This document shows positions 1 to 64,000 of a stretch of DNA of 64,000 bases, piece by piece. Positions within the stretch are counted from its first letter, which is position 1; each line of letters starts with the position of its first letter. The stretch is from assembly GCF_023897065.1 (NCBI RefSeq), contig NZ_JAMHIV010000029.1:1-64000 (forward strand), in the 5' to 3' direction. The position numbers and the translations under genes were made by a program. The notes under the pieces were generated by a model that saw only the letters and a list, made by a program, of their open reading frames with translations, ran no database searches and was not told where the DNA came from. This stretch comes from Crossiella sp. SN42 (GTDB lineage Bacteria; Actinomycetota; Actinomycetes; Mycobacteriales; Pseudonocardiaceae).

Positions 1-23
1 GAAGGATCCGGCCGTAGTTCGCC

Positions 24-1025
24 CTAGAGCTTCGCGCCGACGATCGGCGCCAGCCGGTCGGCGATCTTGCGGTGGCCCTGGTCGTTGGGGTGCACGTTGT
101 CCACGGTGTCGGTGGCCTCGTTGATCCAGCCTTCGGTGTTGACGTAGTGCACGTTGCGGTCGCCGCCGTCGTTGAGCGTGCGCACCGCCGCCTGCGTCTC
201 GGGCAGGTACCGCTTGCGGAAGGAGCCCATGGCGAAGATCGCCGCGGTGGGGTACTTCTCCCGGGCCCGTCGCAGCAGCGTGACGTAGGAGGAGCGGAAG
301 TCCTCCTTGCTCACGTTGTGCCCGACGTCGTTGGTGCCGAGGTTGATCACCACGGCGTTCGCCCGGTAGCGGTTGAAGTTCCACGCGGGCGCGTTGGTCG
401 CGAGGCCGGTGCGCAGGAAGCCCTCGCGCATGCTCAGGCAGCCGTCGGCGGCCGGGTGCAGGCAGGCCCCGCCGACCGCGATCTGGGTGTGCCCGGCCTT
501 CAGCTTCTCGCCGGTGAGCCAGCCGTAGGCGGTGAGCGCCTGCTTCGAGGACCGCTGCCCGACCGTGATCGAGTCGCCGACGAACTCGATGATCTTCGAC
601 GGCACGCTCGGCGCGAACGTGGTCGCGCCAGCGTCCAGGGTGATGCCCTGGAACACCGCGTCACCCCGGTAGGACCCGGCGATCGGCCGGTAGGACACGC
701 GCACCGTGTGCCTGCCCGGCTGGAGCTTGTTCGGGGTGAGGTCCACCGTGCCGCTGCGGTTGACGTAGGAGACGTCGGGGCCGCCGTCGATGCTGACGAA
801 GAAGTCGATCGCCCTGCGCTGCTTGAGCTTCAGCGTGGTGCCGGTGAAACCGACGACCAGGTACCCACCCGCCCACTCGGAGGTGTAGGCGCTGGCGGAG
901 CTGGTGTTCCACCGGCCGAAGTACTTGACGTTCGGATCGGCAGGCGAACCCGTGGTCGCGGCCTGCGCCGCCGGGACCGGGAGCACCACACTGGCCAGCA
1001 GTGCCGCCGCGACGAGCAACTTCAT
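24..1025 (-). CDS. Secreted SGNH/GDSL carbohydrate esterase, CE2-like
   Basis: 333-residue secreted esterase, probably removing acetyl groups from plant polysaccharide outside the cell. A signal peptide occupies residues 1-22 (ends AAQA). Residues about 30-135 look like the N-terminal beta-sandwich typical of CE2 esterases, followed by an SGNH hydrolase domain: GDSITVG (Ser152 nucleophile), GTND (near 231) and DNVHP (His312). The ATG at 1025 is chosen because it begins the signal peptide and follows a GAGGAG ribosome site; an upstream in-frame extension to 1193 has no such features. Divergent from a LacI regulator, with two TGAAACG-type sites in between, so it probably belongs to the rhamnose/pectin regulon. 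Substrate is inferred from family and context. Confidence 0.85.
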   Translation of the reverse strand: MKLLVAAALLASVVLPVPAAQAATTGSPADPNVKYFGRWNTSSASAYTSEWAGGYLVVGFTGTTLKLKQRRAIDFFVSIDGGPDVSYVNRSGTVDLTPNKLQPGRHTVRVSYRPIAGSYRGDAVFQGITLDAGATTFAPSVPSKIIEFVGDSITVGQRSSKQALTAYGWLTGEKLKAGHTQIAVGGACLHPAADGCLSMREGFLRTGLATNAPAWNFNRYRANAVVINLGTNDVGHNVSKEDFRSSYVTLLRRAREKYPTAAIFAMGSFRKRYLPETQAAVRTLNDGGDRNVHYVNTEGWINEATDTVDNVHPNDQGHRKIADRLAPIVGAKL

Positions 1026-1069
1026 GTCGTTTCTCCTCAGGTTCTGGCTACGCTGCCGCTGTGTGACGA

Positions 1070-1081
1070 TGAACCGTTTCA
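1070..1081. promoter_or_regulatory. LacI-family operator candidate (rhamnose type)
   Basis: TGAACCGTTTCA is a near-perfect 12-bp palindrome with a central CG, 45 bp upstream of the esterase start. It matches the half-site TGAAACG seen before the rhamnose transporter operon (11772-11783) and its regulator (11852-11863). Function is inferred from recurrence. Confidence 0.5.
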
Positions 1082-1180
1082 ACTCATGGCGCAAGAGGCA
1101 AAAGCCTTGCCGGATAAGCTGGAAGGCGCTTTCACTGATCGGCGGTTGACGCGGCCGGAGGAGCGCGCCTAGCCTTTTGT

Positions 1181-1192
1181 TGTAACGATTCA
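1181..1192. promoter_or_regulatory. LacI-family operator candidate (rhamnose type)
   Basis: TGTAACGATTCA is an imperfect palindrome of the same family as 1070-1081, 111 bp further from the esterase. Weaker than the first site; two pairs are mismatched. Confidence 0.35.
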
Positions 1193-1324
1193 ATCCCCTG
1201 GTCGCAAGTGGGCGGTGACCGTTCGACGGTCATTCGACGGAACCGGGTCGAACAGGTCGAACCGCTGACCTTCGGCGCTTACATTTCCGGTTCCGGACGT
1301 GCATGCTGAGCCGCCAGAAAGTCG

Positions 1325-1338
1325 TCGAAGCGCTTCAA
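1325..1338. promoter_or_regulatory. LacI-family operator, probable autoregulatory site
   Basis: TCGAAGCGCTTCAA contains a perfect 10-bp palindrome GAAGCGCTTC (1327-1336), a classic LacI-type operator centred on CG. It lies 18 bp before the GTG start of the LacI gene at 1356 and so would cover its promoter or leader. Its core AGCGCT differs from the TGAAACG sites nearby, which suggests the two rhamnose-locus LacI proteins have different specificities. Confidence 0.6.
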
Positions 1339-1355
1339 CGCACGGAGGTGCCAAC

Positions 1356-2408
1356 GTGGTCACCATCGCGGATGTGGCGCGGCACGCCGGTGTCGCGCCG
1401 AGCACGGTCTCGTACGTGCTGACCGGCAGGCGGTCGATCTCGGCGCGGACCCGGTCCAGGGTCACCGAGAGCATCCGGCTGCTCGGTTACCGTCCGCACG
1501 CGGGCAGGCGGGCGCTGTCGACCAGCCGGACCAACGTGGTGGCACTGGTGCTGCCGTTGCGTCGCGGGGCGTACCTGCCGGTGCTGATGCGGTTCGTCAC
1601 CGCGGCCATCGTCGAGGCCCGCAGGCACGAGCTGGACGTGCTGGTGGTGACCGCGGACCAGGGCGCGCAAGGGCTGCGCCGGGTCGCCGGCAGCGCCCAG
1701 GTCGACGGGTTCCTGGTGATGGACGTCGAGCTGGACGACGAGCGGGTGCCCCTGCTGCGCCAGCTCGCCCAGCCCTCCGTGCTGATCGGGCATCCGGCCA
1801 CCACCAACGGGCTGACCTGCGTGGACCTGGACTTCGAGGCCGCGGCCGCGCGGTGCGTCGACCACCTCGCCGACCTCGGCCACCGCTACATCGGCTTCCT
1901 GGGCGCGCCGAGCGTGGTGTACCAGCGCAACACCGGGTACGCGCAGCGCACGATGGCGGGCTTCGGCGCGGCGGCCATGCGCCGCGGCATCGCCTCCACC
2001 GCGCTGCCCGCCGAGGACGACTACGAGTCGGTGCTGATCTGCACCCGGGCCCTGCTGCGCGCGCAACCGGCGATGACCGCGCTGGTGGTGCACAACGAGG
2101 CGGCGCTGGGCTGGGTCGCCAGCAGCCTGCGCGCGCTGGGCCGGCGGGTGCCCGAGGACGTGGCCGTGGTCGCCATCTGCCCGGACGAGCTGGCCGAGCA
2201 GCTGTTCCTGACCTCGGTGCGGCTGCCAGCGGAGGAGCTGGCCCGGCAGGCGGTGGACCTGCTGGTGGCCAAGGTGAACGGGCTGCCGACGCCGCCGCTG
2301 ACCCTGCTGCCGCCGAAGCTGCGCACCCGCGCGAGCACCGCGCCCGGCCCGGCGTTCACCGGGGGAGGTAGCGCCGCAATGGCTGGGTCGCCCGCACGAG
2401 CGATCTGA
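1356..2408 (+). CDS. LacI-family transcriptional regulator
   Basis: 350-residue repressor. The N-terminal helix-turn-helix (TIADVARHAGVAPSTVSYVL) is followed by the hinge and a periplasmic-binding-like effector domain. The GTG at 1356 is preferred over an upstream start at 1299 because it follows a GGAGG at 1344-1348 and places the helix-turn-helix at residue 3. A perfect LacI palindrome sits just upstream. The gene converges on rhaB and their 3' ends overlap by 53 bp (2356-2408). It may control the divergent esterase or the rhamnose operon; the effector is unknown. Confidence 0.85.
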   Translation: MVTIADVARHAGVAPSTVSYVLTGRRSISARTRSRVTESIRLLGYRPHAGRRALSTSRTNVVALVLPLRRGAYLPVLMRFVTAAIVEARRHELDVLVVTADQGAQGLRRVAGSAQVDGFLVMDVELDDERVPLLRQLAQPSVLIGHPATTNGLTCVDLDFEAAAARCVDHLADLGHRYIGFLGAPSVVYQRNTGYAQRTMAGFGAAAMRRGIASTALPAEDDYESVLICTRALLRAQPAMTALVVHNEAALGWVASSLRALGRRVPEDVAVVAICPDELAEQLFLTSVRLPAEELARQAVDLLVAKVNGLPTPPLTLLPPKLRTRASTAPGPAFTGGGSAAMAGSPARAI

Positions 2409-3681
2409 GCTCGCCCAGGGTGCCGGGCACCGCGCCGGCGGCACGGGCCTGCACCAGGACGTTGCCCAGCGCGGTCGCCTCGGCGGGCCCGGCGACCACC
2501 GGCAGGCCGCAGGCGTCGGCGGTGAGCTGGCACAGCAGCTCGTTGCGCGAGCCGCCGCCGACCACGTGCACCACCTCGACCTCCTTGCCGGACAACCGCT
2601 GCGCCTCCGCGATGGCGTCCCGGTGGGCCAGCGCGAGACTGTCCACAATGGACCGGACAATCTCGCCGGGCGCCTCCGGCACCCGCTCGCCCGCCTCGCG
2701 GCACCACCGTTGGATCCGCGCGGGCATGTCGCCCGGCGGCAGGAACACCGGGTCGTTCGGGTCGAAGACCGAGCCTCGCGCGCCCTCGGCGGCCCGCAGC
2801 ACCGGCTCCAGCTCGATGTCCCAGCAGCGCAGGCACTCCTGGATCAGCCACAGGCCCATCACGTTGCGCAGGTAGCGGATCGTGCCGTCCACCCCGCCCT
2901 CGTTGGTGAAGTTGGCCGCCCTGCTCGCCGCGGTCAGCACCGGCGCGGTCAGCTCCACGCCGACCAGCGACCAGGTGCCGCAGGAGATGTAGGCGAAGGC
3001 CTCGCCCTCGGCCGGCACCGCGACCACGGCCGAGGCGGTGTCGTGCGAGCCGACCGCGGTGACCGGGACGCCCTCGCAGTCGCCGGCCGGGTCACCGGGA
3101 TGGCGCAGCTCGGGCAGCAGCCCCGGCGGCAGGCCGCGCGCCAGCTCCGCCGACCACTGTCCACTTCGGACGTCGATGAGGCCGGTGGTGGTCGCGTTGG
3201 TGTACTCGGCGCCGCGTTGTCCGGTCAGCCAGTAGGAGAGCAGGTCCGGGATGAGCAGCAGCTGGGCCGCGTGCGCCAGCAGCGGTTCGGCGGCCAGCTG
3301 GAACATCGTGTTGAACGGCTGGAACTGCAAGCCGTTGAGCCGGTACAGCCGGTCGGGGTCGATCGTCGGGACGATGCCGTCGGTGCGGGCGTCGCGGTAG
3401 TGCACCGGGTTGCCCAGCAGCGCCCCGCGCTCATCGAGCAGGCCGTAGTCCACGGCCCAGCTGTCGATGCCGATGCTGTCGATCTCACCTGCCCGGCGCA
3501 GACCGGTGCGGACCTCCCGGTACAGCCCGAGCACGTCCCAGTGCAGGGTCTCGCGCAGGCGCACCGGCCCGTTCGGGAACCGGTGCACCTCCTCGATCGC
3601 CAGCGCCCCGTCCCCGGCCAGTCCCCGGACCACCCGCCCGCTGGACGCGCCGAGGTCGACCGCGGCCACGCTCACCCTCAT
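2356..3681 (-). CDS. rhaB: L-rhamnulokinase
   Basis: 441-residue cytoplasmic FGGY-family kinase that phosphorylates L-rhamnulose to rhamnulose 1-phosphate. Visible motifs are the N-terminal phosphate loop VDLGASSGRVV, the sugar-binding DSWAVDYGLL, CGTWSLVG in the C-terminal domain and the FGGY-like VVGGGSRNELLCQ. It is somewhat shorter than typical RhaB (about 480 residues). The ATG at 3681 overlaps the rhaD stop as ATGA, so translation is probably coupled. It is the last gene of the rhamnose operon, and its 3' end overlaps the convergent lacI. Confidence 0.93.
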   Translation of the reverse strand: MRVSVAAVDLGASSGRVVRGLAGDGALAIEEVHRFPNGPVRLRETLHWDVLGLYREVRTGLRRAGEIDSIGIDSWAVDYGLLDERGALLGNPVHYRDARTDGIVPTIDPDRLYRLNGLQFQPFNTMFQLAAEPLLAHAAQLLLIPDLLSYWLTGQRGAEYTNATTTGLIDVRSGQWSAELARGLPPGLLPELRHPGDPAGDCEGVPVTAVGSHDTASAVVAVPAEGEAFAYISCGTWSLVGVELTAPVLTAASRAANFTNEGGVDGTIRYLRNVMGLWLIQECLRCWDIELEPVLRAAEGARGSVFDPNDPVFLPPGDMPARIQRWCREAGERVPEAPGEIVRSIVDSLALAHRDAIAEAQRLSGKEVEVVHVVGGGSRNELLCQLTADACGLPVVAGPAEATALGNVLVQARAAGAVPGTLGELRSLVRATQPLRRYLPR

Positions 3682-5702
3682 CGCAGGAACGCCGCGGCCA
3701 CACCGGCGTCCACCGGCACGTGCAGCCCGGTGGTCAGCGACAGCTCGCCACCGGTGAGCGCGAACACCGCGGCCGCCACGTGCTCGGGCAGCACCTCGCG
3801 CTTGAGCAGGGTGCGCTGGGCGTAGAACGCGCCGAGCTCCTCCTCCGGCACGCCGTAGACCGCCGCGCGCTGGGCGCCCCAGCCACCGGCGAAGATGCCG
3901 GAGCCGCGCACCACGCCGTCCGGGTTGACCCCGTTGACCCGGATGCCGTCGGCCCCCAGCTCGGCGGCCAGCAGCCGGACCTGGTGCGCCTGGTCGGCCT
4001 TGGCCGCGCCGTAGGCGATGTTGTTCGGCCCGGCGAACACCGAGTTCTTGCTGGAGATGTAGACGATGTCGCCGCCCAGCCCTTGCCCGCGCATGACCTT
4101 GGCGGCCTGCTGGGACACCAGGAACGAGCCCTTGGCCATCACGTCGTGCTGCAGGTCCCAGTCGGCCTCGGTGGTCTCGGCGAGCGACTTGGAGATCGAC
4201 AGCCCGGCGTTGTTGACCACCAGGTCCACCCCGCCGAAGGCCAGCACCGCGGTGCGGAACGCCTCGGCGACCGCCGCCGCGTCGGTGACGTCCACGGTGA
4301 CCGGCACGGCCACGTCGGCGGAGCCGATGCCCTCGGCGACTGTCCGCGCGGCCTCGCCGTCGCGGTCGGCGACCACCACGCACGCGCCCTCGGCGGCCAG
4401 CCGCCGCGCGATCGCCTTGCCGATGCCGGAGCCGCCACCGGTGACCAGTGCCACCCTGGTGGCCAGCGGCCGGGGCTTGGGCAGCCTGCGCAGCTTCGCC
4501 TCTTCCAGGGCCCAGTACTCGATGCGGAACTTCTCCCGCTCCTCGATCGGGGCGTACCGGGACACCGACTCCGCGCCCCGCATCACGTTGATGGCGTTGA
4601 CGTAGAACTCGCCTGCCACCCGCGCGGTCTGCTTGTCCTTGCCGAAGCTGAACATGCCGACACCGGGCACGAGCACGATCGCCGGGTCCGCGCCGCGCAT
4701 CGGCGGGCTGTCCGGCTCGGCGTGCCGCTCGTAGTAAGCCCGGTAGTCGGCGCGGTAGGCCTCGTGCAGCTCGCGCAACCGCGCGATCGCCTCGTCCAGG
4801 GGCGCGGCCGGCGGCAGGTCGAGCACCAGCGGCCGGACCTTGGTGCGCAGGAAGTGGTCGGGACAGGAGGTGCCGAGCGCGGCCAGCTCGGGATGCCTTG
4901 CCCGGGAGAGGAAGTCGAGCACCACCTCGGTGTCGGTGAAGTGGCCGACCTGCGGATTGTCGGTGGCGGCCAGGCCGCGGATGACCGGGGCCAGCTCGGC
5001 CGCGCGTACCCGGCGTTCCTTGGCGGGCAACGGTTCGTGGGTCACCGGCCCGAACGGCTCGGCGCGGCCGTGCTCGTCGAGGTAGCGCTGCGCGGTCTGG
5101 ATGATCTCCAGGGAGTTGGCCTCGCACTCCTGGCTGGTCTCGCCCCAGGCGGTGATGCCGTGCCCGCCCAGGATCACGCCGATGGCCTGCGGGTTCGCTC
5201 GTTTCACCTCGGCGATGTCGAGCCCCAGCTGGAAACCGGGCCGCCGCCACGGCACCCAGACCACCCGGTCGCCGAAGCAGTCCCGCACCAGCTTCTCGCC
5301 GTCCTCGGCGGTGGCGAAGGCGATGCCCGCGTCCGGGTGCAGGTGGTCCACGTGCGCGGCGTCCACCAGGCCGTGCATCGCGGTGTCGATCGAGGGCGCC
5401 GCACCGCCCTTGCCGTGCAGGCAGTAGTCGAAGGCGGCGACCATCTCGTCCTCGCGGTCCACCCCAGGGTAGACCTCGGCCAGCGCGCGCAGCCGGTCCA
5501 GCCGCAGCACGGCCAGCCCGGCCTCGGTGAGCGTGCCCAGGTCACCGCCGGATCCCTTGACCCACAACAACTCCACCGGCTGCTGGGTGACCGGGTCGGT
5601 CACCGAGTCCTTGGCGGAGGTGTTGCCGCCTGCGTAGTTGGTGTTGCGCGGATCGGCGCCGAGCCGGTTGCTCCGCCCCAGCAGCGCTGCCACCTGGTTC
5701 AT
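3678..5702 (-). CDS. rhaD: Bifunctional rhamnulose-1-phosphate aldolase / short-chain dehydrogenase
   Basis: 674-residue fusion. Residues 1 to about 410 form a class II aldolase-like domain (YAGGNTSAK near the N terminus, HPD and HGxxxWG-type metal-binding region) that cleaves rhamnulose 1-phosphate to dihydroxyacetone phosphate and L-lactaldehyde. Residues about 420-674 are a short-chain dehydrogenase with the Rossmann motif TGGGSGIGKA and catalytic YGAAK, expected to oxidise lactaldehyde (the RhaE/RhaW-type arrangement known in other bacteria). One base separates it from rhaI and it overlaps rhaB by 4 bp. The start at 5702 begins the conserved domain. Confidence 0.92.
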   Translation of the reverse strand: MNQVAALLGRSNRLGADPRNTNYAGGNTSAKDSVTDPVTQQPVELLWVKGSGGDLGTLTEAGLAVLRLDRLRALAEVYPGVDREDEMVAAFDYCLHGKGGAAPSIDTAMHGLVDAAHVDHLHPDAGIAFATAEDGEKLVRDCFGDRVVWVPWRRPGFQLGLDIAEVKRANPQAIGVILGGHGITAWGETSQECEANSLEIIQTAQRYLDEHGRAEPFGPVTHEPLPAKERRVRAAELAPVIRGLAATDNPQVGHFTDTEVVLDFLSRARHPELAALGTSCPDHFLRTKVRPLVLDLPPAAPLDEAIARLRELHEAYRADYRAYYERHAEPDSPPMRGADPAIVLVPGVGMFSFGKDKQTARVAGEFYVNAINVMRGAESVSRYAPIEEREKFRIEYWALEEAKLRRLPKPRPLATRVALVTGGGSGIGKAIARRLAAEGACVVVADRDGEAARTVAEGIGSADVAVPVTVDVTDAAAVAEAFRTAVLAFGGVDLVVNNAGLSISKSLAETTEADWDLQHDVMAKGSFLVSQQAAKVMRGQGLGGDIVYISSKNSVFAGPNNIAYGAAKADQAHQVRLLAAELGADGIRVNGVNPDGVVRGSGIFAGGWGAQRAAVYGVPEEELGAFYAQRTLLKREVLPEHVAAAVFALTGGELSLTTGLHVPVDAGVAAAFLR

Positions 5703-5703
5703 C

Positions 5704-6858
5704 TCACGCACCCCATCCGGCGGCCTGGCCGCCGACTCGTTCCTGGACGATCCGTTCCGCGTACCCCGACCGCCGGTAGGCCGCCATCGGGTCGGGATCC
5801 AGGCCCTGCTCCGCGCGCAGCTCGCGCAGGAGTGGCCGGACATCGGTGTTGTAGGCGTCCATCAGCGCGCCGTTGGCGGCCAGCACGTCACCGTCGCGCT
5901 GCGCGGCGGACAACGCCTCCGCATCGACCAGCAGCGCCTTGGCGGTGGCCTCCTGCACGTTGAGCACCGAGCGGATGATCGCCGGGATCTTGGGCTCGAT
6001 GTTGTGGCACTGGTCGAGCATGAACGCGATGCCGGCAGCCGGTGTCAGCGCGTCGGCCAGCACGATCTCGTGCATGATCCGGAACAGCTGGAACGGGTCG
6101 GCCGCGCCCGCCATCAGGTCGTCGTCGGCGTAGAACCGGGAGTTGAAGTCGAAGGCGCCCAGCTTCCCGGCGCGCAGCAGGACCGAGACGATGAACTCGA
6201 TGTTCGTGCCCGGCGCGTGGTGCCCGGTGTCGATCACGACCTTCGCCCGGTCACCCAGTTGCAGGCAGTGCGCGTACGCGGTGCCCCAGTCCGGCACGTC
6301 GGTGGCGTAGAACGCGGGCTCGAAGAGCTTGTACTCCAACAACATCCGCTGATCGGCGCCGAGTCGCTGGTAGGTCTCACGCAGTGCCTCGGCGAGCCGG
6401 TCCTGCCGGGCCCTGAGGTTGTCCTGGCCGGGGTAGTTCAGCCCGTCGGCGAACCACAGCTTCAGGTCCCGCGACCCGGTCTGGTCCATGATGTCGACAC
6501 ATTCGAGCAGGTGCCCGATCGCCTTGCGCCGCACCGCCGCGTCCGGATGCGTGACGCTGCCCAGCCGGTAGTCGTCGTCCTGGAAGACGTTGGCGTTGAT
6601 GGTGCCCAGCTCGACGCCGCGTTCCCGCGCGTACCCGGCCAGCTCGCCGTAGTCCTCGACCTTGTCCCAGGGGATGTGCAGCGCCACCGTGGGCGCGATG
6701 CCGGTGCACCGGTGCACCTCCGCCGCGTCGTCGATCTTCTCGAACGGCGTGCGCGGCACCCCCTGCTGGGCGAAGACCTTGAACCGGGTCCCCGAGTTCC
6801 CGTACGCCCACGAGGGCGTCTCGATCCGCTGCTCCCGCAGCGCGGCCTTGACACTCAT
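5704..6858 (-). CDS. rhaI: L-rhamnose isomerase
   Basis: 384-residue TIM-barrel isomerase converting L-rhamnose to L-rhamnulose. It is of the RhaI (Pseudomonas/Rhizobium) class rather than enterobacterial RhaA. The conserved stretches GTINANVFQDDDYRLGS, KLWFADGLNYPGQ, VIDTGHHAPGTNIE and GAFDFNSRFYADDDL supply the metal-binding Glu/Asp/His residues. It starts with ATG after a GGAGAG site, lies 18 bp downstream of rhaM and 1 bp upstream of rhaD. Confidence 0.95.
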   Translation of the reverse strand: MSVKAALREQRIETPSWAYGNSGTRFKVFAQQGVPRTPFEKIDDAAEVHRCTGIAPTVALHIPWDKVEDYGELAGYARERGVELGTINANVFQDDDYRLGSVTHPDAAVRRKAIGHLLECVDIMDQTGSRDLKLWFADGLNYPGQDNLRARQDRLAEALRETYQRLGADQRMLLEYKLFEPAFYATDVPDWGTAYAHCLQLGDRAKVVIDTGHHAPGTNIEFIVSVLLRAGKLGAFDFNSRFYADDDLMAGAADPFQLFRIMHEIVLADALTPAAGIAFMLDQCHNIEPKIPAIIRSVLNVQEATAKALLVDAEALSAAQRDGDVLAANGALMDAYNTDVRPLLRELRAEQGLDPDPMAAYRRSGYAERIVQERVGGQAAGWGA

Positions 6859-6876
6859 GTTCTCTCCTGGAAGTGC

Positions 6877-7194
6877 TCAGTCGAGGTGGAAGACCTCGTC
6901 GAGTGTCCGCATGCGTTCGTCGGCCTTGGCGTCACCGAGATCGACGAAGAACTCCGCCATCTCGGCCTGCCAGCGGGCGTTCACCTCGGTGCGCGCCATC
7001 TCGGCGAGCGCGGTGTCGAAGTCCTCGCATTCGAGGTAGCCGACCAGCAGGCCGTCCTCGCCGAGGAAGAGGGAGTAGTCGCGCCAGCCCGCCGCGCGCA
7101 GTGCGGCCAGCATCTCCGGCCAGACCGCGCGGTGCCGTTCCCGGTACTCCGCGATCCGGTCCGGCCGCACCCGCAGCGTGAAACAGACGCGCAT
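6877..7194 (-). CDS. rhaM: L-rhamnose mutarotase
   Basis: 105-residue ferredoxin-like protein (RhaM/RhaU family) that interconverts alpha- and beta-L-rhamnose anomers for the isomerase. Visible family features are the N-terminal MRVCFTLRVRPDRIAEYRE, the HRAVWPEML helix with its conserved His, the GWRDYSLFL strand and the C-terminal LDEVFHLD. The ATG at 7194 matches the usual length (about 104 residues); one base separates it from the rhaS stop. Confidence 0.95.
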   Translation of the reverse strand: MRVCFTLRVRPDRIAEYRERHRAVWPEMLAALRAAGWRDYSLFLGEDGLLVGYLECEDFDTALAEMARTEVNARWQAEMAEFFVDLGDAKADERMRTLDEVFHLD

Positions 7195-7195
7195 G

Positions 7196-8257
7196 TCAGA
7201 AGTCGAACTGGTCGACGTTGTCCTTGGTGAACACCGTCGGCGGGCCGAGCACCAGCTCGCCCTTGGCCCCGACGGTGTACTCACCCAGCTCGCCCGCGGT
7301 GAACTTCTCACCCTGCGCGCCGGTGATCTGCCCGGAGGCCAGCGCGGCGGCGGCGTAGGTGGCGAGGTAGCCGAGCTTGTCCGGATCCCACAGGGCGAAG
7401 GCGCGGATCGTGCCGTCGTGGGTGAACTTGCGCAGCTGGTTGGGCGTGCCCAGCCCGGTCAGCGCGACCTTGCCCTTGTACTCCGAGGAGCTGAGATACC
7501 GCGCGGCCGCGGCGACGCCGACCGTGGTGGGGGAGATGATGCCCTTGAGGTTCGGGTGCGCCTGGAGCAGGCCCTGGGTCTTCTGGAACGAGGTCTGGTC
7601 GTCGTCGTTGCCGTAGGCGGTCTCCACCAGCTTCAGCCCGGCGTGCTCCGGCTTGGCCAGCTCGGTCTTCATCAGCTCGATCCAGGCGTTCTGGTTGGTG
7701 GCGTTGGGTGTCGCGGACAGGATCGCGATCTCACCGGAGCCGCCGACGGCCTCGGAGATCAGCTTCACCTGGCCGACCGCGATGTCCTGCGGGGAGGCCT
7801 GGTTGACGAAGACGTCCCGCGCGTCCGGCGCGGCGTCGGAGTCGAAGGTGACCACCTTCAACCCTTGGCCGCGGGCGGTCTTGAGCGCGGGCGCGACCGC
7901 GTTGGCGTCATTGGCGGAGAGCACCAGCGCGTGCTGCCGTTGCTGCCCGGCGGTGTTGATGTAGGTGACCTGCGAGGAGGCGGCGGCGTCGGAGGGACCG
8001 GTGGCCTTCAGCTCGGCCTTGACCGCCGCACCTGCCCGCTCGGCCCCCTTCTGCGCCACGGTGAAGTACGGGTTGTTCACCTGCTTGGGCAAGAAGGTGA
8101 TCTTCAGGCCTTCCCGCAGCGGCGCGTTCGGGTTGGCCGCGGCGGTGTTGGCCGCGCCTCCGGTCTGCTGGCCCGCGTTGTCCTTGGTGGTGCCACCGCA
8201 GGCGGTGAGCGCGAGGGCCCCGGACACCGCCAGGGCGAGCACAAGACGTGGGTTCAT
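7196..8257 (-). CDS. rhaS: Rhamnose ABC transporter substrate-binding lipoprotein
   Basis: 353-residue lipoprotein of the periplasmic-binding-protein type 1 (ribose/rhamnose) family. The signal ends in the lipobox LTAC with Cys20, so it should be anchored to the outer face of the membrane. Two alpha/beta lobes follow (KITFLPKQVNNPYF; DANAVAPAL; GIISPTTVGVAAAA). Its ATG overlaps the stop of the permease at 8254 as ATGA. It captures L-rhamnose for the RhaPQT importer; rhamnose specificity is inferred from the operon. Confidence 0.93.
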   Translation of the reverse strand: MNPRLVLALAVSGALALTACGGTTKDNAGQQTGGAANTAAANPNAPLREGLKITFLPKQVNNPYFTVAQKGAERAGAAVKAELKATGPSDAAASSQVTYINTAGQQRQHALVLSANDANAVAPALKTARGQGLKVVTFDSDAAPDARDVFVNQASPQDIAVGQVKLISEAVGGSGEIAILSATPNATNQNAWIELMKTELAKPEHAGLKLVETAYGNDDDQTSFQKTQGLLQAHPNLKGIISPTTVGVAAAARYLSSSEYKGKVALTGLGTPNQLRKFTHDGTIRAFALWDPDKLGYLATYAAAALASGQITGAQGEKFTAGELGEYTVGAKGELVLGPPTVFTKDNVDQFDF

Positions 8258-9228
8258 GGCGTTGCCTTTCCTGGGTTTCCGGCTCGTCGGCCGGCTACGG
8301 CCCGGGTGATCGAGGGGGCGAGCACGCTCACCAGCAGCAGCAGGCCGGTGACGATGGTGAGCACCTCGGTGGAGGTGTCCCGCAGGATCAGCAGGTTGCG
8401 CAGACCGCCCAGCAGCAGCACGCCGGCCAGCACGCCGAACAGCGATCCCTTGCCGCCGAAGATGGACACGCCCCCCAGCAGGACCGCGGCCACCACGGCC
8501 AGTTCCAGCCCGGAGCCGTTGTCGGCGCGGGCGCTGGAGAAGCGGAAGGTGTAGACGATGCCCGCCACCGCGGCCACCGCGCCGGTGAGCACGAACAGGA
8601 CCAGTTTCACCCGCTTGACCCGGATGCCGGAGAAGCGGGCCGCTTCCTCGTTGGCGCCGATGGCGAACACCGACCGCCCGAACGAGCTGGCGTGCAACGT
8701 GATCCCGAACAGCACGGCCAGCACCGCGGCCAGTGCGATGGGGTAGGGGATGTCCGTGCCGGGCACCGGTGTCGAGCCGAAGGCGGTGTAGCTCGGCGGG
8801 AAGTCCGCGACCGCGGTGTCGCCCAGCACCACCAGCGCGAGGCCGCGGTAGAGCGCGAGGGTGCCGATGGTGACCGCGAGCGAGGGCAGCCCGAGCCGGG
8901 TGACCAGCAGGCCGTTGACCGCGCCGCACACCGCGCCCACCACGATCACGAACGGCAGGATCGCCTCCAGCGGCCAGCCCGCGTTCCACAGCGCACCGAC
9001 CAGCGCGCTGGACAACCCGAGCACCGAGGCCACCGACAGGTCGATCTGGCCTGCCACCACGACCAGGGTCAGCGGCAGCGCGATCAGCGCGATCTCCCCG
9101 ATGTCCAGCCCGAGGTAGAACAGGTTGCCGCCGGAGAGGAACGAGCCGCCGGTGCCGAGCTGACCGGTGACCGCCACGATCAGCAGCAGCACCACCAGCG
9201 CTGTCTCCCAGCGCAGGAACTTACGCAT
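8254..9228 (-). CDS. rhaQ: Rhamnose ABC transporter permease
   Basis: 324-residue integral membrane protein of the ribose/xylose/rhamnose permease family with about ten hydrophobic segments. The conserved loop GQIDLSVASVLGLSSALVGAL and the cytoplasmic coupling segment GANEEAARFSGIRVKRVK are visible. It overlaps the second permease by 8 bp and rhaS by 4 bp. It should form a heterodimeric channel with the product of 9221-10258. Confidence 0.92.
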   Translation of the reverse strand: MRKFLRWETALVVLLLIVAVTGQLGTGGSFLSGGNLFYLGLDIGEIALIALPLTLVVVAGQIDLSVASVLGLSSALVGALWNAGWPLEAILPFVIVVGAVCGAVNGLLVTRLGLPSLAVTIGTLALYRGLALVVLGDTAVADFPPSYTAFGSTPVPGTDIPYPIALAAVLAVLFGITLHASSFGRSVFAIGANEEAARFSGIRVKRVKLVLFVLTGAVAAVAGIVYTFRFSSARADNGSGLELAVVAAVLLGGVSIFGGKGSLFGVLAGVLLLGGLRNLLILRDTSTEVLTIVTGLLLLVSVLAPSITRAVAGRRAGNPGKATP

Positions 9229-10258
9229 GGCTGGTCCCTTCCGCGCGGCGCAACGCCTTCACCAGGCGGAGGGCCAGCAGGCGGTCCACGGTGATCGCGC
9301 TGAGCAACAACGCGCCCGCGATCGCCTGCTGCCAGAACGCGGGGATCTGCAGCACCACCAGGCAACTGGTGATGGTGGCCAGCAGCAGCGCGCCGAGCGC
9401 CGCGCCCGCCACCGTGCCCGAGCCGCCGAAGATCGCCACGCCGCCGACCACCACGGCCGCGACCACCTGGAGCTCCAGCCCGGTGCCGGTGGCCGCGTCC
9501 ACGGTGCCGTAGCGGGCCACCCACAGCGCGCCGGCCAGCCCGGCGATGAGTCCGGAGAGGGCGAAGGCGGTCAGCGTGCGCCTGGCCACCGGGATACCGG
9601 CCAGCACCGCGGCCTGCGGGTTGGAACCGATCGCGTACAGCTCGCGGCCGGAGCGGTAGGAGCGCAGGTACACCGCGGCGATCGCGATGACCAGCAGCGT
9701 GGCCAGCACCAGCACCGGGATGCCCAGGACCCGGCTGCTGCCGAGGTCGAGCAACGTGTCCGGCAGGTTCGCCGCGTTGACCTGCCTGCCTTGGGCCAGC
9801 GCGTAGTCCAGGCCGCGGAAGACGTAGAGGGTGCCGAGGGTGACCACCAGGCTGGGCACGTTGCCGAGGGCGACCAGCGCGCCGTTGAGCAGGCCGCAGG
9901 CCAGGCCGACCGCGACCCCGAACCCGATGCCGGCCAGCAGTGGGGTGCCGGGGTGCTCGGCGAACTGCTGCGCGGTGAGGAAGGCGGACAGGCCCAGCAC
10001 GGAACCGACGGACAGGTCGACGTTGCGGGTCACCACCACCAGGGTCTGGCCGACCGCGAGCAGCGCCACGATCGAGGCGTTGAGCAGCAGGTCGCGCACG
10101 CTCTGCGCCTGCACGAACCTCGGGTTCGCCACGGCGGTCGGGATCACCACCAGGGCGAGCGCGACCAGGATGCCGAGCTCGCGCACCCGGCCGAGGCGAT
10201 CGCTGAGGCGGCGGGCCGCGGTGCGACGCGGCGGCGCGGCCGTGGTCAGCGGCGTCAT
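9221..10258 (-). CDS. rhaP: Rhamnose ABC transporter permease
   Basis: 345-residue membrane permease of the same family as its neighbour. It carries [21 protein letters not shown] in the N-terminal half and [17 protein letters not shown], the coupling helix contacting the ATPase. The start at 10258 overlaps the ATPase stop (ATGA), and the 3' end overlaps the next permease by 8 bp. Which permease is P and which is Q is assigned by order only. Confidence 0.92.
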
Positions 10259-11757
10259 CGGGCCACCGTCCGGCCGGCCGCGGCCAGCGCCACCCGTTCC
10301 TCGGTGGCTTCGGCCCGGGAGAGCTCCTCGGCCAGGCGGCCCTCGTGCATCACCAGCACCCGGTCGGCCATGCCGAGCACCTCCGGCAGCTCCGAGGAGA
10401 TCATCAGCACCGCCACGCCCCGGCAGGCCAGCTCGGAGAGCAGCCGGTGCACCTCGGCCTTGGTGCCCACGTCGATGCCGCGGGTGGGCTCGTCCACGAT
10501 CAGCACCGACGGCGCTCTGGCCAGCCACTTGGCCAGCACCACCTTCTGCTGGTTGCCGCCGGAGAGCACGCCCACCGGGTCGCTCAGCCGGGCGAACTTC
10601 AGCCGCAGCCGCACCGCCCAGTCCTGGGCCAGCGCGCGTTCGCCGCGCCGCCGCAGCAGTCCGAAGGTGGACAGCCGGGCCAGCGAGGCGAGCGCGGTGT
10701 TGCGTTCGATGGACGCGTCCATCACCAGGCCCTGTTGCCGGCGGTCCTCCGGCACGAACCCGATGCCCGCGGCCATCGCCGCGGTGGGGGAGCCGGGTTT
10801 CAGTCGCCTGCCGCCCACCAGCACCTCGCCCGCGTCCGGCCGGTCGATGCCGAACACCGCCCGCGCGACCTCGCTGCGACCGGCGCCGACCAGACCGGAC
10901 AGCGCGACGATCTCGCCCGCCCTGACCTCGAAGGAGACGTCGGTGAAGACCCCTTCGCGGGTGAGCCGCCGCACCGAGAGCAGCACCTCGCCCGCGGTGG
11001 TGTCCTGCTTGGGGAACAGCTGGGACAGCTCGCGGCCGACCATCCGGCGCACCAGGGAGTCTGGCGTCTCACCGTCGAGCGGGCCGGACCAGACCAGCTC
11101 GCCGTCGCGCAGCACGGTGGCCCGCTGGCACAGCGCGAACACCTCCTCCAGCCGGTGCGAGACGAACAGCACCGCGGCCTGTTGCTCGCGCAACGCCCGC
11201 ACCACGCCAAAAAGCCGCTGCACCTCGTGCGCGGACAGGGCCGCGGTCGGCTCGTCCATGACGATCACGCGGGCGTTGAAGGACAACGCCTTGGCGATCT
11301 CCACCAGCTGCTGGTCGGCGATGGAGAGCCCGCGCGCGGGCCGCGCCGGGTCCAGCCGCACGCCGAGGCGGGCGAACAGCTCCTCGGTGCGGGCGTGCAT
11401 CAGGCCCACGTCGACCCGCCTGCCGAACCGCAGCGGCTGACGGCCCATGAACACGTTCTCCGCCACCGACAGGTCACCGAAGAGCGTCGGCTCCTGGTAG
11501 ATCACCGCGATGCCCGCGGCGAGCGCGCCGGCGGGACCGGCGAAGCGCTGCTGCTGACCGTCGACGAGCACCTGTCCGGCGTCCGGCCGGTGCACCCCGG
11601 CCAGCGTCTTGATCAGCGTCGACTTGCCCGCGCCGTTCTCCCCGAGCAGCGCGTGCGCCTCACCGGGCAGCAGCTGGAGCGACACGCCGGAGAGCGCGCG
11701 CACCGCGCCGAAGGCCTTGCTCACCTCGTCCAGCGCCACCAGGGGAGGTCGGTCCAC
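10255..11757 (-). CDS. rhaT: Rhamnose ABC transporter ATP-binding protein (duplicated ATPase)
   Basis: 500-residue protein with two ATPase domains, typical of monosaccharide importers. Domain 1 has Walker [10 protein letters not shown] (39-47), the signature-like [15 protein letters not shown] and Walker [12 protein letters not shown]. Domain 2 has a degenerate Walker A (GLVGAGRSE), the signature [15 protein letters not shown] and [12 protein letters not shown]. It is the first gene of the operon; a TGAAACG operator lies 14 bp before its start. It powers import through the two downstream permeases. Confidence 0.95.
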
Positions 11758-11771
11758 GTCCGTCTCCTCGT

Positions 11772-11783
11772 TGAAACGTTTTA
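11772..11783. promoter_or_regulatory. Operator of the rhamnose operon (LacI type)
   Basis: TGAAACGTTTTA, one mismatch from a perfect TGAAACGTTTCA palindrome, lies 14 bp upstream of the first structural gene. It is the strongest member of the TGAAACG family in this window and is placed to block transcription of the eight-gene operon. Confidence 0.65.
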
Positions 11784-11851
11784 AAAACCGGGCTAGGAGC
11801 AGCCTGGGTGCGAAGGGGGCTCAGTGTCAAGATGGCAGAGGTACGATTCGC

Positions 11852-11863
11852 TGTCACGTTTCA
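11852..11863. promoter_or_regulatory. Autoregulatory operator candidate before lacI
   Basis: TGTCACGTTTCA carries one intact TGAAACG half-site (read on the minus strand) and lies 16 bp before the GTG of the divergent lacI at 11880. The left half is degenerate. Confidence 0.45.
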
Positions 11864-11879
11864 AGCGGAGGAGCTGCTC

Positions 11880-12920
11880 GTGAAACCTGCCGTCGGCATC
11901 CGCGAGGTCGCGCGGCGCGCCGGCGTCTCGAACGCGACCGTCTCCAACGTGCTGAACCGGCCGGAGGTGGTCGCGCCCGCCACCCGGCTGCGGGTGCTGG
12001 CCGCGATCTCCGAGCTCGGCTTCGTGCGCAACGAGTCCGCGCGCCAGCTGCGCGCGGGCCGCAGCCGGGTCATCGCCTTCGTGGTGCTGGACGCGGCGAA
12101 CCCGTTCTTCACCGACGTGGCCCGCAGCGTGGAGGACACCGCGCGGGCGGCAGGCCTCGCGGTGTACCTGTGCAACAGCGCCACCGACGCAGGCCGCGAA
12201 CGCGAGTACCTGGAGCTGCTGCACGAACAGCGGGTCGAGGGCATCCTGATCACGCCGGTGGACGCCGACGCCGAGCGGTTCGCCGAGCTGCTGAGCCGGG
12301 GCACGCCGGTGGTGCTGGTCGACCGCGAGACCCAGGACGGCACGCGGTGCTCGGTGGCCGTGGACGACGTGCTCGGCGGCGAGCTGGCGATGACGCACCT
12401 GATCGAGACCGGCCACACCCGGATCGCGATGGTCGGCGGCCCGCTGTCCATCCAGCAGGTGCGCGACCGCCACCAGGGCGCGCTGCGGGCGCTGGCGCAG
12501 GCCGGTCTGCCGCCCGAGTCGCTGACCTTGTTGGAGACCAAGGGTTTGCGGGTGGCCGAAGGCCGCAGCGCGGGGGAGCGGCTGGTGGGGCTGCCGTCCG
12601 CGCGCCGTCCCACCGCCGCGTTCTGCGCCAACGACCTGCTCGCGCTCGGCCTGCTCCAGTCCATGACCCAGCAGGGCCTGCACGTGCCGGAGGATCTCGC
12701 CGTGGTGGGCTACGACGACATCGAGTTCGCCGCCGCCGCGGCCGTGCCGCTCACCTCGGTCCGCCAGCCGCGCGAACAACTCGGCCGCACCGCCGCGCAG
12801 CTCCTGCTGGAAGAGGCCGAGGGCGATCCGGACCACGTGCACCGGCACGTGAAGTTCCAGCCGGAGCTCGTGGTGCGCGCGTCGACCGCGGTGGGCAGGG
12901 GCCGGCGGCCGCGGTCCTAG
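11880..12920 (+). CDS. LacI-family regulator, probable rhamnose operon repressor
   Basis: 346-residue LacI protein with helix-turn-helix GIREVARRAGVSNATVSNVL and a sugar-binding effector domain (DAANPFFTDVARSVED; LLHEQRVEGILITPVD; VVGYDDIEFA). The GTG at 11880 follows GGAGGAG at 11867-11873 and places the helix-turn-helix at the N terminus; an upstream in-frame start at 11808 is less likely. It is divergent from rhaT, with TGAAACG operators on both sides of the 122-bp gap. Its stop codon is shared with the left end of a palindromic MITE (12918-13081). Confidence 0.9.
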   Translation: MKPAVGIREVARRAGVSNATVSNVLNRPEVVAPATRLRVLAAISELGFVRNESARQLRAGRSRVIAFVVLDAANPFFTDVARSVEDTARAAGLAVYLCNSATDAGREREYLELLHEQRVEGILITPVDADAERFAELLSRGTPVVLVDRETQDGTRCSVAVDDVLGGELAMTHLIETGHTRIAMVGGPLSIQQVRDRHQGALRALAQAGLPPESLTLLETKGLRVAEGRSAGERLVGLPSARRPTAAFCANDLLALGLLQSMTQQGLHVPEDLAVVGYDDIEFAAAAAVPLTSVRQPREQLGRTAAQLLLEEAEGDPDHVHRHVKFQPELVVRASTAVGRGRRPRS

Positions 12921-13081
12921 GCCGTGTCGTCAAAGCCCCGCCCGCGGTAGCCGCGCCGGTTTGGCCGCTGGCGGCACGGCCGGAACGCCCGAATACGTCC
13001 GGTATGAGGGCGTCCCGGCCGCGCCGCCAGCGGCCAAACCGATCACGACTCCCGCAGACGGGGCTTTGACGACACGGCCTA
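12918..13081. mobile_element. Palindromic MITE with TA target duplication
   Basis: A 160-bp near-perfect inverted repeat (12920-13079) with arms of about 75-80 bp. It begins GGCCGTGTCGTCAAAGCCCC and ends with the reverse complement of that string. A TA dinucleotide flanks each end (12918-12919 and 13080-13081), the target duplication expected of IS630/Tc1-type transposition. No transposase is present. It inserted exactly at the lacI stop: the TA of the stop is the target and the element's first G completes TAG; without the element the codon would read TAA. It may also act as a bidirectional terminator. Family assignment is inferred from the TA duplication. Confidence 0.75.
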
Positions 13082-13221
13082 ACGGCGTCGAACATGCCGG
13101 TGCTGTGGTCGAACCGAGTCGAATCCGGCTCAGCCGGCGCATTGCTCGTTGACAGGGGCGAAACCGGCTGGCGACAGTCATCGTGATCGTGGTCCGCGAG
13201 TCCCCCTGCCGTGGAGAGACA

Positions 13222-14088
13222 ATGACATTCTTTCGAAAGCGACTCCTGCTGCCCTTGGCCGTCCTCATCACCCAGTTCACCTTGACGGCGGGCGCGGGCG
13301 ACGCCCTGGCCGCGCAAGCCGGACAGGACCGCGCGGCCGACTGCGCGCCCGCCGCCAGCACCGCCGCCGCGCCGAAGATCAAGGTCTGGCTGGCCGGTGA
13401 CTCCACAATGGCCAATCCGAACGGCAGCTGCCCGGCGGGCTGGGGCAGCCAGTTCGGCTCGTTGTTCACCGGCGATGCCACCGTGGTCAACAGCGCCGTC
13501 GGCGGGCGCAGTGTGCAGACCTGGCTGTACGAGTCGAATGTCAAGAACACCAAGGGTCCGGACGGTGAGTGCGTGGTCTCCCCGAAGACCTTCGCCAAGC
13601 GCTGGCTGGACATGCTCAACCCGGACACCGGCATGCGGGCGGGTGACTACCTGATCATCCAGTTCGGCATCAACGACGGCAGCGCGTCCTGTCCGCGGCA
13701 CGTCGGATCGGCCCGTTACCAGGAGCTGCTGTCCATGATGGCCAAGGCGGCCAAGGACCGCGGCGCGCACCCGGTGCTGCTGACCCCGGTCTCGGCCCTG
13801 CGGTGCCAGGGCGGCACCGCGGTCGCCAGCCGTGGTTTCCTCCGGGAGACCGCGGACGCGGCCACCCGCTCCGGGGCGCCGCTGATCGACCTGCACCGGC
13901 TGAGCTACACGCTGTACAACTCGCTGAAGTTCTGCCCGCACGACGGGAACTGGAACACCGGCCCGGTGGGCGCGTTCTTCTGCAACGACCACACCCACTT
14001 CGAGCGGGCCGGGGCGCTGCGGATCGCCGGCGTGGTGGCCAAGGCGTTGCGGGACCAGCGGATCGGGCTCGCCTCGTACCTGCGCTAG
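13222..14088 (+). CDS. Secreted rhamnogalacturonan acetylesterase-like SGNH hydrolase (CE12 type)
   Basis: 288-residue secreted SGNH hydrolase. A signal peptide covers about residues 1-32 (ends ALAA). Conserved blocks follow the CE12 order: LAGDSTMA (nucleophile Ser), AVGGRSVQTW (oxyanion Gly), FGINDGS (Asn) and DHTHFERAGA (Asp/His). The role would be to deacetylate rhamnogalacturonan I, freeing the rhamnose used by the upstream operon. The ATG at 13222 follows GGAGAG; an in-frame start at 13183 would bury the signal peptide. A strong hairpin follows the stop. Confidence 0.88.
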   Translation: MTFFRKRLLLPLAVLITQFTLTAGAGDALAAQAGQDRAADCAPAASTAAAPKIKVWLAGDSTMANPNGSCPAGWGSQFGSLFTGDATVVNSAVGGRSVQTWLYESNVKNTKGPDGECVVSPKTFAKRWLDMLNPDTGMRAGDYLIIQFGINDGSASCPRHVGSARYQELLSMMAKAAKDRGAHPVLLTPVSALRCQGGTAVASRGFLRETADAATRSGAPLIDLHRLSYTLYNSLKFCPHDGNWNTGPVGAFFCNDHTHFERAGALRIAGVVAKALRDQRIGLASYLR

Positions 14089-14097
14089 CGCCTCGCG

Positions 14098-14135
14098 GCG
14101 TGTGGTCCCCCGACCCCGCACGGGGGACCACACGC
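14098..14135. terminator. Bidirectional hairpin terminator
   Basis: Perfect 15-bp stem (GCGTGTGGTCCCCCG and its complement) with an 8-base loop, lying between the convergent ends of the acetylesterase (14088) and the beta-galactosidase (14142). There is no U-tract, which is normal for GC-rich actinobacteria. Confidence 0.8.
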
Positions 14136-14141
14136 CCTGGG

Positions 14142-17100
14142 TCACCGTCCGGCCGTCAGCTCCGCGATCCGGAGGAAGCCGTGCCCGGTGCCCGGCGCGC
14201 GGCTGGTCAGGTCCAGCCGGATGCGGCTGGTGCGCACCGGGCTGAAGGTGATCCTGGTCGGCTGACCGGACGCGGTAGCCCACTCGATCCGGGCATTGCG
14301 CACCGGGACGAACGCGCGTCCGTCCCAATAGGACACAGCGATGCTCGCGGGCAGCGCGTGCGTGGCATCGGTGATGAACGAGGCCCGCACCGAGCCCGTC
14401 CGGCCGGTGTCCGAGGTGGACAGCGACACCCAGTCCTGCTGGTGCGCGCGGCTCACCTCAGGCAGCAGGGCGGTGGCGCGCTTGAGGTAGTAGTTGGACC
14501 AGGCGGTGGCCGGGTTGCCATCGAGCATCGCGGCCGGGAGCGTGTCCGCCCGGCCGGAGTAGCTCGCATCCGCCGCGGGCGCGGCCGCGACATCCGCCGG
14601 CGCGGCCGGGATTTCGGGTTCGGCGGCTCCGGCGCGGCCGCCGGTGGCCGCGACGGTCGCGGTTCCGTCGCGCAGGCCCGGCGCGCTGGCGGTCACCTGG
14701 ATGACCGGAGAGGTCTGTCCTGATCGGATGATGGCCAGCGCCTTGCCGTTGAACGCGGTTCGCGAGTTGGCCTGGTAGTTCTCCGCGCTCTCCTGACGCC
14801 CGTTGTCCAGCCCGGCAAGGCTGCCGCCGTTGACCCGGAAGGAGATCAGGTTGTCAGCCCCCGGTACGACCACCCCGGCCCGGTCGACGACCTCGGCGGT
14901 GACGAAGGTGTGCGACTTGCCATCGGCCTTGGTGGTCTTGCGGTCCGGGGTCAGCTTGATCGCATGCGGTGCGCCCGCGGTGCGGAGCTCATCCCTGGCA
15001 ACCTCAGAGCCGCCACGCTTGGCGACCGCGACCAGCTGTCCAGGCTGGAACGGCACCGACCACGTGAGGTGCAGCTTGCCCGCGCTGCCGTTGGGACTGG
15101 TGTAGCTGCCAGGGAACCGGCCAGTGGTGACGGTCTTGTCGTCCCCGGTCGCTTCGGTGGTCTCCAGGTAGCGGGTGCCATCAACGGTGGTCTTGGTGTC
15201 GAACTTGCGTTCTCCCAAGGACTTGCCGTTGAGGAACAGCTCCACGGTGTCGGCGTTGCTGTAGGCCCACACCGAGACCTGATCGCCCGGCTTGTGGTCG
15301 GTCCAGTTCATCGGCAGCAGGTGCACCATGGGTTCGGCGGACCACTGGCTGCGGAAGAGGTGGTAGAAGTCCTTGGCGAACCCGGCGGTGTCCACCGCGC
15401 CGAAGAACGAGGCCTTCACCGGGAACACGTTGTAGGGCGTGGGCTCGCCGAGGTAGTCGATGCCGGTCCACAGGAACTGCCCGGCGAACCACTTGCGGTC
15501 CCGGTCCTTCTTCAGCCCGTACTCACCGCTGTAGGTCCAGGTCTCCAGGTTGTTGTCATAGGAGGAGACGTTGCGACGCCCCGGCGTGAAGTTCTCCCCG
15601 GTGTTGAGCTGGTCCGGGTCCTGGTAGTAGCCGCGGGTGGAGGTGGAGGAGGAGGACTCGCTCTCGAAGAAGAACTTGTCCGGGTAGCGGGCGTGCAGCG
15701 CGTCGACCGAGGCCGCCGTGTTGTAGTTCAGGCCCATCCCGTCAAGCAGCTTCAGGATCTCGTCCTGCGGCGACCCGGCCGCGGGCACCCGGCGGTACTT
15801 GTCCGAGCCCATCACGATCGGCCGGGTGTTGTCCACCGCCCGCACGTCCGCGATGAGCCGCTTGGCGATCGGGACGCCGATCGCCGCGGTGGAGTCCGGG
15901 ATTTCGTTGCCGATGGACCACATCACCACAGACGGGGAGTTCTTGGCCGCGTGCACCATCTCGCGGATGTCGGCGCTGCTGTGCGCGTCGAAGAAGCGGC
16001 CGTAGTCGTACGGGGTCTTGGGGGTGCGCCAGGTGTCGAAGGCCTCGATCTGCAACAGCAGACCCATTTCCTCGCAGGCCTGGGTGAACTCCGGGGCGGG
16101 CGGGTTGTGCGAGGTGCGCACGGCGTTGACGCCCATGCTCTTCATGATCTGCAACTGCCGGACGATCGCGTCCTTGCTGATCGCGGAACCAAGGGCGCCC
16201 AGGTCGTGGTGCAGGTTGACGCCCTTGAACTTGGTCTCCTTGCCGTTGAGCGAGAAGCCGTTGTCCGGGTGGAAGGCGAAGTAGCGCACACCGGTGCGGG
16301 TGGACACCGCGTCCACGGTCTTCCCGCCCACCTTGACCTCGGTGTCCACTGTGTACAGATGCGGCTGCTCCACCGACCACAGCACCGGTTGCTCGATCCG
16401 CACATCGGTGCTCGCGGTGCGCGGCTGCGCGGCCAGCTCGGCCCGAGTGGTGCCCTGCCCGACGACCTTGCCGGTGGCGTCCTTGACCGTGGCGGTGATC
16501 TCGGCCTGAGCCGGGGAGTTCTCGCTCACCGCGCTGGTCTGCACGCGCATGGTGGCGAAGCCGGACTTGATCGTGTTCGCCAGATCGGGGGTCGTCACGG
16601 TCACGCCGTGGCGGGTGACGTGCACCGGGTCGGTGACGACCAGGCGGACGTCGCGGTAGATCCCGCTGCCGGAGTACCAGCGGCTGCTGGGGATCTGGTT
16701 GCGGGCCCGGACGCTGAGCACGTCGGGGGTGCCGTTGGTGTGGGCGTGCGGGGTGAGGTCGAGGGCGAAGCCGGTGTAGCCGTAGGGGTGGCGGCCGATG
16801 AGCTTGCCGTTGAGGTAGACCTCGGCGTCCATGTAGACACCGTCGAACTCGATGGCCACCTTCTTGCCCGCGACTGATGGTGGCAGGGTGAAGGTCTTGC
16901 GGTACCAGCCGAGCCCGCCGGGCAGGAAGGCGGTGCCCGCGGTGGTGTGCGCGTTCTGCACCGGGTTGAGCCCGATGCTCCAGTCGTGCGGCAGCCGCAC
17001 GTTCCGCCAGGACGGGTCACCCGCACCCGGCTGAGGAGCCTCCGCGCCGGTGGTGTTGACCAAGGAGAACTGCCAGCCGTCGGTGAAGTCGACGGTCCGC

Positions 17101-17225
17101 CCGGTGGGCTTGACCTGTTCCGCCGCAACGGGTCCGGCCGCCGCGGGAGAGCTGAGCAGCCCGGCCAGGACCGTGCAGCCGAGCAGCAGGCTCGACCATC
17201 GTCGTGCCCGTGGTTTCAACAACAT
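14142..17225 (-). CDS. Secreted beta-galactosidase, GH2 family, multidomain
   Basis: About 1027 residues. An N-terminal signal region (MLLKPRARRWSSLLLG to SSPAAAG) precedes a GH2 sugar-binding jelly roll (RLPHDWSIG; GLGWYRKTF), an immunoglobulin-like domain, and a TIM barrel with FKGVNLHHDLG, VNAVRTSHNPP, acid/base Glu in WSIGNEIP and nucleophile Glu in FFESESS. C-terminal beta domains (DUF4982-like, invasin/Ig-like, and an F5/8-like end) follow, consistent with an extracellular polysaccharide-acting enzyme. The start at 17225 begins the signal; ATG 17264 is an alternative 13 codons upstream. It lies 45 bp after the GH53 gene and probably finishes degradation of galactan oligomers. Confidence 0.88.
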   Translation of the reverse strand: MLLKPRARRWSSLLLGCTVLAGLLSSPAAAGPVAAEQVKPTGRTVDFTDGWQFSLVNTTGAEAPQPGAGDPSWRNVRLPHDWSIGLNPVQNAHTTAGTAFLPGGLGWYRKTFTLPPSVAGKKVAIEFDGVYMDAEVYLNGKLIGRHPYGYTGFALDLTPHAHTNGTPDVLSVRARNQIPSSRWYSGSGIYRDVRLVVTDPVHVTRHGVTVTTPDLANTIKSGFATMRVQTSAVSENSPAQAEITATVKDATGKVVGQGTTRAELAAQPRTASTDVRIEQPVLWSVEQPHLYTVDTEVKVGGKTVDAVSTRTGVRYFAFHPDNGFSLNGKETKFKGVNLHHDLGALGSAISKDAIVRQLQIMKSMGVNAVRTSHNPPAPEFTQACEEMGLLLQIEAFDTWRTPKTPYDYGRFFDAHSSADIREMVHAAKNSPSVVMWSIGNEIPDSTAAIGVPIAKRLIADVRAVDNTRPIVMGSDKYRRVPAAGSPQDEILKLLDGMGLNYNTAASVDALHARYPDKFFFESESSSSTSTRGYYQDPDQLNTGENFTPGRRNVSSYDNNLETWTYSGEYGLKKDRDRKWFAGQFLWTGIDYLGEPTPYNVFPVKASFFGAVDTAGFAKDFYHLFRSQWSAEPMVHLLPMNWTDHKPGDQVSVWAYSNADTVELFLNGKSLGERKFDTKTTVDGTRYLETTEATGDDKTVTTGRFPGSYTSPNGSAGKLHLTWSVPFQPGQLVAVAKRGGSEVARDELRTAGAPHAIKLTPDRKTTKADGKSHTFVTAEVVDRAGVVVPGADNLISFRVNGGSLAGLDNGRQESAENYQANSRTAFNGKALAIIRSGQTSPVIQVTASAPGLRDGTATVAATGGRAGAAEPEIPAAPADVAAAPAADASYSGRADTLPAAMLDGNPATAWSNYYLKRATALLPEVSRAHQQDWVSLSTSDTGRTGSVRASFITDATHALPASIAVSYWDGRAFVPVRNARIEWATASGQPTRITFSPVRTSRIRLDLTSRAPGTGHGFLRIAELTAGR

Positions 17226-17270
17226 CGCACCATCCCATGGTGATCTCTGCACTGATATCGACATCCGTGG

Positions 17271-18209
17271 TCATGCGTTGCGGAAGCCGTCCAGGGCCGC
17301 GGTGGGCCGCCGGGTGCTGGTCCAGGCGGTCATGTCGTAGCCGGTGAACGGCGGGTAGCCCTGCGGCTCCCAGAAGAAGGTGCCCAGGCCGCCAAAACCC
17401 TTGAGGCCGGTGATGAACCGCCGCAGCGAACCGCGGGCCTGGATGGAGTTGTGCACCGGCCCGCCGTGCTCGACCTGCATGACCGGCCGGCGCCAGTTGG
17501 CCTGGATGGTCCGCATGCTGTTCAGCGCGGCGGTGACCTCGCTGCCCTGGGCGTAGGAGGAAAGCCCGGTGACATCCCACCTGCCGCCGTTGTCGCGGTA
17601 GGCGTTGAGGAAGTTCGACACGCTGGCGAACTTCTGCGGCTGGGCGGCGTGCACCAGCACCGGGGTGTCCGGGAAGACCTGTTTGCACTCCCCGTACGCG
17701 GCGTTGAGCAGTCCGGTCATCTGGTCGGGCCGGTGGATGCCGCCGACCGGGTGGCAGAGGCCGTTGTTGGTCTCGTTGCCGATCTTCACCCAGCCCGGCG
17801 TCACCCCGGCGGACCTGAGCAGCCGCAACGAGCGGGAGACGTAGCCGCGCAGCGCGTCGCGCATCCGCTGGTAGGACATGCCCGTCCAGGCCCGTGGCGG
17901 CTGCTGGACGCCGACGGAGTTCCAGGTGTCGCCGAAGTGGAACCCGAGCAGGACCCGCAGGCCCGCCGCCTCGCAGCGGGCGGCCATCCGCACGGTCTCC
18001 TCGATACCGCAGTGCCCGTTGACCGGGTGGCTGACCGGGTCGACCCAGGTGCGCAGGCTGACCGCGGTGATGCCGTAGTCCTTGAGGATGGTGAACAGGT
18101 CCTGCCGCTGCCCGTGCCGGTTGTGCCAGTAGTAGCCGTTGGCCTCCATCTGCGGCATCCAGCTGATGTCCGCACCCTTGACGAACGGCGCGGCCGGTGT
18201 GTCGGCCAT
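17271..18209 (-). CDS. Arabinogalactan endo-beta-1,4-galactanase, GH53
   Basis: 312-residue TIM-barrel GH53 enzyme that cuts beta-1,4-galactan backbones. Key signatures are KGADISWMPQMEANG near the N terminus, the acid/base Glu in KIGNETNNG, and the nucleophile Glu in VMQVEHGGP; SLRTWVDP and GFHFGDTW are also family-typical. The ATG at 18209 follows a GGAGGG site. Unusually, no signal peptide is visible and the upstream gene ends only 15 bp before the start, leaving no room for one, so export is unexplained. It is co-transcribed with the serine hydrolase and the GH2 gene. Confidence 0.9.
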   Translation of the reverse strand: MADTPAAPFVKGADISWMPQMEANGYYWHNRHGQRQDLFTILKDYGITAVSLRTWVDPVSHPVNGHCGIEETVRMAARCEAAGLRVLLGFHFGDTWNSVGVQQPPRAWTGMSYQRMRDALRGYVSRSLRLLRSAGVTPGWVKIGNETNNGLCHPVGGIHRPDQMTGLLNAAYGECKQVFPDTPVLVHAAQPQKFASVSNFLNAYRDNGGRWDVTGLSSYAQGSEVTAALNSMRTIQANWRRPVMQVEHGGPVHNSIQARGSLRRFITGLKGFGGLGTFFWEPQGYPPFTGYDMTAWTSTRRPTAALDGFRNA

Positions 18210-18224
18210 GGCGGCGCCCTCCGG

Positions 18225-19142
18225 CTAGTCGCGGGCTCCGGGAGCCACGAGCGGACAGGTGCTGCGGTAGGCGGTGACGCCGGTCCGGTCCTTCAGCGGG
18301 CACAGGAACTGGTGGTATCGGGTGTCGTGGTCGGTGAAGCTCTTCAGCCACGGGATCACCAGCCGCATCTGCAGCGGGTTCGGCCGGGTCGGGAAGGCGT
18401 GCCCAGCCCCGGCGAACTCCAGGTAGGCCTTCTCCGTGCCCGCCGGGATCGCCCGGTACAGACCGTCCACATAGGACGGAGTGACGGTGCCGTCGCGCTG
18501 ACCGGCGATGACCATCGTGGGCACCCGGTCAGCGCTCGGCGGGCCGGAGGGCTTGAACGGCGCCAGCCCGACCGCGGCCTTCAGCGACGGACGTTGCCGC
18601 GCCGCGACGAGTGCCCCGCCACCGCCCATGGAGTGGCCCATCACCGCGAGGCGCTTGGCGTCGACCCGGCCGCGCACGGAGCTGCGCTGGGTCAGGTAGT
18701 CCAGCGCCGCCAGCAGCTGGGTGCCGCGCGCGGTGTCGTTGTCGTTGCGGCTGTTGGTGTCGATCCCGATGACGACGAACCCGAACGAGGCCAGCCAGTG
18801 CCCCATCCAGGCGCCTTCGGCCGCCCAGGTCGCGGTGTAGCCGGGCACGATCGCGATCGCGCCGAACGTGCCCTGTGTGGTGTCCGTCGGGTAGTAGATC
18901 TTCCCGCCGCCGAAGCCATTCCCGCGCGGGACGCTCAGCTCCGCGGTGGCGAAGGTGCCGCGGGAGGCGGCGACACTGGCTGAGGTCGGGTTCGGACCGC
19001 GCTGGTACGGGTTGTCCGCGGCCAAGGCCGGGACCGCGGCCACGCCGGAGGTGACGACGCCCAGGACGGCGGCGAAGACGGTCACCGCTCGTCGCAGCAG
19101 CGGGAGCCGGGATCGCTGGGGTTCAAGGCACGCTGGGGACAC
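18225..19142 (-). CDS. Secreted cutinase / PET-hydrolase-type serine esterase
   Basis: 305-residue secreted alpha/beta hydrolase resembling thermostable actinobacterial cutinases such as TfCut2. The signal peptide ends near residue 42 (ALAA), then family hallmarks follow: NPYQRGPNPT, GFGGGKIYYP, oxyanion GYTAT (Tyr102), GHSMGGGG (Ser171 and Met172), Asp217 in GQRDGTV, His248 in GAGHAF, and a C-terminal Cys281-Cys296 pair (FLCP...YRSTCP). The position of the conserved substrate-clamp Trp of TfCut2 is Phe196 here (APFKP). GTG at 19142 follows AAGAGG. It heads the galactan operon, so a natural substrate such as cutin or esterified cell-wall material is plausible. Confidence 0.88.
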   Translation of the reverse strand: MSPACLEPQRSRLPLLRRAVTVFAAVLGVVTSGVAAVPALAADNPYQRGPNPTSASVAASRGTFATAELSVPRGNGFGGGKIYYPTDTTQGTFGAIAIVPGYTATWAAEGAWMGHWLASFGFVVIGIDTNSRNDNDTARGTQLLAALDYLTQRSSVRGRVDAKRLAVMGHSMGGGGALVAARQRPSLKAAVGLAPFKPSGPPSADRVPTMVIAGQRDGTVTPSYVDGLYRAIPAGTEKAYLEFAGAGHAFPTRPNPLQMRLVIPWLKSFTDHDTRYHQFLCPLKDRTGVTAYRSTCPLVAPGARD

Positions 19143-19283
19143 GGTGCGGTACCTCTTCCTGTGCGGAGCAGGGGCGGTGCCGGGCGAGGACGGCGTGGCT
19201 CACCCAGCCGTCGCCGGGTACGGCGTGCCGGGCGGGCGCTGCGCGGCGGCGGTGCTGTTCGGAAAGCGATCGGGCTCCTCAGT

Positions 19284-19297
19284 GGAGAGCGCTTTCC
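19284..19297. promoter_or_regulatory. LacI-type operator candidate (AGCGCT core)
   Basis: GGAGAGCGCTTTCC is a nearly perfect palindrome 142 bp upstream of the cutinase start. It is one of three site types in the 336-bp gap 19143-19478, which holds no gene. Confidence 0.5.
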
Positions 19298-19356
19298 GAC
19301 GGATTGGGCCGTACGCAGTCATCCGATCTCCTCTGACCGGCGGAGGGCGAGCGGGA

Positions 19357-19372
19357 CTGTGAACGTGCACAG
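19357..19372. promoter_or_regulatory. LacI-type operator, first copy of a twin repeat
   Basis: CTGTGAACGTGCACAG is a near-palindrome repeated exactly at 19446-19461, 89 bp away. Both lie between the lacI stop (19479) and the cutinase start (19142), suiting repression of the cutinase-GH53-GH2 operon. Confidence 0.6.
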
Positions 19373-19445
19373 TCCGGGCTTGCAGGTGAACCGCTCCGAT
19401 GAAAGCTTATTCTTACGATTGTTTCAAGGGCGTGTCGGTTAGACT

Positions 19446-19461
19446 CTGTGAACGTGCACAG
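19446..19461. promoter_or_regulatory. LacI-type operator, second copy of a twin repeat
   Basis: Identical 16-mer to 19357-19372. The spacing of 89 bp is about 8.5 helical turns, so the sites are roughly on opposite faces; looping or independent promoters are both possible. Confidence 0.6.
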
Positions 19462-19478
19462 GCTGGCCGAGCCATGCC

Positions 19479-20519
19479 TCAAGCCGACTCGCGGACGACC
19501 AGCTCGGTGGGCAGGATGACCGTGGCCGGTCCCTCACCGTTGATCTCGGCCAGCAGCTGGCGCACCATCATCGCGCTGATCCGGTCCCACGGCTGCCGGA
19601 TCGTGGTCAGCGGGGGCTGGGTGGTGACGGCGACCGAGGAGTCGTCGAAACCACCGACCGCGATGTCCTCGGGCACGCGCAGGCCGGCCCGCTCGATCGC
19701 GGCCAGCGCGCCCGCCGCCATCAGGTCCGAGGCGACGAACACCGCGTCGAGGTCCGGTGCCGCGGCCAGCAGTTCGCGCATGCGGGCCTCGCCACTGGCC
19801 CGGCTGTAGTCGCCGACCGCGACCAGCCGCTGGTCATGGGCGATGCCGTGCTCGGCGAGCAGTTCGCGGTAGCCGTGCAGCCGGTCCAGGCCGCCGGGGG
19901 TGTCCTGCGGACCGGCGATGGTCGCGACGCGCTTGCGGCCGGAGTCGAGCAGGTGGCGCACCATGGTCCTGGCGCCTTCGCGGTCGTCGGAGGCGACGTA
20001 GGACAGCGCGCCGCGCTCGCCGAGTGGCTTGCCGCAGCAGACGAAGGGCAGGTTGGCCTGCCGGAGGTGGTCGATCATCGGGTTGCCGCGGTGTGAGGAG
20101 ACCAGCAGCACGCCGTCGACGTGGTGCGCGGACAGGAAGGGCGCGATCCGGCGGCGCTCGTCCGCGGTGCCCGCGGTGATCAGGATGAGCGGCAGGTCGT
20201 GCTCGGCCAGCGCCGTGGTGCAGGCGCGCAGCAGGGTGGTGAAGTTGGGGTCCTCGAAGAACCGGTCCTGGGTCTCGGAGAGCAGGAAGGCCACCGAGCC
20301 CGCGCGCTGGGTGACCAGGCTGCGTGCGGCGCGGTTGACCACGTAGCCGAGTTTGCGGATCGCGGTGGTGACGGCTTCCTGGGCGGCTGGGCTGACGTTG
20401 TGGCCGCCCTGCAGGACACGGGAGACGGTGCCGCGGGAGACACCGGCGTGCGCGGCCACGTCGTGGATGGTCGGCGGGCGTGCCGCTCGTGCTCGCCGTC
20501 GTGGCGCGGTGTCGGTCAT
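19479..20519 (-). CDS. LacI-family transcriptional regulator
   Basis: 346-residue regulator with helix-turn-helix TIHDVAAHAGVSRGTVSRVL (about residues 17-36) and an effector domain (FLLSETQDRFFEDPNF; HHVDGVLLVSSHRG; FVASDLMAAGAL; GGFDDSSVAVTTQPPLTTIRQP). It lies upstream of the cutinase-GH53-GH2 operon on the same strand, separated by a gap carrying three LacI-type sites, and is the likely local controller. It closely resembles the LacI protein at 28870-29889 in the effector domain. Confidence 0.88.
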   Translation of the reverse strand: MTDTAPRRRARAARPPTIHDVAAHAGVSRGTVSRVLQGGHNVSPAAQEAVTTAIRKLGYVVNRAARSLVTQRAGSVAFLLSETQDRFFEDPNFTTLLRACTTALAEHDLPLILITAGTADERRRIAPFLSAHHVDGVLLVSSHRGNPMIDHLRQANLPFVCCGKPLGERGALSYVASDDREGARTMVRHLLDSGRKRVATIAGPQDTPGGLDRLHGYRELLAEHGIAHDQRLVAVGDYSRASGEARMRELLAAAPDLDAVFVASDLMAAGALAAIERAGLRVPEDIAVGGFDDSSVAVTTQPPLTTIRQPWDRISAMMVRQLLAEINGEGPATVILPTELVVRESA

Positions 20520-20651
20520 CTGGCCTCATCCACTGTCGCTGCTGCCCATGATCTTACCGGCCCCGGTGCCGGGACCTGCCTGCGACGAGGCCACAGCGAA
20601 GAGCTATCCCGCTCACAGCAAGTTCTTAGGAAACGGGGCCAGGCTGGAGTC

Positions 20652-21347
20652 ATGACCACGATGGAGAACCGCAGCCGCGTCCACTGGGAAACCGCCACCG
20701 ACCCCGGCCACCGCAGGGTCAACGCCGACGCCGTGTCCGTGCGCCCCGGCTGGGACGGCATGCGACCCGTCCTCGCCCTGGCCGACGGCATCGGCGACAC
20801 CGAGAACGCGGCCGACGCCGCCAGGGTCGCGGTCGTCGCCGCCACCGGCACCCTGCCCGCCCGCGGCCCCACCGAGGCCGTGCTGGCCGCCCAGCGCGCG
20901 GTGCTCGCCCTGGGCCACACCGGCGACTGCGTGCTGGTGGTGGCCATGCCCTTCGCCGACCAACTCGGCAGCGGCTACCGGATCGCCTGGGTCGGCGACG
21001 CCCGCGCCTACCGCTGGGACGGCCACACCCTGACCCGCCTGACCAGCGACCACACCGTGGCCGAGTACTTCCGGCGGCAGGGCATGCACACCACGCCGCG
21101 GATGGAGCACATCGTGACCGCCAGCGTGCGCACCGGGCAGCCCAGGGACATCGGACTGGTGGAAACCCGCGAGGAGACCGGCCTGCTGCTGTGCAGCGAC
21201 GGCGTCTACGGCGGCCTGGACCCGGCCACGATGACCGCGATCGTGGCCAGGCCATCCCGCTTCGGCCCCCGCGCCCAGGAACTGGTCGCGACCGCGATCG
21301 ACCGGGGCGCCACCGACAACGCCACCGCCGTCCTGCTCAGCCACTGA
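20652..21347 (+). CDS. PP2C-family serine/threonine phosphatase
   Basis: 231-residue compact PP2C domain with no membrane or sensor extension. Metal-binding motifs are present in order: RVNADAVSV (the usual Asn-Gln-Asp is replaced by Asn-Ala-Asp), LADGIGDT, WVGDARAYRW, SDGVYGGL and TDNATAVLL. It would reverse Ser/Thr kinase phosphorylation in the cytoplasm; no partner kinase is nearby. Divergent from the LacI gene across a 132-bp gap. ATG 20652 begins the domain; upstream in-frame starts are antisense to lacI and rejected. Confidence 0.82.
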   Translation: MTTMENRSRVHWETATDPGHRRVNADAVSVRPGWDGMRPVLALADGIGDTENAADAARVAVVAATGTLPARGPTEAVLAAQRAVLALGHTGDCVLVVAMPFADQLGSGYRIAWVGDARAYRWDGHTLTRLTSDHTVAEYFRRQGMHTTPRMEHIVTASVRTGQPRDIGLVETREETGLLLCSDGVYGGLDPATMTAIVARPSRFGPRAQELVATAIDRGATDNATAVLLSH

Positions 21348-21380
21348 CCTGACCTGGGGACCATTGCGGACGGTGGGTGC

Positions 21381-23252
21381 CTAACCCAGCGAGCCGTGCA
21401 CGAAGCACCATCGCCACTTCTCGCCCGGCTCGAAGCTGCGCATCACCGGGTGCTGGCTGTCGCGGAAGTGCCGGGTCGCGTGCTGGGCGGGGCTGGAGTC
21501 GCAGCAGGCGACGTGGCCGCAGGTCAGGCACAGGCGCAGGTGCACCCAGGTGGTGCCTTCGGCGAGGCAGTCCCGGCAGCCCTCCTCGGAGTCCGCCGGT
21601 ACGTGGTAGGGCGCGGACTTGAGGTGTTTGCAGGCCGTGGTGCTGGGCGGGGCCTTGAGCCAGCCGGCGGCGGGGTCGTTGACCAGCTGGGTCGATCTGT
21701 CCAACATGGACTCTTCGATGGCCAGCATGTCCAGCACCCTGCGCAGCACCACGTCGTCGGCCGCCTTCTTGTCCCTGGCCGCCAGCAGAGTGTCCATTTC
21801 GGACTCCAGCATGGCGCGGCGCAGGCGGCGGTAGGCGAAGCTCGGGGTTTCCAGGTCCTCCTCGGAGCGGCCGAGGGTCTCCCAGGCGGCGTTGACCCGG
21901 TTGCTCATCCGGGAGCGCAGGCGGTCCAGCACCTCCGGGGTGTCCTCGGGACGGCGTTCCCGCTCCAGGCGCTCCAGCGCGGCGGTGGTCATGCTCTGCA
22001 GCAGCACCGCCTCCTGCAGGGCGTCCTGGGCCGGGTCGGGGGCGGGCAGCCGCAGCTTGCGGACCAGCCAGGGCAGGGTGCCGCCTTGCAGCAGCAGGGT
22101 GCCCGCCACCACCACGAACGCGGCCAGCACCAGCACCGGGCGCTGCGGGGTGTCCTCGGGCAGCACGAACACCGCGGCCAGGGTCACCACGCCGCGCATG
22201 CCGGCCCACGCGGTCACCGCGGAGTACCGCCAGCGCCAGGCCTTGCGGCCAAAAGCCTTGCGCAGCAACGTGATCCCGACCATCCAGAGGATCCGGCAGA
22301 GGATGGTCGCGAGCAGCACCATGGCGCAGGCCAGCACCAGGGTGCCCAGCGACAGGTCGGTGTCGCCGACCTCGGTCAGGATCCGGCGCAGTTGCAGGCC
22401 GATGAGCAGGAAGACCACGTTCTCCAGCAGGAACTGGATGGTCTGCCAGTTCACCGTGCCCGCGATCCGGGCCGCGCCGTTGAGCATCCTGGGCTCCCGG
22501 TGGCCCAGCATCAGCCCGGCGATCACCACCGCCAGCACGCCGGACCCGTGCACGGCCTCCGCGGCCACGTAGGCGACGTAGGGCACCACCAGCGACATGC
22601 CGGTGTCGAAGACCGGGTCCTGCAACCGGGTGCGCAGCACACTGGCCACCTGGCCGACGAGGAGCCCGAGCAGCACGCCCGCGCCCGCGGCGAGCAGGAA
22701 GTTCCCGCCGACCTGCCAGAAGCTGACCGCGCCCGCCATGGCCGCGATCGCGGTGCGCAGCGCGACCAGCGCGGCCGCGTCGTTGACCAGGCTCTCGCCC
22801 TCCAGCACCCGCACGATGGTGCGCGGCAGGCCCACCTTGCGGGCCACCGCGGTGGCCGCCACCGCATCCGGCGGGGCCACCACCGCGCCGAGGGCGAAGG
22901 CCGCGGCCAGCGGCACGCCAGGGATGACCAGCCAGGCCACCGCGCCGACGCCGAGGGTGGTGAACACGACCAGGCCGACCGACAGCAGTCCGATCGGGCC
23001 GCGGTTGGCCCGGAAGTCGATCAGCGAGGTGCGGATCGCGGTGGCGTAGAGCAGCGGCGGCAGCAGGCCGATGAGCACCAGGTCCGGGTTGAGCGCGTAG
23101 TCCGGCACCCCGGGCAGGAAGGACAGCGCGACCCCGACCACGATCAGGCACAGCGGGGCGGACAGGTTCAGCACCTTCGCCAGGAAGCTCACCGCGAGCA
23201 CCGCGACGACCAGCCCGATGATCTCCACCGCGATCTCCATGGGCAACAGCAT
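21381..23252 (-). CDS. CPA1 Na+/H+ antiporter with C-terminal UBP-type zinc finger
   Basis: 623-residue protein. Residues about 5-400 form some 12 membrane segments of a CPA1 (NhaP-like) exchanger; AVVAPPDAVAATAV supplies the ion-binding Asp pair and VLEGESLVNDAAALV is another family hallmark. A cytoplasmic helical tail (about 410-530) leads to a UBP-type zinc finger at about 540-615 with CKHL, CRDC, CLTCGHVACCD and two downstream His residues (HATRHF, SQHPV). The fusion suggests sensing or protein-binding control of transport. ATG 23252 is used; Met5 (23240) is possible. It is divergent from the AAA ATPase. Confidence 0.88.
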   Translation of the reverse strand: MLLPMEIAVEIIGLVVAVLAVSFLAKVLNLSAPLCLIVVGVALSFLPGVPDYALNPDLVLIGLLPPLLYATAIRTSLIDFRANRGPIGLLSVGLVVFTTLGVGAVAWLVIPGVPLAAAFALGAVVAPPDAVAATAVARKVGLPRTIVRVLEGESLVNDAAALVALRTAIAAMAGAVSFWQVGGNFLLAAGAGVLLGLLVGQVASVLRTRLQDPVFDTGMSLVVPYVAYVAAEAVHGSGVLAVVIAGLMLGHREPRMLNGAARIAGTVNWQTIQFLLENVVFLLIGLQLRRILTEVGDTDLSLGTLVLACAMVLLATILCRILWMVGITLLRKAFGRKAWRWRYSAVTAWAGMRGVVTLAAVFVLPEDTPQRPVLVLAAFVVVAGTLLLQGGTLPWLVRKLRLPAPDPAQDALQEAVLLQSMTTAALERLERERRPEDTPEVLDRLRSRMSNRVNAAWETLGRSEEDLETPSFAYRRLRRAMLESEMDTLLAARDKKAADDVVLRRVLDMLAIEESMLDRSTQLVNDPAAGWLKAPPSTTACKHLKSAPYHVPADSEEGCRDCLAEGTTWVHLRLCLTCGHVACCDSSPAQHATRHFRDSQHPVMRSFEPGEKWRWCFVHGSLG

Positions 23253-23322
23253 GAACCACCGCGCCGCTGGTCACCGCACGTGCCACCCGATGATGTCGGT
23301 GCGGCGGGTTAGCTTCGCACCT

Positions 23323-24501
23323 GTGCTCAGAACCATCGCTGTGGAGAACTACCGGTCCCTGCGCGAGCTGGTGCTGCCCTTGCGTGAGCTGAACCTGGTC
23401 ACCGGCGCCAACGGCAGCGGCAAGTCCAGCCTCTACCGGGCGCTGCGGCTGCTCGCCGACGCCGCGCGCAACGGCGCGGTGGCCGCGCTGGCCAGGGAGG
23501 GCGGCCTGCAGTCCACCCTGTGGGCGGGGCCGGCGGTGATCGGCAAGGGCGTGCGCGAGGGCCGGTACGCGGTGCAGGGCACGGTGCGCAAGGAGCCGGT
23601 CGGGCTGCGGCTGGGCTTCGCCGGGGACGACTTCGGCTACGCGATCGACCTCGGCCTGCCCATCCCCGGCGAGACCGCGTTCGCGCTGGACCCGGAGATC
23701 AAGTCCGAGGCGGTCTGGCAAGGGCCGGTCTTCGCGCAGAAGAAGCTGTTCGCGCAGCGGCACAACGGGGCGGTGCTGCTGCGCGGGGCCACCGGGGCCT
23801 GGGGCGAGGACACCTTCCGGATCCGGCCCTACGACAGCCTGCTCAGCGAGTTCACCGACCCGAGGGTGGCGCCGGAGGTGGTGCTGCTGCGGGAGCGGAT
23901 CCGGTCCTGGCGGTTCTACGACCACTTCCGCACCGACGCCGACGCCCCGGCCCGGCAGGCCCGGCTGGGCACCCGCACCCCGGTGCTCAGCCAGGACGGC
24001 GCCGACCTGGCCGCCGCGGTGCAGACCATCCTGGAGATCGGCGAACCGGACGCGCTCAGCCTGGCCGTCGAGGACGCCTTCCCCGGCTCGCGGCTCTCGG
24101 TGGGGCACGCCGACGGGCGGTTCGAGCTGTCCCTGCGCCAGCACGGGCTGCTGCGCCCGCTGCGCGCCGCCGAGCTCTCCGACGGCACGCTGCGCTACCT
24201 GCTGTGGGTGGCCGCGCTGCTCAGCCCCAGGGTGCCGGAGCTGTTCGTGCTCAACGAGCCGGAGACCAGCCTGCACCCCGACCTGCTGCCCTCGCTGGCC
24301 AGGCTGATCGTCACCGCGGCGAAGAACACCCAGGTCGTGGTGGTCTCGCACGCGCGGCCGCTGATCGCCGCGATCGAGGCGGGCGCCGAGGAGACCGGGG
24401 CCGACCTGGGCGCGGTGGAGCTGGTCAAGGAGCTGGGGGAGACCCGGATCGAGGGCCAGGGCCGCCTCGACCGGCCCTCCTGGCACTGGCCGAAGCGCTA
24501 G
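23323..24501 (+). CDS. AAA-type ATPase (RecF/SMC-like, AAA_21)
   Basis: 392-residue ATPase with Walker A GANGSGKSS near residue 24, the signature-like LSDGTLRYL, Walker B FVLNEPETSLHP and the switch VVVVSHARP. The ABC-type head with an inserted middle domain resembles single-gene AAA_21 ATPases whose roles are mostly unknown. No nuclease (OLD/TOPRIM) domain or partner gene is seen. The GTG at 23323 is chosen because it begins the conserved LRTIAVENYRSLREL and lies 7 bases after the -10-like TAGCTT, as in a leaderless transcript. Confidence 0.8.
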   Translation: MLRTIAVENYRSLRELVLPLRELNLVTGANGSGKSSLYRALRLLADAARNGAVAALAREGGLQSTLWAGPAVIGKGVREGRYAVQGTVRKEPVGLRLGFAGDDFGYAIDLGLPIPGETAFALDPEIKSEAVWQGPVFAQKKLFAQRHNGAVLLRGATGAWGEDTFRIRPYDSLLSEFTDPRVAPEVVLLRERIRSWRFYDHFRTDADAPARQARLGTRTPVLSQDGADLAAAVQTILEIGEPDALSLAVEDAFPGSRLSVGHADGRFELSLRQHGLLRPLRAAELSDGTLRYLLWVAALLSPRVPELFVLNEPETSLHPDLLPSLARLIVTAAKNTQVVVVSHARPLIAAIEAGAEETGADLGAVELVKELGETRIEGQGRLDRPSWHWPKR

Positions 24502-24513
24502 CGCCCGCCAGGC

Positions 24514-25517
24514 TCAGCTGGCCGGGCCGCGCGCGACGTGGATGTTCATGTCGGTGAAGTCCAGGGTGACGTGGAAGGGCTTGTAGAAGCTGTGCGAGAG
24601 GTGGGCCAGCTGCTCGAACCCCTCGCGGCCGGGCCCGGACGGTGCGCCCGCGTAGCAGTAGGCGTCCCTGGCGACGGCGTTGCCGAGGCGGACCTCCTTC
24701 GGGTAGCCACGCTGCCCCGGCTGAACAGCAGGTGCTCCTGGGCCAGCCACAGCGGCAGGGGCTGGGCGCCTGCTTGTTCGGCCTCGGCGCGGATCTTCCT
24801 GGCCGTCTCGGGGGTTCTGCGGCGCAGGATCAGCGACCGGTCCGCGTAGTCGACGGTGGTCAGGAAGTGGTACAGGATCCAGGTGCCGATCATGCCGTCA
24901 TCGGACTGCTCGCCGGAGTCCCCGTCCGACCAGCGCACCGGAATGTCGCGCAGTCCGGCTTCCTCGGCCGCCTTCGCCGACACTCCCAGCGAGTCGACGC
25001 GGGTGTAGAAGGAGAACCGCTTCAGTGGCCAGCCGTTGAGCGATGCCGCCACCTGCGGAATCGGGTCGAGCTGCACAAAGGGCGCCCGCCCGGTGTCGCC
25101 GTGGATCTCATACGGCCGGCCGTGGAAGGCCGCGAACAACGTGGCATAAGCCTGGTAGCCGACCGCTTTCCAGTGTGGTGCGGCCAGGGCGAACTTGTCC
25201 TGCCGGGTGTAGCAGTCGGCCAGGAACCGGTGGGCCTCCCGGTCGCCGGGCGCCAGTTCGATGGCCTTCTTGAGGTATTTCTCGGTGTCCGGGAAATTGT
25301 TGCACAGCAATCCCACATAGCCGCGCCGACGGGCGGCGTGCACATTTCCCGGGTCCTTTTTCAGGATTTCCTCGTACGCGCGACCGGCCTGCTCGAAATG
25401 CCCGGCCCGGAACAGCGCGTCCGCGTCACCACCGGGACTGGCCTGGGCCGTGGTGGGCTCGCCCAGCAGTGGCGCGGCCGTGGCGACCCCGGCCAGCGCG
25501 GCCATGGCCCGCAACAC
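24514..25517 (-). pseudogene. Frameshifted secreted TPR protein with degenerate aspartyl-protease-like domain
   Basis: A signal-like N terminus (GTG 25517 after GGAAGG; LLGEPTTAQA) precedes TPR repeats (ALFRAGHFEQAGRAYEEIL; EKYLKKAIELAPGD) and a retropepsin-like segment in which MIGTWILYHFLTTVDY resembles the second half of an aspartyl protease. The frame then breaks near 24715-24730. Downstream, a different frame continues with natural-looking protein (GYPKEVRLGNAVARDAYCYAG to FTDMNIHVARGPAS) up to 24514. The first half of the protease domain is also shrunken. A one-base indel or sequencing error is the simplest explanation for the break. Confidence 0.65.
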
Positions 25518-25559
25518 CCGCGATATGCCTTCCGCCGGCGGGTTGGCGAGAATGGGCGC

Positions 25560-25988
25560 ATGTCGACTCTGTTCTCCCGGATCATCGCCGGTGAGCTGCC
25601 CGGCCGCTTCGTCTGGCGCGAGGCGGAGGTCTCCGCGTTCCTGAGCATCGCGCCGCTGCGGCCCGGCCACACCCTGGTCGTGCCGCACGCCGAGGTCGAC
25701 CAGTGGACCGAGGCCGACCCGGAACTGCTCGGTCGCTGTATGGCAATCGCACAGGTCATCGGGCAGGGTGTGCAACGTGCGTGGGCGGCGCCGAGGGCCG
25801 GGCTGATCGTGGCCGGGTTCGAGGTTCCGCACCTGCACGTGCACGTGTCGCCAGTCTGGGACATGGACGATTTCGACTTCAGCCGGGTAGAGATGGAATC
25901 GGACGGCGCGAAGCTCGACGACGCGATGCACCGGCTACGGGTGGCCCTGCGCGAGCTGGGTCACGAGGAACACGTGCCTGCCGACTAG
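25560..25988 (+). CDS. HIT-family hydrolase
   Basis: 142-residue histidine-triad protein with [18 protein letters not shown] at the N terminus, [13 protein letters not shown] in the middle and the triad [10 protein letters not shown]. Such enzymes hydrolyse nucleotide conjugates (AMP-amino or Ap4A-type). ATG 25560 begins the conserved domain; the divergent TPR gene starts 43 bp away. It lies 25 bp upstream of secA2 on the same strand and may be co-transcribed with it. Confidence 0.9.
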
Positions 25989-26013
25989 GGGCAGGCGGAG
26001 GAGGGGGAACCCG

Positions 26014-28278
26014 GTGCGGCGGATGTTCTGGAAGCTGCTGCGTGGGAAGGCCGAGCGGGCGCGGTCCCGGTCGGCCAAGCTGGTCGTGGCCTCGGGCGCG
26101 CACGCCGAGTGGGCGGCCGGGTTCACCGACGCCGAGCTCACCGCGGCCGCCGCCGAGCACGTGGACGACCTGCTGAAGTTCCTCGCCATCGCCCGTGAGG
26201 CCGCCGAACGCTCGATCGGCGAGCGGCCCTTCGACGAGCAGCTGCTGGGCGCGGCCCGGATGCTGGCCGGGGACGTGGTGGAGATGGCCACCGGCGAGGG
26301 CAAGACCCTGGCCGGCGCGATCGCCGCGGCCGCCTTCGCGCTGCGCGGGCGCTCGGTGCACGTGGTCTCGGTCAACGACTACCTGGCCCGCCGCGACGCG
26401 GAGTGGATGGCCCCGCTCTATGACCTCCTCGGCGTCTCGGTCAGCTGGGTCGGCTCGGTGTCCACCAAGGCCGAGCGCCGCGCCGCCTACGCCGCCCAGG
26501 TCACCTACGCCCCGGTCAGCGAGATCGGCTTCGACCTGCTCCGCGACCGGCTGGCCACCTCGGTGGCAGCCCTGGTCGCGCCGGACAACGACGTGGCCAT
26601 CGTGGACGAGGCCGACTCGGTGCTGGTCGACGAGGCCAGGGTGCCGCTGGTGCTGGCAGGCGCCGCCGAGGGCGTGGCGCCCTCCCGCTCGATCACCGAA
26701 CTGGTCCGCACGCTGCGGCCGGGCGTGGACTTCACCGCCGACCAGGAGGGCCGCAACGTCGCCCTCACCGACGTCGGCGCGGCCGTGGTGGAGGCCTCCC
26801 TGGAGATCGACCTCTACTCCGAGGAGCACATCTCCAGCACGCTCACCCTGGTCAACCTGGCCCTGCACGCCCGCGTGCTGCTGGTCAAGGACGTGCACTA
26901 CCTGGTCAAGGACGGCCAGGTGCACCTGATCAACGAGTCCCGCGGCCGGGTGGCCAACCTGCAGCGCTGGCCGGACGGCCTGCAGGCCGCGGTGGAGGCC
27001 AAGGAGGGCCTGGCCCCCAGCGAGTCCGGCGAGGTGCTGGACACCATGACCGTGCAGGGCTTCATCCGCCGCTACCGCACCGTCTGCGGCATGACCGGCA
27101 CCGCCGTGGTCGCCGCCGAACAGCTCCAGACCTTCTACAACCTGGAGGTCGCCCAGATCCCGCCGCACCAGCCGTGCGTGCGGGTGGACGAGCCGGACCG
27201 CCTCTTCGACACCGTCGAGGAGAAGGAGACCGCGATCGTCGAGCACGTGCTGGAGGTGCACGCCACCGGCCAGCCGATCCTGCTCGGCACCCTGGACGTG
27301 GCCGAGTCCGAGCGCCTGGCCGAGCGGCTGCGCGCGGCCGGGGTCGAGTGCACGGTGCTCAACGCCAAGAACGACGCCAAGGAAGCCGCGATCATCGCCG
27401 AGGCCGGCACCTACGGCACGGTCACCGTGTCCACCCAGATGGCCGGGCGCGGCACCGACATCCGCCTGGGCGGCGCGGACCAGCGTGACGCCGAGCGGGT
27501 GCGGGAGACCGGCGGCCTCTACGTCATCGGCACCGGCCGTCAGCTCAGCCGCCGCCTGGACGACCAGCTCCGCGGCCGCGCCGGACGGCAGGGCGACCCC
27601 GGCCGCTCGGTGTTCTTCGTCAGCCTCACCGACGAGCTGGTGCTGCGCTACGGCCCGGTGCGCAACGCCAAGATGATCGACCACCTGCAGCGGGTGGCCG
27701 ACGCCGAGATGCTCACCGTGCACAGCAACACCTGGCGCTACAACCAGCTGCTGGAGCACCAGCGCGACCAGCTGGCCAAGGAGCGCGAGGAGGTGCTGCG
27801 CACCGACCGGGCGCTCAAGGACCTGGAGGAGCCCTGCGCCGAGCGGCTCAAGGAGCTGCGCGCGCAGGACATCCCGGAGGAGGTCCTGATCGAGGCGGCC
27901 CGGCAGGTCACCCTGCACCACATGGACCGCTGCTGGGCCGACCACCTCGCACTGCTGGCCGAGCTGCGCGAAACCATCCACCTGCGCGCGCTGGCCAGGG
28001 AGAACCCGCTCGACGAGTTCCACCGGGTGGCCATCCCGGCCTTCCGCCAGGACCTGCCCGCCGAGCTGAAGGCCAGGGTGGTGGAGACCTTCACCGCGGT
28101 GCCGATCACCGCCGAGGGCGCCGACCTGCCCGCGGCCGGGGTCATCCGGCCCACCTCCACCTGGACCTACATGGTGCAGGACAACCCCAGCGGCTCCGAG
28201 CTGGACCGCTCCATCGACGGCATCGCCAAGCTGATGCGCCGCCGCTCCGGCAAGGTCAGCGCACCGGCCGATACCTGA
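26014..28278 (+). CDS. secA2: Accessory Sec translocase ATPase SecA2
   Basis: 754 residues, shorter than housekeeping SecA (about 900 or more), which fits actinobacterial SecA2. Visible are Walker A ATGEGKT near residue 95, [18 protein letters not shown]-type [14 protein letters not shown], the preprotein-binding region, and motif VI-type [21 protein letters not shown]. The C-terminal SecB/zinc-binding tail is absent. It should drive export of a subset of proteins through SecYEG. GTG 26014 follows GGAGGAGGGGG. The 3' end overlaps the convergent RibD-like gene by 23 bp. Confidence 0.93.
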
Positions 28279-28810
28279 GCTGCACCACCCCGGAGGCGGC
28301 GAACTCGCGGCTGCCCAGCAACTCCAGCCGTTCCGGGCGCTCGGTGAACACCGGGCGCCCCGCGCCCAGCCGCAGCGGGTAGACCAGCAGCCGGTACTCG
28401 TCCACATAGGACGCCAGCGCGCGGGCCGTCTCGGCGCCGGCGAAGACCGCGATGTCCTTGCCCTGCTGGGCTTTCAGCTCGGTGATCTCGGCGTGCAGGT
28501 CCGCGCCGATCCGCTGGGCCGGGGTCCAGTGCAGCTCCGGCTCGCTCCTGGACAGGACCAGCTTCATGATCGAGTTCATCAGCCGGGTGTGCTCGCGGTC
28601 CACCGGCTTCTCGGTCGGCCCGTCCATCCAGTACCCGGCGAGCTCGCGGTAGGCGGTGTGGCCGAAGATCATCGCGTCGATGCCGCGCAGCTGCTCGGCC
28701 ATCAGTTCCGACAGCTCCGGATCGTCCACCATGATCCAGTCCAGCTCGCCCTCCGGCCCGCAGGCGAACCCGTCCAGGCTCATCGAGATCGACAGGTACA
28801 GCTTCCGCAT
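28256..28810 (-). CDS. RibD/dihydrofolate reductase-like protein
   Basis: 184-residue member of the RibD C-terminal/DHFR-fold family: [12 protein letters not shown] at the N terminus, [29 protein letters not shown] and [14 protein letters not shown]. These proteins are usually annotated as dihydrofolate reductase family; the true substrate is unknown and folate reduction is not established. ATG 28810 follows AGGAGG. A 13-mer ACCGATGAGTTTT lies 48 bp upstream and recurs before the second family member at 33068. Confidence 0.82.
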
Positions 28811-28857
28811 GAGTCCTCCTCGCTGTGACGTCACCAGTTGTGACGCCGGCGAGGGCC

Positions 28858-28870
28858 AAAACTCATCGGT
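28858..28870 (-). promoter_or_regulatory. Shared upstream 13-mer of RibD/DHFR-like genes (copy 1)
   Basis: ACCGATGAGTTTT, read on the minus strand, begins at the last base of the LacI stop and lies 48 bp before the RibD-like start. An identical copy occurs at 33001-33013, 55 bp before the related gene. It probably contains promoter or regulator contacts; the mechanism is unknown. Confidence 0.5.
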
Positions 28871-29889
28871 CAGGCCGAGTCCCGGTGCACCAGGGTCGGC
28901 TCGAACAGCACCGCGGCCGGTGGCACCTCCGGGTTGTCCACCCTGGTCAGCACCTGTCTGGCCAGCTCGGCGGCCATGTCCTCGACCGGCTGGCGGACCG
29001 TGGTCAGCGGCGGCTCGCAGGCCAGCGCCGCGCTGCTGTCGTCGAAGCCGACCACGGCCACGTCCGCCGGCACCCGCCGCACGTGCCGCCGCAGCACCGG
29101 CAGCGCGCCCTGCGCCATCAGGTCCGAGGCCACGAACACCGCGTCCAGCTCCGGCTCCGCGGCCAGCAGCCGACTCATCGCGGCGGCCCCGCCGTCCCGG
29201 CTGAAGTCGCCCTCGGCGACCAGCGGCGCGGACTGGCCCAGTGCCGTCAGGGTGTCCCGGAAACCGTGCAGGCGGCCCTGACCGGCCGGCGCGTCCAGCG
29301 GTCCGGTGATGGTGGCGAAGCGGCGGCGGCCCAGCGCGTGCAGGTGCCGGGCGGCCAGCGCCCCGCCCGCGGCCTGGTCCACGTCCACGTGCGTGATCCG
29401 CGCCGAGGTCTGCGGTTTCCCGGCCAGCACCACCGGCAGGCGGGCCTTGACCAGCTGGCCGGGCAGCGGGTCCTGCGGGTAGGTGTGGATCAGGATCACC
29501 CCGTCCAGGCGGCCCTGGCGCAGGTCGGTGACCACCTGCTCCCTGGTGTGCCGGCCGGTCATCAGCAGCACCAGGTGCAGGCCGAGCGGGGTGAGCACGC
29601 TGGTCACCCCGCTGACCACCCGGCCGAAGAACGGGTCGCCCAGGATCCGGCTCTCCTCGGGCAGCACCAGCGCGATCGCCTCCGCGCGCCGGGTGACCAG
29701 CGCGCGGGCCGCCAGGTTGGGCAGGTAGCCGGTCTCGGAGATGGCCCGCTCCACCGCCTGGCGCAGTGACTCGTCCACGCTGGCCTTGCCGTTGACCACC
29801 CTGGACACCGTCGCCCGCGACACCCCCGCGACCCGCGCCACGACCTCCAGGGTCACGCGGTCGGCCGAGGGGCGGCGGGAGCCGGACAC
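28870..29889 (-). CDS. LacI-family transcriptional regulator
   Basis: 339-residue regulator with helix-turn-helix TLEVVARVAGVSRATVSRVV and an effector domain (ALVLPEESRILGDPFF; RLDGVILIHTYPQDP; FVASDLMAQGAL; VGFDDSSAALACEPPLTTVRQP). It closely parallels the LacI at 19479. The GTG at 29889 lies 6 bases after TATAAA, fitting a leaderless mRNA. AGCGCT-type sites around 30640 and 30717, upstream of the neighbouring lipoprotein operon, are its nearest candidate targets. Confidence 0.88.
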   Translation of the reverse strand: MSGSRRPSADRVTLEVVARVAGVSRATVSRVVNGKASVDESLRQAVERAISETGYLPNLAARALVTRRAEAIALVLPEESRILGDPFFGRVVSGVTSVLTPLGLHLVLLMTGRHTREQVVTDLRQGRLDGVILIHTYPQDPLPGQLVKARLPVVLAGKPQTSARITHVDVDQAAGGALAARHLHALGRRRFATITGPLDAPAGQGRLHGFRDTLTALGQSAPLVAEGDFSRDGGAAAMSRLLAAEPELDAVFVASDLMAQGALPVLRRHVRRVPADVAVVGFDDSSAALACEPPLTTVRQPVEDMAAELARQVLTRVDNPEVPPAAVLFEPTLVHRDSA

Positions 29890-29919
29890 CTGATCTTTAT
29901 ACCGGCTCCCGCCGACCGC

Positions 29920-30462
29920 TCAGCCGCGTCCGAGCTGGTCCAACCGGGCGAGCTCGGCCTTGCGCCCCTCGGTCATCCGAGCGGCCGCGTCCTTGGTGGC
30001 AGGGTGGGCGAGCGAGCCAGCGGACCCGGCCACGGTGGCCGACTCGGTGAGGTGCGCGCGCAGCAGCCGGGCGAACTCCCGGTCGAAGTCCGGGGCCGCG
30101 GCCAGCGCGGTCAGCTCCGGCTCGGTCGGCATGCCCGGCATGTCGTGGCCCTCGTGGTTGTTCACGTAGGCCACCCCGGCCTGGCGCAGCAGCTCGTGCA
30201 GCGCGGCCAGCTCCGCCCGCCGGGCCGCGGCCAGATCCGTTGCCAGCTCCCGAAGTCCGGGCCCGGCTCGCCGCGCGCCCGCGTCCAGCAGCTTCACCGC
30301 CTGGTCGTCGGTGGCGATGACCAGCTCGACGAAGGCGGTCTCAGCCGGTCCGAAGGCCGCCGCCGCCGTCGGCGAGGGCGTGGACGGCGGCGGGGCCTCC
30401 GCCCGCTGGGCGCAGCCGGTCAGGCCGAGCACCAGCAGGACGGCCACCACGATCCCCCTCAT
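29920..30462 (-). CDS. DUF305-like lipoprotein
   Basis: 180-residue exported lipoprotein: MRGIVVAVLLVLGLTGC places the lipobox Cys near residue 17, followed by a Pro/Thr/Ser linker and a helical DUF305-like domain (FVELVIATDDQAVKLL; NNHEGHDMPGMP; EFARLLRAHLTESATVA; KDAAARMTEGRKAELARL). DUF305 proteins are ferritin-like helical bundles linked to metal or copper handling in some bacteria; this role is not shown here. Its ATG overlaps the stop of an upstream 41-codon ORF as ATGA, indicating translational coupling. Confidence 0.82.
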   Translation of the reverse strand: MRGIVVAVLLVLGLTGCAQRAEAPPPSTPSPTAAAAFGPAETAFVELVIATDDQAVKLLDAGARRAGPGLRELATDLAAARRAELAALHELLRQAGVAYVNNHEGHDMPGMPTEPELTALAAAPDFDREFARLLRAHLTESATVAGSAGSLAHPATKDAAARMTEGRKAELARLDQLGRG

Positions 30463-30584
30463 CCGGGCACCCCGGCGTGCAGGCAGGACCAGCGCGCGAT
30501 GCTCTCGCTCGGCCCGGTGGCCTTGGCGTTGCCCGCCAGGACCGCGAACAGGGCGGGGCGTCTCTTCGTCAGGGCAGAAGCCAT
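30459..30584 (-). CDS. Small ORF (41 residues) coupled to the DUF305 lipoprotein
   Basis: ATG 30584 follows a GAGGGAG ribosome site and the ORF ends in an ATGA overlap with the lipoprotein start at 30462. The product is basic at the N terminus (MASALTKRRPALFAVLAG), not clearly membrane-spanning, and ends ARWSCLHAGVPG with a single Cys. I do not recognise the family. The good ribosome site, tight coupling and operator-like sequences upstream argue that it is real: it could be a functional microprotein, a precursor peptide, or a leader that only delivers ribosomes to the next gene. Confidence 0.55.
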   Translation of the reverse strand: MASALTKRRPALFAVLAGNAKATGPSESIARWSCLHAGVPG

Positions 30585-30632
30585 TGCGGAACTCCCTCTC
30601 ACTTGGCATCGGGCCCGACGCGAACGTGGGGA

Positions 30633-30645
30633 GAGAGCGCTCCCA
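30633..30645. promoter_or_regulatory. LacI-type operator candidate (AGCGCT core)
   Basis: GAGAGCGCTCCCA resembles the TGGGAGCGCTCCCA-type operators of actinobacterial LacI regulators such as CebR. It lies 49 bp upstream of the small ORF start, where it could block its promoter. Confidence 0.5.
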
Positions 30646-30710
30646 GTCAGCACTATGGCGCTGGGCGGCGAGAACCGGCAACCGCCGTTCGGATGAGCGG
30701 GCAGTCGCCG

Positions 30711-30723
30711 GGAAGCGCTCTCC
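30711..30723. promoter_or_regulatory. LacI-type operator candidate (AGCGCT core), second site
   Basis: GGAAGCGCTCTCC, a second AGCGCT-centred near-palindrome 78 bp from the first. The pair supports LacI-family control of the small-ORF/DUF305 operon. Confidence 0.45.
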
Positions 30724-30797
30724 CTGCCCGCACTTGTCACCCCTTAGGTGCCGTTTGCCCGTGTCTCCTTGCCGCGCATTTCCGCTGCTACCTAGGA

Positions 30798-30809
30798 TGT
30801 TGATCAACA
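30798..30809. promoter_or_regulatory. Perfect 12-bp palindrome of unknown function
   Basis: TGTTGATCAACA is a perfect, comparatively AT-rich palindrome in a gene-free gap (30585-30911) between divergent units. It is typical in size for a dimeric regulator site; no regulator is assigned. Confidence 0.3.
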
Positions 30810-30911
30810 GCAACGACTGGCCGCAGGGCGATTTCCCCGGTCAGCGGGGGCTTTCTGGCCGTCAGTGCGGACGGCACACAGTCGGGGTGTGAGGGAAGGA
30901 AGGGGCCACGT

Positions 30912-31016
30912 ATGGACGTGGACCGCTGGGCCGTGGAGGAGGCAGCCACACGGCTGGTCCGCACAGCGGGCAGATCGGCCTTACCGGGTGGCGGCGACGG
31001 CGCGCGTCCAGGTTGA
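30912..31016 (+). CDS. Candidate micro-ORF (34 residues) within a structured leader
   Basis: ATG 30912 follows GAAGGAAGGGG at 30895-30905. The peptide starts MDVDRWAVEEAATRLVRTAG and ends GGGDGARPG; I do not recognise it. The start codon sits in the 4-base loop of a hairpin (CCACGT at 30906-30911 with ACGTGG at 30916-30921) and the stop lies in the loop of a 20-bp hairpin (30990-31036). It could be a regulatory leader peptide for the membrane protein at 31093, or the region may simply be a structured RNA. Confidence 0.35.
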   Translation: MDVDRWAVEEAATRLVRTAGRSALPGGGDGARPG

Positions 31017-31036
31017 GGACGCGCGTCGTCGCCGCC
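30990..31036. terminator. Long GC-rich hairpin, terminator or attenuator
   Basis: 20-bp stem with one mismatch (GGCGGCGACGGCGCGCGTCC pairing with 31017-31036) and a 7-base loop. It stands between the candidate micro-ORF and the membrane-protein gene at 31093, not after an established gene. With hairpins at 30906-30921 and about 30920-30960 it makes the segment strongly structured. Confidence 0.5.
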
Positions 31037-31092
31037 ATCGTCGTCGGTCCCTCAGCTGAGGGAGCACTCAAGCCCGTAGGAACTTTCTCCCC

Positions 31093-31362
31093 ATGCCTTG
31101 GTCGCTGATCATCGTGCTAGTCATTCTCGTTGCGGGAGGTGCGCTGGTCCTCGTGCTGGGCCGGTTGCTGATCGCGGCCGATCAGGCCCTTGACCGGGCC
31201 CACCAGAAGATGCTCACCGGTGGACCCACCCGGTGGCACCGGATGGCGCACCACCCCCGCCGCTGGTTCGTGGTGCGCTGCCACCACTGCCTCACCGAGG
31301 CGATGGAGCAGCGGCGAGTCCTGCGCGAGCAGCGGAAACTGGTCCCCGAACCGGTGGACTGA
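31093..31362 (+). CDS. Small single-span membrane protein, unknown function
   Basis: 89 residues. Residues about 3-28 form one strongly hydrophobic segment (SLIIVLVILVAGGALVLVLG). The rest is a basic, His/Arg/Trp-rich cytoplasmic tail containing RWFVVRCHHCLTEA, whose CHHC grouping might bind metal but is too short to call a zinc finger. An AGGAAC site precedes the ATG. It ends one base before the convergent DUF1963 fragment. I do not recognise the family. Confidence 0.55.
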   Translation: MPWSLIIVLVILVAGGALVLVLGRLLIAADQALDRAHQKMLTGGPTRWHRMAHHPRRWFVVRCHHCLTEAMEQRRVLREQRKLVPEPVD

Positions 31363-31363
31363 G

Positions 31364-31741
31364 TCAGCCGCACTGCATGGCGCACCGACCCGCCTCGAAC
31401 CGGCCCGCGGCCAGGTCCTCGGCCCGGATCACCCAGTAGAGCATTCCGGCGTCACCCCAGCACATGCCGGCTTCCTGGCAACTGTCGATCTGGGCGAGCA
31501 GCACCCAGCGCGCCGCTTCCCCGGCAAAACCCGGGTCCTGCCAGGAGTCCGCGAGCTCCAGGGCGGCCAGCTCGTTCTCCACCGGCCCCTGGACCGGCGC
31601 GGCGAAACCCCCGACCTGGTGGAACGGCCCCTTGTCCACCTCCCAGCGCAGCTCGCCGAACACGTCGGTGCCCGACCGCCCCGGACCGAGGACCGTTCGC
31701 ACGGCCTCGGCCAGCGTGGCCCCGCTCGCCGTCCCGGCCAC
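31364..31741 (-). pseudogene. DUF1963 (YwqG-like) C-terminal fragment
   Basis: About 125 codons matching the C-terminal half of DUF1963 proteins: VLLAQIDSCQEAGMCWGDAG followed by MLYWVIRAEDLAAGRFE and a terminal CAMQCG. The family is normally 250-300 residues; the N-terminal half is missing and the frame abuts the end of the royal-jelly-like pseudogene, in a different frame. It is best read as a remnant left by a deletion joining two genes at about 31740. Confidence 0.65.
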
Positions 31742-32692
31742 CGGACGGCGCTCTGCCCCTGGTGGAACAGGGCCACCCGGTCAAGCTGCGGCACCGGCAG
31801 CCAGATCCGCCCGCCCGGTTCGAGGAACGGCGCGTCCGTCCAATGTAGACGGTCGTCCCGGACGACGGTGCTGATCCGGCCGTCCGGGGTGCGGCGCTTG
31901 AGCGCGTGCGCCACCAGGTCGGTGAAGTACAGGTTCCCCTCGCCGTCCATGGCCGTGCCGCCCACCGCGGGCAGCTCCGCCCAGGGCTCGACCGCCGCCG
32001 TGAGCTGCCCGGCGGAGACCGCCGGATCGTCCAGCAGGCGGGTGGGCACCCGGGACCACGGGCCGTGCAATGTGCCGTAGTAGAGCCACTTCCGGTCCGG
32101 GGACAGCTCCAGCGGATCGGCGTGCACCCGCAGCGGGCTGCCATCCGGCGCGCGCAGCACCGCGCCGTCCAGCACCAGCGGCCGGTCGGCCGGCGTCGGT
32201 CAGGTAGGCGTGGCGGCCGTGGAACCGGACGTCGTCGAGGTAGCCGCCGGTCAGGGCGACCGAGCGGTCGAAGTGGTGGATCCAGCTGGCCTCGTTGGTG
32301 GCCAAGGTGATCCGGACCAGCTTCGCGCCACGGGGGAGTGGGTCACCGCCGAAGTCGGGCGAGCCGGTGTCCACCACCCACAGCGAACCGCGCCTGTCGT
32401 GGTGGATGGCGTTGACGTTGACGAACTTCCGCGCGGGATCCTGCCCAGCGCGCCAGGAGTTCCACTCCGCGCTGGGATAGGGCCGGGGCAGGCCGTCCTG
32501 GTCCAGCAGGCCCAGCGCCGGACCGCGCGAGCCGCTCCAGCGGGGACCGGAGACGAACACCCGGCCGCGGTCGACGGCCACCGCGTTCCAGATCATCTCC
32601 GCGCTCTGCGCGGCGACGCGGAGACTGGGGACGGTCGCGCCGGCCAGTGGGAAGGCCAGCGCGACTGCCAGCAGTACGGCGGGAAATCTCAT
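31742..32692 (-). pseudogene. Frameshifted secreted SMP-30/major royal jelly-like beta-propeller protein
   Basis: Signal peptide (MRFPAVLLAVALAFPLAGA), then MIWNAVAVDRGRVFVSGPRW, NAIHHDRRGSLWVVDTG and GYLDDVRFHGRHAYLTDAG in one frame. Near 32180-32200 the protein-like reading shifts to another frame, continuing LDGAVLRAPDG, WLYYGTLHGPWSRVPT, GGTAMDGEGNLYFTDL and FLEPGGRIWLPVPQLDRVAL. The protein would be nearly full-length if the frame were repaired, but its end is fused out of frame to the DUF1963 remnant. A second lesion at the end argues for true decay rather than a single sequencing error. Confidence 0.68.
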
Positions 32693-32810
32693 GTGCCGCA
32701 AGATAAACCGCGGATGGTGGTTACTCGCAAGGACGGCAGGTCACCTCGGGGTGACCAGCTCACCGGCCGGTGCCCGGTCAGTTGGGGAAGCAGCGCCAGC
32801 GGATGGCGCG

Positions 32811-32996
32811 CTACTCGCTGCGGCCGAAGATGGTGTCGTCGTCGGCGATCAGGTCCACGTGCGCCGTGGTGGTGCCCACCGGTAGTGGGAGCGTGCCCAG
32901 CGAAGTGGTGCCGCGCCAGGCTTTGGGCGTGCCGTGGTAGTCACCCGTGGTGCCCGCGCTGAGGCCGCGCTGGTTCAGCGACCAGCTTTGTTTTCC
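32811..32996 (-). other. Possible remnant of an unidentified coding region
   Basis: Within the 366-bp gap 32702-33067, the minus strand reads about 62 protein-like codons ending GTLPLPVGTTTAHVDLIADDDTIFGRSE before a stop, a composition like the end of an extracellular beta-sandwich domain. No credible start or ribosome site precedes it and its 5' side runs into the promoter of the RibD-like gene. I cannot assign a family. The rest of the gap shows only the 13-mer at 33001. Confidence 0.3.
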
Positions 32997-33000
32997 GGGG

Positions 33001-33013
33001 ACCGATGAGTTTT
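33001..33013 (+). promoter_or_regulatory. Shared upstream 13-mer of RibD/DHFR-like genes (copy 2)
   Basis: ACCGATGAGTTTT, 55 bp before the RibD-like start at 33068, identical to 28858-28870. After the shared core the flanking sequences diverge, so it is not simply part of a long recent duplication. Confidence 0.5.
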
Positions 33014-33067
33014 CGCCGCGGCCCGGGTCCAACCCTGTGAAGACCTCGAACGAACAGGAGCAGGACC

Positions 33068-33658
33068 ATGGCGAAGGTGATCGTCGGCGCGAGCATGTCC
33101 CTGGACGGCTACGTCTCCGGGCCGGACAACACCGGCTTCGACCAGCTCTTCCGGTGGTGCACATCCGGTGACATCGAGATCACCACCACCAACCCCGAGC
33201 TGTCCTTCAAGCTCACCGAGACCAGCGCCGCCCACGTGCGCGGCCAGATCGAGGACTCCGGGGCGATTGTGTGCGGCCGTGGCGTGTTCGACCACACCGG
33301 CGGCTGGGGCGGCCTGCACCCGATGGGCTGCCCGGTGGTGGTGCTCACCCACCAGGTGCCCGACGGCTGGCAGCGGGAAGGGAAGAACTTCGTCTTCGTC
33401 ACCGAGGGCATCGAGGCCGCCATTGCCAAGGCCAGGGAACTTGCCGGTGACAAGATCGTGGGTGTGTCCGCGGGCACCATCGGCAGCCAGGCCCTGGCCG
33501 CGGGGCTGGTGGACGAGGTGTGGGTGGAGCTGGTGCCGGTGGTGCTCGGCGGCGGCACCCCGTACTTCCAGTCGCTGGGCACCACGCCGCTGGACGGGCC
33601 GTTCTCGGTGGAGCAGGGCATCGGCGTGACCCACCTGAAGTACCGGGTGGTGAAGTAG
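33068..33658 (+). CDS. RibD/dihydrofolate reductase-like protein
   Basis: 196-residue RibD C-terminal/DHFR-fold protein: VIVGASMSLDGYVSGPDN at the N terminus, AIVCGRGVFDHTGGWGG, PVVVLTHQVP, VSAGTIGSQALAAGLVDEV and VPVVLGGGTPYF. It belongs to a longer subfamily than the 28256 protein, with an extra loop after SGPDNTGFDQLF. ATG 33068 follows an AGGAGCAGG site. Substrate unknown. It converges on the LuxR/TrmB-type regulator with 5 bp between. Confidence 0.85.
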   Translation: MAKVIVGASMSLDGYVSGPDNTGFDQLFRWCTSGDIEITTTNPELSFKLTETSAAHVRGQIEDSGAIVCGRGVFDHTGGWGGLHPMGCPVVVLTHQVPDGWQREGKNFVFVTEGIEAAIAKARELAGDKIVGVSAGTIGSQALAAGLVDEVWVELVPVVLGGGTPYFQSLGTTPLDGPFSVEQGIGVTHLKYRVVK

Positions 33659-33663
33659 CCGCC

Positions 33664-34710
33664 TCAGAGCCAGCCGCGTCGCGCCGCCTGCACCCCGGCC
33701 TGGAACCGGGTGGTCGCGCCGAGCCGCTCCTGCAGGACGGCCACCCGGCGGACCACCGTGCGGCGGGACAGGTTCAGCCTGCGCGCGATCGCGTCGTCGG
33801 TGGCGCCGATGGCCATCAGGGTGAGGATCTGGCGGTCCCGCGGGTCCTCGGGGGCGTCCACCCCGGCCGCGGAGACCGGGACCGCCAGCTTCCACAGCGT
33901 CTCGAAGGTGTTGGACAACGCGGTGAACAGGCTGGAGGTCCGCACCAGCAGCGCGACCACGCCGGGACCGCTGTCCGCCTCCAGCGTCACCACGGCCAGC
34001 TCGTCGTCGCCGATCACCAGCTTCATCGGCAGGTCCTCCATGGTGCGGGCCTGCTCACCCGCGGTCACCATGTCCGCGATGTCCGGCACGGTGGTGTCGC
34101 TGAAGGCCGCCTCGTAGTAGATCGTGCGGTAGGCGACCCCGGCGGCCATCCGCTCGTACTGCAGCTTCTCCTGGGCGACGTAGTAGGAGGGCGGGGCGAA
34201 GTACGGCGGCCGGTCGATCACCCGCACCTCACGCCGGGCGGCCCGTTGCAGTTGCTGCATGGTGGCCAGGATCTGGTCGGTGTCGCTGATCACTTCCAGC
34301 GGACCGTAGGTGCCGTTCTCCTTGCGGGCGAAGCGAAACAGCCGCTCCAGCTCGGTGCCGGTGCGCCGCAGCTCGGCCCGGCGCACCGCGTCGCGCTGCA
34401 GGAAGGACTCGGTGATCTCGGTGGGGGAGTTGGCCTCCCACGCGGTGCCCTCCAGGTTCAGCGCCACCGCGATGCGCAGCCCGGCCAGCTCGTGCAGCAC
34501 CTGGCGCACCCGCTCGGCCTCGATGCCGGTCTCGGCGGCCAGCGCGCCGACCGTGCTGCGCGGCAGCGCGACCAGCGCGCGGTAGACCTGCCCGTGTTCG
34601 GTGGCGGGGTCCAGCGCCTCCAACACCGTCCACCCCCGTCGCGTCCCCGAGCCCCGGACCGGACCATAGGAGCCGGGGACGCCGACGGTCAACCTGGGTA
34701 GCTCAGGCAC
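33664..34710 (-). CDS. TrmB/LuxR-type transcriptional regulator
   Basis: 348-residue regulator with a winged-helix TrmB-like N terminus (GQVYRALVALPRSTVGALAAETG), a central phospholipase-D/TrmB-like effector region (REVRVIDRPPYFA) and a C-terminal LuxR-type helix-turn-helix (LMAIGATDDAIARRLNLSRRTVVRRVAVLQ). The architecture is common in actinomycetes. Its start overlaps the stop of the upstream beta-lactamase-fold gene by 8 bp, so it may be co-transcribed with the two hydrolases. Confidence 0.82.
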   Translation of the reverse strand: MPELPRLTVGVPGSYGPVRGSGTRRGWTVLEALDPATEHGQVYRALVALPRSTVGALAAETGIEAERVRQVLHELAGLRIAVALNLEGTAWEANSPTEITESFLQRDAVRRAELRRTGTELERLFRFARKENGTYGPLEVISDTDQILATMQQLQRAARREVRVIDRPPYFAPPSYYVAQEKLQYERMAAGVAYRTIYYEAAFSDTTVPDIADMVTAGEQARTMEDLPMKLVIGDDELAVVTLEADSGPGVVALLVRTSSLFTALSNTFETLWKLAVPVSAAGVDAPEDPRDRQILTLMAIGATDDAIARRLNLSRRTVVRRVAVLQERLGATTRFQAGVQAARRGWL

Positions 34711-35812
34711 ACAGAGTCGCGGCCATGGTGTCGTCGTTGAGCTTGAGACCGCCGTTGCTCATCGGGGTCACGCTGCTCAGCACCACCGACTGCTTGCCGC
34801 TCTCGGTGGCGAAGCCGAACGTGGTGTACCCGGCCATCGCGCCGTTGTGCCCGTAGGCGCTGACCCCGCAGGGCAGGTCGATCTTGGCCAGGCCGAGCCC
34901 GTAGAACCCGCCGGGGAACGGCTTCTTCATCTCCGCCAGCTGCGCCGGCGGCAGCAGCTCGCCCTTGAGCAGCAGGTCGAGGAACTTGGCCACGTCCACC
35001 GCGGTGGAGTACATCGCGCCGGCCGCCCAGGCCAGGGTCGGGTCCTGCGAACGGCTGTCGACGCGCACCGGCACCAGCGGCACCGCCACGTAGCCGGTCA
35101 CGTACGGCGCGGGCATCAGCTGCTGGCCCGCGGTCTGCAGGCCGGTGTTGGCCAGCCCGTGCGGCAGGAGGATGCGCTCGGCGATCTCCTGGTTCACCGT
35201 GCGCCCGGTGACCCGCTCGATGAGCAGGCCGAGCAGGATGTAGTTGGTGTTGGAGTAGCTGTACTTGCTGCCGGGCGGGAACAGCGAGTTCTGGGACAGC
35301 CCCGACTTGGCGTGGTCGAGCACGTTCCAGGTGCGCCACCAGTTCGTCGGCAGCGCCACGATGGTGTTGAGGTACTCGCCGATGCCGCTGGTGTGCTGCA
35401 ACAGGTTCCGCACGGTGATCTTGGTGTCGTCGTGCGTGGTGCCGGTGGCCAGACCGGGCAGGTAGGCGCCGAAACCGGTGTCCAGCCCGACCTTGCCCTC
35501 GGCGACCAGCTGCAGGACCACGGTGGAGACGAACATCTTGGTCAGGCTGCCGACGCGGAAGTGGTCCTGCTCGGTGATCGGCCGGTTCTCCTGCCCGGAG
35601 ACCTTGCCCGCGTGCACCGACCAGTGCTCGCCGGCGCCGAGCTTGAACGCCGAGGAGCCCATCGCGCGGTGCTGGCCGACCAGCGCGTTGACCGCGGCCT
35701 GTGCGACGTCCTTGGCCGGGGCAGGCGCGGCGGTGGCGGCGCCGGTGGTGGTGGCGGCCACCGCGACGGTCAGCAGGACCGCGCCGCGCCGCAGCAGAGT
35801 GGGGAGAGACAT
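34703..35812 (-). CDS. Secreted beta-lactamase-fold serine hydrolase
   Basis: 369-residue exported protein (signal peptide to about residue 28, ATAAPA) of the class C beta-lactamase/D,D-peptidase/esterase superfamily. Active-site motifs: SLTK in FRVGSLTKMF, YSN in YSYSNTNYILLG, and HNG in YGHNGAMAGY in place of KTG. Likely a D-alanyl-D-alanine carboxypeptidase or esterase rather than a drug-hydrolysing lactamase. It is the second of a tandem pair: the paralogue ends 30 bp upstream. Confidence 0.85.
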   Translation of the reverse strand: MSLPTLLRRGAVLLTVAVAATTTGAATAAPAPAKDVAQAAVNALVGQHRAMGSSAFKLGAGEHWSVHAGKVSGQENRPITEQDHFRVGSLTKMFVSTVVLQLVAEGKVGLDTGFGAYLPGLATGTTHDDTKITVRNLLQHTSGIGEYLNTIVALPTNWWRTWNVLDHAKSGLSQNSLFPPGSKYSYSNTNYILLGLLIERVTGRTVNQEIAERILLPHGLANTGLQTAGQQLMPAPYVTGYVAVPLVPVRVDSRSQDPTLAWAAGAMYSTAVDVAKFLDLLLKGELLPPAQLAEMKKPFPGGFYGLGLAKIDLPCGVSAYGHNGAMAGYTTFGFATESGKQSVVLSSVTPMSNGGLKLNDDTMAATLCA

Positions 35813-35841
35813 GTGGAGGTTTCCTCTGGTTGTCGGAACGG

Positions 35842-36978
35842 TCAGCCGCGGTCGCAGAGCGCGGTCTTCACGGCTTCGACCAGCTGGCTGGCCGGGGTGC
35901 CGGAGGAGGAGGCGCCGGCCAGCTCGGCCGGGTCCAGGTTGTTGACCGTGACGAACGCGGCGCGGCCGTCGGTGCCGGCCGCGGCCATGGAGTGGTAGCC
36001 CGGCCAGACGCCGTCGTGGCCCCAGGCCTCGCCGCCGCAGGGCAGCGGGATGCGCATGATGCCCATGCCGTACTCGGGCGCGTTCGGGATCGTGTGCGGG
36101 GTGAGCATCTCGGCCAGCCGCGCCGGTGAGACGATCTTGCCGCCGAGCAGGCTCTGGTAGAACTTGGTCGCGTCCGCGCCGCTGGTCACGATGCCGCCGC
36201 TGGACCCGCCGAGGCTCGGCTCGAACACCTGGGTGACATCGACGTAGAGGCCGCGGCCGATGTAGCCGCGCACGTGCCCTGGCGGCAGCGCCTTGGTGCC
36301 CGCCGGGACGAAGGTGTTGGTCAGGCCGAGCGGGGTGACGATGCGGGTGGCCAGCTCCTCGGGGTAGGTCCGCTTGGTCACCGCCTCGATGATCATGCCG
36401 AGCAGGATGTAGTTGGTGCCGGAGTAGCGCCAGCCCTGCCCCGGCGCGAAGTAGGGCGGGTTGGCCAGGCCGAGCGCGGCCACCTGGGCCAGGGTGAACT
36501 GGCGCAGCTGGAGCTGCGGGTTGGTCAGCGCGACCGTGACGTAGTCGTAGATGCCGCTGGTGTGGTTGAGCAGCTGGCGCAGGCTGATGGTGTTGCCGTC
36601 GTAACCGTTGCCCTGCACCACACCCGGCAGGTATCGCTCCACCTTGGCGTCCAGGCTGAGCTTGCCCTCGTCGACCAGCTGCAAGATCATCGCGGCGGTG
36701 AAGGTCTTGGCCAGGCTGCCGGTGCGCACCTTGTGCTCCGCGCCGACCGGCAGGTTCTGCCCCAGCATCCGGGTGCCGCTGGTGACGCTCCACATGGTCT
36801 CGCCATCGCGCACGGTCGCACCGCCGCCGATCGCGGCCCGGCTCAGCCGGTGCTGGTCCACCGCGGCCTGGGTGGCCGCGTGCGGCTCGGCGGCCACCGC
36901 GGCAGGCGCGGTCAGCCCGCCCACCGCGGCCAGCACGACCACCCCCACGCCGAACCGGCGCAGCTTCGTCCTCGACAT
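35842..36978 (-). CDS. Secreted beta-lactamase-fold serine hydrolase (paralogue)
   Basis: 378-residue exported protein (signal peptide ends about AAVAA) with the same fold as its downstream neighbour: SLAK in RTGSLAKTF, YSG in RYSGTNYILLG (Gly replacing Asn of the usual YxN) and HDG in WGHDGVWPGY. The pair shares LLNHTSGI/LLQHTSGI, the C-G motif before HxG and a C-terminal TALC/ATLC end, indicating tandem duplication. Divergent from the alpha/beta hydrolase at 37157. Confidence 0.85.
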   Translation of the reverse strand: MSRTKLRRFGVGVVVLAAVGGLTAPAAVAAEPHAATQAAVDQHRLSRAAIGGGATVRDGETMWSVTSGTRMLGQNLPVGAEHKVRTGSLAKTFTAAMILQLVDEGKLSLDAKVERYLPGVVQGNGYDGNTISLRQLLNHTSGIYDYVTVALTNPQLQLRQFTLAQVAALGLANPPYFAPGQGWRYSGTNYILLGMIIEAVTKRTYPEELATRIVTPLGLTNTFVPAGTKALPPGHVRGYIGRGLYVDVTQVFEPSLGGSSGGIVTSGADATKFYQSLLGGKIVSPARLAEMLTPHTIPNAPEYGMGIMRIPLPCGGEAWGHDGVWPGYHSMAAAGTDGRAAFVTVNNLDPAELAGASSSGTPASQLVEAVKTALCDRG

Positions 36979-37156
36979 ATCCCTGTCCTGTCTGTTGTCA
37001 GCGGTGCCGGACGGCCCGGCCCCCTTGCTAGGCCGTCCGGCAAGGCAGATTCTGGCCAGGGAACCGGGGTCAGCGGGGTGGTTCTGCCTGTCGCAGGTGG
37101 GCAATGGCCCAACTACGCCAGTAGTCTCGCCGCCACCTCGGCGGCAGGAGGTTCCG

Positions 37157-37972
37157 GTGGAACTAGTGGACGTGTACGTGCCGACCGTGCTCGGCCGCCT
37201 GCGGATCCGCCAGGCAGGCGCCGGTCCGGCCATGCTGTTCTGGCCCAGCCTGCTGATGGACAGTGCACTGTGGACAGCCCAGGCGGAGTACTTCGCCGGC
37301 ACCCGTCAGGTCGTGCTCATCGACCCGCCCGGCCACGGCGCCAGCCAGCCACTGACCCGCGAGTTCACCTTCGCCGAATGCGCCACCTGCGTGGTGCAGG
37401 TCCTGGACCACCTCGGCCTGCCGCGGGCGGACTTCGTGGGCAACTCCTGGGGCGGCATGATCGGCGGCACCTTCGCCGCCCGGCACCCGGACCGCATCGG
37501 CGCCGCGGTGCTGATGAACTGCACCGCCTCCCCGGCGGGCCTGCGCCAGCGACTCGAGTACGCCCTGCTCACCCGGATCGCGAGGTTGATGGGCGGCATC
37601 CGCGCACCCCTGGTCCCCTCGGTGATCGGCGCCTTCCTCGGCCCCACCTCCCGCCGCACCAGACCCCACACCGTCGCCGCCATCCGCGCCGCCCTGACCA
37701 GGGCAAACGTCAACTCGGTGACCTGGGCGGTGACCAGCGTGGTGCCGCGCCGCCCGGACCAGCGCGGGCTGCTCGGCCTGATCCGCACCCCGGTGCTGGT
37801 GGTCGCGGGAGTGGAGGACCCGACCTTCCCGGTGGCCGAGACCCGGGCCATGGCCGATGCGATTCCCGGCGCGCGGTTCGTGGTGCTGGACAACGCCGCG
37901 CACCTGGCCGCGCTGGAGGTGCCGGAGACGGTGAACACGCTCATCGACGGGTTCCTGCGGGCACAAGACTGA
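37157..37972 (+). CDS. Alpha/beta-fold hydrolase
   Basis: 271-residue cytoplasmic hydrolase. LIDPPGHGASQPL, nucleophile elbow GNSWGGMIGG, late Asp in VAGVEDPTFP and His in LDNAAHLAALE form the triad. The GTG at 37157 follows AGGAGG at 37146-37151 and begins ELVDVYVPTVLGRLRIRQ. It is of the 3-oxoadipate enol-lactonase/haloperoxidase-like group; the substrate is unknown. Its end overlaps the convergent MFS gene by 32 bp. Confidence 0.83.
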   Translation: MELVDVYVPTVLGRLRIRQAGAGPAMLFWPSLLMDSALWTAQAEYFAGTRQVVLIDPPGHGASQPLTREFTFAECATCVVQVLDHLGLPRADFVGNSWGGMIGGTFAARHPDRIGAAVLMNCTASPAGLRQRLEYALLTRIARLMGGIRAPLVPSVIGAFLGPTSRRTRPHTVAAIRAALTRANVNSVTWAVTSVVPRRPDQRGLLGLIRTPVLVVAGVEDPTFPVAETRAMADAIPGARFVVLDNAAHLAALEVPETVNTLIDGFLRAQD

Positions 37973-39419
37973 GCAGGAGCGCGAGCCCGCCGATCCCGGC
38001 CGCGGCGGTGAAGATCAGGCCGAAGTCCTCGCCCAGCGCGGTCAGTCCGGCCAGACCGAGCGCGCCGCCGACCTGGCGGGTGGTGTTGATCAGCCCGCTG
38101 GCCAGGCCAGAGTCGGAGGTGGGGACGTTCGCGCTGGCCAGGGCGGTGAGCTGGACGAAGGCCAGGCCCAGGCCGAGGCCGGTGAGCAGGGAGGGGCCGA
38201 GCAGGTCGGGGAGGAAGGCGCCGTGCGCCGGGGCGCGGCCGAACCAGATCAGGCCGGCGGTGACCAGGGCGAGCGCTGCCGGGAGGAGGACCGGCGCCGC
38301 CCAGGCGCGCAACCCGCCCCGCGCCGCGCTGCTGTCGCCCGTCCCGCCGCTGCCCCGCGCCGCGCTGCCGCCTGCCCCGCTGCCGCCGTTCTTCCCGCGC
38401 GCCTCGCCGCCCCGCGCCCCGCTGCTCCGGGCCAGCGCCGCCCGCCCGCCGCTCCCGGCCTGCTCACTCCGCCCGGCCCGCCCCACCCAACCGGCCACTG
38501 CCGAGCCCAGGATGATCGCCCCCGCCAGCGGCAGCTGCGTCAGCCCCGCCACCAGCGCCGAGTACCCCAGCACCTGTTGCTGGTACAGCGGCAGGAAGAA
38601 GAACAGGCCCACCCACAACCCGCCCAGCGCCAGCATCACCAGGTTCGCCAGTCCGACCGACCGGATCCGTACCACCCTGGGCGCGACCAACGGTTCCGCC
38701 ACCCGTCGCTGGGCCAGCACGAAGACCGCCAGCAACCCTGCCCCCACCGCCAGTCCTACCCACCGTGCCACCCCCGAGGCAGCCAGACCGTAGGTCAGTG
38801 CCACCAACCCGCCGGTCACGCTGACTGTGCCGACCAGGTCCAGCCGTCCGCCGTTGCCTGGCTGGTCCGCCGGCACCACCCTCGGCACCGCCAGCACTGT
38901 CACCAGCCCGGCGGCCCCGATCAGCACGAAGATCGACCGCCAGCCGCCCACCTCGGTCAGCACTCCGCTCAGCAGCACCCCGGCCGCGCCGCCCGCGCCG
39001 GAGACCGCGCCCCACACGCCGAGTGCCCGGCCGCGGGCCGCCGGTTGCGGGTAGTGGGTGAGCACCAGGGACAGTGCGGCCGGGGCCAGCAGGGCCGCGC
39101 CGACGCCCTGGGCCGCGCGTGCGCCGATCAGCACCGCCGGTGACCAGGACAGGGTCGCGAGCAGCGCTGATGCGGTGAAGATCACCAGTCCGGCTTGCAG
39201 CAGGCGGCGTCTGCCTGCCAGGTCGGCGAGGCGTCCGCCGGGGAGCAGCAGCGCGCCGAAGGCCAGGCCGTAGGCGTTGACCACCCAGGACAGTCCGGCC
39301 GGGTCGAAGCCCAGTCCGGTGCGGATCGCGGGCAGGGCCACGTTCACGATCGAGGTGCTCAGCACGACCAGGAACTGCGCGGTCGCGAGCACCACCAGGG
39401 GACCGGTTCTGCCGGTCAT
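37941..39419 (-). CDS. MFS drug-efflux transporter (DHA2-like) with low-complexity loop
   Basis: 492-residue transporter with about 14 membrane segments. VNVALPAIRTGLGFDPAGLSWVVNAY and GARAAQGVGAALLAPAAL are typical of the DHA2/EmrB group. Residues about 313-370 (38309-38480) are an unusual Gly/Ala/Ser/Arg-rich hydrophilic insert with no predicted structure between two membrane segments. ATG 39419 follows GGAGGTGAAC; a GTG at 39425 is an alternative. A 26-bp palindrome 16 bp upstream is a probable operator. Confidence 0.85.
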   Translation of the reverse strand: MTGRTGPLVVLATAQFLVVLSTSIVNVALPAIRTGLGFDPAGLSWVVNAYGLAFGALLLPGGRLADLAGRRRLLQAGLVIFTASALLATLSWSPAVLIGARAAQGVGAALLAPAALSLVLTHYPQPAARGRALGVWGAVSGAGGAAGVLLSGVLTEVGGWRSIFVLIGAAGLVTVLAVPRVVPADQPGNGGRLDLVGTVSVTGGLVALTYGLAASGVARWVGLAVGAGLLAVFVLAQRRVAEPLVAPRVVRIRSVGLANLVMLALGGLWVGLFFFLPLYQQQVLGYSALVAGLTQLPLAGAIILGSAVAGWVGRAGRSEQAGSGGRAALARSSGARGGEARGKNGGSGAGGSAARGSGGTGDSSAARGGLRAWAAPVLLPAALALVTAGLIWFGRAPAHGAFLPDLLGPSLLTGLGLGLAFVQLTALASANVPTSDSGLASGLINTTRQVGGALGLAGLTALGEDFGLIFTAAAGIGGLALLLSLVPAGTRR

Positions 39420-39434
39420 GTTCACCTCCGGGAA

Positions 39435-39460
39435 AGTGTGAGTAATTAATCACTCACACT
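39435..39460. promoter_or_regulatory. 26-bp palindromic operator before the MFS gene
   Basis: AGTGTGAGT and its complement ACTCACACT flank an AT-rich 8-base centre (AATTAATC). Size and symmetry fit a TetR-type dimeric operator, overlapping the MFS promoter. No TetR gene is adjacent. Confidence 0.65.
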
Positions 39461-39544
39461 TTGCGGAGTCAAGCCGACTGGTACAGGGAACCGGTCGTCA
39501 ACCGGTCCAGCGGACGGGGGCTGACCGGGCCTAGCGTGGAGCTC

Positions 39545-40003
39545 GTGACCGAACGAATCGCGCTCAACACCGGAATCCCCGCCGCCTACAAGTCCCTGCT
39601 CGAAACCGCCGGACACGTCAGCAAGGCCGCCCGCGAGGCCGGTCTGGACGCCAAGATCCTGGAGCTGGTCAAGATCCGCGGCTCGCAGCTCAACGGCTGC
39701 GCCTTCTGCATCGACCTGCACACCAAGGAGGCGCTCAAGCAGGGGGAGAGTGAACGCCGGATCTTCCTGCTCAACGCCTGGCGGGAGACCGAGCTGTTCA
39801 CCGAGCAGGAGCGTGCCGCGCTGGAGCTGACCGAGCAGGTCACCCGGCTGGCCGAGACCAGGGAGGTGCCCGAGGAGATGTACCGGCGCGCCACCGCGGT
39901 GTTCAGCGAGCAGGAGTACCAGGCGGTGATGTGGATGATCGTGGTGATCAACGCCTACAACCGGCTCGCGGTGCCCAGCGGCCGAAAGCTCCTGGATGCG
40001 TGA
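39545..40003 (+). CDS. Carboxymuconolactone decarboxylase/AhpD-like protein
   Basis: 152-residue all-helical protein with the redox motif CAFCIDLH (CxxC and a downstream His), preceded by LELVKIRGSQLNG. Such proteins act as peroxidase-linked disulfide reductases or alkylhydroperoxidases. The GTG at 39545 is chosen because the -10-like TAGCGT ends 7 bases earlier, suggesting a leaderless mRNA; GTG 39536 is possible. Its stop overlaps the MocR start by 8 bp. Confidence 0.87.
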   Translation: MTERIALNTGIPAAYKSLLETAGHVSKAAREAGLDAKILELVKIRGSQLNGCAFCIDLHTKEALKQGESERRIFLLNAWRETELFTEQERAALELTEQVTRLAETREVPEEMYRRATAVFSEQEYQAVMWMIVVINAYNRLAVPSGRKLLDA

Positions 40004-41375
40004 TCCCGGCCTGGACCTGCACCTGGGCGGCATCCGCCGCAGCCAGGGCGGGGTCGGCCGCTCACTGGAGGAAGCGCTGCGCGAGGCGGTCCGCTCCGGC
40101 CGCCTCGCACCCGGCGCGCGCCTGCCCGGCAGTCGCCGACTCGCCGCGGACCTCGGGCTCGCCCGGGGCACGGTGGTGCAGGTCTACACCCAGCTCATCG
40201 CCGAGGGCTGGCTGGTGGGCAGCGGCGGCTCCAGCACCCGCGTCGCCCCGGGGGCTGACGCCGCGGCCGTCCCGCCCGCCACGCCACCACCGTCCACTTT
40301 GGACCTGAGGCCCGGTCGCCCGGACATCAGCGCCTTCCCGCGCACCGCGTGGACCGCCAGCATCCGGCGCGCGCTGAGCACCGCGGGCCGGATGGATTTC
40401 GACTACGGCGCTCCCGGCGGCCTGCCCGGGTTGCGCGCGGCCCTCGCCGACTACGTGGCCCGCACCCGCGGCGTGCGCGCCGACCCGGACGCCGTCGTGG
40501 TCACCTGCGGCTTCAGCCACGGCCTCGCCGTGCTGGCCAGGGTGTTGCGGGAACTGGGCATCGGCACCATCGCCACCGAGGACCCCAGCCTGCCCTGGCA
40601 CCGCCAGTGGCTGACCGCGGCCGGTCTGACCACCGCCCCGCTCACCGTGGACGCCCACGGCGCGGACCCCGCCGACCTGCCGGGCGAGGCCCGCGCCGCG
40701 CTGCTCACCCCGAACCACCAGTTCCCCAAGGGCTGCGTGCTCACCCCGGCCCGCCGGCAGTCCTTTGTGGACTGGGCGAACCGGGTCGACGGCTACCTGA
40801 TCGAGGACGACTACGACGGTGAGTTCCGCTACGACCAGCGCCCGGTCGGCGCGCTGCAGGCGCTGGCCCCGGACCGGGTGGTCTTCGCGGGCAGCACCAG
40901 CAAGACCATGGCCCCCGGCGTGCGGATCGGCTGGCTGGTGCTGCCACCCGCGCTGCGCCAACCCGTCCGCGAGCAGCTGTTCGCCCTGGGCGCGGCCGTC
41001 CCGTCGGTGGACCAGCTGGCCCTGGCCGACCTGATCGGGCAAGGCGACTACGACCGCCACATCCGCCGTGCCCGCCTGGCCTACCGCAGGCGCCGCACCG
41101 AGCTGGTCACCGCGATCGAAGCCGCCACTCAGTCCACAGTGGACGGAATCCCGGCAGGCCTGCAAACCCTGCTGCCACTGGAGTCCGCCGAACGCGAGGC
41201 CGAGCTGGTCGCGGCCGCTCGCGCCAACGGCCTGCTGCTGCAAGGGATGCACGCCTTCGGCTACTGGCACGACCAGCCCGGCACGCCGCCCGCCGCCCTG
41301 GTCCTCGGCTTCGCCACCCCCGCCCCGCACACCTGGCGCCGCACCCTGCAAACCCTGCTGCACACCCTCCGCTAG
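39996..41375 (+). CDS. MocR-family regulator (GntR helix-turn-helix plus aminotransferase fold)
   Basis: 459-residue PLP-dependent regulator. The N-terminal GntR winged helix (SLEEALREAVRSGRLAPGARL; LGLARGTVVQVYTQL) is linked to a class I aminotransferase-like domain (YGAPGGLPGLR; EDDYDGEFRYD; the PLP Lys in AGSTSKTMAPGVRIG). It resembles PdxR-type regulators, but control of pyridoxine genes is not supported by the neighbours. It overlaps the AhpD-like gene by 8 bp and the convergent HxlR gene by 4 bp. Confidence 0.9.
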   Translation: MRDPGLDLHLGGIRRSQGGVGRSLEEALREAVRSGRLAPGARLPGSRRLAADLGLARGTVVQVYTQLIAEGWLVGSGGSSTRVAPGADAAAVPPATPPPSTLDLRPGRPDISAFPRTAWTASIRRALSTAGRMDFDYGAPGGLPGLRAALADYVARTRGVRADPDAVVVTCGFSHGLAVLARVLRELGIGTIATEDPSLPWHRQWLTAAGLTTAPLTVDAHGADPADLPGEARAALLTPNHQFPKGCVLTPARRQSFVDWANRVDGYLIEDDYDGEFRYDQRPVGALQALAPDRVVFAGSTSKTMAPGVRIGWLVLPPALRQPVREQLFALGAAVPSVDQLALADLIGQGDYDRHIRRARLAYRRRRTELVTAIEAATQSTVDGIPAGLQTLLPLESAEREAELVAAARANGLLLQGMHAFGYWHDQPGTPPAALVLGFATPAPHTWRRTLQTLLHTLR

Positions 41376-41767
41376 ACCGGCGATTGTGCCTGCCGCGCCT
41401 GAACTTCGTCGTAGCGGCGCTGGTTGTCGCCGATCTCGTGCCGGTGCGCCTCGGCCCATTCGCCAAGGCCCTCAGCCGCGTCCAGCAGCGCGCGGCCCAG
41501 TGGCGTGAGGGTGTACTCGACCCGGGGCGGCACGCTGGGGTGCGCGGTGCGGGTCAGCAGGCCGTCGCGTTCGAGCTGCCGCAGGGTGAGGGTGAGCATT
41601 CGCTGTGAGATGCCGGTGACCGCGCGGTGCAGCTCGCTGAAGCGCAGCGTTTGATCGCGGAGCCGCCCGATGACCGGGATGGTCCACTTGTCGCCGACCA
41701 GGCCGAGGATCCCCAGCACCTGACGGCACGCCTGCTCATCCGTCGCGGCGGGTTCGCGAGTCGCCAA
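41372..41767 (-). CDS. HxlR-family transcriptional regulator
   Basis: 131-residue winged-helix regulator: ILGLVGDKWTIPVIGRL, RFSELHRAVTGISQRMLTLTLRQLERDGLLTR (recognition helix and wing) and YTLTPLGRALL. The start appears to be TTG at 41767, supported by GGAGGT five bases upstream and no better ATG/GTG. Divergent from a short-chain dehydrogenase, the typical target of this family. Four bp overlap with the MocR stop. Confidence 0.87.
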   Translation of the reverse strand: MATREPAATDEQACRQVLGILGLVGDKWTIPVIGRLRDQTLRFSELHRAVTGISQRMLTLTLRQLERDGLLTRTAHPSVPPRVEYTLTPLGRALLDAAEGLGEWAEAHRHEIGDNQRRYDEVQARQAQSPV

Positions 41768-41830
41768 TGGTTACCTCCGTGTGCGTCACCGACAGGAATG
41801 TGCCGTCTTGCCGCCGGACCGCCGGTGCCA

Positions 41831-41842
41831 AAGCATGTGCTT
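41831..41842. promoter_or_regulatory. Candidate HxlR operator
   Basis: AAGCATGTGCTT is a near-perfect 12-bp palindrome in the 114-bp gap between divergent hxlR-like and SDR genes, where an autoregulatory site would be expected. Confidence 0.4.
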
Positions 41843-41881
41843 GCGAACGAACAGTAGCCGTGATGGCGGGAAGGGGTTGGG

Positions 41882-42625
41882 GTGGCGAGAACTCTGGTCG
41901 TGGTCGGTGCCGGTCCGGGGTTGGGCATGGGGGTGGCGCGGACGTTCGGCCGTCGCGGGTTCCGGGTCGGGTTGATCGCCAGGAACGCCGAGGCGCTCGA
42001 CGGCCTGGTCGGCGAGCTGACCGGGCTCGGCGTGACCGCCGCGGCCTTTCCCGCCGACATCAGGGACCGCGCCGCGCTGACCGACGCGCTCGGCCAGGCC
42101 GGGCGAGCGCTGGGGCCGGTCGACGTGCTGGAGTTCAGCCCCAGTCCGACCGGTGCGATCACCGGCGCGGTGCGGACCACGGTCGCCTCCGCCGCCGAGC
42201 AGTTCGAGCTGCACGTGCTCGGCGCGGTGACCGCGGTGGCGGCGGTGTTGCCGGACATGCGGGCGCGCGGCGCGGGCACGTTGCTGCTCACCACCGGCGT
42301 CTCCGCCGCGGTCCCCGCCCCGTTCCTGGCCAACGTGGGCCTGGCCATGGCCGGACTGCGCAACTGGGCGCACACCCTGCACGCCGAGCTGCGGCCCGAG
42401 GGCATCCACGTGGCGACGGTGACGATCGCCTCCGGGGTCATCCCCGGCGACCCGGTCGCCGACCCGGACCGGATCGGCGACCGCTACTACGAGTCCTACC
42501 GGCGGCGGGAGCGGGCCGAAGAGGTCATCGGGGACCTCGATGCGTTCCGCGCCCTCGTCGCCGCGAGCTCCGGCTCAGGTCTCCGGGGTGTCGATGATGG
42601 CGACCGCCCGGGTCCAGCCCGCTGA
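41882..42625 (+). CDS. Short-chain dehydrogenase/reductase
   Basis: 247-residue Rossmann-fold protein: VVVGAGPGLGMGVARTF is the cofactor loop. The catalytic Tyr-x-x-x-Lys is not conserved: the region after LLLTTGVSAAVPAPF contains no YxxxK, so this belongs to an atypical SDR group and activity is uncertain. GTG 41882 follows GGAAGGGG. Divergent from HxlR, which probably represses it. The 3' end overlaps the convergent cyclase by 51 bp. Confidence 0.82.
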   Translation: MARTLVVVGAGPGLGMGVARTFGRRGFRVGLIARNAEALDGLVGELTGLGVTAAAFPADIRDRAALTDALGQAGRALGPVDVLEFSPSPTGAITGAVRTTVASAAEQFELHVLGAVTAVAAVLPDMRARGAGTLLLTTGVSAAVPAPFLANVGLAMAGLRNWAHTLHAELRPEGIHVATVTIASGVIPGDPVADPDRIGDRYYESYRRRERAEEVIGDLDAFRALVAASSGSGLRGVDDGDRPGPAR

Positions 42626-43357
42626 GGCGCGGTGCACCTTGTGCGGGAAGCAGGAGATCTGGAAACCGGTGGCGGGCAAGGCTTCCAGGTTGTGCAGCTT
42701 CTCCAGGTGGCAGTAGCCGATGTCGCGGCCTGCCTTGTGGCCCTCCCAGATCACCGAGGGGTCGCCCTCGGCGGCGTAGCGCTTGGCGGTGTGCACGAAC
42801 GGGGCGTCCCAGCTCCAGGCGTCGGTGCCGGTGAGGCGGACGCCCTGCTCCAGCAGGTGCAACGTGGCGGCGCGGCCGACGCCGCAACCGGTGGAGACGT
42901 AGTCCGGCTGGCCGTAGCGGGTGCCCGCGCTGGTGTTGACCACCACGATCTCCAGCGGGCTCAGGGTGTGGCCGATCCTGGCCAGTTCGGCGTCGATGTC
43001 GGCCGGGGTCACCACGTAGCCGTCCGGGAAGTGCCGGAAGTCCAGTTTCACCCCGGGTTGCAGGCACCACTCCAGCGGCACCTCGTCGATGGTGATCGCC
43101 CGCTGCCCACCGTCCATTGTGGACGCGAAGTGGTAGGGCGCGTCCAGGTGGGTGCCGCAGTGGGTGGTCATCCGCACCCACTCGATGGCCCAGCCCTCGC
43201 CGTCGGGCAGGTCCTCCTTCTTCGCGCCGGGGAAGAAGGAGATGACATCGGCCGCGGTCTCCTGGTGGTCCAGGTAGGTGATCTCCGGGGTGAAGCCGGG
43301 CGGGTCGGAGGCGATGCCGCTCATCAGCGGGACCGAGATGTCGACGAAGGTGCGCAT
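42575..43357 (-). CDS. Cyclase-family (kynurenine-formamidase-like) hydrolase
   Basis: 260-residue metal-dependent hydrolase of the cyclase family (PF04199). The metal motif HCGTHLDAPYHF is intact, with VDISVPLMSG at the N terminus and TGCGVGRAATLHLLEQGVRL later. Enzymes of this fold include formamidases and isatin hydrolases. A nitroreductase lies immediately upstream (27 bp), suggesting a two-gene aromatic-compound unit. Confidence 0.87.
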   Translation of the reverse strand: MRTFVDISVPLMSGIASDPPGFTPEITYLDHQETAADVISFFPGAKKEDLPDGEGWAIEWVRMTTHCGTHLDAPYHFASTMDGGQRAITIDEVPLEWCLQPGVKLDFRHFPDGYVVTPADIDAELARIGHTLSPLEIVVVNTSAGTRYGQPDYVSTGCGVGRAATLHLLEQGVRLTGTDAWSWDAPFVHTAKRYAAEGDPSVIWEGHKAGRDIGYCHLEKLHNLEALPATGFQISCFPHKVHRASAGWTRAVAIIDTPET

Positions 43358-43383
43358 GCCGACATCATGGTCCAGCCGGTTGG

Positions 43384-44031
43384 TCACCACCGGTTGAGGT
43401 GCAGCACCTGCTCCAGCGGCTGGCGCGGCGCGGGTTTGAAGCCCTCGCCGGTGTAGTGCGCGGTCGGGATCAGCGCGGCCTGGTGCACGGTGGGCGGCAG
43501 GCCGAGCAGGTCGGCGACCTCGCGCTCGTACTTCAGGTGCAGGGTGGTCCAGGCGGTGGCCAGGCCGAGGCTGCGCGCGGCCAGCATGTAGCTCCAGGCC
43601 GCGGGCAGGATCGAGCCCCACAGACCGGACTGGTTGCCCGCGGGCAGCTCGGTGCGGTCCGGGGTCTCGATGGCCGGGATGACCAGCACCGGCACCCGGC
43701 CCATGTTCCGCGCCAGGTGTTCGGAGCTGGTGCGCACCCGCTGCTGGGTGCGCTGGCGGTTGGGGTCGGGGTGCGGCTGGTTGCCCGCGGACTCCGGGGT
43801 GTCGAAGTAGGCCTCGGCCGCGCGCCGGTAGTACTCGCCGACGGCCGCGCGCTGGTCGGCGTCGGTGATCACCAGGAAGTGCCAGCTCTGGGCGTTCGAA
43901 CCGCTGGGCGCCTGCAACGCCGTGGTCAGGGCCTGGCGGATGAGGTCCAGGTCGACCGGGCGTTCCAGGTCGAGACGGCGGCGGACGGTGCGCGTGGTGG
44001 TGAGCACCTCGTGCGCGGTGAGCTCGGTCAT
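43384..44031 (-). CDS. Nitroreductase-family FMN oxidoreductase
   Basis: 215-residue FMN-binding nitroreductase: TRTVRRRLDLERPVD, QAPSGSNAQSWHFLVITD (flavin binding), WGSILPAAWSYMLAARSLGL and ATAWTTLHL. It is clearly paralogous to the gene at 53504 (shared QAPSGSN, AAWSYMLAAR, AWTTLHL and RQPL...VLH.xRW end). ATG 44031 begins the conserved N terminus. It precedes the cyclase in a likely operon. Confidence 0.9.
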   Translation of the reverse strand: MTELTAHEVLTTTRTVRRRLDLERPVDLDLIRQALTTALQAPSGSNAQSWHFLVITDADQRAAVGEYYRRAAEAYFDTPESAGNQPHPDPNRQRTQQRVRTSSEHLARNMGRVPVLVIPAIETPDRTELPAGNQSGLWGSILPAAWSYMLAARSLGLATAWTTLHLKYEREVADLLGLPPTVHQAALIPTAHYTGEGFKPAPRQPLEQVLHLNRW

Positions 44032-44152
44032 GCGGCCAGTATCCGGGCGCGGGTTGCCCCGGCAGCGTGATCCCGGAGAGTGGAACGGCGGGAATAGATC
44101 ATGGGGCACTAGGCTCGGCGACAAAGTGTTTCCGGGGCAGGGGAGGGACATC

Positions 44153-44548
44153 GTGGCGAGCTGGGACGAGCTGGTCAGCTACGTCCGGTCGGCCTACAAG
44201 GTGGTCGAGGAGCGGCCCGACGAGCTGCGGCTGCTGGTGCGGTTCGAGGACGACCGCAGCCAGACCGTGCTGATCGGCCGGGAGACGCTCGACCGGAAAC
44301 ACGAGTGGGTGCAGATCGCCTCACCGTGCGGGCAGGTCGGGCACGTGGACCTGCGGGCGCTGCTGGTGGAGGTCGGGCACAACACGGTCGCCGGTGGCGT
44401 GGTGATCATGGGTGAGCACGTGGTGCTGCGGCACACCCTGCCGCTGGAGAACCTGGACCTCAACGAGTTCACCGAGCCGCTGAGCCTGCTGGCCGCCACC
44501 GCGGACGAGCTGGAGGAGCAGTTCTCCGGCGAGGACGACGACTACTGA
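44153..44548 (+). CDS. YbjN/CesT-like chaperone-fold protein
   Basis: 131-residue alpha/beta protein similar to the YbjN/type III chaperone-like fold common in actinobacteria (WVQIASPCGQVGHVDLRALL; GGVVIMGEHVVLRHTLPLENLD; a C-terminal helix DELEEQFSGEDDDY). Such proteins are thought to bind peptides or serve in regulation; the role is unknown. GTG 44153 follows GGGAGGGA. Its end overlaps the convergent monooxygenase by 7 bp. Confidence 0.72.
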   Translation: MASWDELVSYVRSAYKVVEERPDELRLLVRFEDDRSQTVLIGRETLDRKHEWVQIASPCGQVGHVDLRALLVEVGHNTVAGGVVIMGEHVVLRHTLPLENLDLNEFTEPLSLLAATADELEEQFSGEDDDY

Positions 44549-45696
44549 ACCTGCCCCCACTCGATGTGGTGCTCGGTCAGCCAGGCCGAGGAGTTGCGCG
44601 GGCGCTTGGCCAGCAGGCGAGGCAGCATCAGGTCGCGGAGCAGGCGTTTCACCGGTCCCGGCGCGGCCCGGCCGCCCATCCGCGCGCTGGTCGCCACCAG
44701 GCGTTCCACCCTGGGCCGCCGGATCTCCTCGAAGCGGGCGAAGGCGGCCCGCACCGGGTGGTCGCGCAGGCACTGGGCCAGCACCACCGCGTCCTCCATC
44801 GCCATGGACGCGCCGTGGCCGGCGTTGGGCGCGGCGGTGTGCGCGGCGTCGCCGATGACGATCATCGGTCCGGCCGACCAGCGGGGCAGGCTGGCCAGGT
44901 CGTAGGAGTTGCTCGGGGTGATCCGGCCGGTGGTGGCCCTGATCAGCTCGGCGACCCCGGCGCGGTCGCGGGCGTAGAACCCGGCCGCGTGGTCCCGCCA
45001 GTGCGCCGCCGAGGTCTCCCGCAGCTCGGCGCGGGTGAGCTCGGGGCCGGGCACGTTGGCGAACCACCAGGTCTCGCCGTCCGGGCTGGCCGTGCAACCG
45101 AAGAAAGCCTTGCGGCCGTAGGTCATCCGGTACACGCCCGGCTCGGCGGGCACCGGCGCGTAGCCGCAGATGGTGCGCAGGCCGAGGAACCGCGGCGACG
45201 GCGCGGCCGGGTCGATCAGGGTGCGCACCGTGGAGTGCACGCCGTCCGCGCCGATCAGCAGGTCCCCGGTGGCGCTGCGGCCGTCGGCGAAGTGCGCGGT
45301 GACCCGGCCGTCCGGCTCGATGCCCGCCCCGGTCAGCCGCGCGCCGTGCTCGATCCGGATCTCCCGCCGGGCCGCCTCGGCGTGCAGGGCGCGGAAGAGC
45401 GCGGTGCGGGTGATGGTCTGCGGGCCGGGCACCAGCGGCATCGCGGCCAGGCGTTTTCCGTTGCCGTTGAAGAACTCCAGGCCACTGGCCGGGAAGGCGT
45501 GGTCCAGCACCGCGTGCTCGGCGCCGATCGCGGCCAGCGCGTCCACCCCGTTGGGGAAGATGGACATGAACGCGCCGATGTCCTCCGCGCCGCTGGGATA
45601 GGCCTCGTAGACGGTCGCGCCGATCCCGGCCCGCCGCAACGCCATCGCCGCCACCGGACCGGCGATCCCGCCGCCGATGATGATTGCCTCGGTCAT
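44542..45696 (-). CDS. FAD-dependent monooxygenase
   Basis: 384-residue aromatic-hydroxylase-like flavoprotein. FAD-binding IIIGGGIAGPVAAMAL at the N terminus, GADGVHSTVR in the middle and VIGDAAHTAAPNAGHGAS (the GD motif) near residue 285 are intact. It resembles hydroxylases of secondary metabolites or xenobiotics; the substrate is unknown. It stands alone between convergent YbjN-like and the MAB_1171c-type gene. Confidence 0.88.
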   Translation of the reverse strand: MTEAIIIGGGIAGPVAAMALRRAGIGATVYEAYPSGAEDIGAFMSIFPNGVDALAAIGAEHAVLDHAFPASGLEFFNGNGKRLAAMPLVPGPQTITRTALFRALHAEAARREIRIEHGARLTGAGIEPDGRVTAHFADGRSATGDLLIGADGVHSTVRTLIDPAAPSPRFLGLRTICGYAPVPAEPGVYRMTYGRKAFFGCTASPDGETWWFANVPGPELTRAELRETSAAHWRDHAAGFYARDRAGVAELIRATTGRITPSNSYDLASLPRWSAGPMIVIGDAAHTAAPNAGHGASMAMEDAVVLAQCLRDHPVRAAFARFEEIRRPRVERLVATSARMGGRAAPGPVKRLLRDLMLPRLLAKRPRNSSAWLTEHHIEWGQVQ

Positions 45697-45737
45697 CGCG
45701 CCCCCCTACGCCAACGTCAGTCAGTCACCGCTTCACG

Positions 45738-46826
45738 CTAGCGCCCTCCGGTGCGCAGCGCGTCCGACAGCGCGACCAACTCCCGCACATCCGCCTCCAG
45801 GCCCTCCGCACTGGGGATGGCCAGCGGGACCGCGTGCTCGGCGGCCGGGATGCCCGCCGCGTGCGCGCGCAGGGCGGCCAGCAGCTGCTCGGCCAGCGGC
45901 ACCTCCTGCCGCCGCACGCCGCTGAGGTACGGGCTGATCCGCACCAGCCCGTCCCGGCACTCGATCACCCGCCGGTAGTAGCGGCGGTGCACCCCGCGCA
46001 GCCCGTACAGCTCGCGCAGGGTGTTGGCGGGCAAGGAGTCCAGCGTGTCCTGCGGGAACCGCTCGTGCATGATCGTCCACAGTGGATGGAGCCGCCGGTA
46101 CAGCAGCAGGTGCTGCCACCACACGCCGAGCCCGGCCAGCCGCATGCCCGCCGCCGGGTAGCACACCCCGGCCAGGAACAGCAGGATGCCCAGCAGCACC
46201 AGGGTGATCCCGGTGTCGACGAACCAGCGCGGCACTTCGGCTCCGGACCAGCGCAGCAGCACCGTCGGCAGGAACACCAGGTCCGCGGCCACGATCCCGG
46301 CCAGGCCGACCGCGGCCAGCCGCAGGCCCATGGCCAGCCGCGGTTCCGCGCCGCGGGCGTAGCGCAGGGTCCAGAAGCAGGCCACGCTGAAGCCGAAGAT
46401 CACGTAGGCCAGCGACATCACGAAGAACACCGCGACCGGGGTCACCGACTGGTCGTTGGTGTCCACCTCGGGCGGGGTCAGCGCGGCGGCCACGCCCAGC
46501 ACGGTGATCGCGATGCCCAGCGGCACCAGGCACCAGCGGGCCCGGCGCCGGGCCACCTCCTCATCCAGCGCGGAGTGCAGGAAGAACACGATCAGGCAGT
46601 TCACCGCGGCCAGGGTCAGCGAGTGCTGGACGAACCGGGAGCCCATCGGCGAGATCCCGGCGAAGGTGGCGTGCGCGTTGGCCAGCTTGAGGAACGGGTA
46701 GGCCAGCGCCCAGCAGAGGACCACGCCGACGATCGCGCGCAGCCGGATGTCGTGCGGGCGGCGGGCCAGCAGGAACAGCACCCAGCCCAGCGTGAGGTAG
46801 GTGGCGACCGGGTAGATCGCGCTCAC
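45738..46826 (-). CDS. MAB_1171c-family multispan membrane protein
   Basis: 362 residues; about seven hydrophobic segments in residues 1-240 followed by a soluble C-terminal part (LHPLWTIMHERFPQ; GVHRRYYRRVIECRDGLVRISPYL). The pattern matches the actinobacterial MAB_1171c putative transporter family, of unknown function, typically next to ImmA/IrrE-type peptidases or small regulators. Its ATG overlaps the stop of the peptidase gene as ATGA, so the two are coupled. Confidence 0.8.
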   Translation of the reverse strand: MSAIYPVATYLTLGWVLFLLARRPHDIRLRAIVGVVLCWALAYPFLKLANAHATFAGISPMGSRFVQHSLTLAAVNCLIVFFLHSALDEEVARRRARWCLVPLGIAITVLGVAAALTPPEVDTNDQSVTPVAVFFVMSLAYVIFGFSVACFWTLRYARGAEPRLAMGLRLAAVGLAGIVAADLVFLPTVLLRWSGAEVPRWFVDTGITLVLLGILLFLAGVCYPAAGMRLAGLGVWWQHLLLYRRLHPLWTIMHERFPQDTLDSLPANTLRELYGLRGVHRRYYRRVIECRDGLVRISPYLSGVRRQEVPLAEQLLAALRAHAAGIPAAEHAVPLAIPSAEGLEADVRELVALSDALRTGGR

Positions 46827-47311
46827 AACCAGCCCACCCGCTCACCGGAGAGGCTGCGGCTGATCCGCTGGGCGGGCAGGCTGCTGGACTCGCCCGCGCT
46901 GATCCGCGCGGCCACCGCGGACCACTCCAGGATGATGGTGGCCACCGCCTCGGCCTCGTACTCCTGCGCGGTGTCGTAGCAGGTGCGCCGGAACAGCGCC
47001 TCCGCCGGGGTCGGCTCGTGCCCGGCCAGCAGGTGGCTCAGCTCGTGCAGGATGATGTGGTCCTGGTGCACCGTGGAGGTCTGCGCCTGGAAGTAGATGT
47101 GGTCGGCCTCGGCGCCCGCGGTCCACGCGCCGAACGGGCCGGGCGCCGGGAACCGGTGCGGCGTCAGGTGAATCGGCCGCCCGCGCCGCCTGCCGACCAG
47201 GCGGCACAGCTCCCGCACGTCCAGTGGCGGCCGGATGCCCAGCTCCTCCAGCAACCGGCGACACTCCTGGCGCAACCTGCGTTCGTTCACCAGCCGTGGC
47301 ACGGACGCCAT
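46823..47311 (-). CDS. ImmA/IrrE-like zinc metallopeptidase
   Basis: About 162 residues. HELSHLLAGH is the HExxH zinc motif with a downstream Glu-rich helix (QEYEAEAVATIILEWS) supplying the third ligand; the N terminus RLRQECRRLLEELGIRPP is typical of M78-like proteins. ImmA/IrrE peptidases cleave repressors, but no XRE repressor gene is adjacent. ATG 47311 has no clear ribosome site; an extension upstream is possible. Coupled by ATGA to the MAB_1171c membrane protein. Confidence 0.78.
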   Translation of the reverse strand: MASVPRLVNERRLRQECRRLLEELGIRPPLDVRELCRLVGRRRGRPIHLTPHRFPAPGPFGAWTAGAEADHIYFQAQTSTVHQDHIILHELSHLLAGHEPTPAEALFRRTCYDTAQEYEAEAVATIILEWSAVAARISAGESSSLPAQRISRSLSGERVGWL

Positions 47312-47507
47312 GGTGCCAGCAACATCCACCGGAGTGGAGGGCACGCCAGCATGTCTGATGTGGTGCGCGCGAACCGCCCGGCTGCCGACGCCGCTGACCT
47401 GCACCGGGCCGGTCGGCATCGGCCGGTGGCGGCGGCGACTGCCACCCGGTTGGCGGCGGCGGACCGGGCGCGCCCGGTGGTGGTCCACATGAGACGGTCA
47501 CCGGCCC

Positions 47508-49088
47508 TCAGTGGCCCGCGATGGCCGAGCCGGCCAGCCAGCCCCAGGTGAGCGCGGAGCCGATGGTCGCGCCCGCGGACACGGTGCCGGGGCCGATCAC
47601 CGCGGCCATCGCGTTGCCCGCCGCGTACAGGCCGGGGATCGGCTCGTTGTCCCAGTCCAGCACCTGACCATGCCCGTCGACCCTGGCGCCGCCCTTGGTG
47701 CCGACCAGGCCGGGCAGCACCGGCATGGCCAGGAACGGGGGTTCGGTGAGCGGGCCGAGGTTGGGGTGCTCGGCCGCGGGGTCGCCGCCGTGGCGGTCGT
47801 AGGCGGTCTCGCCGCGGCCGAACTCCGGGTCCCGGCCCTGGCCGGCGTGTGCGTTGAAGTCCGAGACGGTGGCGGCCAGCGCGTCCGGGGAGATGCCGAG
47901 CTGCTCGGCGAGGTCGGGCAGGGTGTCGGCCTGGGCCACGTAGTCGGGTAGCGGCTGGGCAGGGTAGGCCCCGGCGAAGGGGTAGCGGGCGCGGTAGGCG
48001 GCGTCCGCGATGGCCCAGGCGGGCTGGTTGGCAGGCAGGCCGGTGGCCGGGTCGGCGCCGGCGAAGGCGAGGGCGGCGTTGTGGCTGGACTCGTTGACGA
48101 ACCGCCGCCCGGCCCGGTTGACCCAGATGACGTGCGGCAGCATCCGCTCGGCCATCACCAGCTCCGGCCGCGGCGTGCCATCCGGCCAGGCCGAGCCCTG
48201 GCTGACCGGCCAGCTCCACGCCTCGCCCAGGTGCGCCAGCGCGGCCCCGGCCTGCGCCGCCAGCCGCATCGCCGCACCCCGGTTGACCGGCGGCGACACC
48301 GGGTGCGTGAACGGCCCGTGCAGCAGCCCGGCGGCCATGTCCGGATCGTGTTCGAACCCGCCGCAGGCCAGCACCACCGCGCCCGCGCCGACCTCGCCGT
48401 ACGGGGTGCGCACACCGGTGACCCCGTACTCGGAGCGCAGCAGACCGGTGACCGGCTGGCCCTTGCGCAGCCGCACACCGGCCGCCCGGCAGCCGTGCAG
48501 CAGCCCGCTGACCAGGCCCTGCCCGAGGGTGACCTGCCCGTTGGCCAGCCGGTACTCCATCAGCCCCGAGGGCAGCTCGCCGCCGCTGACCAGGCCCAGC
48601 CCGATCACCTCCTCGTTGGTCAGCACCATTGGGTACGGCGGCGGCCAGAACAGCTCCTCGGCCCGGCCCAGCTCACCCAGCGCCACCGGCGCGACCTCGA
48701 TGTTCCGGCCTGACGAACGGCCACCGGGAGCCTCGGCGAAGGAGTCCGGCACGCTCATCGCGGTGAACCGGATCGGGCTGTGCTCCTCCACGAACCGGGC
48801 CATCCGCGGCGCGCCGTCCACAAACGCGGCGGCCAGCCCCGGCTCGCGCCCGGCGGTGCGGCCCAGCAGGTAGGTCAGCGCCTCGGCCCGGTCGTCGGCC
48901 ACGCCCAGCTCGGCCATCCGGTGGTTGTCCGGCACCCACGCCTGCCCGCCGGAGACCGCGGTGGTGCCGCCCCAGCACGCGCTGCCCTCCAGCAGCAGCA
49001 CCGAGGCCCCGCCCACGGCCGCGGCCAGCGCCGCGGAAAGCCCGGCCGCGCCGGAGCCCGCCACCACCACATCCGCCTGGTCGATCAT
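47508..49088 (-). CDS. FAD-dependent oxidoreductase, 3-ketosteroid dehydrogenase/fumarate reductase type
   Basis: 526-residue flavoprotein: FAD-binding DVVVAGSGAAGLSAALAAA, GGTTAVSGGQAW, VVLACGGFEHD, and the C-terminal GLYAAGNAMAAVIGPGTVSAGATIG. It resembles 3-ketosteroid delta-1-dehydrogenase-like enzymes; the exact substrate is unknown. ATG 49088 begins the Rossmann fold. Divergent from the luciferase-like gene with a 50-bp gap, so regulation may be shared. Confidence 0.87.
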   Translation of the reverse strand: MIDQADVVVAGSGAAGLSAALAAAVGGASVLLLEGSACWGGTTAVSGGQAWVPDNHRMAELGVADDRAEALTYLLGRTAGREPGLAAAFVDGAPRMARFVEEHSPIRFTAMSVPDSFAEAPGGRSSGRNIEVAPVALGELGRAEELFWPPPYPMVLTNEEVIGLGLVSGGELPSGLMEYRLANGQVTLGQGLVSGLLHGCRAAGVRLRKGQPVTGLLRSEYGVTGVRTPYGEVGAGAVVLACGGFEHDPDMAAGLLHGPFTHPVSPPVNRGAAMRLAAQAGAALAHLGEAWSWPVSQGSAWPDGTPRPELVMAERMLPHVIWVNRAGRRFVNESSHNAALAFAGADPATGLPANQPAWAIADAAYRARYPFAGAYPAQPLPDYVAQADTLPDLAEQLGISPDALAATVSDFNAHAGQGRDPEFGRGETAYDRHGGDPAAEHPNLGPLTEPPFLAMPVLPGLVGTKGGARVDGHGQVLDWDNEPIPGLYAAGNAMAAVIGPGTVSAGATIGSALTWGWLAGSAIAGH

Positions 49089-49138
49089 GGCCCGCACCTG
49101 CCTGGAATCGGTTAACCCGCCGGAACGTTGCAGTACCC

Positions 49139-50173
49139 ATGGAACTCGGTATCTACAGCTTCGGCGACCGCAGCCCCGACCCGGTGACGGGCGAGCAGGT
49201 CTCCGTGGCGCGCGCACTGGCCAACCAGCTGGAGCGGATCAAGCTGGCCGACGAGCTCGGCCTGTCCTTCTACGGCCTCGGCGAGCACCACCTGGACCAG
49301 TACGCGATCTCCAACCCGGCCACCGTGCTGGCCGCCGCGGCCAGCATCACCGAGCAGATCACGCTCAGCTCCGCGGTCACCGTGCTCAGCACCGAGGACC
49401 CGGTGCGGGTCTACCAGCAGTTCACCACCCTGGACCAGCTCAGCCAGGGCCGGGCCGAGCTGCTGGCCGGGCGCGGCTCCTTCACCGAGTCCTTCCCGCT
49501 CTTCGGCGCCGACCTCGGCGACTACGACGACCTGTTCGAGGAGAAGCTCGCGCTGCTGCTGCGCATCGACCGCGAGGACCCGCTGACCTGGTCCGGCAAG
49601 TACCGCGCGCCGCTGAAGAACGTGCGCGTGCTGCCCCGCCCGTACCGGCGGCGGCTGCGCATCTCCATCGGCACCGGCGGCAACCCGGAGTCCTCGATCC
49701 GCGCCGGGGTGCTCGGCCTGCCCGTGGTCTATGCGGTGATCGGCGGCCAACCGGAACGCTTCGCCCCGCTGGTGGACCTCTACCGCCAGGCAGGCGAGGC
49801 CGGTGAGCACGCGCCGGCGGACCTGCACGTGACCATGAGCGCGATCGGGTTCATCGCGCCTCGTTCCCAGGACGCCAAGGAGATCTTCTACCCGTACTGG
49901 TTGCAGACCATGAAGTACGGGGCGCGGGCGCGCGGCTGGCCGATGCCCACCAGGGCCGACTACGACGGCTACACCGACAACGCGAACGCGCTGTTCACCG
50001 GCAGCCCGGAGGAGGTGGCCGACCGGCTGATCAGCGTGGGCAAGCTGGTTGGGGCGGACCGGTACGCGATGCAGATGGACTGGTCGGGGGTGCCGCACCA
50101 CCAGGTGATGAAGGCGATCGAGCTGCTCGGCACCGAGGTGCTGCCCCGCGTCCGGAAGGAGTTCACGAACTAG
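49139..50173 (+). CDS. LLM-class flavin-dependent oxidoreductase
   Basis: 344-residue bacterial-luciferase-like TIM-barrel protein: MELGIYSFGDRSP, LADELGLSFYGLGEHH, SNPATVLAAAASITEQITLSSAV and RISIGTGGNPESS. It uses FMNH2 or F420 to oxidise small molecules; the cofactor cannot be told from sequence. Divergent from the FAD oxidoreductase with 50 bp between starts. Confidence 0.88.
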   Translation: MELGIYSFGDRSPDPVTGEQVSVARALANQLERIKLADELGLSFYGLGEHHLDQYAISNPATVLAAAASITEQITLSSAVTVLSTEDPVRVYQQFTTLDQLSQGRAELLAGRGSFTESFPLFGADLGDYDDLFEEKLALLLRIDREDPLTWSGKYRAPLKNVRVLPRPYRRRLRISIGTGGNPESSIRAGVLGLPVVYAVIGGQPERFAPLVDLYRQAGEAGEHAPADLHVTMSAIGFIAPRSQDAKEIFYPYWLQTMKYGARARGWPMPTRADYDGYTDNANALFTGSPEEVADRLISVGKLVGADRYAMQMDWSGVPHHQVMKAIELLGTEVLPRVRKEFTN

Positions 50174-50298
50174 GGATTTCCCGCCCCATTGGAACTTATA
50201 GTGCGGTGGGGGACTTGTGGCAAGGCCCCGGTACTGGTCCATGATTTCGCGCTGTGCGTGCCACTGCGCGCATTCACCTTTACCAAGGGGGTTTTGTC

Positions 50299-51507
50299 AT
50301 GCGTGCGCTGCTGTCCACAATCGGGTCGCGCGGTGACGTCCAGCCGGTGGTGGCGCTGGCCGTGCGACTGCGCGAACTGGGTCACCAGGCGCGGATCGCG
50401 GCGCCGCCGGACTACCGCGAGTGGATCGAGTCCCTGGGGTTCCCGTTCTTCCCGGTCGGGCCGGAACTGCGGCCGCAGGTCAAGGCCGAGCCCGAGGTCA
50501 GGCCCGCGCCACCCACCGCTGAGCAGCGGCGGAAGATGATCGCGGCCACGGTGGCCAGCCAGTTCGAGGCGCTGCCCGAGGCGGCGGCGGACTGCGAGGT
50601 CATCGTGGCCTGGTCGGCGTTGCAGATCGCGGCCCGCTCGGTGGCCGAACACCGGGGAATTCGCTACGTCTACATCGCCTACGGTCCGACCACGCTGCCT
50701 TCTCCGCACCACGGTCCCGCGCCATTCGACAGCCTCGGCCAGCACCCGTCGGCCGAAGGGGCGGATTTCCGGGCACTGTGGGCGGAGAACGCGGAATTTG
50801 TGAACCAGCTCTGGCGGGAGCCGTTGAACATCCACCGCGCCCGGCTCGGCCTGCCGTCGGTCACCGAGGTCCGCGACCACATGTTCACCGACTCGCCTTG
50901 GCTGGCCGCTGATCCCGTGCTCGCGCCGTGGCCCGAGCCCTCGGAGCTGAAAGTGGTGCAGACCGGGGCCTGGACCATGGCCGACGACCGGCCGCTGTCC
51001 GCCGAGGTCGAGGAGTTCCTGGCGGCGGGGGAGCCGCCGGTGTTCTTCGGCTTCGGCAGCATGGCCGCGCCGCCGGAGCTGGGCCACGCCCTGCTCAAGG
51101 CGGCCAGGGCGCTCGGCCGCCGGGCGGTCATCTCCCGCGGCTGGGCCGACCTGGCCCTGACCGGCGAGCCGGACTGCCTGACCGTGGACGAGGTCAACTA
51201 CCAGGCGCTGTTCCCCCGGCTGGCCGCGGTGGTGCACCACGGCGGTTCCGGCACCACCACCGCGGTGACCCAGGCCGGCACGCCGCAGGTGATCGTGCCG
51301 CAGATGTACGACCAGCACTACTTCGCCGAACGCGTGCAGGCCCTCGGCGTCGGCTTCGCGCACGCCAGGGGAGTGCCGACCACGGACTCCCTGATCGAGG
51401 CGCTCACCCAGGTGTTGCGGCCGGAGGTGGCCGCGCGGGCCAAGGAGGTGGCCGGTCAGGTGCGCACCGACGGCACCCTGGTCGCCGCTCGGTTGCTGAT
51501 CGGCTAG
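50299..51507 (+). CDS. Macrolide/glycopeptide-type glycosyltransferase (GT1)
   Basis: 402-residue GT-B glycosyltransferase. N-terminal LLSTIGSRGDVQPVVALAVRL is the acceptor-domain signature; VFFGFGSM and VVHHGGSGTTTAVTQAGTPQVIVPQMYDQHYFAER form the nucleotide-sugar-binding motif. It resembles enzymes that glycosylate antibiotics, either in biosynthesis or for inactivation; no biosynthetic cluster is present here, so detoxification is plausible. ATG 50299 follows AAGGGGG. Its stop overlaps the convergent GGDEF gene by 4 bp. Confidence 0.9.
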   Translation: MRALLSTIGSRGDVQPVVALAVRLRELGHQARIAAPPDYREWIESLGFPFFPVGPELRPQVKAEPEVRPAPPTAEQRRKMIAATVASQFEALPEAAADCEVIVAWSALQIAARSVAEHRGIRYVYIAYGPTTLPSPHHGPAPFDSLGQHPSAEGADFRALWAENAEFVNQLWREPLNIHRARLGLPSVTEVRDHMFTDSPWLAADPVLAPWPEPSELKVVQTGAWTMADDRPLSAEVEEFLAAGEPPVFFGFGSMAAPPELGHALLKAARALGRRAVISRGWADLALTGEPDCLTVDEVNYQALFPRLAAVVHHGGSGTTTAVTQAGTPQVIVPQMYDQHYFAERVQALGVGFAHARGVPTTDSLIEALTQVLRPEVAARAKEVAGQVRTDGTLVAARLLIG

Positions 51508-52490
51508 CAGCCCCGGCCGATCATCTGCCGCATGATCAGGCAGACGTCGACCAGCGGCTTCTGCTCGGTGGTCGTGGTGGTCGGCGGGGGCTTGCTGGTG
51601 GTGGGTTTCTTCTTCGCCGGGGCCGCCTTGCTCGCCGGGCGCGGCGGTGGGGCGGGCGGTGGCGGGGCGATCACCGTGGTCACCACGATCACGGTGGTCT
51701 CCACCGAGGGCGTGGTCGGGGTGGCCGGGGCGAGCTGCGCGGCCGCCATCGCCGGTTCCTCCCGCTCCGGCGGCGGCGCGAAGGCCACGATGTAGGCGAA
51801 GGCGGCCAGCGCGGAGCCCAGGCCGACCAGCACCGGCACGTACCGCCGGACCGGCGTCACCGGTTCCGCGCGGTGCCTGGCCAGCGGCACCGGCAGCGGG
51901 GTGCGGGAGTCCTCGGCCAGCCGGATCCGGTCCCGGCCCGCCTGCTTGGCCACCTGGAGCGCGGCGTCGGCGGCCACCACGAACGCGGTCAGGTCCTCCT
52001 CCGGCGCGGGCACCCTGGCGCACACGCCGATCGAGGTGGTCACCTTGTCCAGCCGGATGATGCCGCCGTCGGTGCTGGGCGCGTCCACCGCGATCGCGCG
52101 CACGCCGGTGCGGATGCGGTGCGCCACCGAGAGCGCCTCGGCCGCGTCGGTCTGGCGCAGCAGCACCAGGAACTCGTCGCCGCCGTGCCCGCCGTAGCGG
52201 CCGAGCACGTCGGTCTCCCTGGTGCAGCGGCGCACCGTGTCGGCCACCGCCTTGATCACCGCGTCCCCGGCGATGTGCCCGAACCGGTCGTTGAACCGCT
52301 TGAAGTGGTCGATGTCGATCACCAGCAGCGCCAGCGAGTCCCGCTGCGCGGCGGCCTGCGCGAGCTCGGCCGGGGCCCGCTCGTCCCAGCCCCAGCGGTC
52401 CAGCAGGCCGGTCAGGCGGTCGGTGGCGGCGTGGCCGCAGGACTGGCAGGCCGGGTCCACGGGATCGGCGCTCGAACCGGGCGCGGTCAT
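51504..52490 (-). CDS. GGDEF protein with one membrane span and Pro/Thr-rich outer tail
   Basis: 328 residues. Residues 1-185 hold a diguanylate-cyclase domain (DRLTGLLDRWGW; VIDIDHFKRFNDRFGH; GGDEF at 103-107; RETD at 91-94 resembling the inhibitory site). The active-site hairpin reads RYGGHGGDEF, three residues longer than the usual RYGGDEF. One hydrophobic segment follows (YVPVLVGLGSALAAFAYIVAF, about 210-230), then a Pro/Ala/Lys/Thr-rich tail ending VDVCLIMRQMIGRGC, predicted outside. ATG 52490 is used; GTG 52523 follows less convincing context. Confidence 0.83.
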   Translation of the reverse strand: MTAPGSSADPVDPACQSCGHAATDRLTGLLDRWGWDERAPAELAQAAAQRDSLALLVIDIDHFKRFNDRFGHIAGDAVIKAVADTVRRCTRETDVLGRYGGHGGDEFLVLLRQTDAAEALSVAHRIRTGVRAIAVDAPSTDGGIIRLDKVTTSIGVCARVPAPEEDLTAFVVAADAALQVAKQAGRDRIRLAEDSRTPLPVPLARHRAEPVTPVRRYVPVLVGLGSALAAFAYIVAFAPPPEREEPAMAAAQLAPATPTTPSVETTVIVVTTVIAPPPPAPPPRPASKAAPAKKKPTTSKPPPTTTTTEQKPLVDVCLIMRQMIGRGC

Positions 52491-52574
52491 GACTGGGCCA
52501 GCCCTCCGTTTGGTAATCAGCACTCGGTGGGGTGTTTGTACCAGCTCCAGTAGGCGAGGAGATCATGCGTAAGC

Positions 52575-52617
52575 GGGTGAAATCACGTTCAACCGGGTGA
52601 TCACTCGACTGGGTGAT
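52575..52617 (+). repeat. Three GGGTGA direct repeats upstream of folP2
   Basis: GGGTGA occurs at 52575, 52595 and 52611 (the first two as CGGGTGA, the last two extending to GGGTGAT). They lie in the divergent gap between the GGDEF gene and folP2, 60-100 bp before the latter. They may be regulator half-sites; coincidence cannot be excluded. Confidence 0.35.
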
Positions 52618-52676
52618 AGCCAGCGTGCGGATCGCGTCAGCACTGGTTGTCAGGTGCGTGTGATAGTTCTGGGCAC

Positions 52677-53522
52677 GTGGTGGAGTTGAGCTTTCGCGGG
52701 CGCCGGGTCGCCAGGAACGGCGCCATGATCATGGCGATCATCAACCGCACCCCCGACTCCTTCTATGACGGTGGGGCCAACTTCGCCGATGAGGCCGCGA
52801 TGGCCTCGGTGGCCAAGGCGGTGGCCGAGGGCGCGGACATCATCGACATCGGCGGCGTGAAGGCCGGGCCCGGCGCCGAGGTGGGGGTGGCCGAGGAGAT
52901 CGCCAGGACGGTCCCGTTCGTGGTCGCGGTGCGCGCCCGCTTCCCCGAGGTGGTGATCAGCATCGACACCTGGCGGGCCGAGGTGGCCAGGGTGGCCTGC
53001 GCCGAGGGCGCGGACCTGATCAACGACACCTGGGCGGCGGCCGACCCGGCGCTGATCGAGGTGGCCGCGGAGTTCGGCGCCGGGTTCGTCTGCTCGCACA
53101 CCGGCGGGCTGACACCGCGGCACCGCCCGTTCCGGGTGCGCTTCGCCGACCTGGTCGGCGAGGTGGTCGCCGAGACCACGCGGCGGGCGGAAAGCCTGGT
53201 GCGCCAAGGCGTGCCCCGGGCGGGCATCCTGATCGACCCGACCCACGACTTCGGCAAGAACACCTGGCACGGGCTGGAGCTGTTGCGCCGGGCGGACGAG
53301 CTGGTCGGCACCGGGTGGCCGGTGCTGATGGCGCTGTCCAACAAGGACTTCGTCGGCGAGACCCTCGGGGTGCCGCTGGCCGAGCGGGTGGACGGCACGC
53401 TGGCCGCCACCGCGATCGCCGCGCACGCCGGGGCCGCGGTGTTCCGGGCGCACCAGGTCGCCCGCACCCGGACGGTGCTCGACACCGTCGCTACGCTGCT
53501 GGCGTGTCCACCCTCGACCTGA
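52677..53522 (+). CDS. folP2: Dihydropteroate-synthase-like protein, FolP2 type
   Basis: 281-residue TIM barrel of the pterin-binding family: IMAIINRTPDSFYDGG near the N terminus, DIIDIGGVKAGPGAEV (the canonical enzyme has DVGGESTRPG), SIDTWRAEVA and DPTHDFGKNT. The altered loop matches the actinobacterial FolP2 group, which in mycobacteria lacks dihydropteroate synthase activity; the function is unsettled. GTG 52677 lies 9 bases after GATAGT, a probable leaderless start (GTG 52680 is possible). It overlaps the nitroreductase start by 19 bp. Confidence 0.87.
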   Translation: MVELSFRGRRVARNGAMIMAIINRTPDSFYDGGANFADEAAMASVAKAVAEGADIIDIGGVKAGPGAEVGVAEEIARTVPFVVAVRARFPEVVISIDTWRAEVARVACAEGADLINDTWAAADPALIEVAAEFGAGFVCSHTGGLTPRHRPFRVRFADLVGEVVAETTRRAESLVRQGVPRAGILIDPTHDFGKNTWHGLELLRRADELVGTGWPVLMALSNKDFVGETLGVPLAERVDGTLAATAIAAHAGAAVFRAHQVARTRTVLDTVATLLACPPST

Positions 53523-54148
53523 GCCCAGACGAGCTGCTGACCACCACCCGCTCGGTCCGCAAGCGCCTCGACCTGCACCGCCCGGTGCCGCGCGAGCTGA
53601 TCGAGGAGTGCCTGGAGATCGCGTTGCAGGCGCCCTCGGGCAGCAACCGGCAGAGCTGGCACTGGCTGGTGGTCACCGACCGGGCCCAGCGGGCCGCGAT
53701 CGGCGAGTTCTACCGGCGCGCGGTGGCCGGGTACCTGGAGTCCAGCGGCGCGGCGGGCAAGCTGTTCGCCGAGGATCCGGAACGGGCCAAGGTGCAGTCC
53801 AGGGTGGGCAGCAGCGTGGCCTACCTGGGCGAGAAGATGGGCGAGGTGCCGGTGCTGGTCATCCCGTGCCTGCGGGTGCCGGAGCTGCCTGCGGGCAACC
53901 AGGCCGGGCTGTGGGGCTCGATCCTGCCCGCGGCCTGGAGCTACATGCTGGCCGCCCGCGCCAGGGGCCTGGGCACCGCGTGGACCACCCTGCACCTGGC
54001 GTTTGAAACCGAGATCGCCGAGCTGCTCGGACTGCCCGAGGATGTCCGTCAGGCGGCGCTGATACCCACCGCCTACGCTGTCGGCACGGACTTCCGGCGC
54101 GCGGCGCGCCAGCCGCTGTCCGACGTGCTGCATTTTGACCGTTGGTGA
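53504..54148 (+). CDS. Nitroreductase-family FMN oxidoreductase (paralogue)
   Basis: 214-residue FMN oxidoreductase closely matching 43384-44031: TRSVRKRLDLHRPVP, QAPSGSNRQSWHWLVVTD, WGSILPAAWSYMLAARARGL, TAWTTLHLAF and the VLHFDRW end. GTG 53504 lies inside the end of folP2, six bases after the -10-like TACGCT, so it may have its own leaderless transcript as well as read-through. Its stop overlaps the next small gene (GTGA). Confidence 0.9.
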   Translation: MSTLDLSPDELLTTTRSVRKRLDLHRPVPRELIEECLEIALQAPSGSNRQSWHWLVVTDRAQRAAIGEFYRRAVAGYLESSGAAGKLFAEDPERAKVQSRVGSSVAYLGEKMGEVPVLVIPCLRVPELPAGNQAGLWGSILPAAWSYMLAARARGLGTAWTTLHLAFETEIAELLGLPEDVRQAALIPTAYAVGTDFRRAARQPLSDVLHFDRW

Positions 54149-54354
54149 GCGATTTCTTTCAAGAGTTCGGGGACCAAGACGTGGCAAGTGAGTTCGAGAC
54201 GAACATCCACCAGCGGGTGGCGCAGGCCAAGGAGGCCGTCCGCGCGGCCCGTGCCGAGGGCGATGAGCACCGCGCCGACCTGCACGAAGCCGATCTGAAC
54301 AACCTCAAGCGGCTGGCCGGTGAGCACGGGGTCGACCTGACCAAGGACGCCTGA
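54145..54354 (+). CDS. Small helical charged protein, unknown function
   Basis: 69 residues if the GTG at 54145 is used (overlapping the nitroreductase stop as GTGA), or 57 from the GTG at 54181. The core HQRVAQAKEAVRAARAEGDE is a charged, probably coiled helix, followed by HRADLHEADLNNLKRLAGEHG. No signal or membrane segment. I do not recognise a characterised family. Confidence 0.6.
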   Translation: MSDFFQEFGDQDVASEFETNIHQRVAQAKEAVRAARAEGDEHRADLHEADLNNLKRLAGEHGVDLTKDA

Positions 54355-54362
54355 CCGGCGCG

Positions 54363-55853
54363 GTGGCGGACCAGGGACTGCTGCTCGGGATCGACATCGG
54401 CACCGCCAGCAGCAAGGGCGTGCTGACCCGGCGGGACGGCACCGTGCTGGCCACCGCGACCAGGGCGCACCAGACCTCGACGCCTCGTCCGGGCTGGTTC
54501 GAGCACGACGCGGACGCGGTGTGGTGGGCCGATTTCCGGGCGCTGGCCAGGGAACTGGCCCAGGCCGGGCCGGTGGCCGCGGTCGCGGTCAGCGGGATCG
54601 GCCCCTGCTACCTGCCTGCCGACGGCGCGGGCAGGCCGCTGCGCCCGGCGATCCTCTACGGCGTGGACACCAGGGCGACCGAGCAGATCAGCGCGCTCAC
54701 CGCGGAACTGGGCGCGGCGCCGATCCTGGCCCGCGGCGGCACCGCGCTGTCCAGCCAGGCGGTCGGACCCAAGATCCGCTGGGTGGCCGAGTTGGAGCCG
54801 GAGACGCACCGCCGGACCGAGCTGTGGTTCATGGCCAGCTCCTACCTGGTGCACCGGCTCACCGGCCGGTTCGTGCTCGACCACCACTCGGCCAGCCAGT
54901 GCGATCCGCTCTACGACCTGCACGCCGCGGACTGGGCGCGGGACTGGGCGGAGCGGGTCGCGCCCGGCCTGCCACTGCCGGAGCTGTTGTGGCCCACCGA
55001 GATCGCCGGTGTGGTCACCGAGGAGGCGGCGCGGGAGACCGGGCTGCCGCCGGGGATCCCGGTCACCGCGGGCACGGTGGACGCCTGGGCCGAGGCGACC
55101 AGCGTCGGCGTTAGCGCGCCCGGCGACACCATGATCATGTACGGCAGCACCATGTTCCTGATCCAGGTGCCGGCCGACCCCGTGCCCGCGCCGGAGCTGT
55201 GGACCACCAGGGGCGTGTTTCCCGGCACCTACAGCCTGGCCGCCGGGATGGCCACCTCCGGCTCGATCACCGACTGGCTGCGCGGCCTGCTCGGCGGCGA
55301 GGTCGGCACCCTGCTGGACGAGGCGGCGCGGGTGCCTGCCGGTAGCAACGGCTTGCTGGTGCTGCCCTACTTCGCGGGGGAGCGCACGCCGATCTTCGAC
55401 CCGGACGCGCGCGGCATCATCGCCGGGCTCACCCTGCGGCACGGCCGCGCCGAGTTGTACCGGGCCGCGCTGGAAGGCGTGGCGCACGGTGTCCGGCACA
55501 ACCTGGAGGCGATGGCCGCCGCGGGCGGGCAGGCGGAGCGGCTGGTCGCGGTGGGCGGCGGCGCGCAGGGCTCGCTGTGGACCCAGATCGTCAGCGACGT
55601 CACCGGACGCGCCCAGGAGGTGCCCCGGCACACCATGGGGGCCTGCCTCGGCAACGCCATGCTGGCCGCCGGGGCGCTCGGCGAGCGGGTGGACGCACGA
55701 CGGTGGAACCCGGTGGCCGCCACGCTCGAGCCCGACCCGGCGCGGGCCGAGGTGTACGCGGACAGCCACCGGCACTACCGCGCGCTGTATCCGTCCACTG
55801 TGGACACAGCGCACTTCCTGGCGCGGCAGCAGCGTCAGTCCGGCGGTTCCTGA
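54363..55853 (+). CDS. FGGY-family carbohydrate kinase (xylulokinase-like)
   Basis: 496-residue sugar kinase: LLLGIDIGTASSKGVLTR (phosphate loop), VSGIGPCYLP, GTVDAWAEATSVGV, YFAGERTPIFDPDARG and VGGGAQGSLWTQIVSDVTG. Length and the GERTP motif fit the xylulokinase-like subgroup, but no isomerase or transporter adjoins it, so the substrate is uncertain. GTG 54363 is 9 bp after the preceding stop, with no clear ribosome site. Confidence 0.86.
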   Translation: MADQGLLLGIDIGTASSKGVLTRRDGTVLATATRAHQTSTPRPGWFEHDADAVWWADFRALARELAQAGPVAAVAVSGIGPCYLPADGAGRPLRPAILYGVDTRATEQISALTAELGAAPILARGGTALSSQAVGPKIRWVAELEPETHRRTELWFMASSYLVHRLTGRFVLDHHSASQCDPLYDLHAADWARDWAERVAPGLPLPELLWPTEIAGVVTEEAARETGLPPGIPVTAGTVDAWAEATSVGVSAPGDTMIMYGSTMFLIQVPADPVPAPELWTTRGVFPGTYSLAAGMATSGSITDWLRGLLGGEVGTLLDEAARVPAGSNGLLVLPYFAGERTPIFDPDARGIIAGLTLRHGRAELYRAALEGVAHGVRHNLEAMAAAGGQAERLVAVGGGAQGSLWTQIVSDVTGRAQEVPRHTMGACLGNAMLAAGALGERVDARRWNPVAATLEPDPARAEVYADSHRHYRALYPSTVDTAHFLARQQRQSGGS

Positions 55854-56023
55854 GTCGGTCCCTTGCCGAACTGCTGCTGGTACTCGTCCACCTGCTGCGG
55901 TGTCGGGTCCGGGCCGACGGCCTCGGCGAAGTCCTCCGGATCCTCGAAGTCGGCGGCGTGCGGATCGTCGGGATCGGGTTCCCGCTCCGGCGGTAGCTCG
56001 GCGAAGGCCTGCGGTTCGGTCAT
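55835..56023 (-). CDS. Small acidic protein, unknown function
   Basis: 62 residues, strongly acidic and Pro-rich (PPEREPDPDDPHAADFEDPE; DEYQQQFGKGP), probably disordered. ATG 56023 follows a weak GGGAATCC. The 3' end overlaps the sugar kinase end by 19 bp. No family recognised. Confidence 0.5.
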   Translation of the reverse strand: MTEPQAFAELPPEREPDPDDPHAADFEDPEDFAEAVGPDPTPQQVDEYQQQFGKGPTQEPPD

Positions 56024-56113
56024 GGGTGCCGGATTCCCGGGACCATCGGGTATTACACCGCGCCGCCGGATGCGGAAAGGTGTCTGGAGACGGTGGCGAG
56101 GAAGGGGCGGACG

Positions 56114-58459
56114 ATGAGACGGTTCCTGCTGGTGGCGCTCGTACTGGTCAGCGTCGGCGCTGGTCTGACGCCCGCGACGGCCGCGCCCGCGCTCGACGTG
56201 CACCGCATCCCCGGGGTCAAGGGGCCGGTGCGGGTGGTCACCGACACCTGGGGCGTGCCGCACGTCTTCGCCACCCATCAGGATGACGCTTTCCTGGCCC
56301 AGGGCTTCCTGGCCGCCAGGGACCGGCTGTTCCAGATCGACCTGTGGCGGCGGCGTGGCCTCGGGCAGCTCGCCGAGGTGCTCGGCCCGGACTACGTCGA
56401 GCAGGACCGGGCCACCCGGCTGTTCCTCTACCGCGGTGACCTGGACCGGGAGTGGGCGGCCTACGGCGAGCGGGCCCGCGGCATCGCCACCCGGTTCACC
56501 CAGGGCATCAACGCCTACCTGGACCACCTGGCCCGCACCCCGGCCGCGCTGCCGGAGGAGTTCCGCCGCCTCGGTTACCGGCCGGCCAGGTGGTCGCCGG
56601 AGGACGTGGTGCGCATCCGCAGCCACGGCCTGACCGGCAACCTCACCGACGAGGTGACCAGGGCCAGGATCGCCTGCGCGGCTGGTGCGGAGACCGACAA
56701 GCTGCGGCAGCGGTTGCAGCCCGATCGGCCGATCCAGTCGCCTGGCGGACTCGACCCGTGCCTGGTCCCCGCCGACGTGCTGCGGGTGTTCACCCTGGCC
56801 ACCCAGCAGGTCAGCTTCACCGGCGGCGCGGTGGTCGCCACACCGAGGGAGGAGGTCAGCGAGGGCAGCAACAACTGGGCGATCGCGCCCAGCCGCACCG
56901 GCACCGGCCGGGCCCAGCTGGCCAACGACCCGCACCGCGCCTACGCCGCGCCCTCGCTGCGCTACCTCAGCCACCTCTCCGCGCCCGGCCTCAACGTGAT
57001 CGGCGCGAACGAGCCCGCGCTGCCCGGCGTCTCCATCGGGCACAACGGCCGGATCGCCTTCGGGCTGACCATCTTCCGGATGGACCAGGAGGACCTCTAC
57101 GTCTACCAGCTCGACCCGGCCGACCCCGGCCGCTACCGGTACCGCGACGGCTGGGAGCCGATCAAGGTGCTGCGGGAGAAGATCGCGGTGGCCGGCCGGG
57201 AGCCGGTGGAGGTGGAGCTGCCGTTCACCCGCCACGGACCGGTGCTGGCCAGCGGGAACGGACACGCCTTCGCGGTCCGCTCGGCCTGGCTGGAACCCGG
57301 CATGGCGCCCTACTTCGGCAGCGTGCGGTACATGTACGAGCAGGACTTCGCCGGGTTCAAGGCGGCCATGCGCAACTGGGGCGCGCCCACGGAGAACCAG
57401 GTCTACGCCGACACCAGCGGCAACATCGGCTGGGTGCCGGGCGGGTTGTCGCCCAAGCGTTCCGGCTACGACGGCCTGCTGCCCGCGCCCGGCGACGGCC
57501 GGTTCGAGTGGACCGGTTTCCACACCGGCGACGACCTGCCGCACGCCTACAACCCGGCCCAGGGCTATGTGGCCACGGCCAACCAGTACAACCTGCCGCC
57601 GGGCTTCCCGCACCCGATCGGCTTCGAGTGGGGCCTGCCGTACCGGCACAACCGGATCACCGAGGTGCTCAACGCGGACAAGCGGTTCACCGTGGCCGAC
57701 GCCCAGCGCTTGCAGAACGACCAGCTGTCCATCCCGGCCCGCCAGCTGACCAAGGTGCTGGCCACCGTGCCGGCGGCGGATCCGTTGTCCGGCAAGGCGT
57801 TGGCGCTGCTGCGCGGCTGGGACGCGGTGCTGGCGGCGGAGTCCGGGCGGGCCGCGCTGTTCGAGGTGTGGCTGAGCAGGCACCTCAACCCGGCCTTCGC
57901 CCAGGCCGTGGCTCCCGCCGCCGCGCCGCTGATCCCCGTCCCGGACACCCGCAACCTGCTGGAGGCCATGGCGCACCCGGAGAAGTGGTTCGGCGCGGAC
58001 CCGGTGGTCAAGCGGGACAAGCTCGTCACCGGCACCCTGGCCGCCGCCTGGCGCGAGCTGGAGACCCTGCTCGGCCCGGACCCGGCCGCCTGGCAGTGGG
58101 GCCGGTTGCAGCACACGCTGTTCCAGCACCCGCTGAGTCCCGCGCTGTCCCCGGCGGACCGGGCCCGCTTCGACGTCGGCCCGTTCCCGCGCGGCGGCTC
58201 CAAGGACACGGTGAACCAGTCCTCCTACCGCCGCACCGACTTCCGGCAGACCAGCGGCGCCTCGTTCCGGATGGTGCTGGACGTGGGCAACTGGGACGCC
58301 GCCCGCGCGATCAACACCCCCGGCCAGTCCGGTGTGCAGGCGAACCGGCACTACCGGGACCTGGCCGGGAAGTGGCGGGACGGCGAGTACTTCCCGCTGC
58401 TCTACAGCCGCGCCGCGGTGGAGCGGCACGCCGACCGGATCACCCTGCTGTTGCCCTGA
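56114..58459 (+). CDS. Secreted penicillin-acylase-family Ntn hydrolase
   Basis: 781-residue precursor with signal peptide (MRRFLLVALVLVSVGAGL, ends about residue 24). The alpha chain carries TWGVPHVFA and RDRLFQIDLWRRRGLG. Autocleavage is expected before Ser252 in EGSNNWAI, giving a beta chain with the N-terminal nucleophile; HGPVLAS and NQSSYRRT follow. The family includes penicillin G and acyl-homoserine-lactone acylases, so antibiotic breakdown or quorum quenching is possible. ATG 56114 is preferred; GTG 56093 adds seven residues. Confidence 0.9.
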   Translation: MRRFLLVALVLVSVGAGLTPATAAPALDVHRIPGVKGPVRVVTDTWGVPHVFATHQDDAFLAQGFLAARDRLFQIDLWRRRGLGQLAEVLGPDYVEQDRATRLFLYRGDLDREWAAYGERARGIATRFTQGINAYLDHLARTPAALPEEFRRLGYRPARWSPEDVVRIRSHGLTGNLTDEVTRARIACAAGAETDKLRQRLQPDRPIQSPGGLDPCLVPADVLRVFTLATQQVSFTGGAVVATPREEVSEGSNNWAIAPSRTGTGRAQLANDPHRAYAAPSLRYLSHLSAPGLNVIGANEPALPGVSIGHNGRIAFGLTIFRMDQEDLYVYQLDPADPGRYRYRDGWEPIKVLREKIAVAGREPVEVELPFTRHGPVLASGNGHAFAVRSAWLEPGMAPYFGSVRYMYEQDFAGFKAAMRNWGAPTENQVYADTSGNIGWVPGGLSPKRSGYDGLLPAPGDGRFEWTGFHTGDDLPHAYNPAQGYVATANQYNLPPGFPHPIGFEWGLPYRHNRITEVLNADKRFTVADAQRLQNDQLSIPARQLTKVLATVPAADPLSGKALALLRGWDAVLAAESGRAALFEVWLSRHLNPAFAQAVAPAAAPLIPVPDTRNLLEAMAHPEKWFGADPVVKRDKLVTGTLAAAWRELETLLGPDPAAWQWGRLQHTLFQHPLSPALSPADRARFDVGPFPRGGSKDTVNQSSYRRTDFRQTSGASFRMVLDVGNWDAARAINTPGQSGVQANRHYRDLAGKWRDGEYFPLLYSRAAVERHADRITLLLP

Positions 58460-59039
58460 CCACCGGCACGCCCAGCGCGGCGAAGCACTCGTCCACCAGC
58501 GCGGTCAGCTCCGGCTCGCCGTCCCTGGCGACCCAGGCGGTGACCGCGGTGGTCAGCGCGGCCACCGCGGCCGCGGCCTGGGCCTTGATCGCGAGATCGG
58601 GCTCGGCCAGTCCGGCGCGGGTGGCCAGCGCGGCGGCGAACAGGTCGGTGGTGGACTCCACGTTGAGGTAGTTGCGGGCGCGCAGGGCCGGGGTGGCCAT
58701 GACCAGCTTGGTGCGGATGAGCACGGTCTCTTGGTCCTTGGGCAGCACCTCGGCCAGCCCGGCGCGCACCGCCCGGTGCACCGCGGTGAGCGGCGGTTCT
58801 CCTGCGGGCCGTTCGGTGAGCAGCGTGGTGATCAACGGGTCGTAGTCGTCGACCTCGACCACGTCCTCCTTGCGCGGGAAGTGCCGGAAGAAGGTCATGT
58901 GCGAGACCCCGGCGGCGGCCGCGATCTCCTCCACGGTGGTCGCCTCGAAGCCCTTGGCCATGATCAGCCGCAGCGCGTGTTCCTGGATCGCGCGCCGGGT
59001 GTCCGCCTTCTTCCGGGCCCGCCAGTCGGTCTCGCTCAC
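58440..59039 (-). CDS. TetR-family transcriptional regulator
   Basis: 199-residue TetR protein. Helix-turn-helix [31 protein letters not shown] lies near residues 30-60. The GTG at 59039 overlaps the monooxygenase stop as GTGA, so it is the second gene of a coupled pair; a longer start would sit within the upstream gene. The 40-bp palindrome at 59908 upstream of the pair is its likely operator. The 3' end overlaps the acylase by 20 bp. Confidence 0.88.
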
Positions 59040-59902
59040 CGGCCCAGTATCGGCGCTGGTGCCACCACTCGCCCGAGGACCCTGGTCAGCCACCGCCGCA
59101 GACCTTCGAGGCGGCGGCCGTGCCAGGCGAGGTGGCCGTCCGGGCGGATGAGCGCCAGCTCGGTGCGCGGCCAGCGCAGGTCGGTGACGCTCTCGCCCAG
59201 CCAGGGGCGGATCATCGGAGACTGGTTGGCGAAGGCGGACAGCAGCGCCCAGCGGCCGCCCAGCTCCTCGTGCAGCCGGGTGGGGGTCCCGTCGGCGCGG
59301 TGGCAGGCCAGGTCCGGCACCCGGTCACCCGCGCGGCCGAGCACGCCGCCGGAGCGCGATCCGGCCAGCGGGCCGCGCCGGTAGGACACCGGCCCCGGTC
59401 CGGTCAGCAGCCGCCGCGGCCTGGCCGCCAGCCGCCGTTCGGCCTCGTAGGTCTCCAGCAGTTGTTCGGCCGCGCGCCCGAGCACCACGGCGGCCAGCTT
59501 CCAGCCCAGGTTCTCCGCGTCCCCGATCCCGGCCCCGCCCCGGCCGTGCGCCGCGCTCCCGGCCAGCAGCACCCGCCCGCACCGGTAGTCCGGCCGCCGG
59601 ACCGCCGCGCGCACGGTGCCGTGCGCGCCGTCGCACCCGGCCACCCAGCCCGCGCGCAGCACCTCCGCGCCCGCCCGCACCAGCACGATGTCCTTGCCCG
59701 GCACCACCTCGGTGACCCGCAGGCCCCACTCCACCGCGACGCCCAGGTCAGCCAGCCGCTCGGTCAGCGCGTGCACACCGGTGGCCGGTCCGGGCGCGGC
59801 GTCCACCACCCGCACGCCTGCTCCGGCCGCGCGCAAGGCGCAGGCCAGCGTCAGCCCCGTCGGCCCTGCCCCCACCACCAGCACAGACGTGAACCCCACC
59901 AC
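59036..59902 (-). CDS. Shortened FAD-dependent aromatic monooxygenase
   Basis: 288 residues versus about 500 for the family. The FAD loop [21 protein letters not shown] is intact, as is [11 protein letters not shown], but the usual substrate-domain stretches between these and the GD motif are missing, and the GD motif reads [25 protein letters not shown], with Gly-Asp replaced by Gly-Ser. The open frame is intact, so it may be internally deleted yet expressed. Coupled to the TetR gene downstream. Confidence 0.75.
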
Positions 59903-59907
59903 GACCT

Positions 59908-59947
59908 CCCAGTGTTAGCCACTAACATGTTAGCAGCTAACGCTGGG
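59908..59947. promoter_or_regulatory. 40-bp palindromic TetR operator
   Basis: An almost perfect 40-bp palindrome centred at 59927/59928 (core CTAACATGTTAG, outer GTTAGC/GCTAAC arms), five bases before the monooxygenase ATG. Its four half-sites suggest binding of two TetR dimers and autorepression of the monooxygenase-tetR pair. Confidence 0.8.
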
Positions 59948-60085
59948 CGGTGTGGATCAGCGGTGGGCCGCCCGGATCAGCTCGGTAGCCTGCCGCCGGT
60001 GACCGGTCCGAGCACTTCCGGACCCGCTTGCGTCGCGCGGCAATTTGGCAAGACTCCCCGCGCGACCCCGACTACCTTGGTCCGG

Positions 60086-62037
<1,952 letters not shown>

Positions 62038-62058
62038 TCACTGGTTCCACACTTGAGT

Positions 62059-62083
62059 CCCGGTCGCGGAAATCGCGGCCGGG
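62059..62083 (+). terminator. Hairpin terminator after argG
   Basis: 10-bp stem (CCCGGTCGCG with CGCGGCCGGG, one G-U pair) and a 5-base loop, 22 bp after the argG stop. No U-tract. Confidence 0.65.
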
Positions 62084-62254
62084 CTCAGTCGTGGGAACGG
62101 GCTTTCCCGGTTCCGGAGAACGAACCGGAACTCCTGTCCGCAGTACTGCGGCGGCGGCGTATGAACGCCTTCGAAACTAGCCAGAATCCGGTGCGGCCCC
62201 GCGTTAGTGTCGCCGCCTGCGACACGGGGTCGCGGTCGTGGTGAAGGAGTTCCC

Positions 62255-64000
62255 GTGGGTCAGTTCAGCGACGCCGGGGTGGCCCGCACGTCGAGTCCGC
62301 CGGTGGCGGCGCCCGCCGCCGGGCTGACCGTGGTGCCCGAGCGCACCGCGGCCGCCGCGCTGCCCGCCGAGCTGCGCCGGGCGGTCGTGCAGCTGGCCCG
62401 CACGCCAAGGTTGCTCATCGCCTGCGACTACGACGGCACCCTGGCCCCGATCGTGGCCGATCCCGAGCGGGCCCAGCCATTGCCGGAGTCGGTGAACGCG
62501 TTGCGGTCGCTGGCCGCGCTGCCGTCCACCACGGTCGCGGTCATCTCCGGCCGGGCGCTGCGGGACCTGGCCACCCTGTCCCGGCTGCCGGCCGAGGTGC
62601 ACCTGGTGGGCTCGCACGGCTCGGAGTTCGACGTCGGCTTCGTGCACCAGCTCGCCCCCGCCGCCAAGGACCGCCTCACCAGGGTCCGTCGCGCGCTGGA
62701 AGCCCTGACCGCGAACACCCCCGGCGTGCACCTGGAGTTCAAGCCGGCCTCGGTCGCCGTGCACGTCCGCCGCGCCGATCCCGAGGTCGGCGAACGCGTC
62801 TTCGCCGCCGTCCGGCAAGGCCCGTGCACCTGGCCGGACATCCAGGTCACCGAAGGAAAAGCGGTGATCGAGCTGGCCGTGATCCGCACCGACAAGGGTC
62901 ACGCCCTGGACGTGCTCCGGCACCAGGTGGCCGCCTCGGCCGCGTTGTTCATCGGCGACGACGTCACCGACGAGAAGGCCTTCCAGGCCCTGGCCGGACC
63001 GGACCTGGGCATCAAGGTCGGCGACGGGCAGACCGCGGCGCAGTACCGCCTCCCGGACACCCCCGAGGTCGCCCTGGTGCTGGCCTTCTTGCTGGAGGAA
63101 CGGCGGAACTGGCTCTACGGTGAGCAGGCGGTGCCGATCGAACGCCTGACCATGCTGGCCAACGAGCGCTCGGTCGCCCTGGTCACCCCGGACGCCCGGC
63201 TGACCTGGCTGTGCCACCCGGAACCCGACTCGGCCGCGGTCTTCGCCGACCTGTTGGGCGGGCCGTCCGCGGGCCACTTCTCCATCAAGCCGGAGCGCAA
63301 CGGCCTGCCGCTGGGCCAGCGTTACGTGCCGGGCACCATGACGGTGGAAACGCGCTGGTCCAAGCTGCTGGTCACCGACTACCTGGACCACTACGCGCAG
63401 CCGCAGCGCACCGACCTGATCCGGGTGATCTCCGGTGACACCACCGCGCTGGTCACCTTCGCGCCGCGGCCGGAGTTCGGCCAGGTCCCGGTGTCGCTGG
63501 TGGCCGAACCCGGTGGCCTGCGCGTGCTGGGCACCACCGACCCGATCGTGCTGCGTTCCCCCGGCGTCGACTGGGAGATCGTCTCCGACGGCCAGCACGA
63601 CACCGCCCAGGCCGTGATCACGGTCCGCCCGGATGCCCCGGTGGTGCTGGAACTGCGTTGCGGCACCAGCGATCTGACCGCCGCCGCCCCGGAAGCCGAA
63701 CGCCGCGCCCGCGCCGACGCGTACTGGACCGAGTGGCTCGCCGCCCTGAACCTGCCCCGCACCCAGCGCGATCTGGTGGCCCGCTCCGCGCTCACCCTGC
63801 GCGGCCTCCAGCACGGCGAAACCGGCGCTTTCCTGGCCGCGGCCACCTCCTCGCTGCCGGAGGAGATCGGCGGGGTCCGCAACTGGGACTACCGCTACTG
63901 CTGGGTCCGCGACGCCGCTCTCTCCGCGCAAGCGTTGGTATCACTGGGATCCCTCGCCGAGGCCGAGTCCTACTTGAACTGGGTGCACCGGGTGCTGGCC
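62255..64000 (+). CDS. otsB: Trehalose-6-phosphate phosphatase fused to a GH15 glucosidase/trehalase (3' end outside window)
   Basis: 582 codons are present and the frame is open at the window end. Residues about 45-275 are a HAD-type trehalose phosphatase (CDYDGTLAPIV nucleophile Asp; VISGR; GSHGSE; GDDVTDEKAF). From about 285 a GH15 domain begins (ERLTMLANERSVALVTPDARLTWLC) with GGVRNWDYRYCWVRDA, the hallmark of GH15 trehalase/glucoamylase-type enzymes. One chain thus combines release of trehalose with a hydrolase that may break it down. GTG 62255 follows AAGGAG. The catalytic residues of the GH15 end lie beyond the window. Confidence 0.9.
   Translation, partial: MGQFSDAGVARTSSPPVAAPAAGLTVVPERTAAAALPAELRRAVVQLARTPRLLIACDYDGTLAPIVADPERAQPLPESVNALRSLAALPSTTVAVISGRALRDLATLSRLPAEVHLVGSHGSEFDVGFVHQLAPAAKDRLTRVRRALEALTANTPGVHLEFKPASVAVHVRRADPEVGERVFAAVRQGPCTWPDIQVTEGKAVIELAVIRTDKGHALDVLRHQVAASAALFIGDDVTDEKAFQALAGPDLGIKVGDGQTAAQYRLPDTPEVALVLAFLLEERRNWLYGEQAVPIERLTMLANERSVALVTPDARLTWLCHPEPDSAAVFADLLGGPSAGHFSIKPERNGLPLGQRYVPGTMTVETRWSKLLVTDYLDHYAQPQRTDLIRVISGDTTALVTFAPRPEFGQVPVSLVAEPGGLRVLGTTDPIVLRSPGVDWEIVSDGQHDTAQAVITVRPDAPVVLELRCGTSDLTAAAPEAERRARADAYWTEWLAALNLPRTQRDLVARSALTLRGLQHGETGAFLAAATSSLPEEIGGVRNWDYRYCWVRDAALSAQALVSLGSLAEAESYLNWVHRVLA

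Follow-up and report, generated by a model that had tools for sequence, protein, structure and literature searches.

The PET hydrolases TfCut2, LCC, Cut190 and PHL7 carry a Trp at the clamp position and no C-terminal CBM. Natural sequence clusters were reportedly defined by Seo et al. in 2025. Two PDB entries described as 'C3 cluster PET hydrolase', 9xv6 and 9xv7, were solved as catalytic domains and have Phe in place of that Trp. In Norton-Baker et al. 2025 (PMC12455559) the PET hydrolases that bear a CBM13 group together as one branch of the PETase tree, and cutin/suberin cocktails are proposed for them; a 2026 review (PMC12976661) calls the genomic context of PET-active enzymes underexplored.

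The enzyme described here is a PETase-family (PF12740) esterase of 305 aa, predicted to be secreted and encoded from a GTG start at 18225..19142 on the minus strand of a 64,000-nucleotide stretch of the soil bacterium Crossiella sp. SN42 (contig NZ_JAMHIV010000029.1, positions 1 to 64,000; hereafter the window). It resembles TfCut2, LCC, Cut190 and PHL7 in fold (TM ~0.91-0.95), catalytic triad and Cys pair, but shares only ~50% identity with them and lacks their Trp. It adds a further member to a branch already known, that of 9xv6 and 9xv7 (~75-76% identity over the mature domain, Phe in the same place); DP043 (PDB 9o9w; 63-64% identity) has Tyr at this position and likewise no Trp. Over 258 residues the 9xv6 protein matches an enzyme of Allorhizocola rhizosphaerae (L044) at 100% identity, and the native gene of that enzyme encodes a C-terminal extension (CBM35/CBM6-like by eye) that the window protein lacks. 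In that species the gene lies directly before a GH53 gene, with a LacI gene adjoining too (L044 228-2712). Unlike the CBM13-bearing enzymes of PMC12455559, the window protein and its paralogue of 88% identity have no C-terminal domain.

The family assignment rests on a Pfam match to PF12740, 'PET hydrolase-like' (295 bits against a cut-off of 28, E=5e-88, profile positions 2-263 of 263), on alignment and on a structural model; the score against the NCBIfam BHET hydrolase model was 339 bits, below its 520-bit cut-off. An earlier note on this DNA had listed polyester hydrolase hallmarks (GYTAT, GHSMGGGG, an Asp/His pair and C-terminal cysteines) and had proposed alignment with PET hydrolases and modelling of the fold. 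All of these hallmarks were found to be present and aligned with relatives, namely Tyr102 within GYTAT, the catalytic residues Ser171 (GHSMGGGG), Asp217 and His248, and the C-terminal Cys pair, which is predicted to form a disulfide; the signal peptide, judged by eye, ends at about residue 41. The AlphaFold2 model had a mean pLDDT of 95.2, with TM 0.96-0.97 to 9o9w and TM 0.91-0.95 to most PHL7, Cut190 and TfCut structures. Because of this pLDDT, and because the TM values to solved PET hydrolases overall were mostly 0.9-0.97, the cutinase-type fold is beyond doubt.

The earlier note had also singled out Phe196 (codon at 18555..18557, minus strand, by translation and alignment) as an exception to a conserved Trp. 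The Phe is indeed there, at the position that we take to be Trp155 of TfCut2, Trp190 of LCC and Trp185 of IsPETase, and the substrate-clamp Trp, a TfCut2/LCC-type trait, is accordingly absent. Among 103 relatives compared at this position, however, Trp was found in 57 and Phe, Tyr, Ala or His in the other 46, and in a tree computed with the position-196 column masked 45 of the 46 non-Trp sequences formed a single branch (99% SH-aLRT), so that what had been taken for a peculiarity is common to a whole branch with F/Y/A/H (45/103). The sole non-Trp sequence outside it (L027) is a long-branch sequence. With the same column masked, the window esterase was placed within this branch, sister to the TfCut2/LCC type, again with 99% SH-aLRT. 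By alignment and tree, PHENYLALANINE is a mark of the branch and Phe196 no peculiarity of the window enzyme. The members are actinobacterial, from Pseudonocardiaceae, Micromonosporaceae, Streptomycetaceae, Glycomycetaceae and others, and include all of the solved structures closest to the window esterase (9xv6, 9xv7, 9xv5 and 9o9w). C-terminal extensions of at least 70 aa occur in 32 of the 46 non-Trp proteins versus none of the 57 Trp proteins; the window esterase, having neither extension nor CBM, is unlike most of its branch in this respect. The only extension scanned, that of a 73% paralogue from the same genome, is a ricin-type lectin (Pfam), and others in the branch resemble ricin/CBM13, CBM2 or CBM35 by eye.

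The esterase was said in the earlier note to share an operon with GH53 and GH2 genes under LacI-type sites, and both parts of this description were borne out. A gene for a GH53 endo-beta-1,4-galactanase family protein (312 aa; 17271..18209, minus strand; Pfam) begins 15 nt beyond the stop codon of the esterase on the same strand, with its own GGAGG ribosome-binding site and with both of the expected catalytic Glu motifs (KIGNE and QVEHGG) present by eye. After a gap of 6 nt, and again on the same strand, follows a gene for a predicted secreted GH2 beta-galactosidase-like protein (1040 aa; 14142..17264, minus strand; Pfam), whose nearest NCBIfam models are the GalA/GalB beta-galactosidases, below their cut-offs. 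Directly upstream of the esterase lies a LacI-family repressor gene (346 aa; 19479..20519, minus strand; Pfam LacI and Peripla_BP_3), orthologues of which, at 81-88% identity, adjoin the same operators in Lentzea, Amycolatopsis and one same-genus genome. Convergent with the operon is a gene for a predicted secreted GDSL-type esterase (13183..14088, plus strand), which is outside the operon transcript and possibly associated with it in function. Near it, also downstream of the operon and pointing towards it, is a second gene of the LacI family by sequence similarity (11808-12920), and the two genes are kept in a near relative (L177 11205-13314).

The LacI-type sites are two exact copies of TGTGAACGTGCACA, one upstream of a putative promoter (operator 1, TGTGAACGTGCACA / TGTGCACGTTCACA, 19447..19460) and the other downstream of it (operator 2, 19358..19371), 89 bp from operator 1. 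The putative promoter, of the sigma-70 type, occupies 19399..19427 on the minus strand (TTGAAA at 19427-19422, 17 nt, TTTCAT at 19404-19399); it was not listed by a stricter consensus promoter scan, and promoter-like TTGAAA-N17-TTYYAT recurs between the operators at other operator-pair loci. Operators that flank a promoter would be the layout of a looping or blocking LacI-type repressor, and co-occurrence suggests that the adjacent LacI protein is the one that binds the TGTGAACGTGCACA operators. A possible second LacI-type palindrome, GGAGAGCGCTTTCC, lies in the esterase 5' leader (19284..19297) with one mismatch to GGAAAGCGCTTTCC, and may represent a second regulatory input. The near relative has a perfect GGAAAGCGCTTTCC in its esterase leader (L177 7052), and a copy with one mismatch precedes the 73% paralogue (L118 9154).

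The 9.72-Mb genome was searched with the pattern TGTGMACGTKCACA, allowing at most one mismatch, and 8 sites were obtained compared with 2 for the reversed pattern. Seven of the eight precede either a Phe-type esterase gene (all three such genes) or a GH53 gene. One pair is that of the window locus, where it is enclosed by the LacI and esterase genes; another stands upstream of the 88% esterase paralogue, after which comes GH2; the 73% paralogue has a single upstream site; and the last pair is upstream of a second GH53 gene, behind which come a GDSL gene (by DNA alignment), a PL11 gene for an RG-I lyase and GH43. The genome's Trp-type esterase (C65) had no such site upstream in this search. The neighbourhoods of both paralogues contain GH27, rhamnosidases, GH2, GH26, GH29 and GDSL esterases. 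The eighth operator-like site, the palindrome CGTGAACGTTCACA (C21:133794; L133 5930-6795), lies ~200 bp upstream of a gene whose secreted product matches C70 papain-like peptidases in Pfam and is unrelated to the other genes; this site was not accepted as part of the regulon.

Exact operator pairs separated by 66-84 nt were then sought in 390 genomes of the same family with no gene used as guide, which gave 18 pairs in 13 genomes, species that are not phylogenetically independent, and none for the reversed-pattern control. The first gene after the pair was GH53 in 8 cases, the esterase in 4, PL11 in 3, GH43 in 2 and a GDSL esterase in 1, members assigned by Pfam and tblastn with activities by family only; one of the four esterase-first loci is a remnant, and one of the three PL11-first loci comes after an N-terminal GH53 remnant. 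The esterase follows in 3 of the 8 loci headed by GH53. Exact paired operators (19358 and 19447) lie upstream of the transcription unit of the window esterase, which places it in the regulon so defined. In the pair-bearing genomes an operator was present within 1.5 kb upstream of 10 of 12 non-Trp esterases versus none of 20 Trp esterases. No exact pair was found in 395 other genomes sampled from the phylum, so the exact pair seems restricted to this family there; in Kribbella (L040) there is an operator pair with one mismatch. About two thirds of the non-Trp genes have no TGTGAACGTGCACA-type operator within 900 bp, and other lineages must therefore use other regulation. CebR cellulose operators (TGGGAGCGCTCCCA) were considered as a general regulator of the non-Trp branch and were unsupported (3/46). 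Behind intact operators, single regulon members have decayed repeatedly, with GH53 and esterase genes that are frameshifted, truncated or reduced to remnants (L050 9249-9451, L038 7430-7858, L184 1770-2021 and L149 1360-1515).

Gene neighbourhoods separate the two kinds of esterase in a similar way. Of the 46 non-Trp esterases 17 had a GH53 gene in the flank that was fetched, versus none of the 57 Trp esterases (Fisher p 5e-6, counting only the ~40 Trp loci with long flanks), p values being indicative only because related sequences are not independent. GH53 may stand after, before or divergent from the non-Trp esterase, and the tree shows 11 changes in this linkage, so the two genes do not travel as one frozen block. 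When the nearest genes (up to four) were tallied by Pfam at 39 loci of each kind, GDSL (13), LacI (11), CBM6 (11), GH53 (9) and PL11 (7) were prominent around the non-Trp genes, while none of these five was among the top 25 families around the Trp genes.

The GH53 gene of the window is itself unusual. Its product (start MADTPAAPFVKGAD) has no signal peptide, whereas Tat-type leaders are present on the GH53 proteins of relatives and on the second GH53 copy of the same genome, and since the leader is missing the window GH53 should be cytosolic. The esterase core ends 66 nt before the GH53 core in the window, versus 500-535 nt in Lentzea and the same-genus genome G003; what is missing from the 66-nt stretch is the esterase C-terminal domain and the GH53 Tat leader. 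The window GH53 begins where the mature N-terminus of its relatives would be, and the esterase and GH53 are in one frame, parted by one TAG and five codons (18209-18251). Read-through or fusion of the two is disfavoured by the GGAGG of GH53 and by the finding that the GH53 segment, counted from its ATG, is present or absent as one discrete block of 949 bp. This block is seen in comparison with the near relative, G237, which carries the same species label and has ~90% DNA identity to the window here: its operon consists of LacI, operators, esterase and GH2 in that order and has no GH53 (L177 8050-8100), and the difference is a clean block from the GH53 ATG to just beyond its stop. G237 gave no GH53 match at the search threshold, while the window genome has three; GH53 is also absent from its operator-led operon equivalent to the C1:42.6k locus of the window genome (L131 6400-9000 vs L142). 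Given the absence of a GH53 signal peptide, of an esterase CBM and of GH53 from the G237 operon, the GH53 link at the window locus is fragile. A viral origin was unsupported, since a search of viral contigs gave no match.

Fold family, catalytic residues, branch membership, operon layout and operator-defined regulon membership were computed here, and we consider it likely that the esterase is an auxiliary enzyme of the degradation of pectin rhamnogalacturonan-I (RG-I)/galactan, LacI-controlled and belonging to the non-Trp ('C3'/CBM13) branch. Predicted regulation and clade-wide gene context strongly support the role in plant cell-wall breakdown, as opposed to an isolated lipase, that the earlier note had put forward. 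Its galactan-degradation operon holds insofar as GH53 and GH2 are present, but an RG-I/galactan regulon fits better, with PL11, GH43, a GDSL esterase and rhamnosidases belonging too; the GH53 partner does adjoin the esterase, but here it has no secretion signal, and the near relative's version of the operon is without it. The account that we infer for repression, inducer, export and the target bond of the esterase is as follows. The adjacent LacI repressor would bind both promoter-flanking operators and shut the operon until an oligosaccharide freed from RG-I or galactan relieved the repression; the exported esterase, through its Ser-Asp-His chemistry, would then strip away ester-bound material by which RG-I is shielded or cross-linked, and the de-esterified RG-I would let GH53, PL11 and GH2 enzymes proceed.

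For the bond itself, a cutin/suberin-type polyester at the pectin boundary ranks first, as a real possibility that falls short of probable. A true cutinase or suberinase would share its regulation with pectin degradation for the sole reason that the bacterium encounters cuticle and pectin together, a plausible alternative that likewise falls short of probable: fold and triad match cutinases, and non-Trp/CBM13 members have PET activity, their discoverers putting forward cutin/suberin cocktails (PMC12455559). The regulon, however, contains RG-I enzymes with no other lipid-polymer genes seen there, and the Trp-type relatives of the same genomes lie outside it. A general lipase or esterase merely hitch-hiking in carbohydrate operons is improbable; PETase-family enzymes are promiscuous (PMC12455559) and the operon of the near relative lacks GH53, but the operator/neighbourhood linkage turns up again with other gene orders and at three distinct loci in a single genome, and Trp-type relatives do not show it.

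Feruloyl or other aromatic esters of RG-I side chains rank second among the bonds, as a tentative suggestion. The enzyme would then be an aromatic (feruloyl/coumaroyl) esterase acting on the galactan/arabinan side chains of RG-I, a feruloyl esterase on a PETase fold; we regard this as conceivable rather than probable. Ferulate is known on the RG-I side chains of some plants, the enzyme belongs to a galactan/RG-I regulon, its cleft comes from a family that accepts aromatic esters, and most relatives carry C-terminal extensions, one of them a lectin, although loss of the Trp clamp alters the aromatic-binding site. Some other bond is unlikely, and acetyl esters are less likely still, GDSL esterases being already in the regulon. 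Beyond the auxiliary role in RG-I/galactan degradation preferred for the window esterase, it may be, though we hold this to be doubtful, that the non-Trp branch as a whole is pectin de-esterifying, with an RG-I ester as natural target and recruitment into the LacI/paired-operator regulon, its PET activity being a side effect of pectin chemistry and not of cutin degradation.

The branch of the esterase is itself known, and what is new is the gene context: no report tying PETase-family enzymes to an RG-I/galactan regulon was found in the open-access literature searched. Operator and neighbourhood tie members of one branch, including an enzyme of solved structure, to a specific polysaccharide, point to a likely inducer class, co-acting enzymes and substrates to assay, and hint at the natural purpose of one branch of 'plastic-degrading' enzymes, and searching for paired operators offers a route to more of them. 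The set of Trp-type PET hydrolases differs from the window esterase in having no RG-I neighbourhood. PMC12455559 puts forward cutin/suberin, with no regulon or gene context given in its relevant section. The RhaR rhamnose regulon of Actinomycetales (PMC3870299) concerns rhamnose uptake and catabolism genes and 20-bp motifs, and no PETase-family gene appears in the relevant part of that work, but its combination of a LacI-family repressor with palindromic sites at sugar-polymer genes is the same as that found here.

Follow-up and report, generated by a model that had tools for sequence, protein, structure and literature searches.

The GGDEF motif is among the best studied and most conserved of bacterial signalling motifs, and it is found in the turn of the hairpin at the active site. 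In a membrane-bound sensor cyclase of the usual kind, the sensor and its spans precede the GGDEF domain. The inhibitory (I) site, RxxD, usually stands five residues before the motif and is absent from some active cyclases. One study gives the signature of GGDEF domains as [G/A/S]G[D/E]E[F/Y] (PMC6456294). In DgcR, the motif is reported to lie in the β2-β3 hairpin turn; an Asn and an Asp bind the guanine, and main-chain amides hold the terminal phosphates (PMC8041772).

We analysed a window of 64,000 nucleotides from Crossiella sp. SN42 (NZ_JAMHIV010000029.1, positions 1 to 64,000) that encodes a GGDEF protein departing from this pattern. With the canonical diguanylate cyclases (PleD, WspR and DgcR) the protein shares the fold, a DxLT, a contiguous GGDEF and an upstream RxxD, as well as the residues for metal, guanine and phosphate. 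It differs in that three additional residues separate the conserved R-Y from GGDEF, and also in its N-terminal CxxC, its domain placed before the span and its Pro/Thr tail placed after. It belongs to a GGDEF subfamily in which the extension of the catalytic turn varies, and it combines this with a reversed domain order and a Pro/Thr tail. A literature search, with most subscription journals outside its coverage, gave no match for GGHGGDEF, and the titles and abstract openings of the matches listed held no report of a CxxC GGDEF subfamily.

Domain and catalytic turn of the Crossiella protein

The minus-strand open reading frame at 51504-52490 translates into a GGDEF protein of 328 residues. GGAGGG lies 11 nt 5′ of its ATG, and in a Crossiella orthologue (L002) there is no in-frame ATG or GTG 5′ of the same start Met. 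The features of the gene and its product are:

51504..52490, minus strand: GGDEF protein gene (ATG 52488-52490, stop 51504-51506)
52437..52448, minus strand: N-terminal CxxC (C15, C18), signature of the subfamily (sequence; 107 of 136 rows)
51927..52430, minus strand: GGDEF domain, residues 21-188 (Pfam E 1e-36; Foldseek 3ign)
52209..52220, minus strand: RETD, candidate inhibitory (I) site, residues 91-94 (sequence)
52185..52193, minus strand: three-residue insertion in the β2-β3 turn, assigned to GGH at residues 100-102 (phmmer gap, orthologues, AlphaFold)
52170..52184, minus strand: GGDEF motif, intact, residues 103-107 (sequence)
51780..51848, minus strand: single transmembrane helix, residues 215-237 (AlphaFold helix; hydropathy 2.21)
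51507..51776, minus strand: Pro/Thr-rich tail, residues 239-328, probably exported (39% Pro+Thr)
51507..51542, minus strand: tail tip, C317-C328, with a short predicted helix 316-326 (two Cys; AlphaFold helix)

Pfam GGDEF (PF00990) matched residues 21-188 with an E-value of 1e-36 and TIGR00254 scored 140.1 bits against a cut-off of 37.4. The fold matches solved cyclases in Foldseek, the best match of the model being 3ign (TM 0.89 by target length, 0.46 by query length). The Crossiella sp. SN42 genome has 30 GGDEF matches, five of them with the insertion.

The catalytic turn reads RYGGHGGDEF (residues 98-107), which the original prediction described as a three-residue insertion. Translation, alignment gaps and orthologues all bear this out. 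With phmmer against solved GGDEF domains, all three alignments examined (of 48 matches) had a three-residue gap inside the motif, although its exact placement is ambiguous amongst the repeated Gly. Orthologues from three other Crossiella genomes, which are 86, 86 and 72% identical, keep the insertion, as does that from another genome of this species (L079), so that it is conserved in 4/4 other Crossiella genomes. The GGDEF at residues 103-107 has the signature form and lies at the β2-β3 turn of the AlphaFold model, with the three extra residues before it.

The prediction also held that the insertion moves the RETD site farther from GGDEF. In sequence this is the case, as RETD lies eight residues before the motif. 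In structure it is probably not, since the model suggests that RETD keeps its place on the strand. We compared two AlphaFold models, built with the same 28 sequences. In the window protein, strands at 95-99 and 106-112 flank a turn at 100-105 (mean pLDDT 76.4; 87 for block 101-110, which is below its neighbours; most of the tail is modelled with low confidence). In a soluble relative (L138; pLDDT 85.3), the strands are at 112-115 and 123-129. The turn thus spans 6-7 residues between intact strands in both models, which suggests that the extra residues enlarge the turn and gives no sign of the I-site strand moving. Displacement of RETD from the active site is also not borne out by the retention of RxxD in 41/55 CxxC proteins with the insertion, compared to 43/51 without it and 23/26 other GGDEF domains; rows were assigned to the CxxC groups by that motif, so they all carry it by construction.

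The residues expected for metal, guanine and phosphate are all present in the window protein (D59, N67, D76, D105, E106, K182 and R186). All 57 insertion rows keep D59, N67, D76 and K182, and 54 of them keep K64, as do 54 for R186. Conservation of D59, N67 and D76 comes partly from match selection, because they are covered by the search profile (A2, below), and that of E106 and F107 is by construction, because the hairpin was read by a pattern ending in EF; K182 and R186 lie outside the profile and are free of the pattern. Every loop in the CxxC rows examined ends in DEF. This retention of catalytic residues in members with the insertion makes an active diguanylate cyclase most likely.

Distribution of the longer turn

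A DNA pattern for GGHGGDEF matched in 23/297 genomes of the family, whilst a reversed-pattern control matched in 0/297. Of 30 loci fetched from this search, 28 were GGDEF genes and two were chance matches; the genomes G237 and G149 had chance matches only, in other genes, leaving 21 family genomes as real. The recurrence of GGHGGDEF is not due to chance. Scanning a collection of named genomes with R[YF]GGxGGDEF gave 50 loci, judged from context to be 30 GGDEF domains and 20 chance matches. All 30 domains were found under actinobacterial titles: Kibdelosporangium (8), Crossiella sp. S99.2 (4), Actinophytocola (3), Actinocrispum, Actinosynnema sp. ALI-1.44, Amycolatopsis and Planosporangium (2 each), and Longimycelium, Herbihabitans, Gandjariella, Saccharopolyspora, Kutzneria, Actinoplanes and a record titled Rhodococcus rhodnii (1 each). 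Planosporangium and Actinoplanes belong to the Micromonosporaceae and the other genera with a family given in the tree to the Pseudonocardiaceae. Both patterns select for the insertion, so its presence among their matches is by construction. The assembly titled Rhodococcus rhodnii NRRL B-16535 (G118; loci L138 and L196) groups with Kibdelosporangium, and its title is probably wrong.

In a sample of 396 genomes from the phylum, R[YF]GGxGGDEF had no match outside the window's own genome. In a sample of 394 genomes from the class, the N-terminal profile matched (E 1e-26) in two, the window's own and that of L227. This second genome (G983) comes from another family of the class and encodes a CxxC GGDEF protein with RYGGHAGDEF. 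From the L227 sequence, the insertion would appear either to extend past the Pseudonocardiaceae and Micromonosporaceae or to have been transferred.

For a count blind to the hairpin, we searched the 297 family genomes with a profile (A2) of the N-terminal part that ends before the hairpin; 14 N-terminal segments went into it, 13 of which came from insertion-bearing proteins, and at most 18 candidates were scored per genome. The best 102 of the rows listed comprised 52 with the longer turn and 50 without, of which 101 were read from sequence (51 with, 50 without) and one with the insertion was judged from the GGHGGDEF pattern search; the halves are not independent counts, as at least 23 of the 50 rows without the insertion are orthologues from one genus (g8). 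The cut-off (E 6.2e-27) was set after seeing the matches, at the step to rows without the CxxC part; the five CxxC rows read below it have GGDEF (L222, L224 and L225), GGAADEF (L223) and GGHGGDEF (L013). The insertion is therefore not the oddity of one protein that the original prediction had made of it: in both the pattern and profile searches it recurs across the subfamily, and about half of the best-matching members have a longer turn.

Proteins of the subfamily, which come mostly from the Pseudonocardiaceae, have in common an N-terminal CxxC and a sequence resembling D[RK]LTGLLDRWGWD (LLDRWGWD). The 51 insertion rows of the hairpin-blind search that were read had GGHGGDEF (38), GGSAG (6), GGYGG (2), GGHDG (2) and GGHTG, GSHTG and GGQGG (1 each). 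The 107 CxxC rows, which include pattern matches, had GGDEF (50), GGHGGDEF (42), GGSAGDEF (6), GGYGGDEF (2), GGHDGDEF (2) and, once each, GGHTGDEF, GSHTGDEF, GGQGGDEF, GDDEF and the two-residue form GGAADEF. Gly is found at residue 104 in 57/57 insertion rows, whilst residue 103 is G in 47, A in 6, T in 2 and D in 2. An invariant G before DEF next to a variable residue 103 fits an insertion between Y99 and a GGDEF in its normal place.

Two minor variants were seen. The turn of L223 (RCGGAADEF) is two residues longer, and this row sits on a long branch. Seven rows from one genus (L169, L175, L176, L177, L179, L181 and L182) carry CRHGGDEF, in which His takes the place of the usual Tyr or Phe. 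We considered whether RHGGDEF is a relic left by deletion of YGG from RYGGHGGDEF; a sister row reads RYGGDEF, so a point change accounts for it just as well.

Repeated change in turn length and its possible meaning

A maximum-likelihood tree was made without the hairpin from 116 of the 136 rows, having dropped 19 near-copies and L043, whose AGDEF hairpin was not read by the pattern; incomplete rows (L109 and L130) and rows scoring <60 had been left out beforehand. The bootstrap is not fully settled, and two long branches meet among the canonical domains. On this tree the insertion changes 12 times, compared to a mean of 38.7 when shuffled, and supported branches force at least six changes. A single clade of members with the insertion was rejected (p-AU 5e-55). 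Turn length has thus changed repeatedly in the subfamily. Since the root of the tree was not inferred, gain and loss are generally indistinguishable. One case reads as a loss: L196 sits inside the tailed Kibdelosporangium group and is identical to L082, which is also tailed and comes from Kibdelosporangium aridum DSM 43828, at 283/302 aligned positions (94%), the only gap being the three turn residues (nine nt; GGCGGGCACGGCGGC versus GGCGGC in the DNA of the pair). The domain dN/dS between L196 and L082 is 0.06, so the gene does not look to be decaying.

The DNA of the window turn (TACGGCGGG CACGGCGGC) makes plausible the short tandem duplication suggested in the original prediction, and the form expected from plain duplication, RYGGYGGDEF, occurs in L108. 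Judged from these sequences, the insertion likely originated by tandem duplication with slippage.

Our favoured reading, which we hold to be reasonably probable, is an active diguanylate cyclase with c-di-GMP as its product and a turn tuned by the insertion. A tandem duplication of nine nucleotides in the turn codons would probably have given the three extra residues. The longer turn would leave the strands and catalytic residues undisturbed, and the extra residues may adjust how GTP is bound or how two domains pair, with catalysis not abolished.

The main rival, which seems to us unlikely, is that the longer turn is functionally neutral: a GC-rich nine-nucleotide repeat expands and contracts by slippage and is tolerated in the turn. 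The six or more state changes on the tree, the short GC-rich direct repeats at the turn site and L196, where the insertion is missing from a protein otherwise little changed, all fit this. Moreover, with half of the subfamily rows lacking the insertion and L196 under constraint without it, the insertion may matter little. Against neutrality, exact GGHGGDEF is kept in 38/51 hairpin-blind insertion rows (many of them close relatives, so that the counts are not independent) even though the GGH codons vary, with eight versions over 46 rows. The insertion is also kept in 5/5 Crossiella genomes. Between the Crossiella orthologues, dN/dS for the GGDEF part is roughly 0.12 to 0.62, the upper values meaning that constraint is not uniformly strong.

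It is rather improbable that the domain is a receptor that binds GTP or c-di-GMP but has no synthase activity. The insertion does directly adjoin the signature motif of the active site, and 14/55 insertion-bearing CxxC proteins lack a full RxxD, so that regulation is not the same in all of them. Degenerate GGDEF domains, though, usually lose catalytic residues, and here these are kept about equally with and without the insertion.

A switch of product to another cyclic dinucleotide, caused by the longer turn, is very improbable. In Hypr GGDEF domains, which are cGAMP synthases, Ser replaces the guanine-reading Asp; in the Hypr enzyme GacA this is Ser347, at the position of D76. The window protein has the GGDEF fold in common with GacA (6d9m is among the Foldseek matches) but differs in having D76, which, as above, every insertion row also keeps, and its sequence suggests no change of specificity. 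Constructs of GacA change Ser347 to Asp (PMC6456294). Some weak encouragement for a switch comes from a proposal that the fourth residue of GGDEF has its effect on the other subunit's substrate; this is from an earlier paper quoted in the DgcR study, whose authors' own model disagrees (PMC8041772). Finally, the stretch is GC-rich and repeat-like, as a sequencing or assembly artefact might be, but the same insertion in five Crossiella genomes and in 30 named loci from other assemblies refutes this.

The reading as a tuned cyclase can be taken further, into what we regard as a doubtful scheme. Turn length could be an evolvable switch, with a nine-nucleotide repeat added or removed to reset catalysis or dimer pairing; the thiols of the CxxC and, in tailed members, of the two outer Cys could be coupled to c-di-GMP; and a signal might pass from the outer C-terminal stalk to the N-terminal enzyme. 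If true, the turn-length switch would lie in the most conserved motif of the GGDEF family. The extension occurs naturally in many proteins, and at least one close relative lacks it cleanly, so that natural sequences can take the place of designed mutants in testing what turn length does.

Membrane span, tail and neighbouring genes

The protein does not have the usual architecture of membrane sensor cyclases; its span follows the domain. The original prediction of a reversed order was correct, Pfam, AlphaFold and hydropathy together placing the GGDEF domain at residues 21-188 and the single span at 215-237. The best 19-residue hydropathy mean is 2.21, at the span; a second span was considered, and the next best mean elsewhere is 1.06. 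Basic residues precede the span and acidic residues follow it; under the positive-inside rule, this charge pattern argues for a domain in the cytoplasm and a tail outside. The diguanylate cyclase would then be held beneath the membrane by its C-terminal span, with the GGDEF domain on the cytoplasmic side and a Pro/Thr stalk extending into the cell wall.

The 90-residue stretch past the span is 39% Pro+Thr and has Cys317 and the terminal Cys328. The Pro/Thr tail of the original prediction is thus present and probably exported; to the terminal Cys that it noted we add that the feature shared among tailed proteins is a pair of Cys. We listed 13 tailed rows of the subfamily (five from Crossiella, seven from the Kibdelosporangium group and Actinocrispum, and one from Gandjariella) using a hydropathy threshold of 1.6, which leaves L196 off the list although its alignment shows the same tail with a CPLC tip. 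All 13 have a strong span after the domain and none comparable beyond it (next ≤1.36), followed by 82-109 residues with 31-40% Pro+Thr. In 13/13 there are two Cys past the span, both in the last 28 residues; they are eleven apart in Crossiella, with the second at the very end, and form a CxxC in Kibdelosporangium. Between Crossiella orthologues, the tail has a dN/dS of ~0.4-0.5. The tail may serve as an anchor, or as a stalk bearing a redox or metal tip, and the two-Cys tip may sense or anchor something outside. Together, the reversed order and two-Cys tail suggest an actinobacterial route for cell-wall or redox input to c-di-GMP signalling.

We also considered a conserved neighbour gene as a partner. 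The GGDEF gene is convergent with a glycosyltransferase gene, with a 4-bp tail-to-tail overlap (51504-51507), and divergent from a gene for a pterin-binding enzyme. The pterin-binding gene adjoins the GGDEF gene in the window and in 4/4 other Crossiella genomes, and the glycosyltransferase gene is present in the window and the other Crossiella genomes except L004. A search of the 2.6-8 kb on which the tailed genes of Kibdelosporangium, Actinocrispum and Gandjariella lie turned up none of three neighbour genes from Crossiella, and the partner was accordingly rejected. No partner from these stretches supports a sensing role.

In other members of the subfamily, the GGDEF domain is followed by nothing or by an HxlR helix-turn-helix. 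The literature search found no paper on a GGDEF-HxlR fusion. The fused proteins have the same subfamily domain, and in place of their HxlR part the window protein has the span and tail. Their HxlR-type helix-turn-helix scores, against a cut-off of 20.8 bits, are 39.3 (L142:205-1266), 25.9 (L147:6201-7445) and 27.1 (L191:1018-2220). L191 weakly resembles the redox regulators RrpA and RrpB, with scores far below the cut-offs. Among these fusions, the insertion is present in L142 and L147 and absent from L191.
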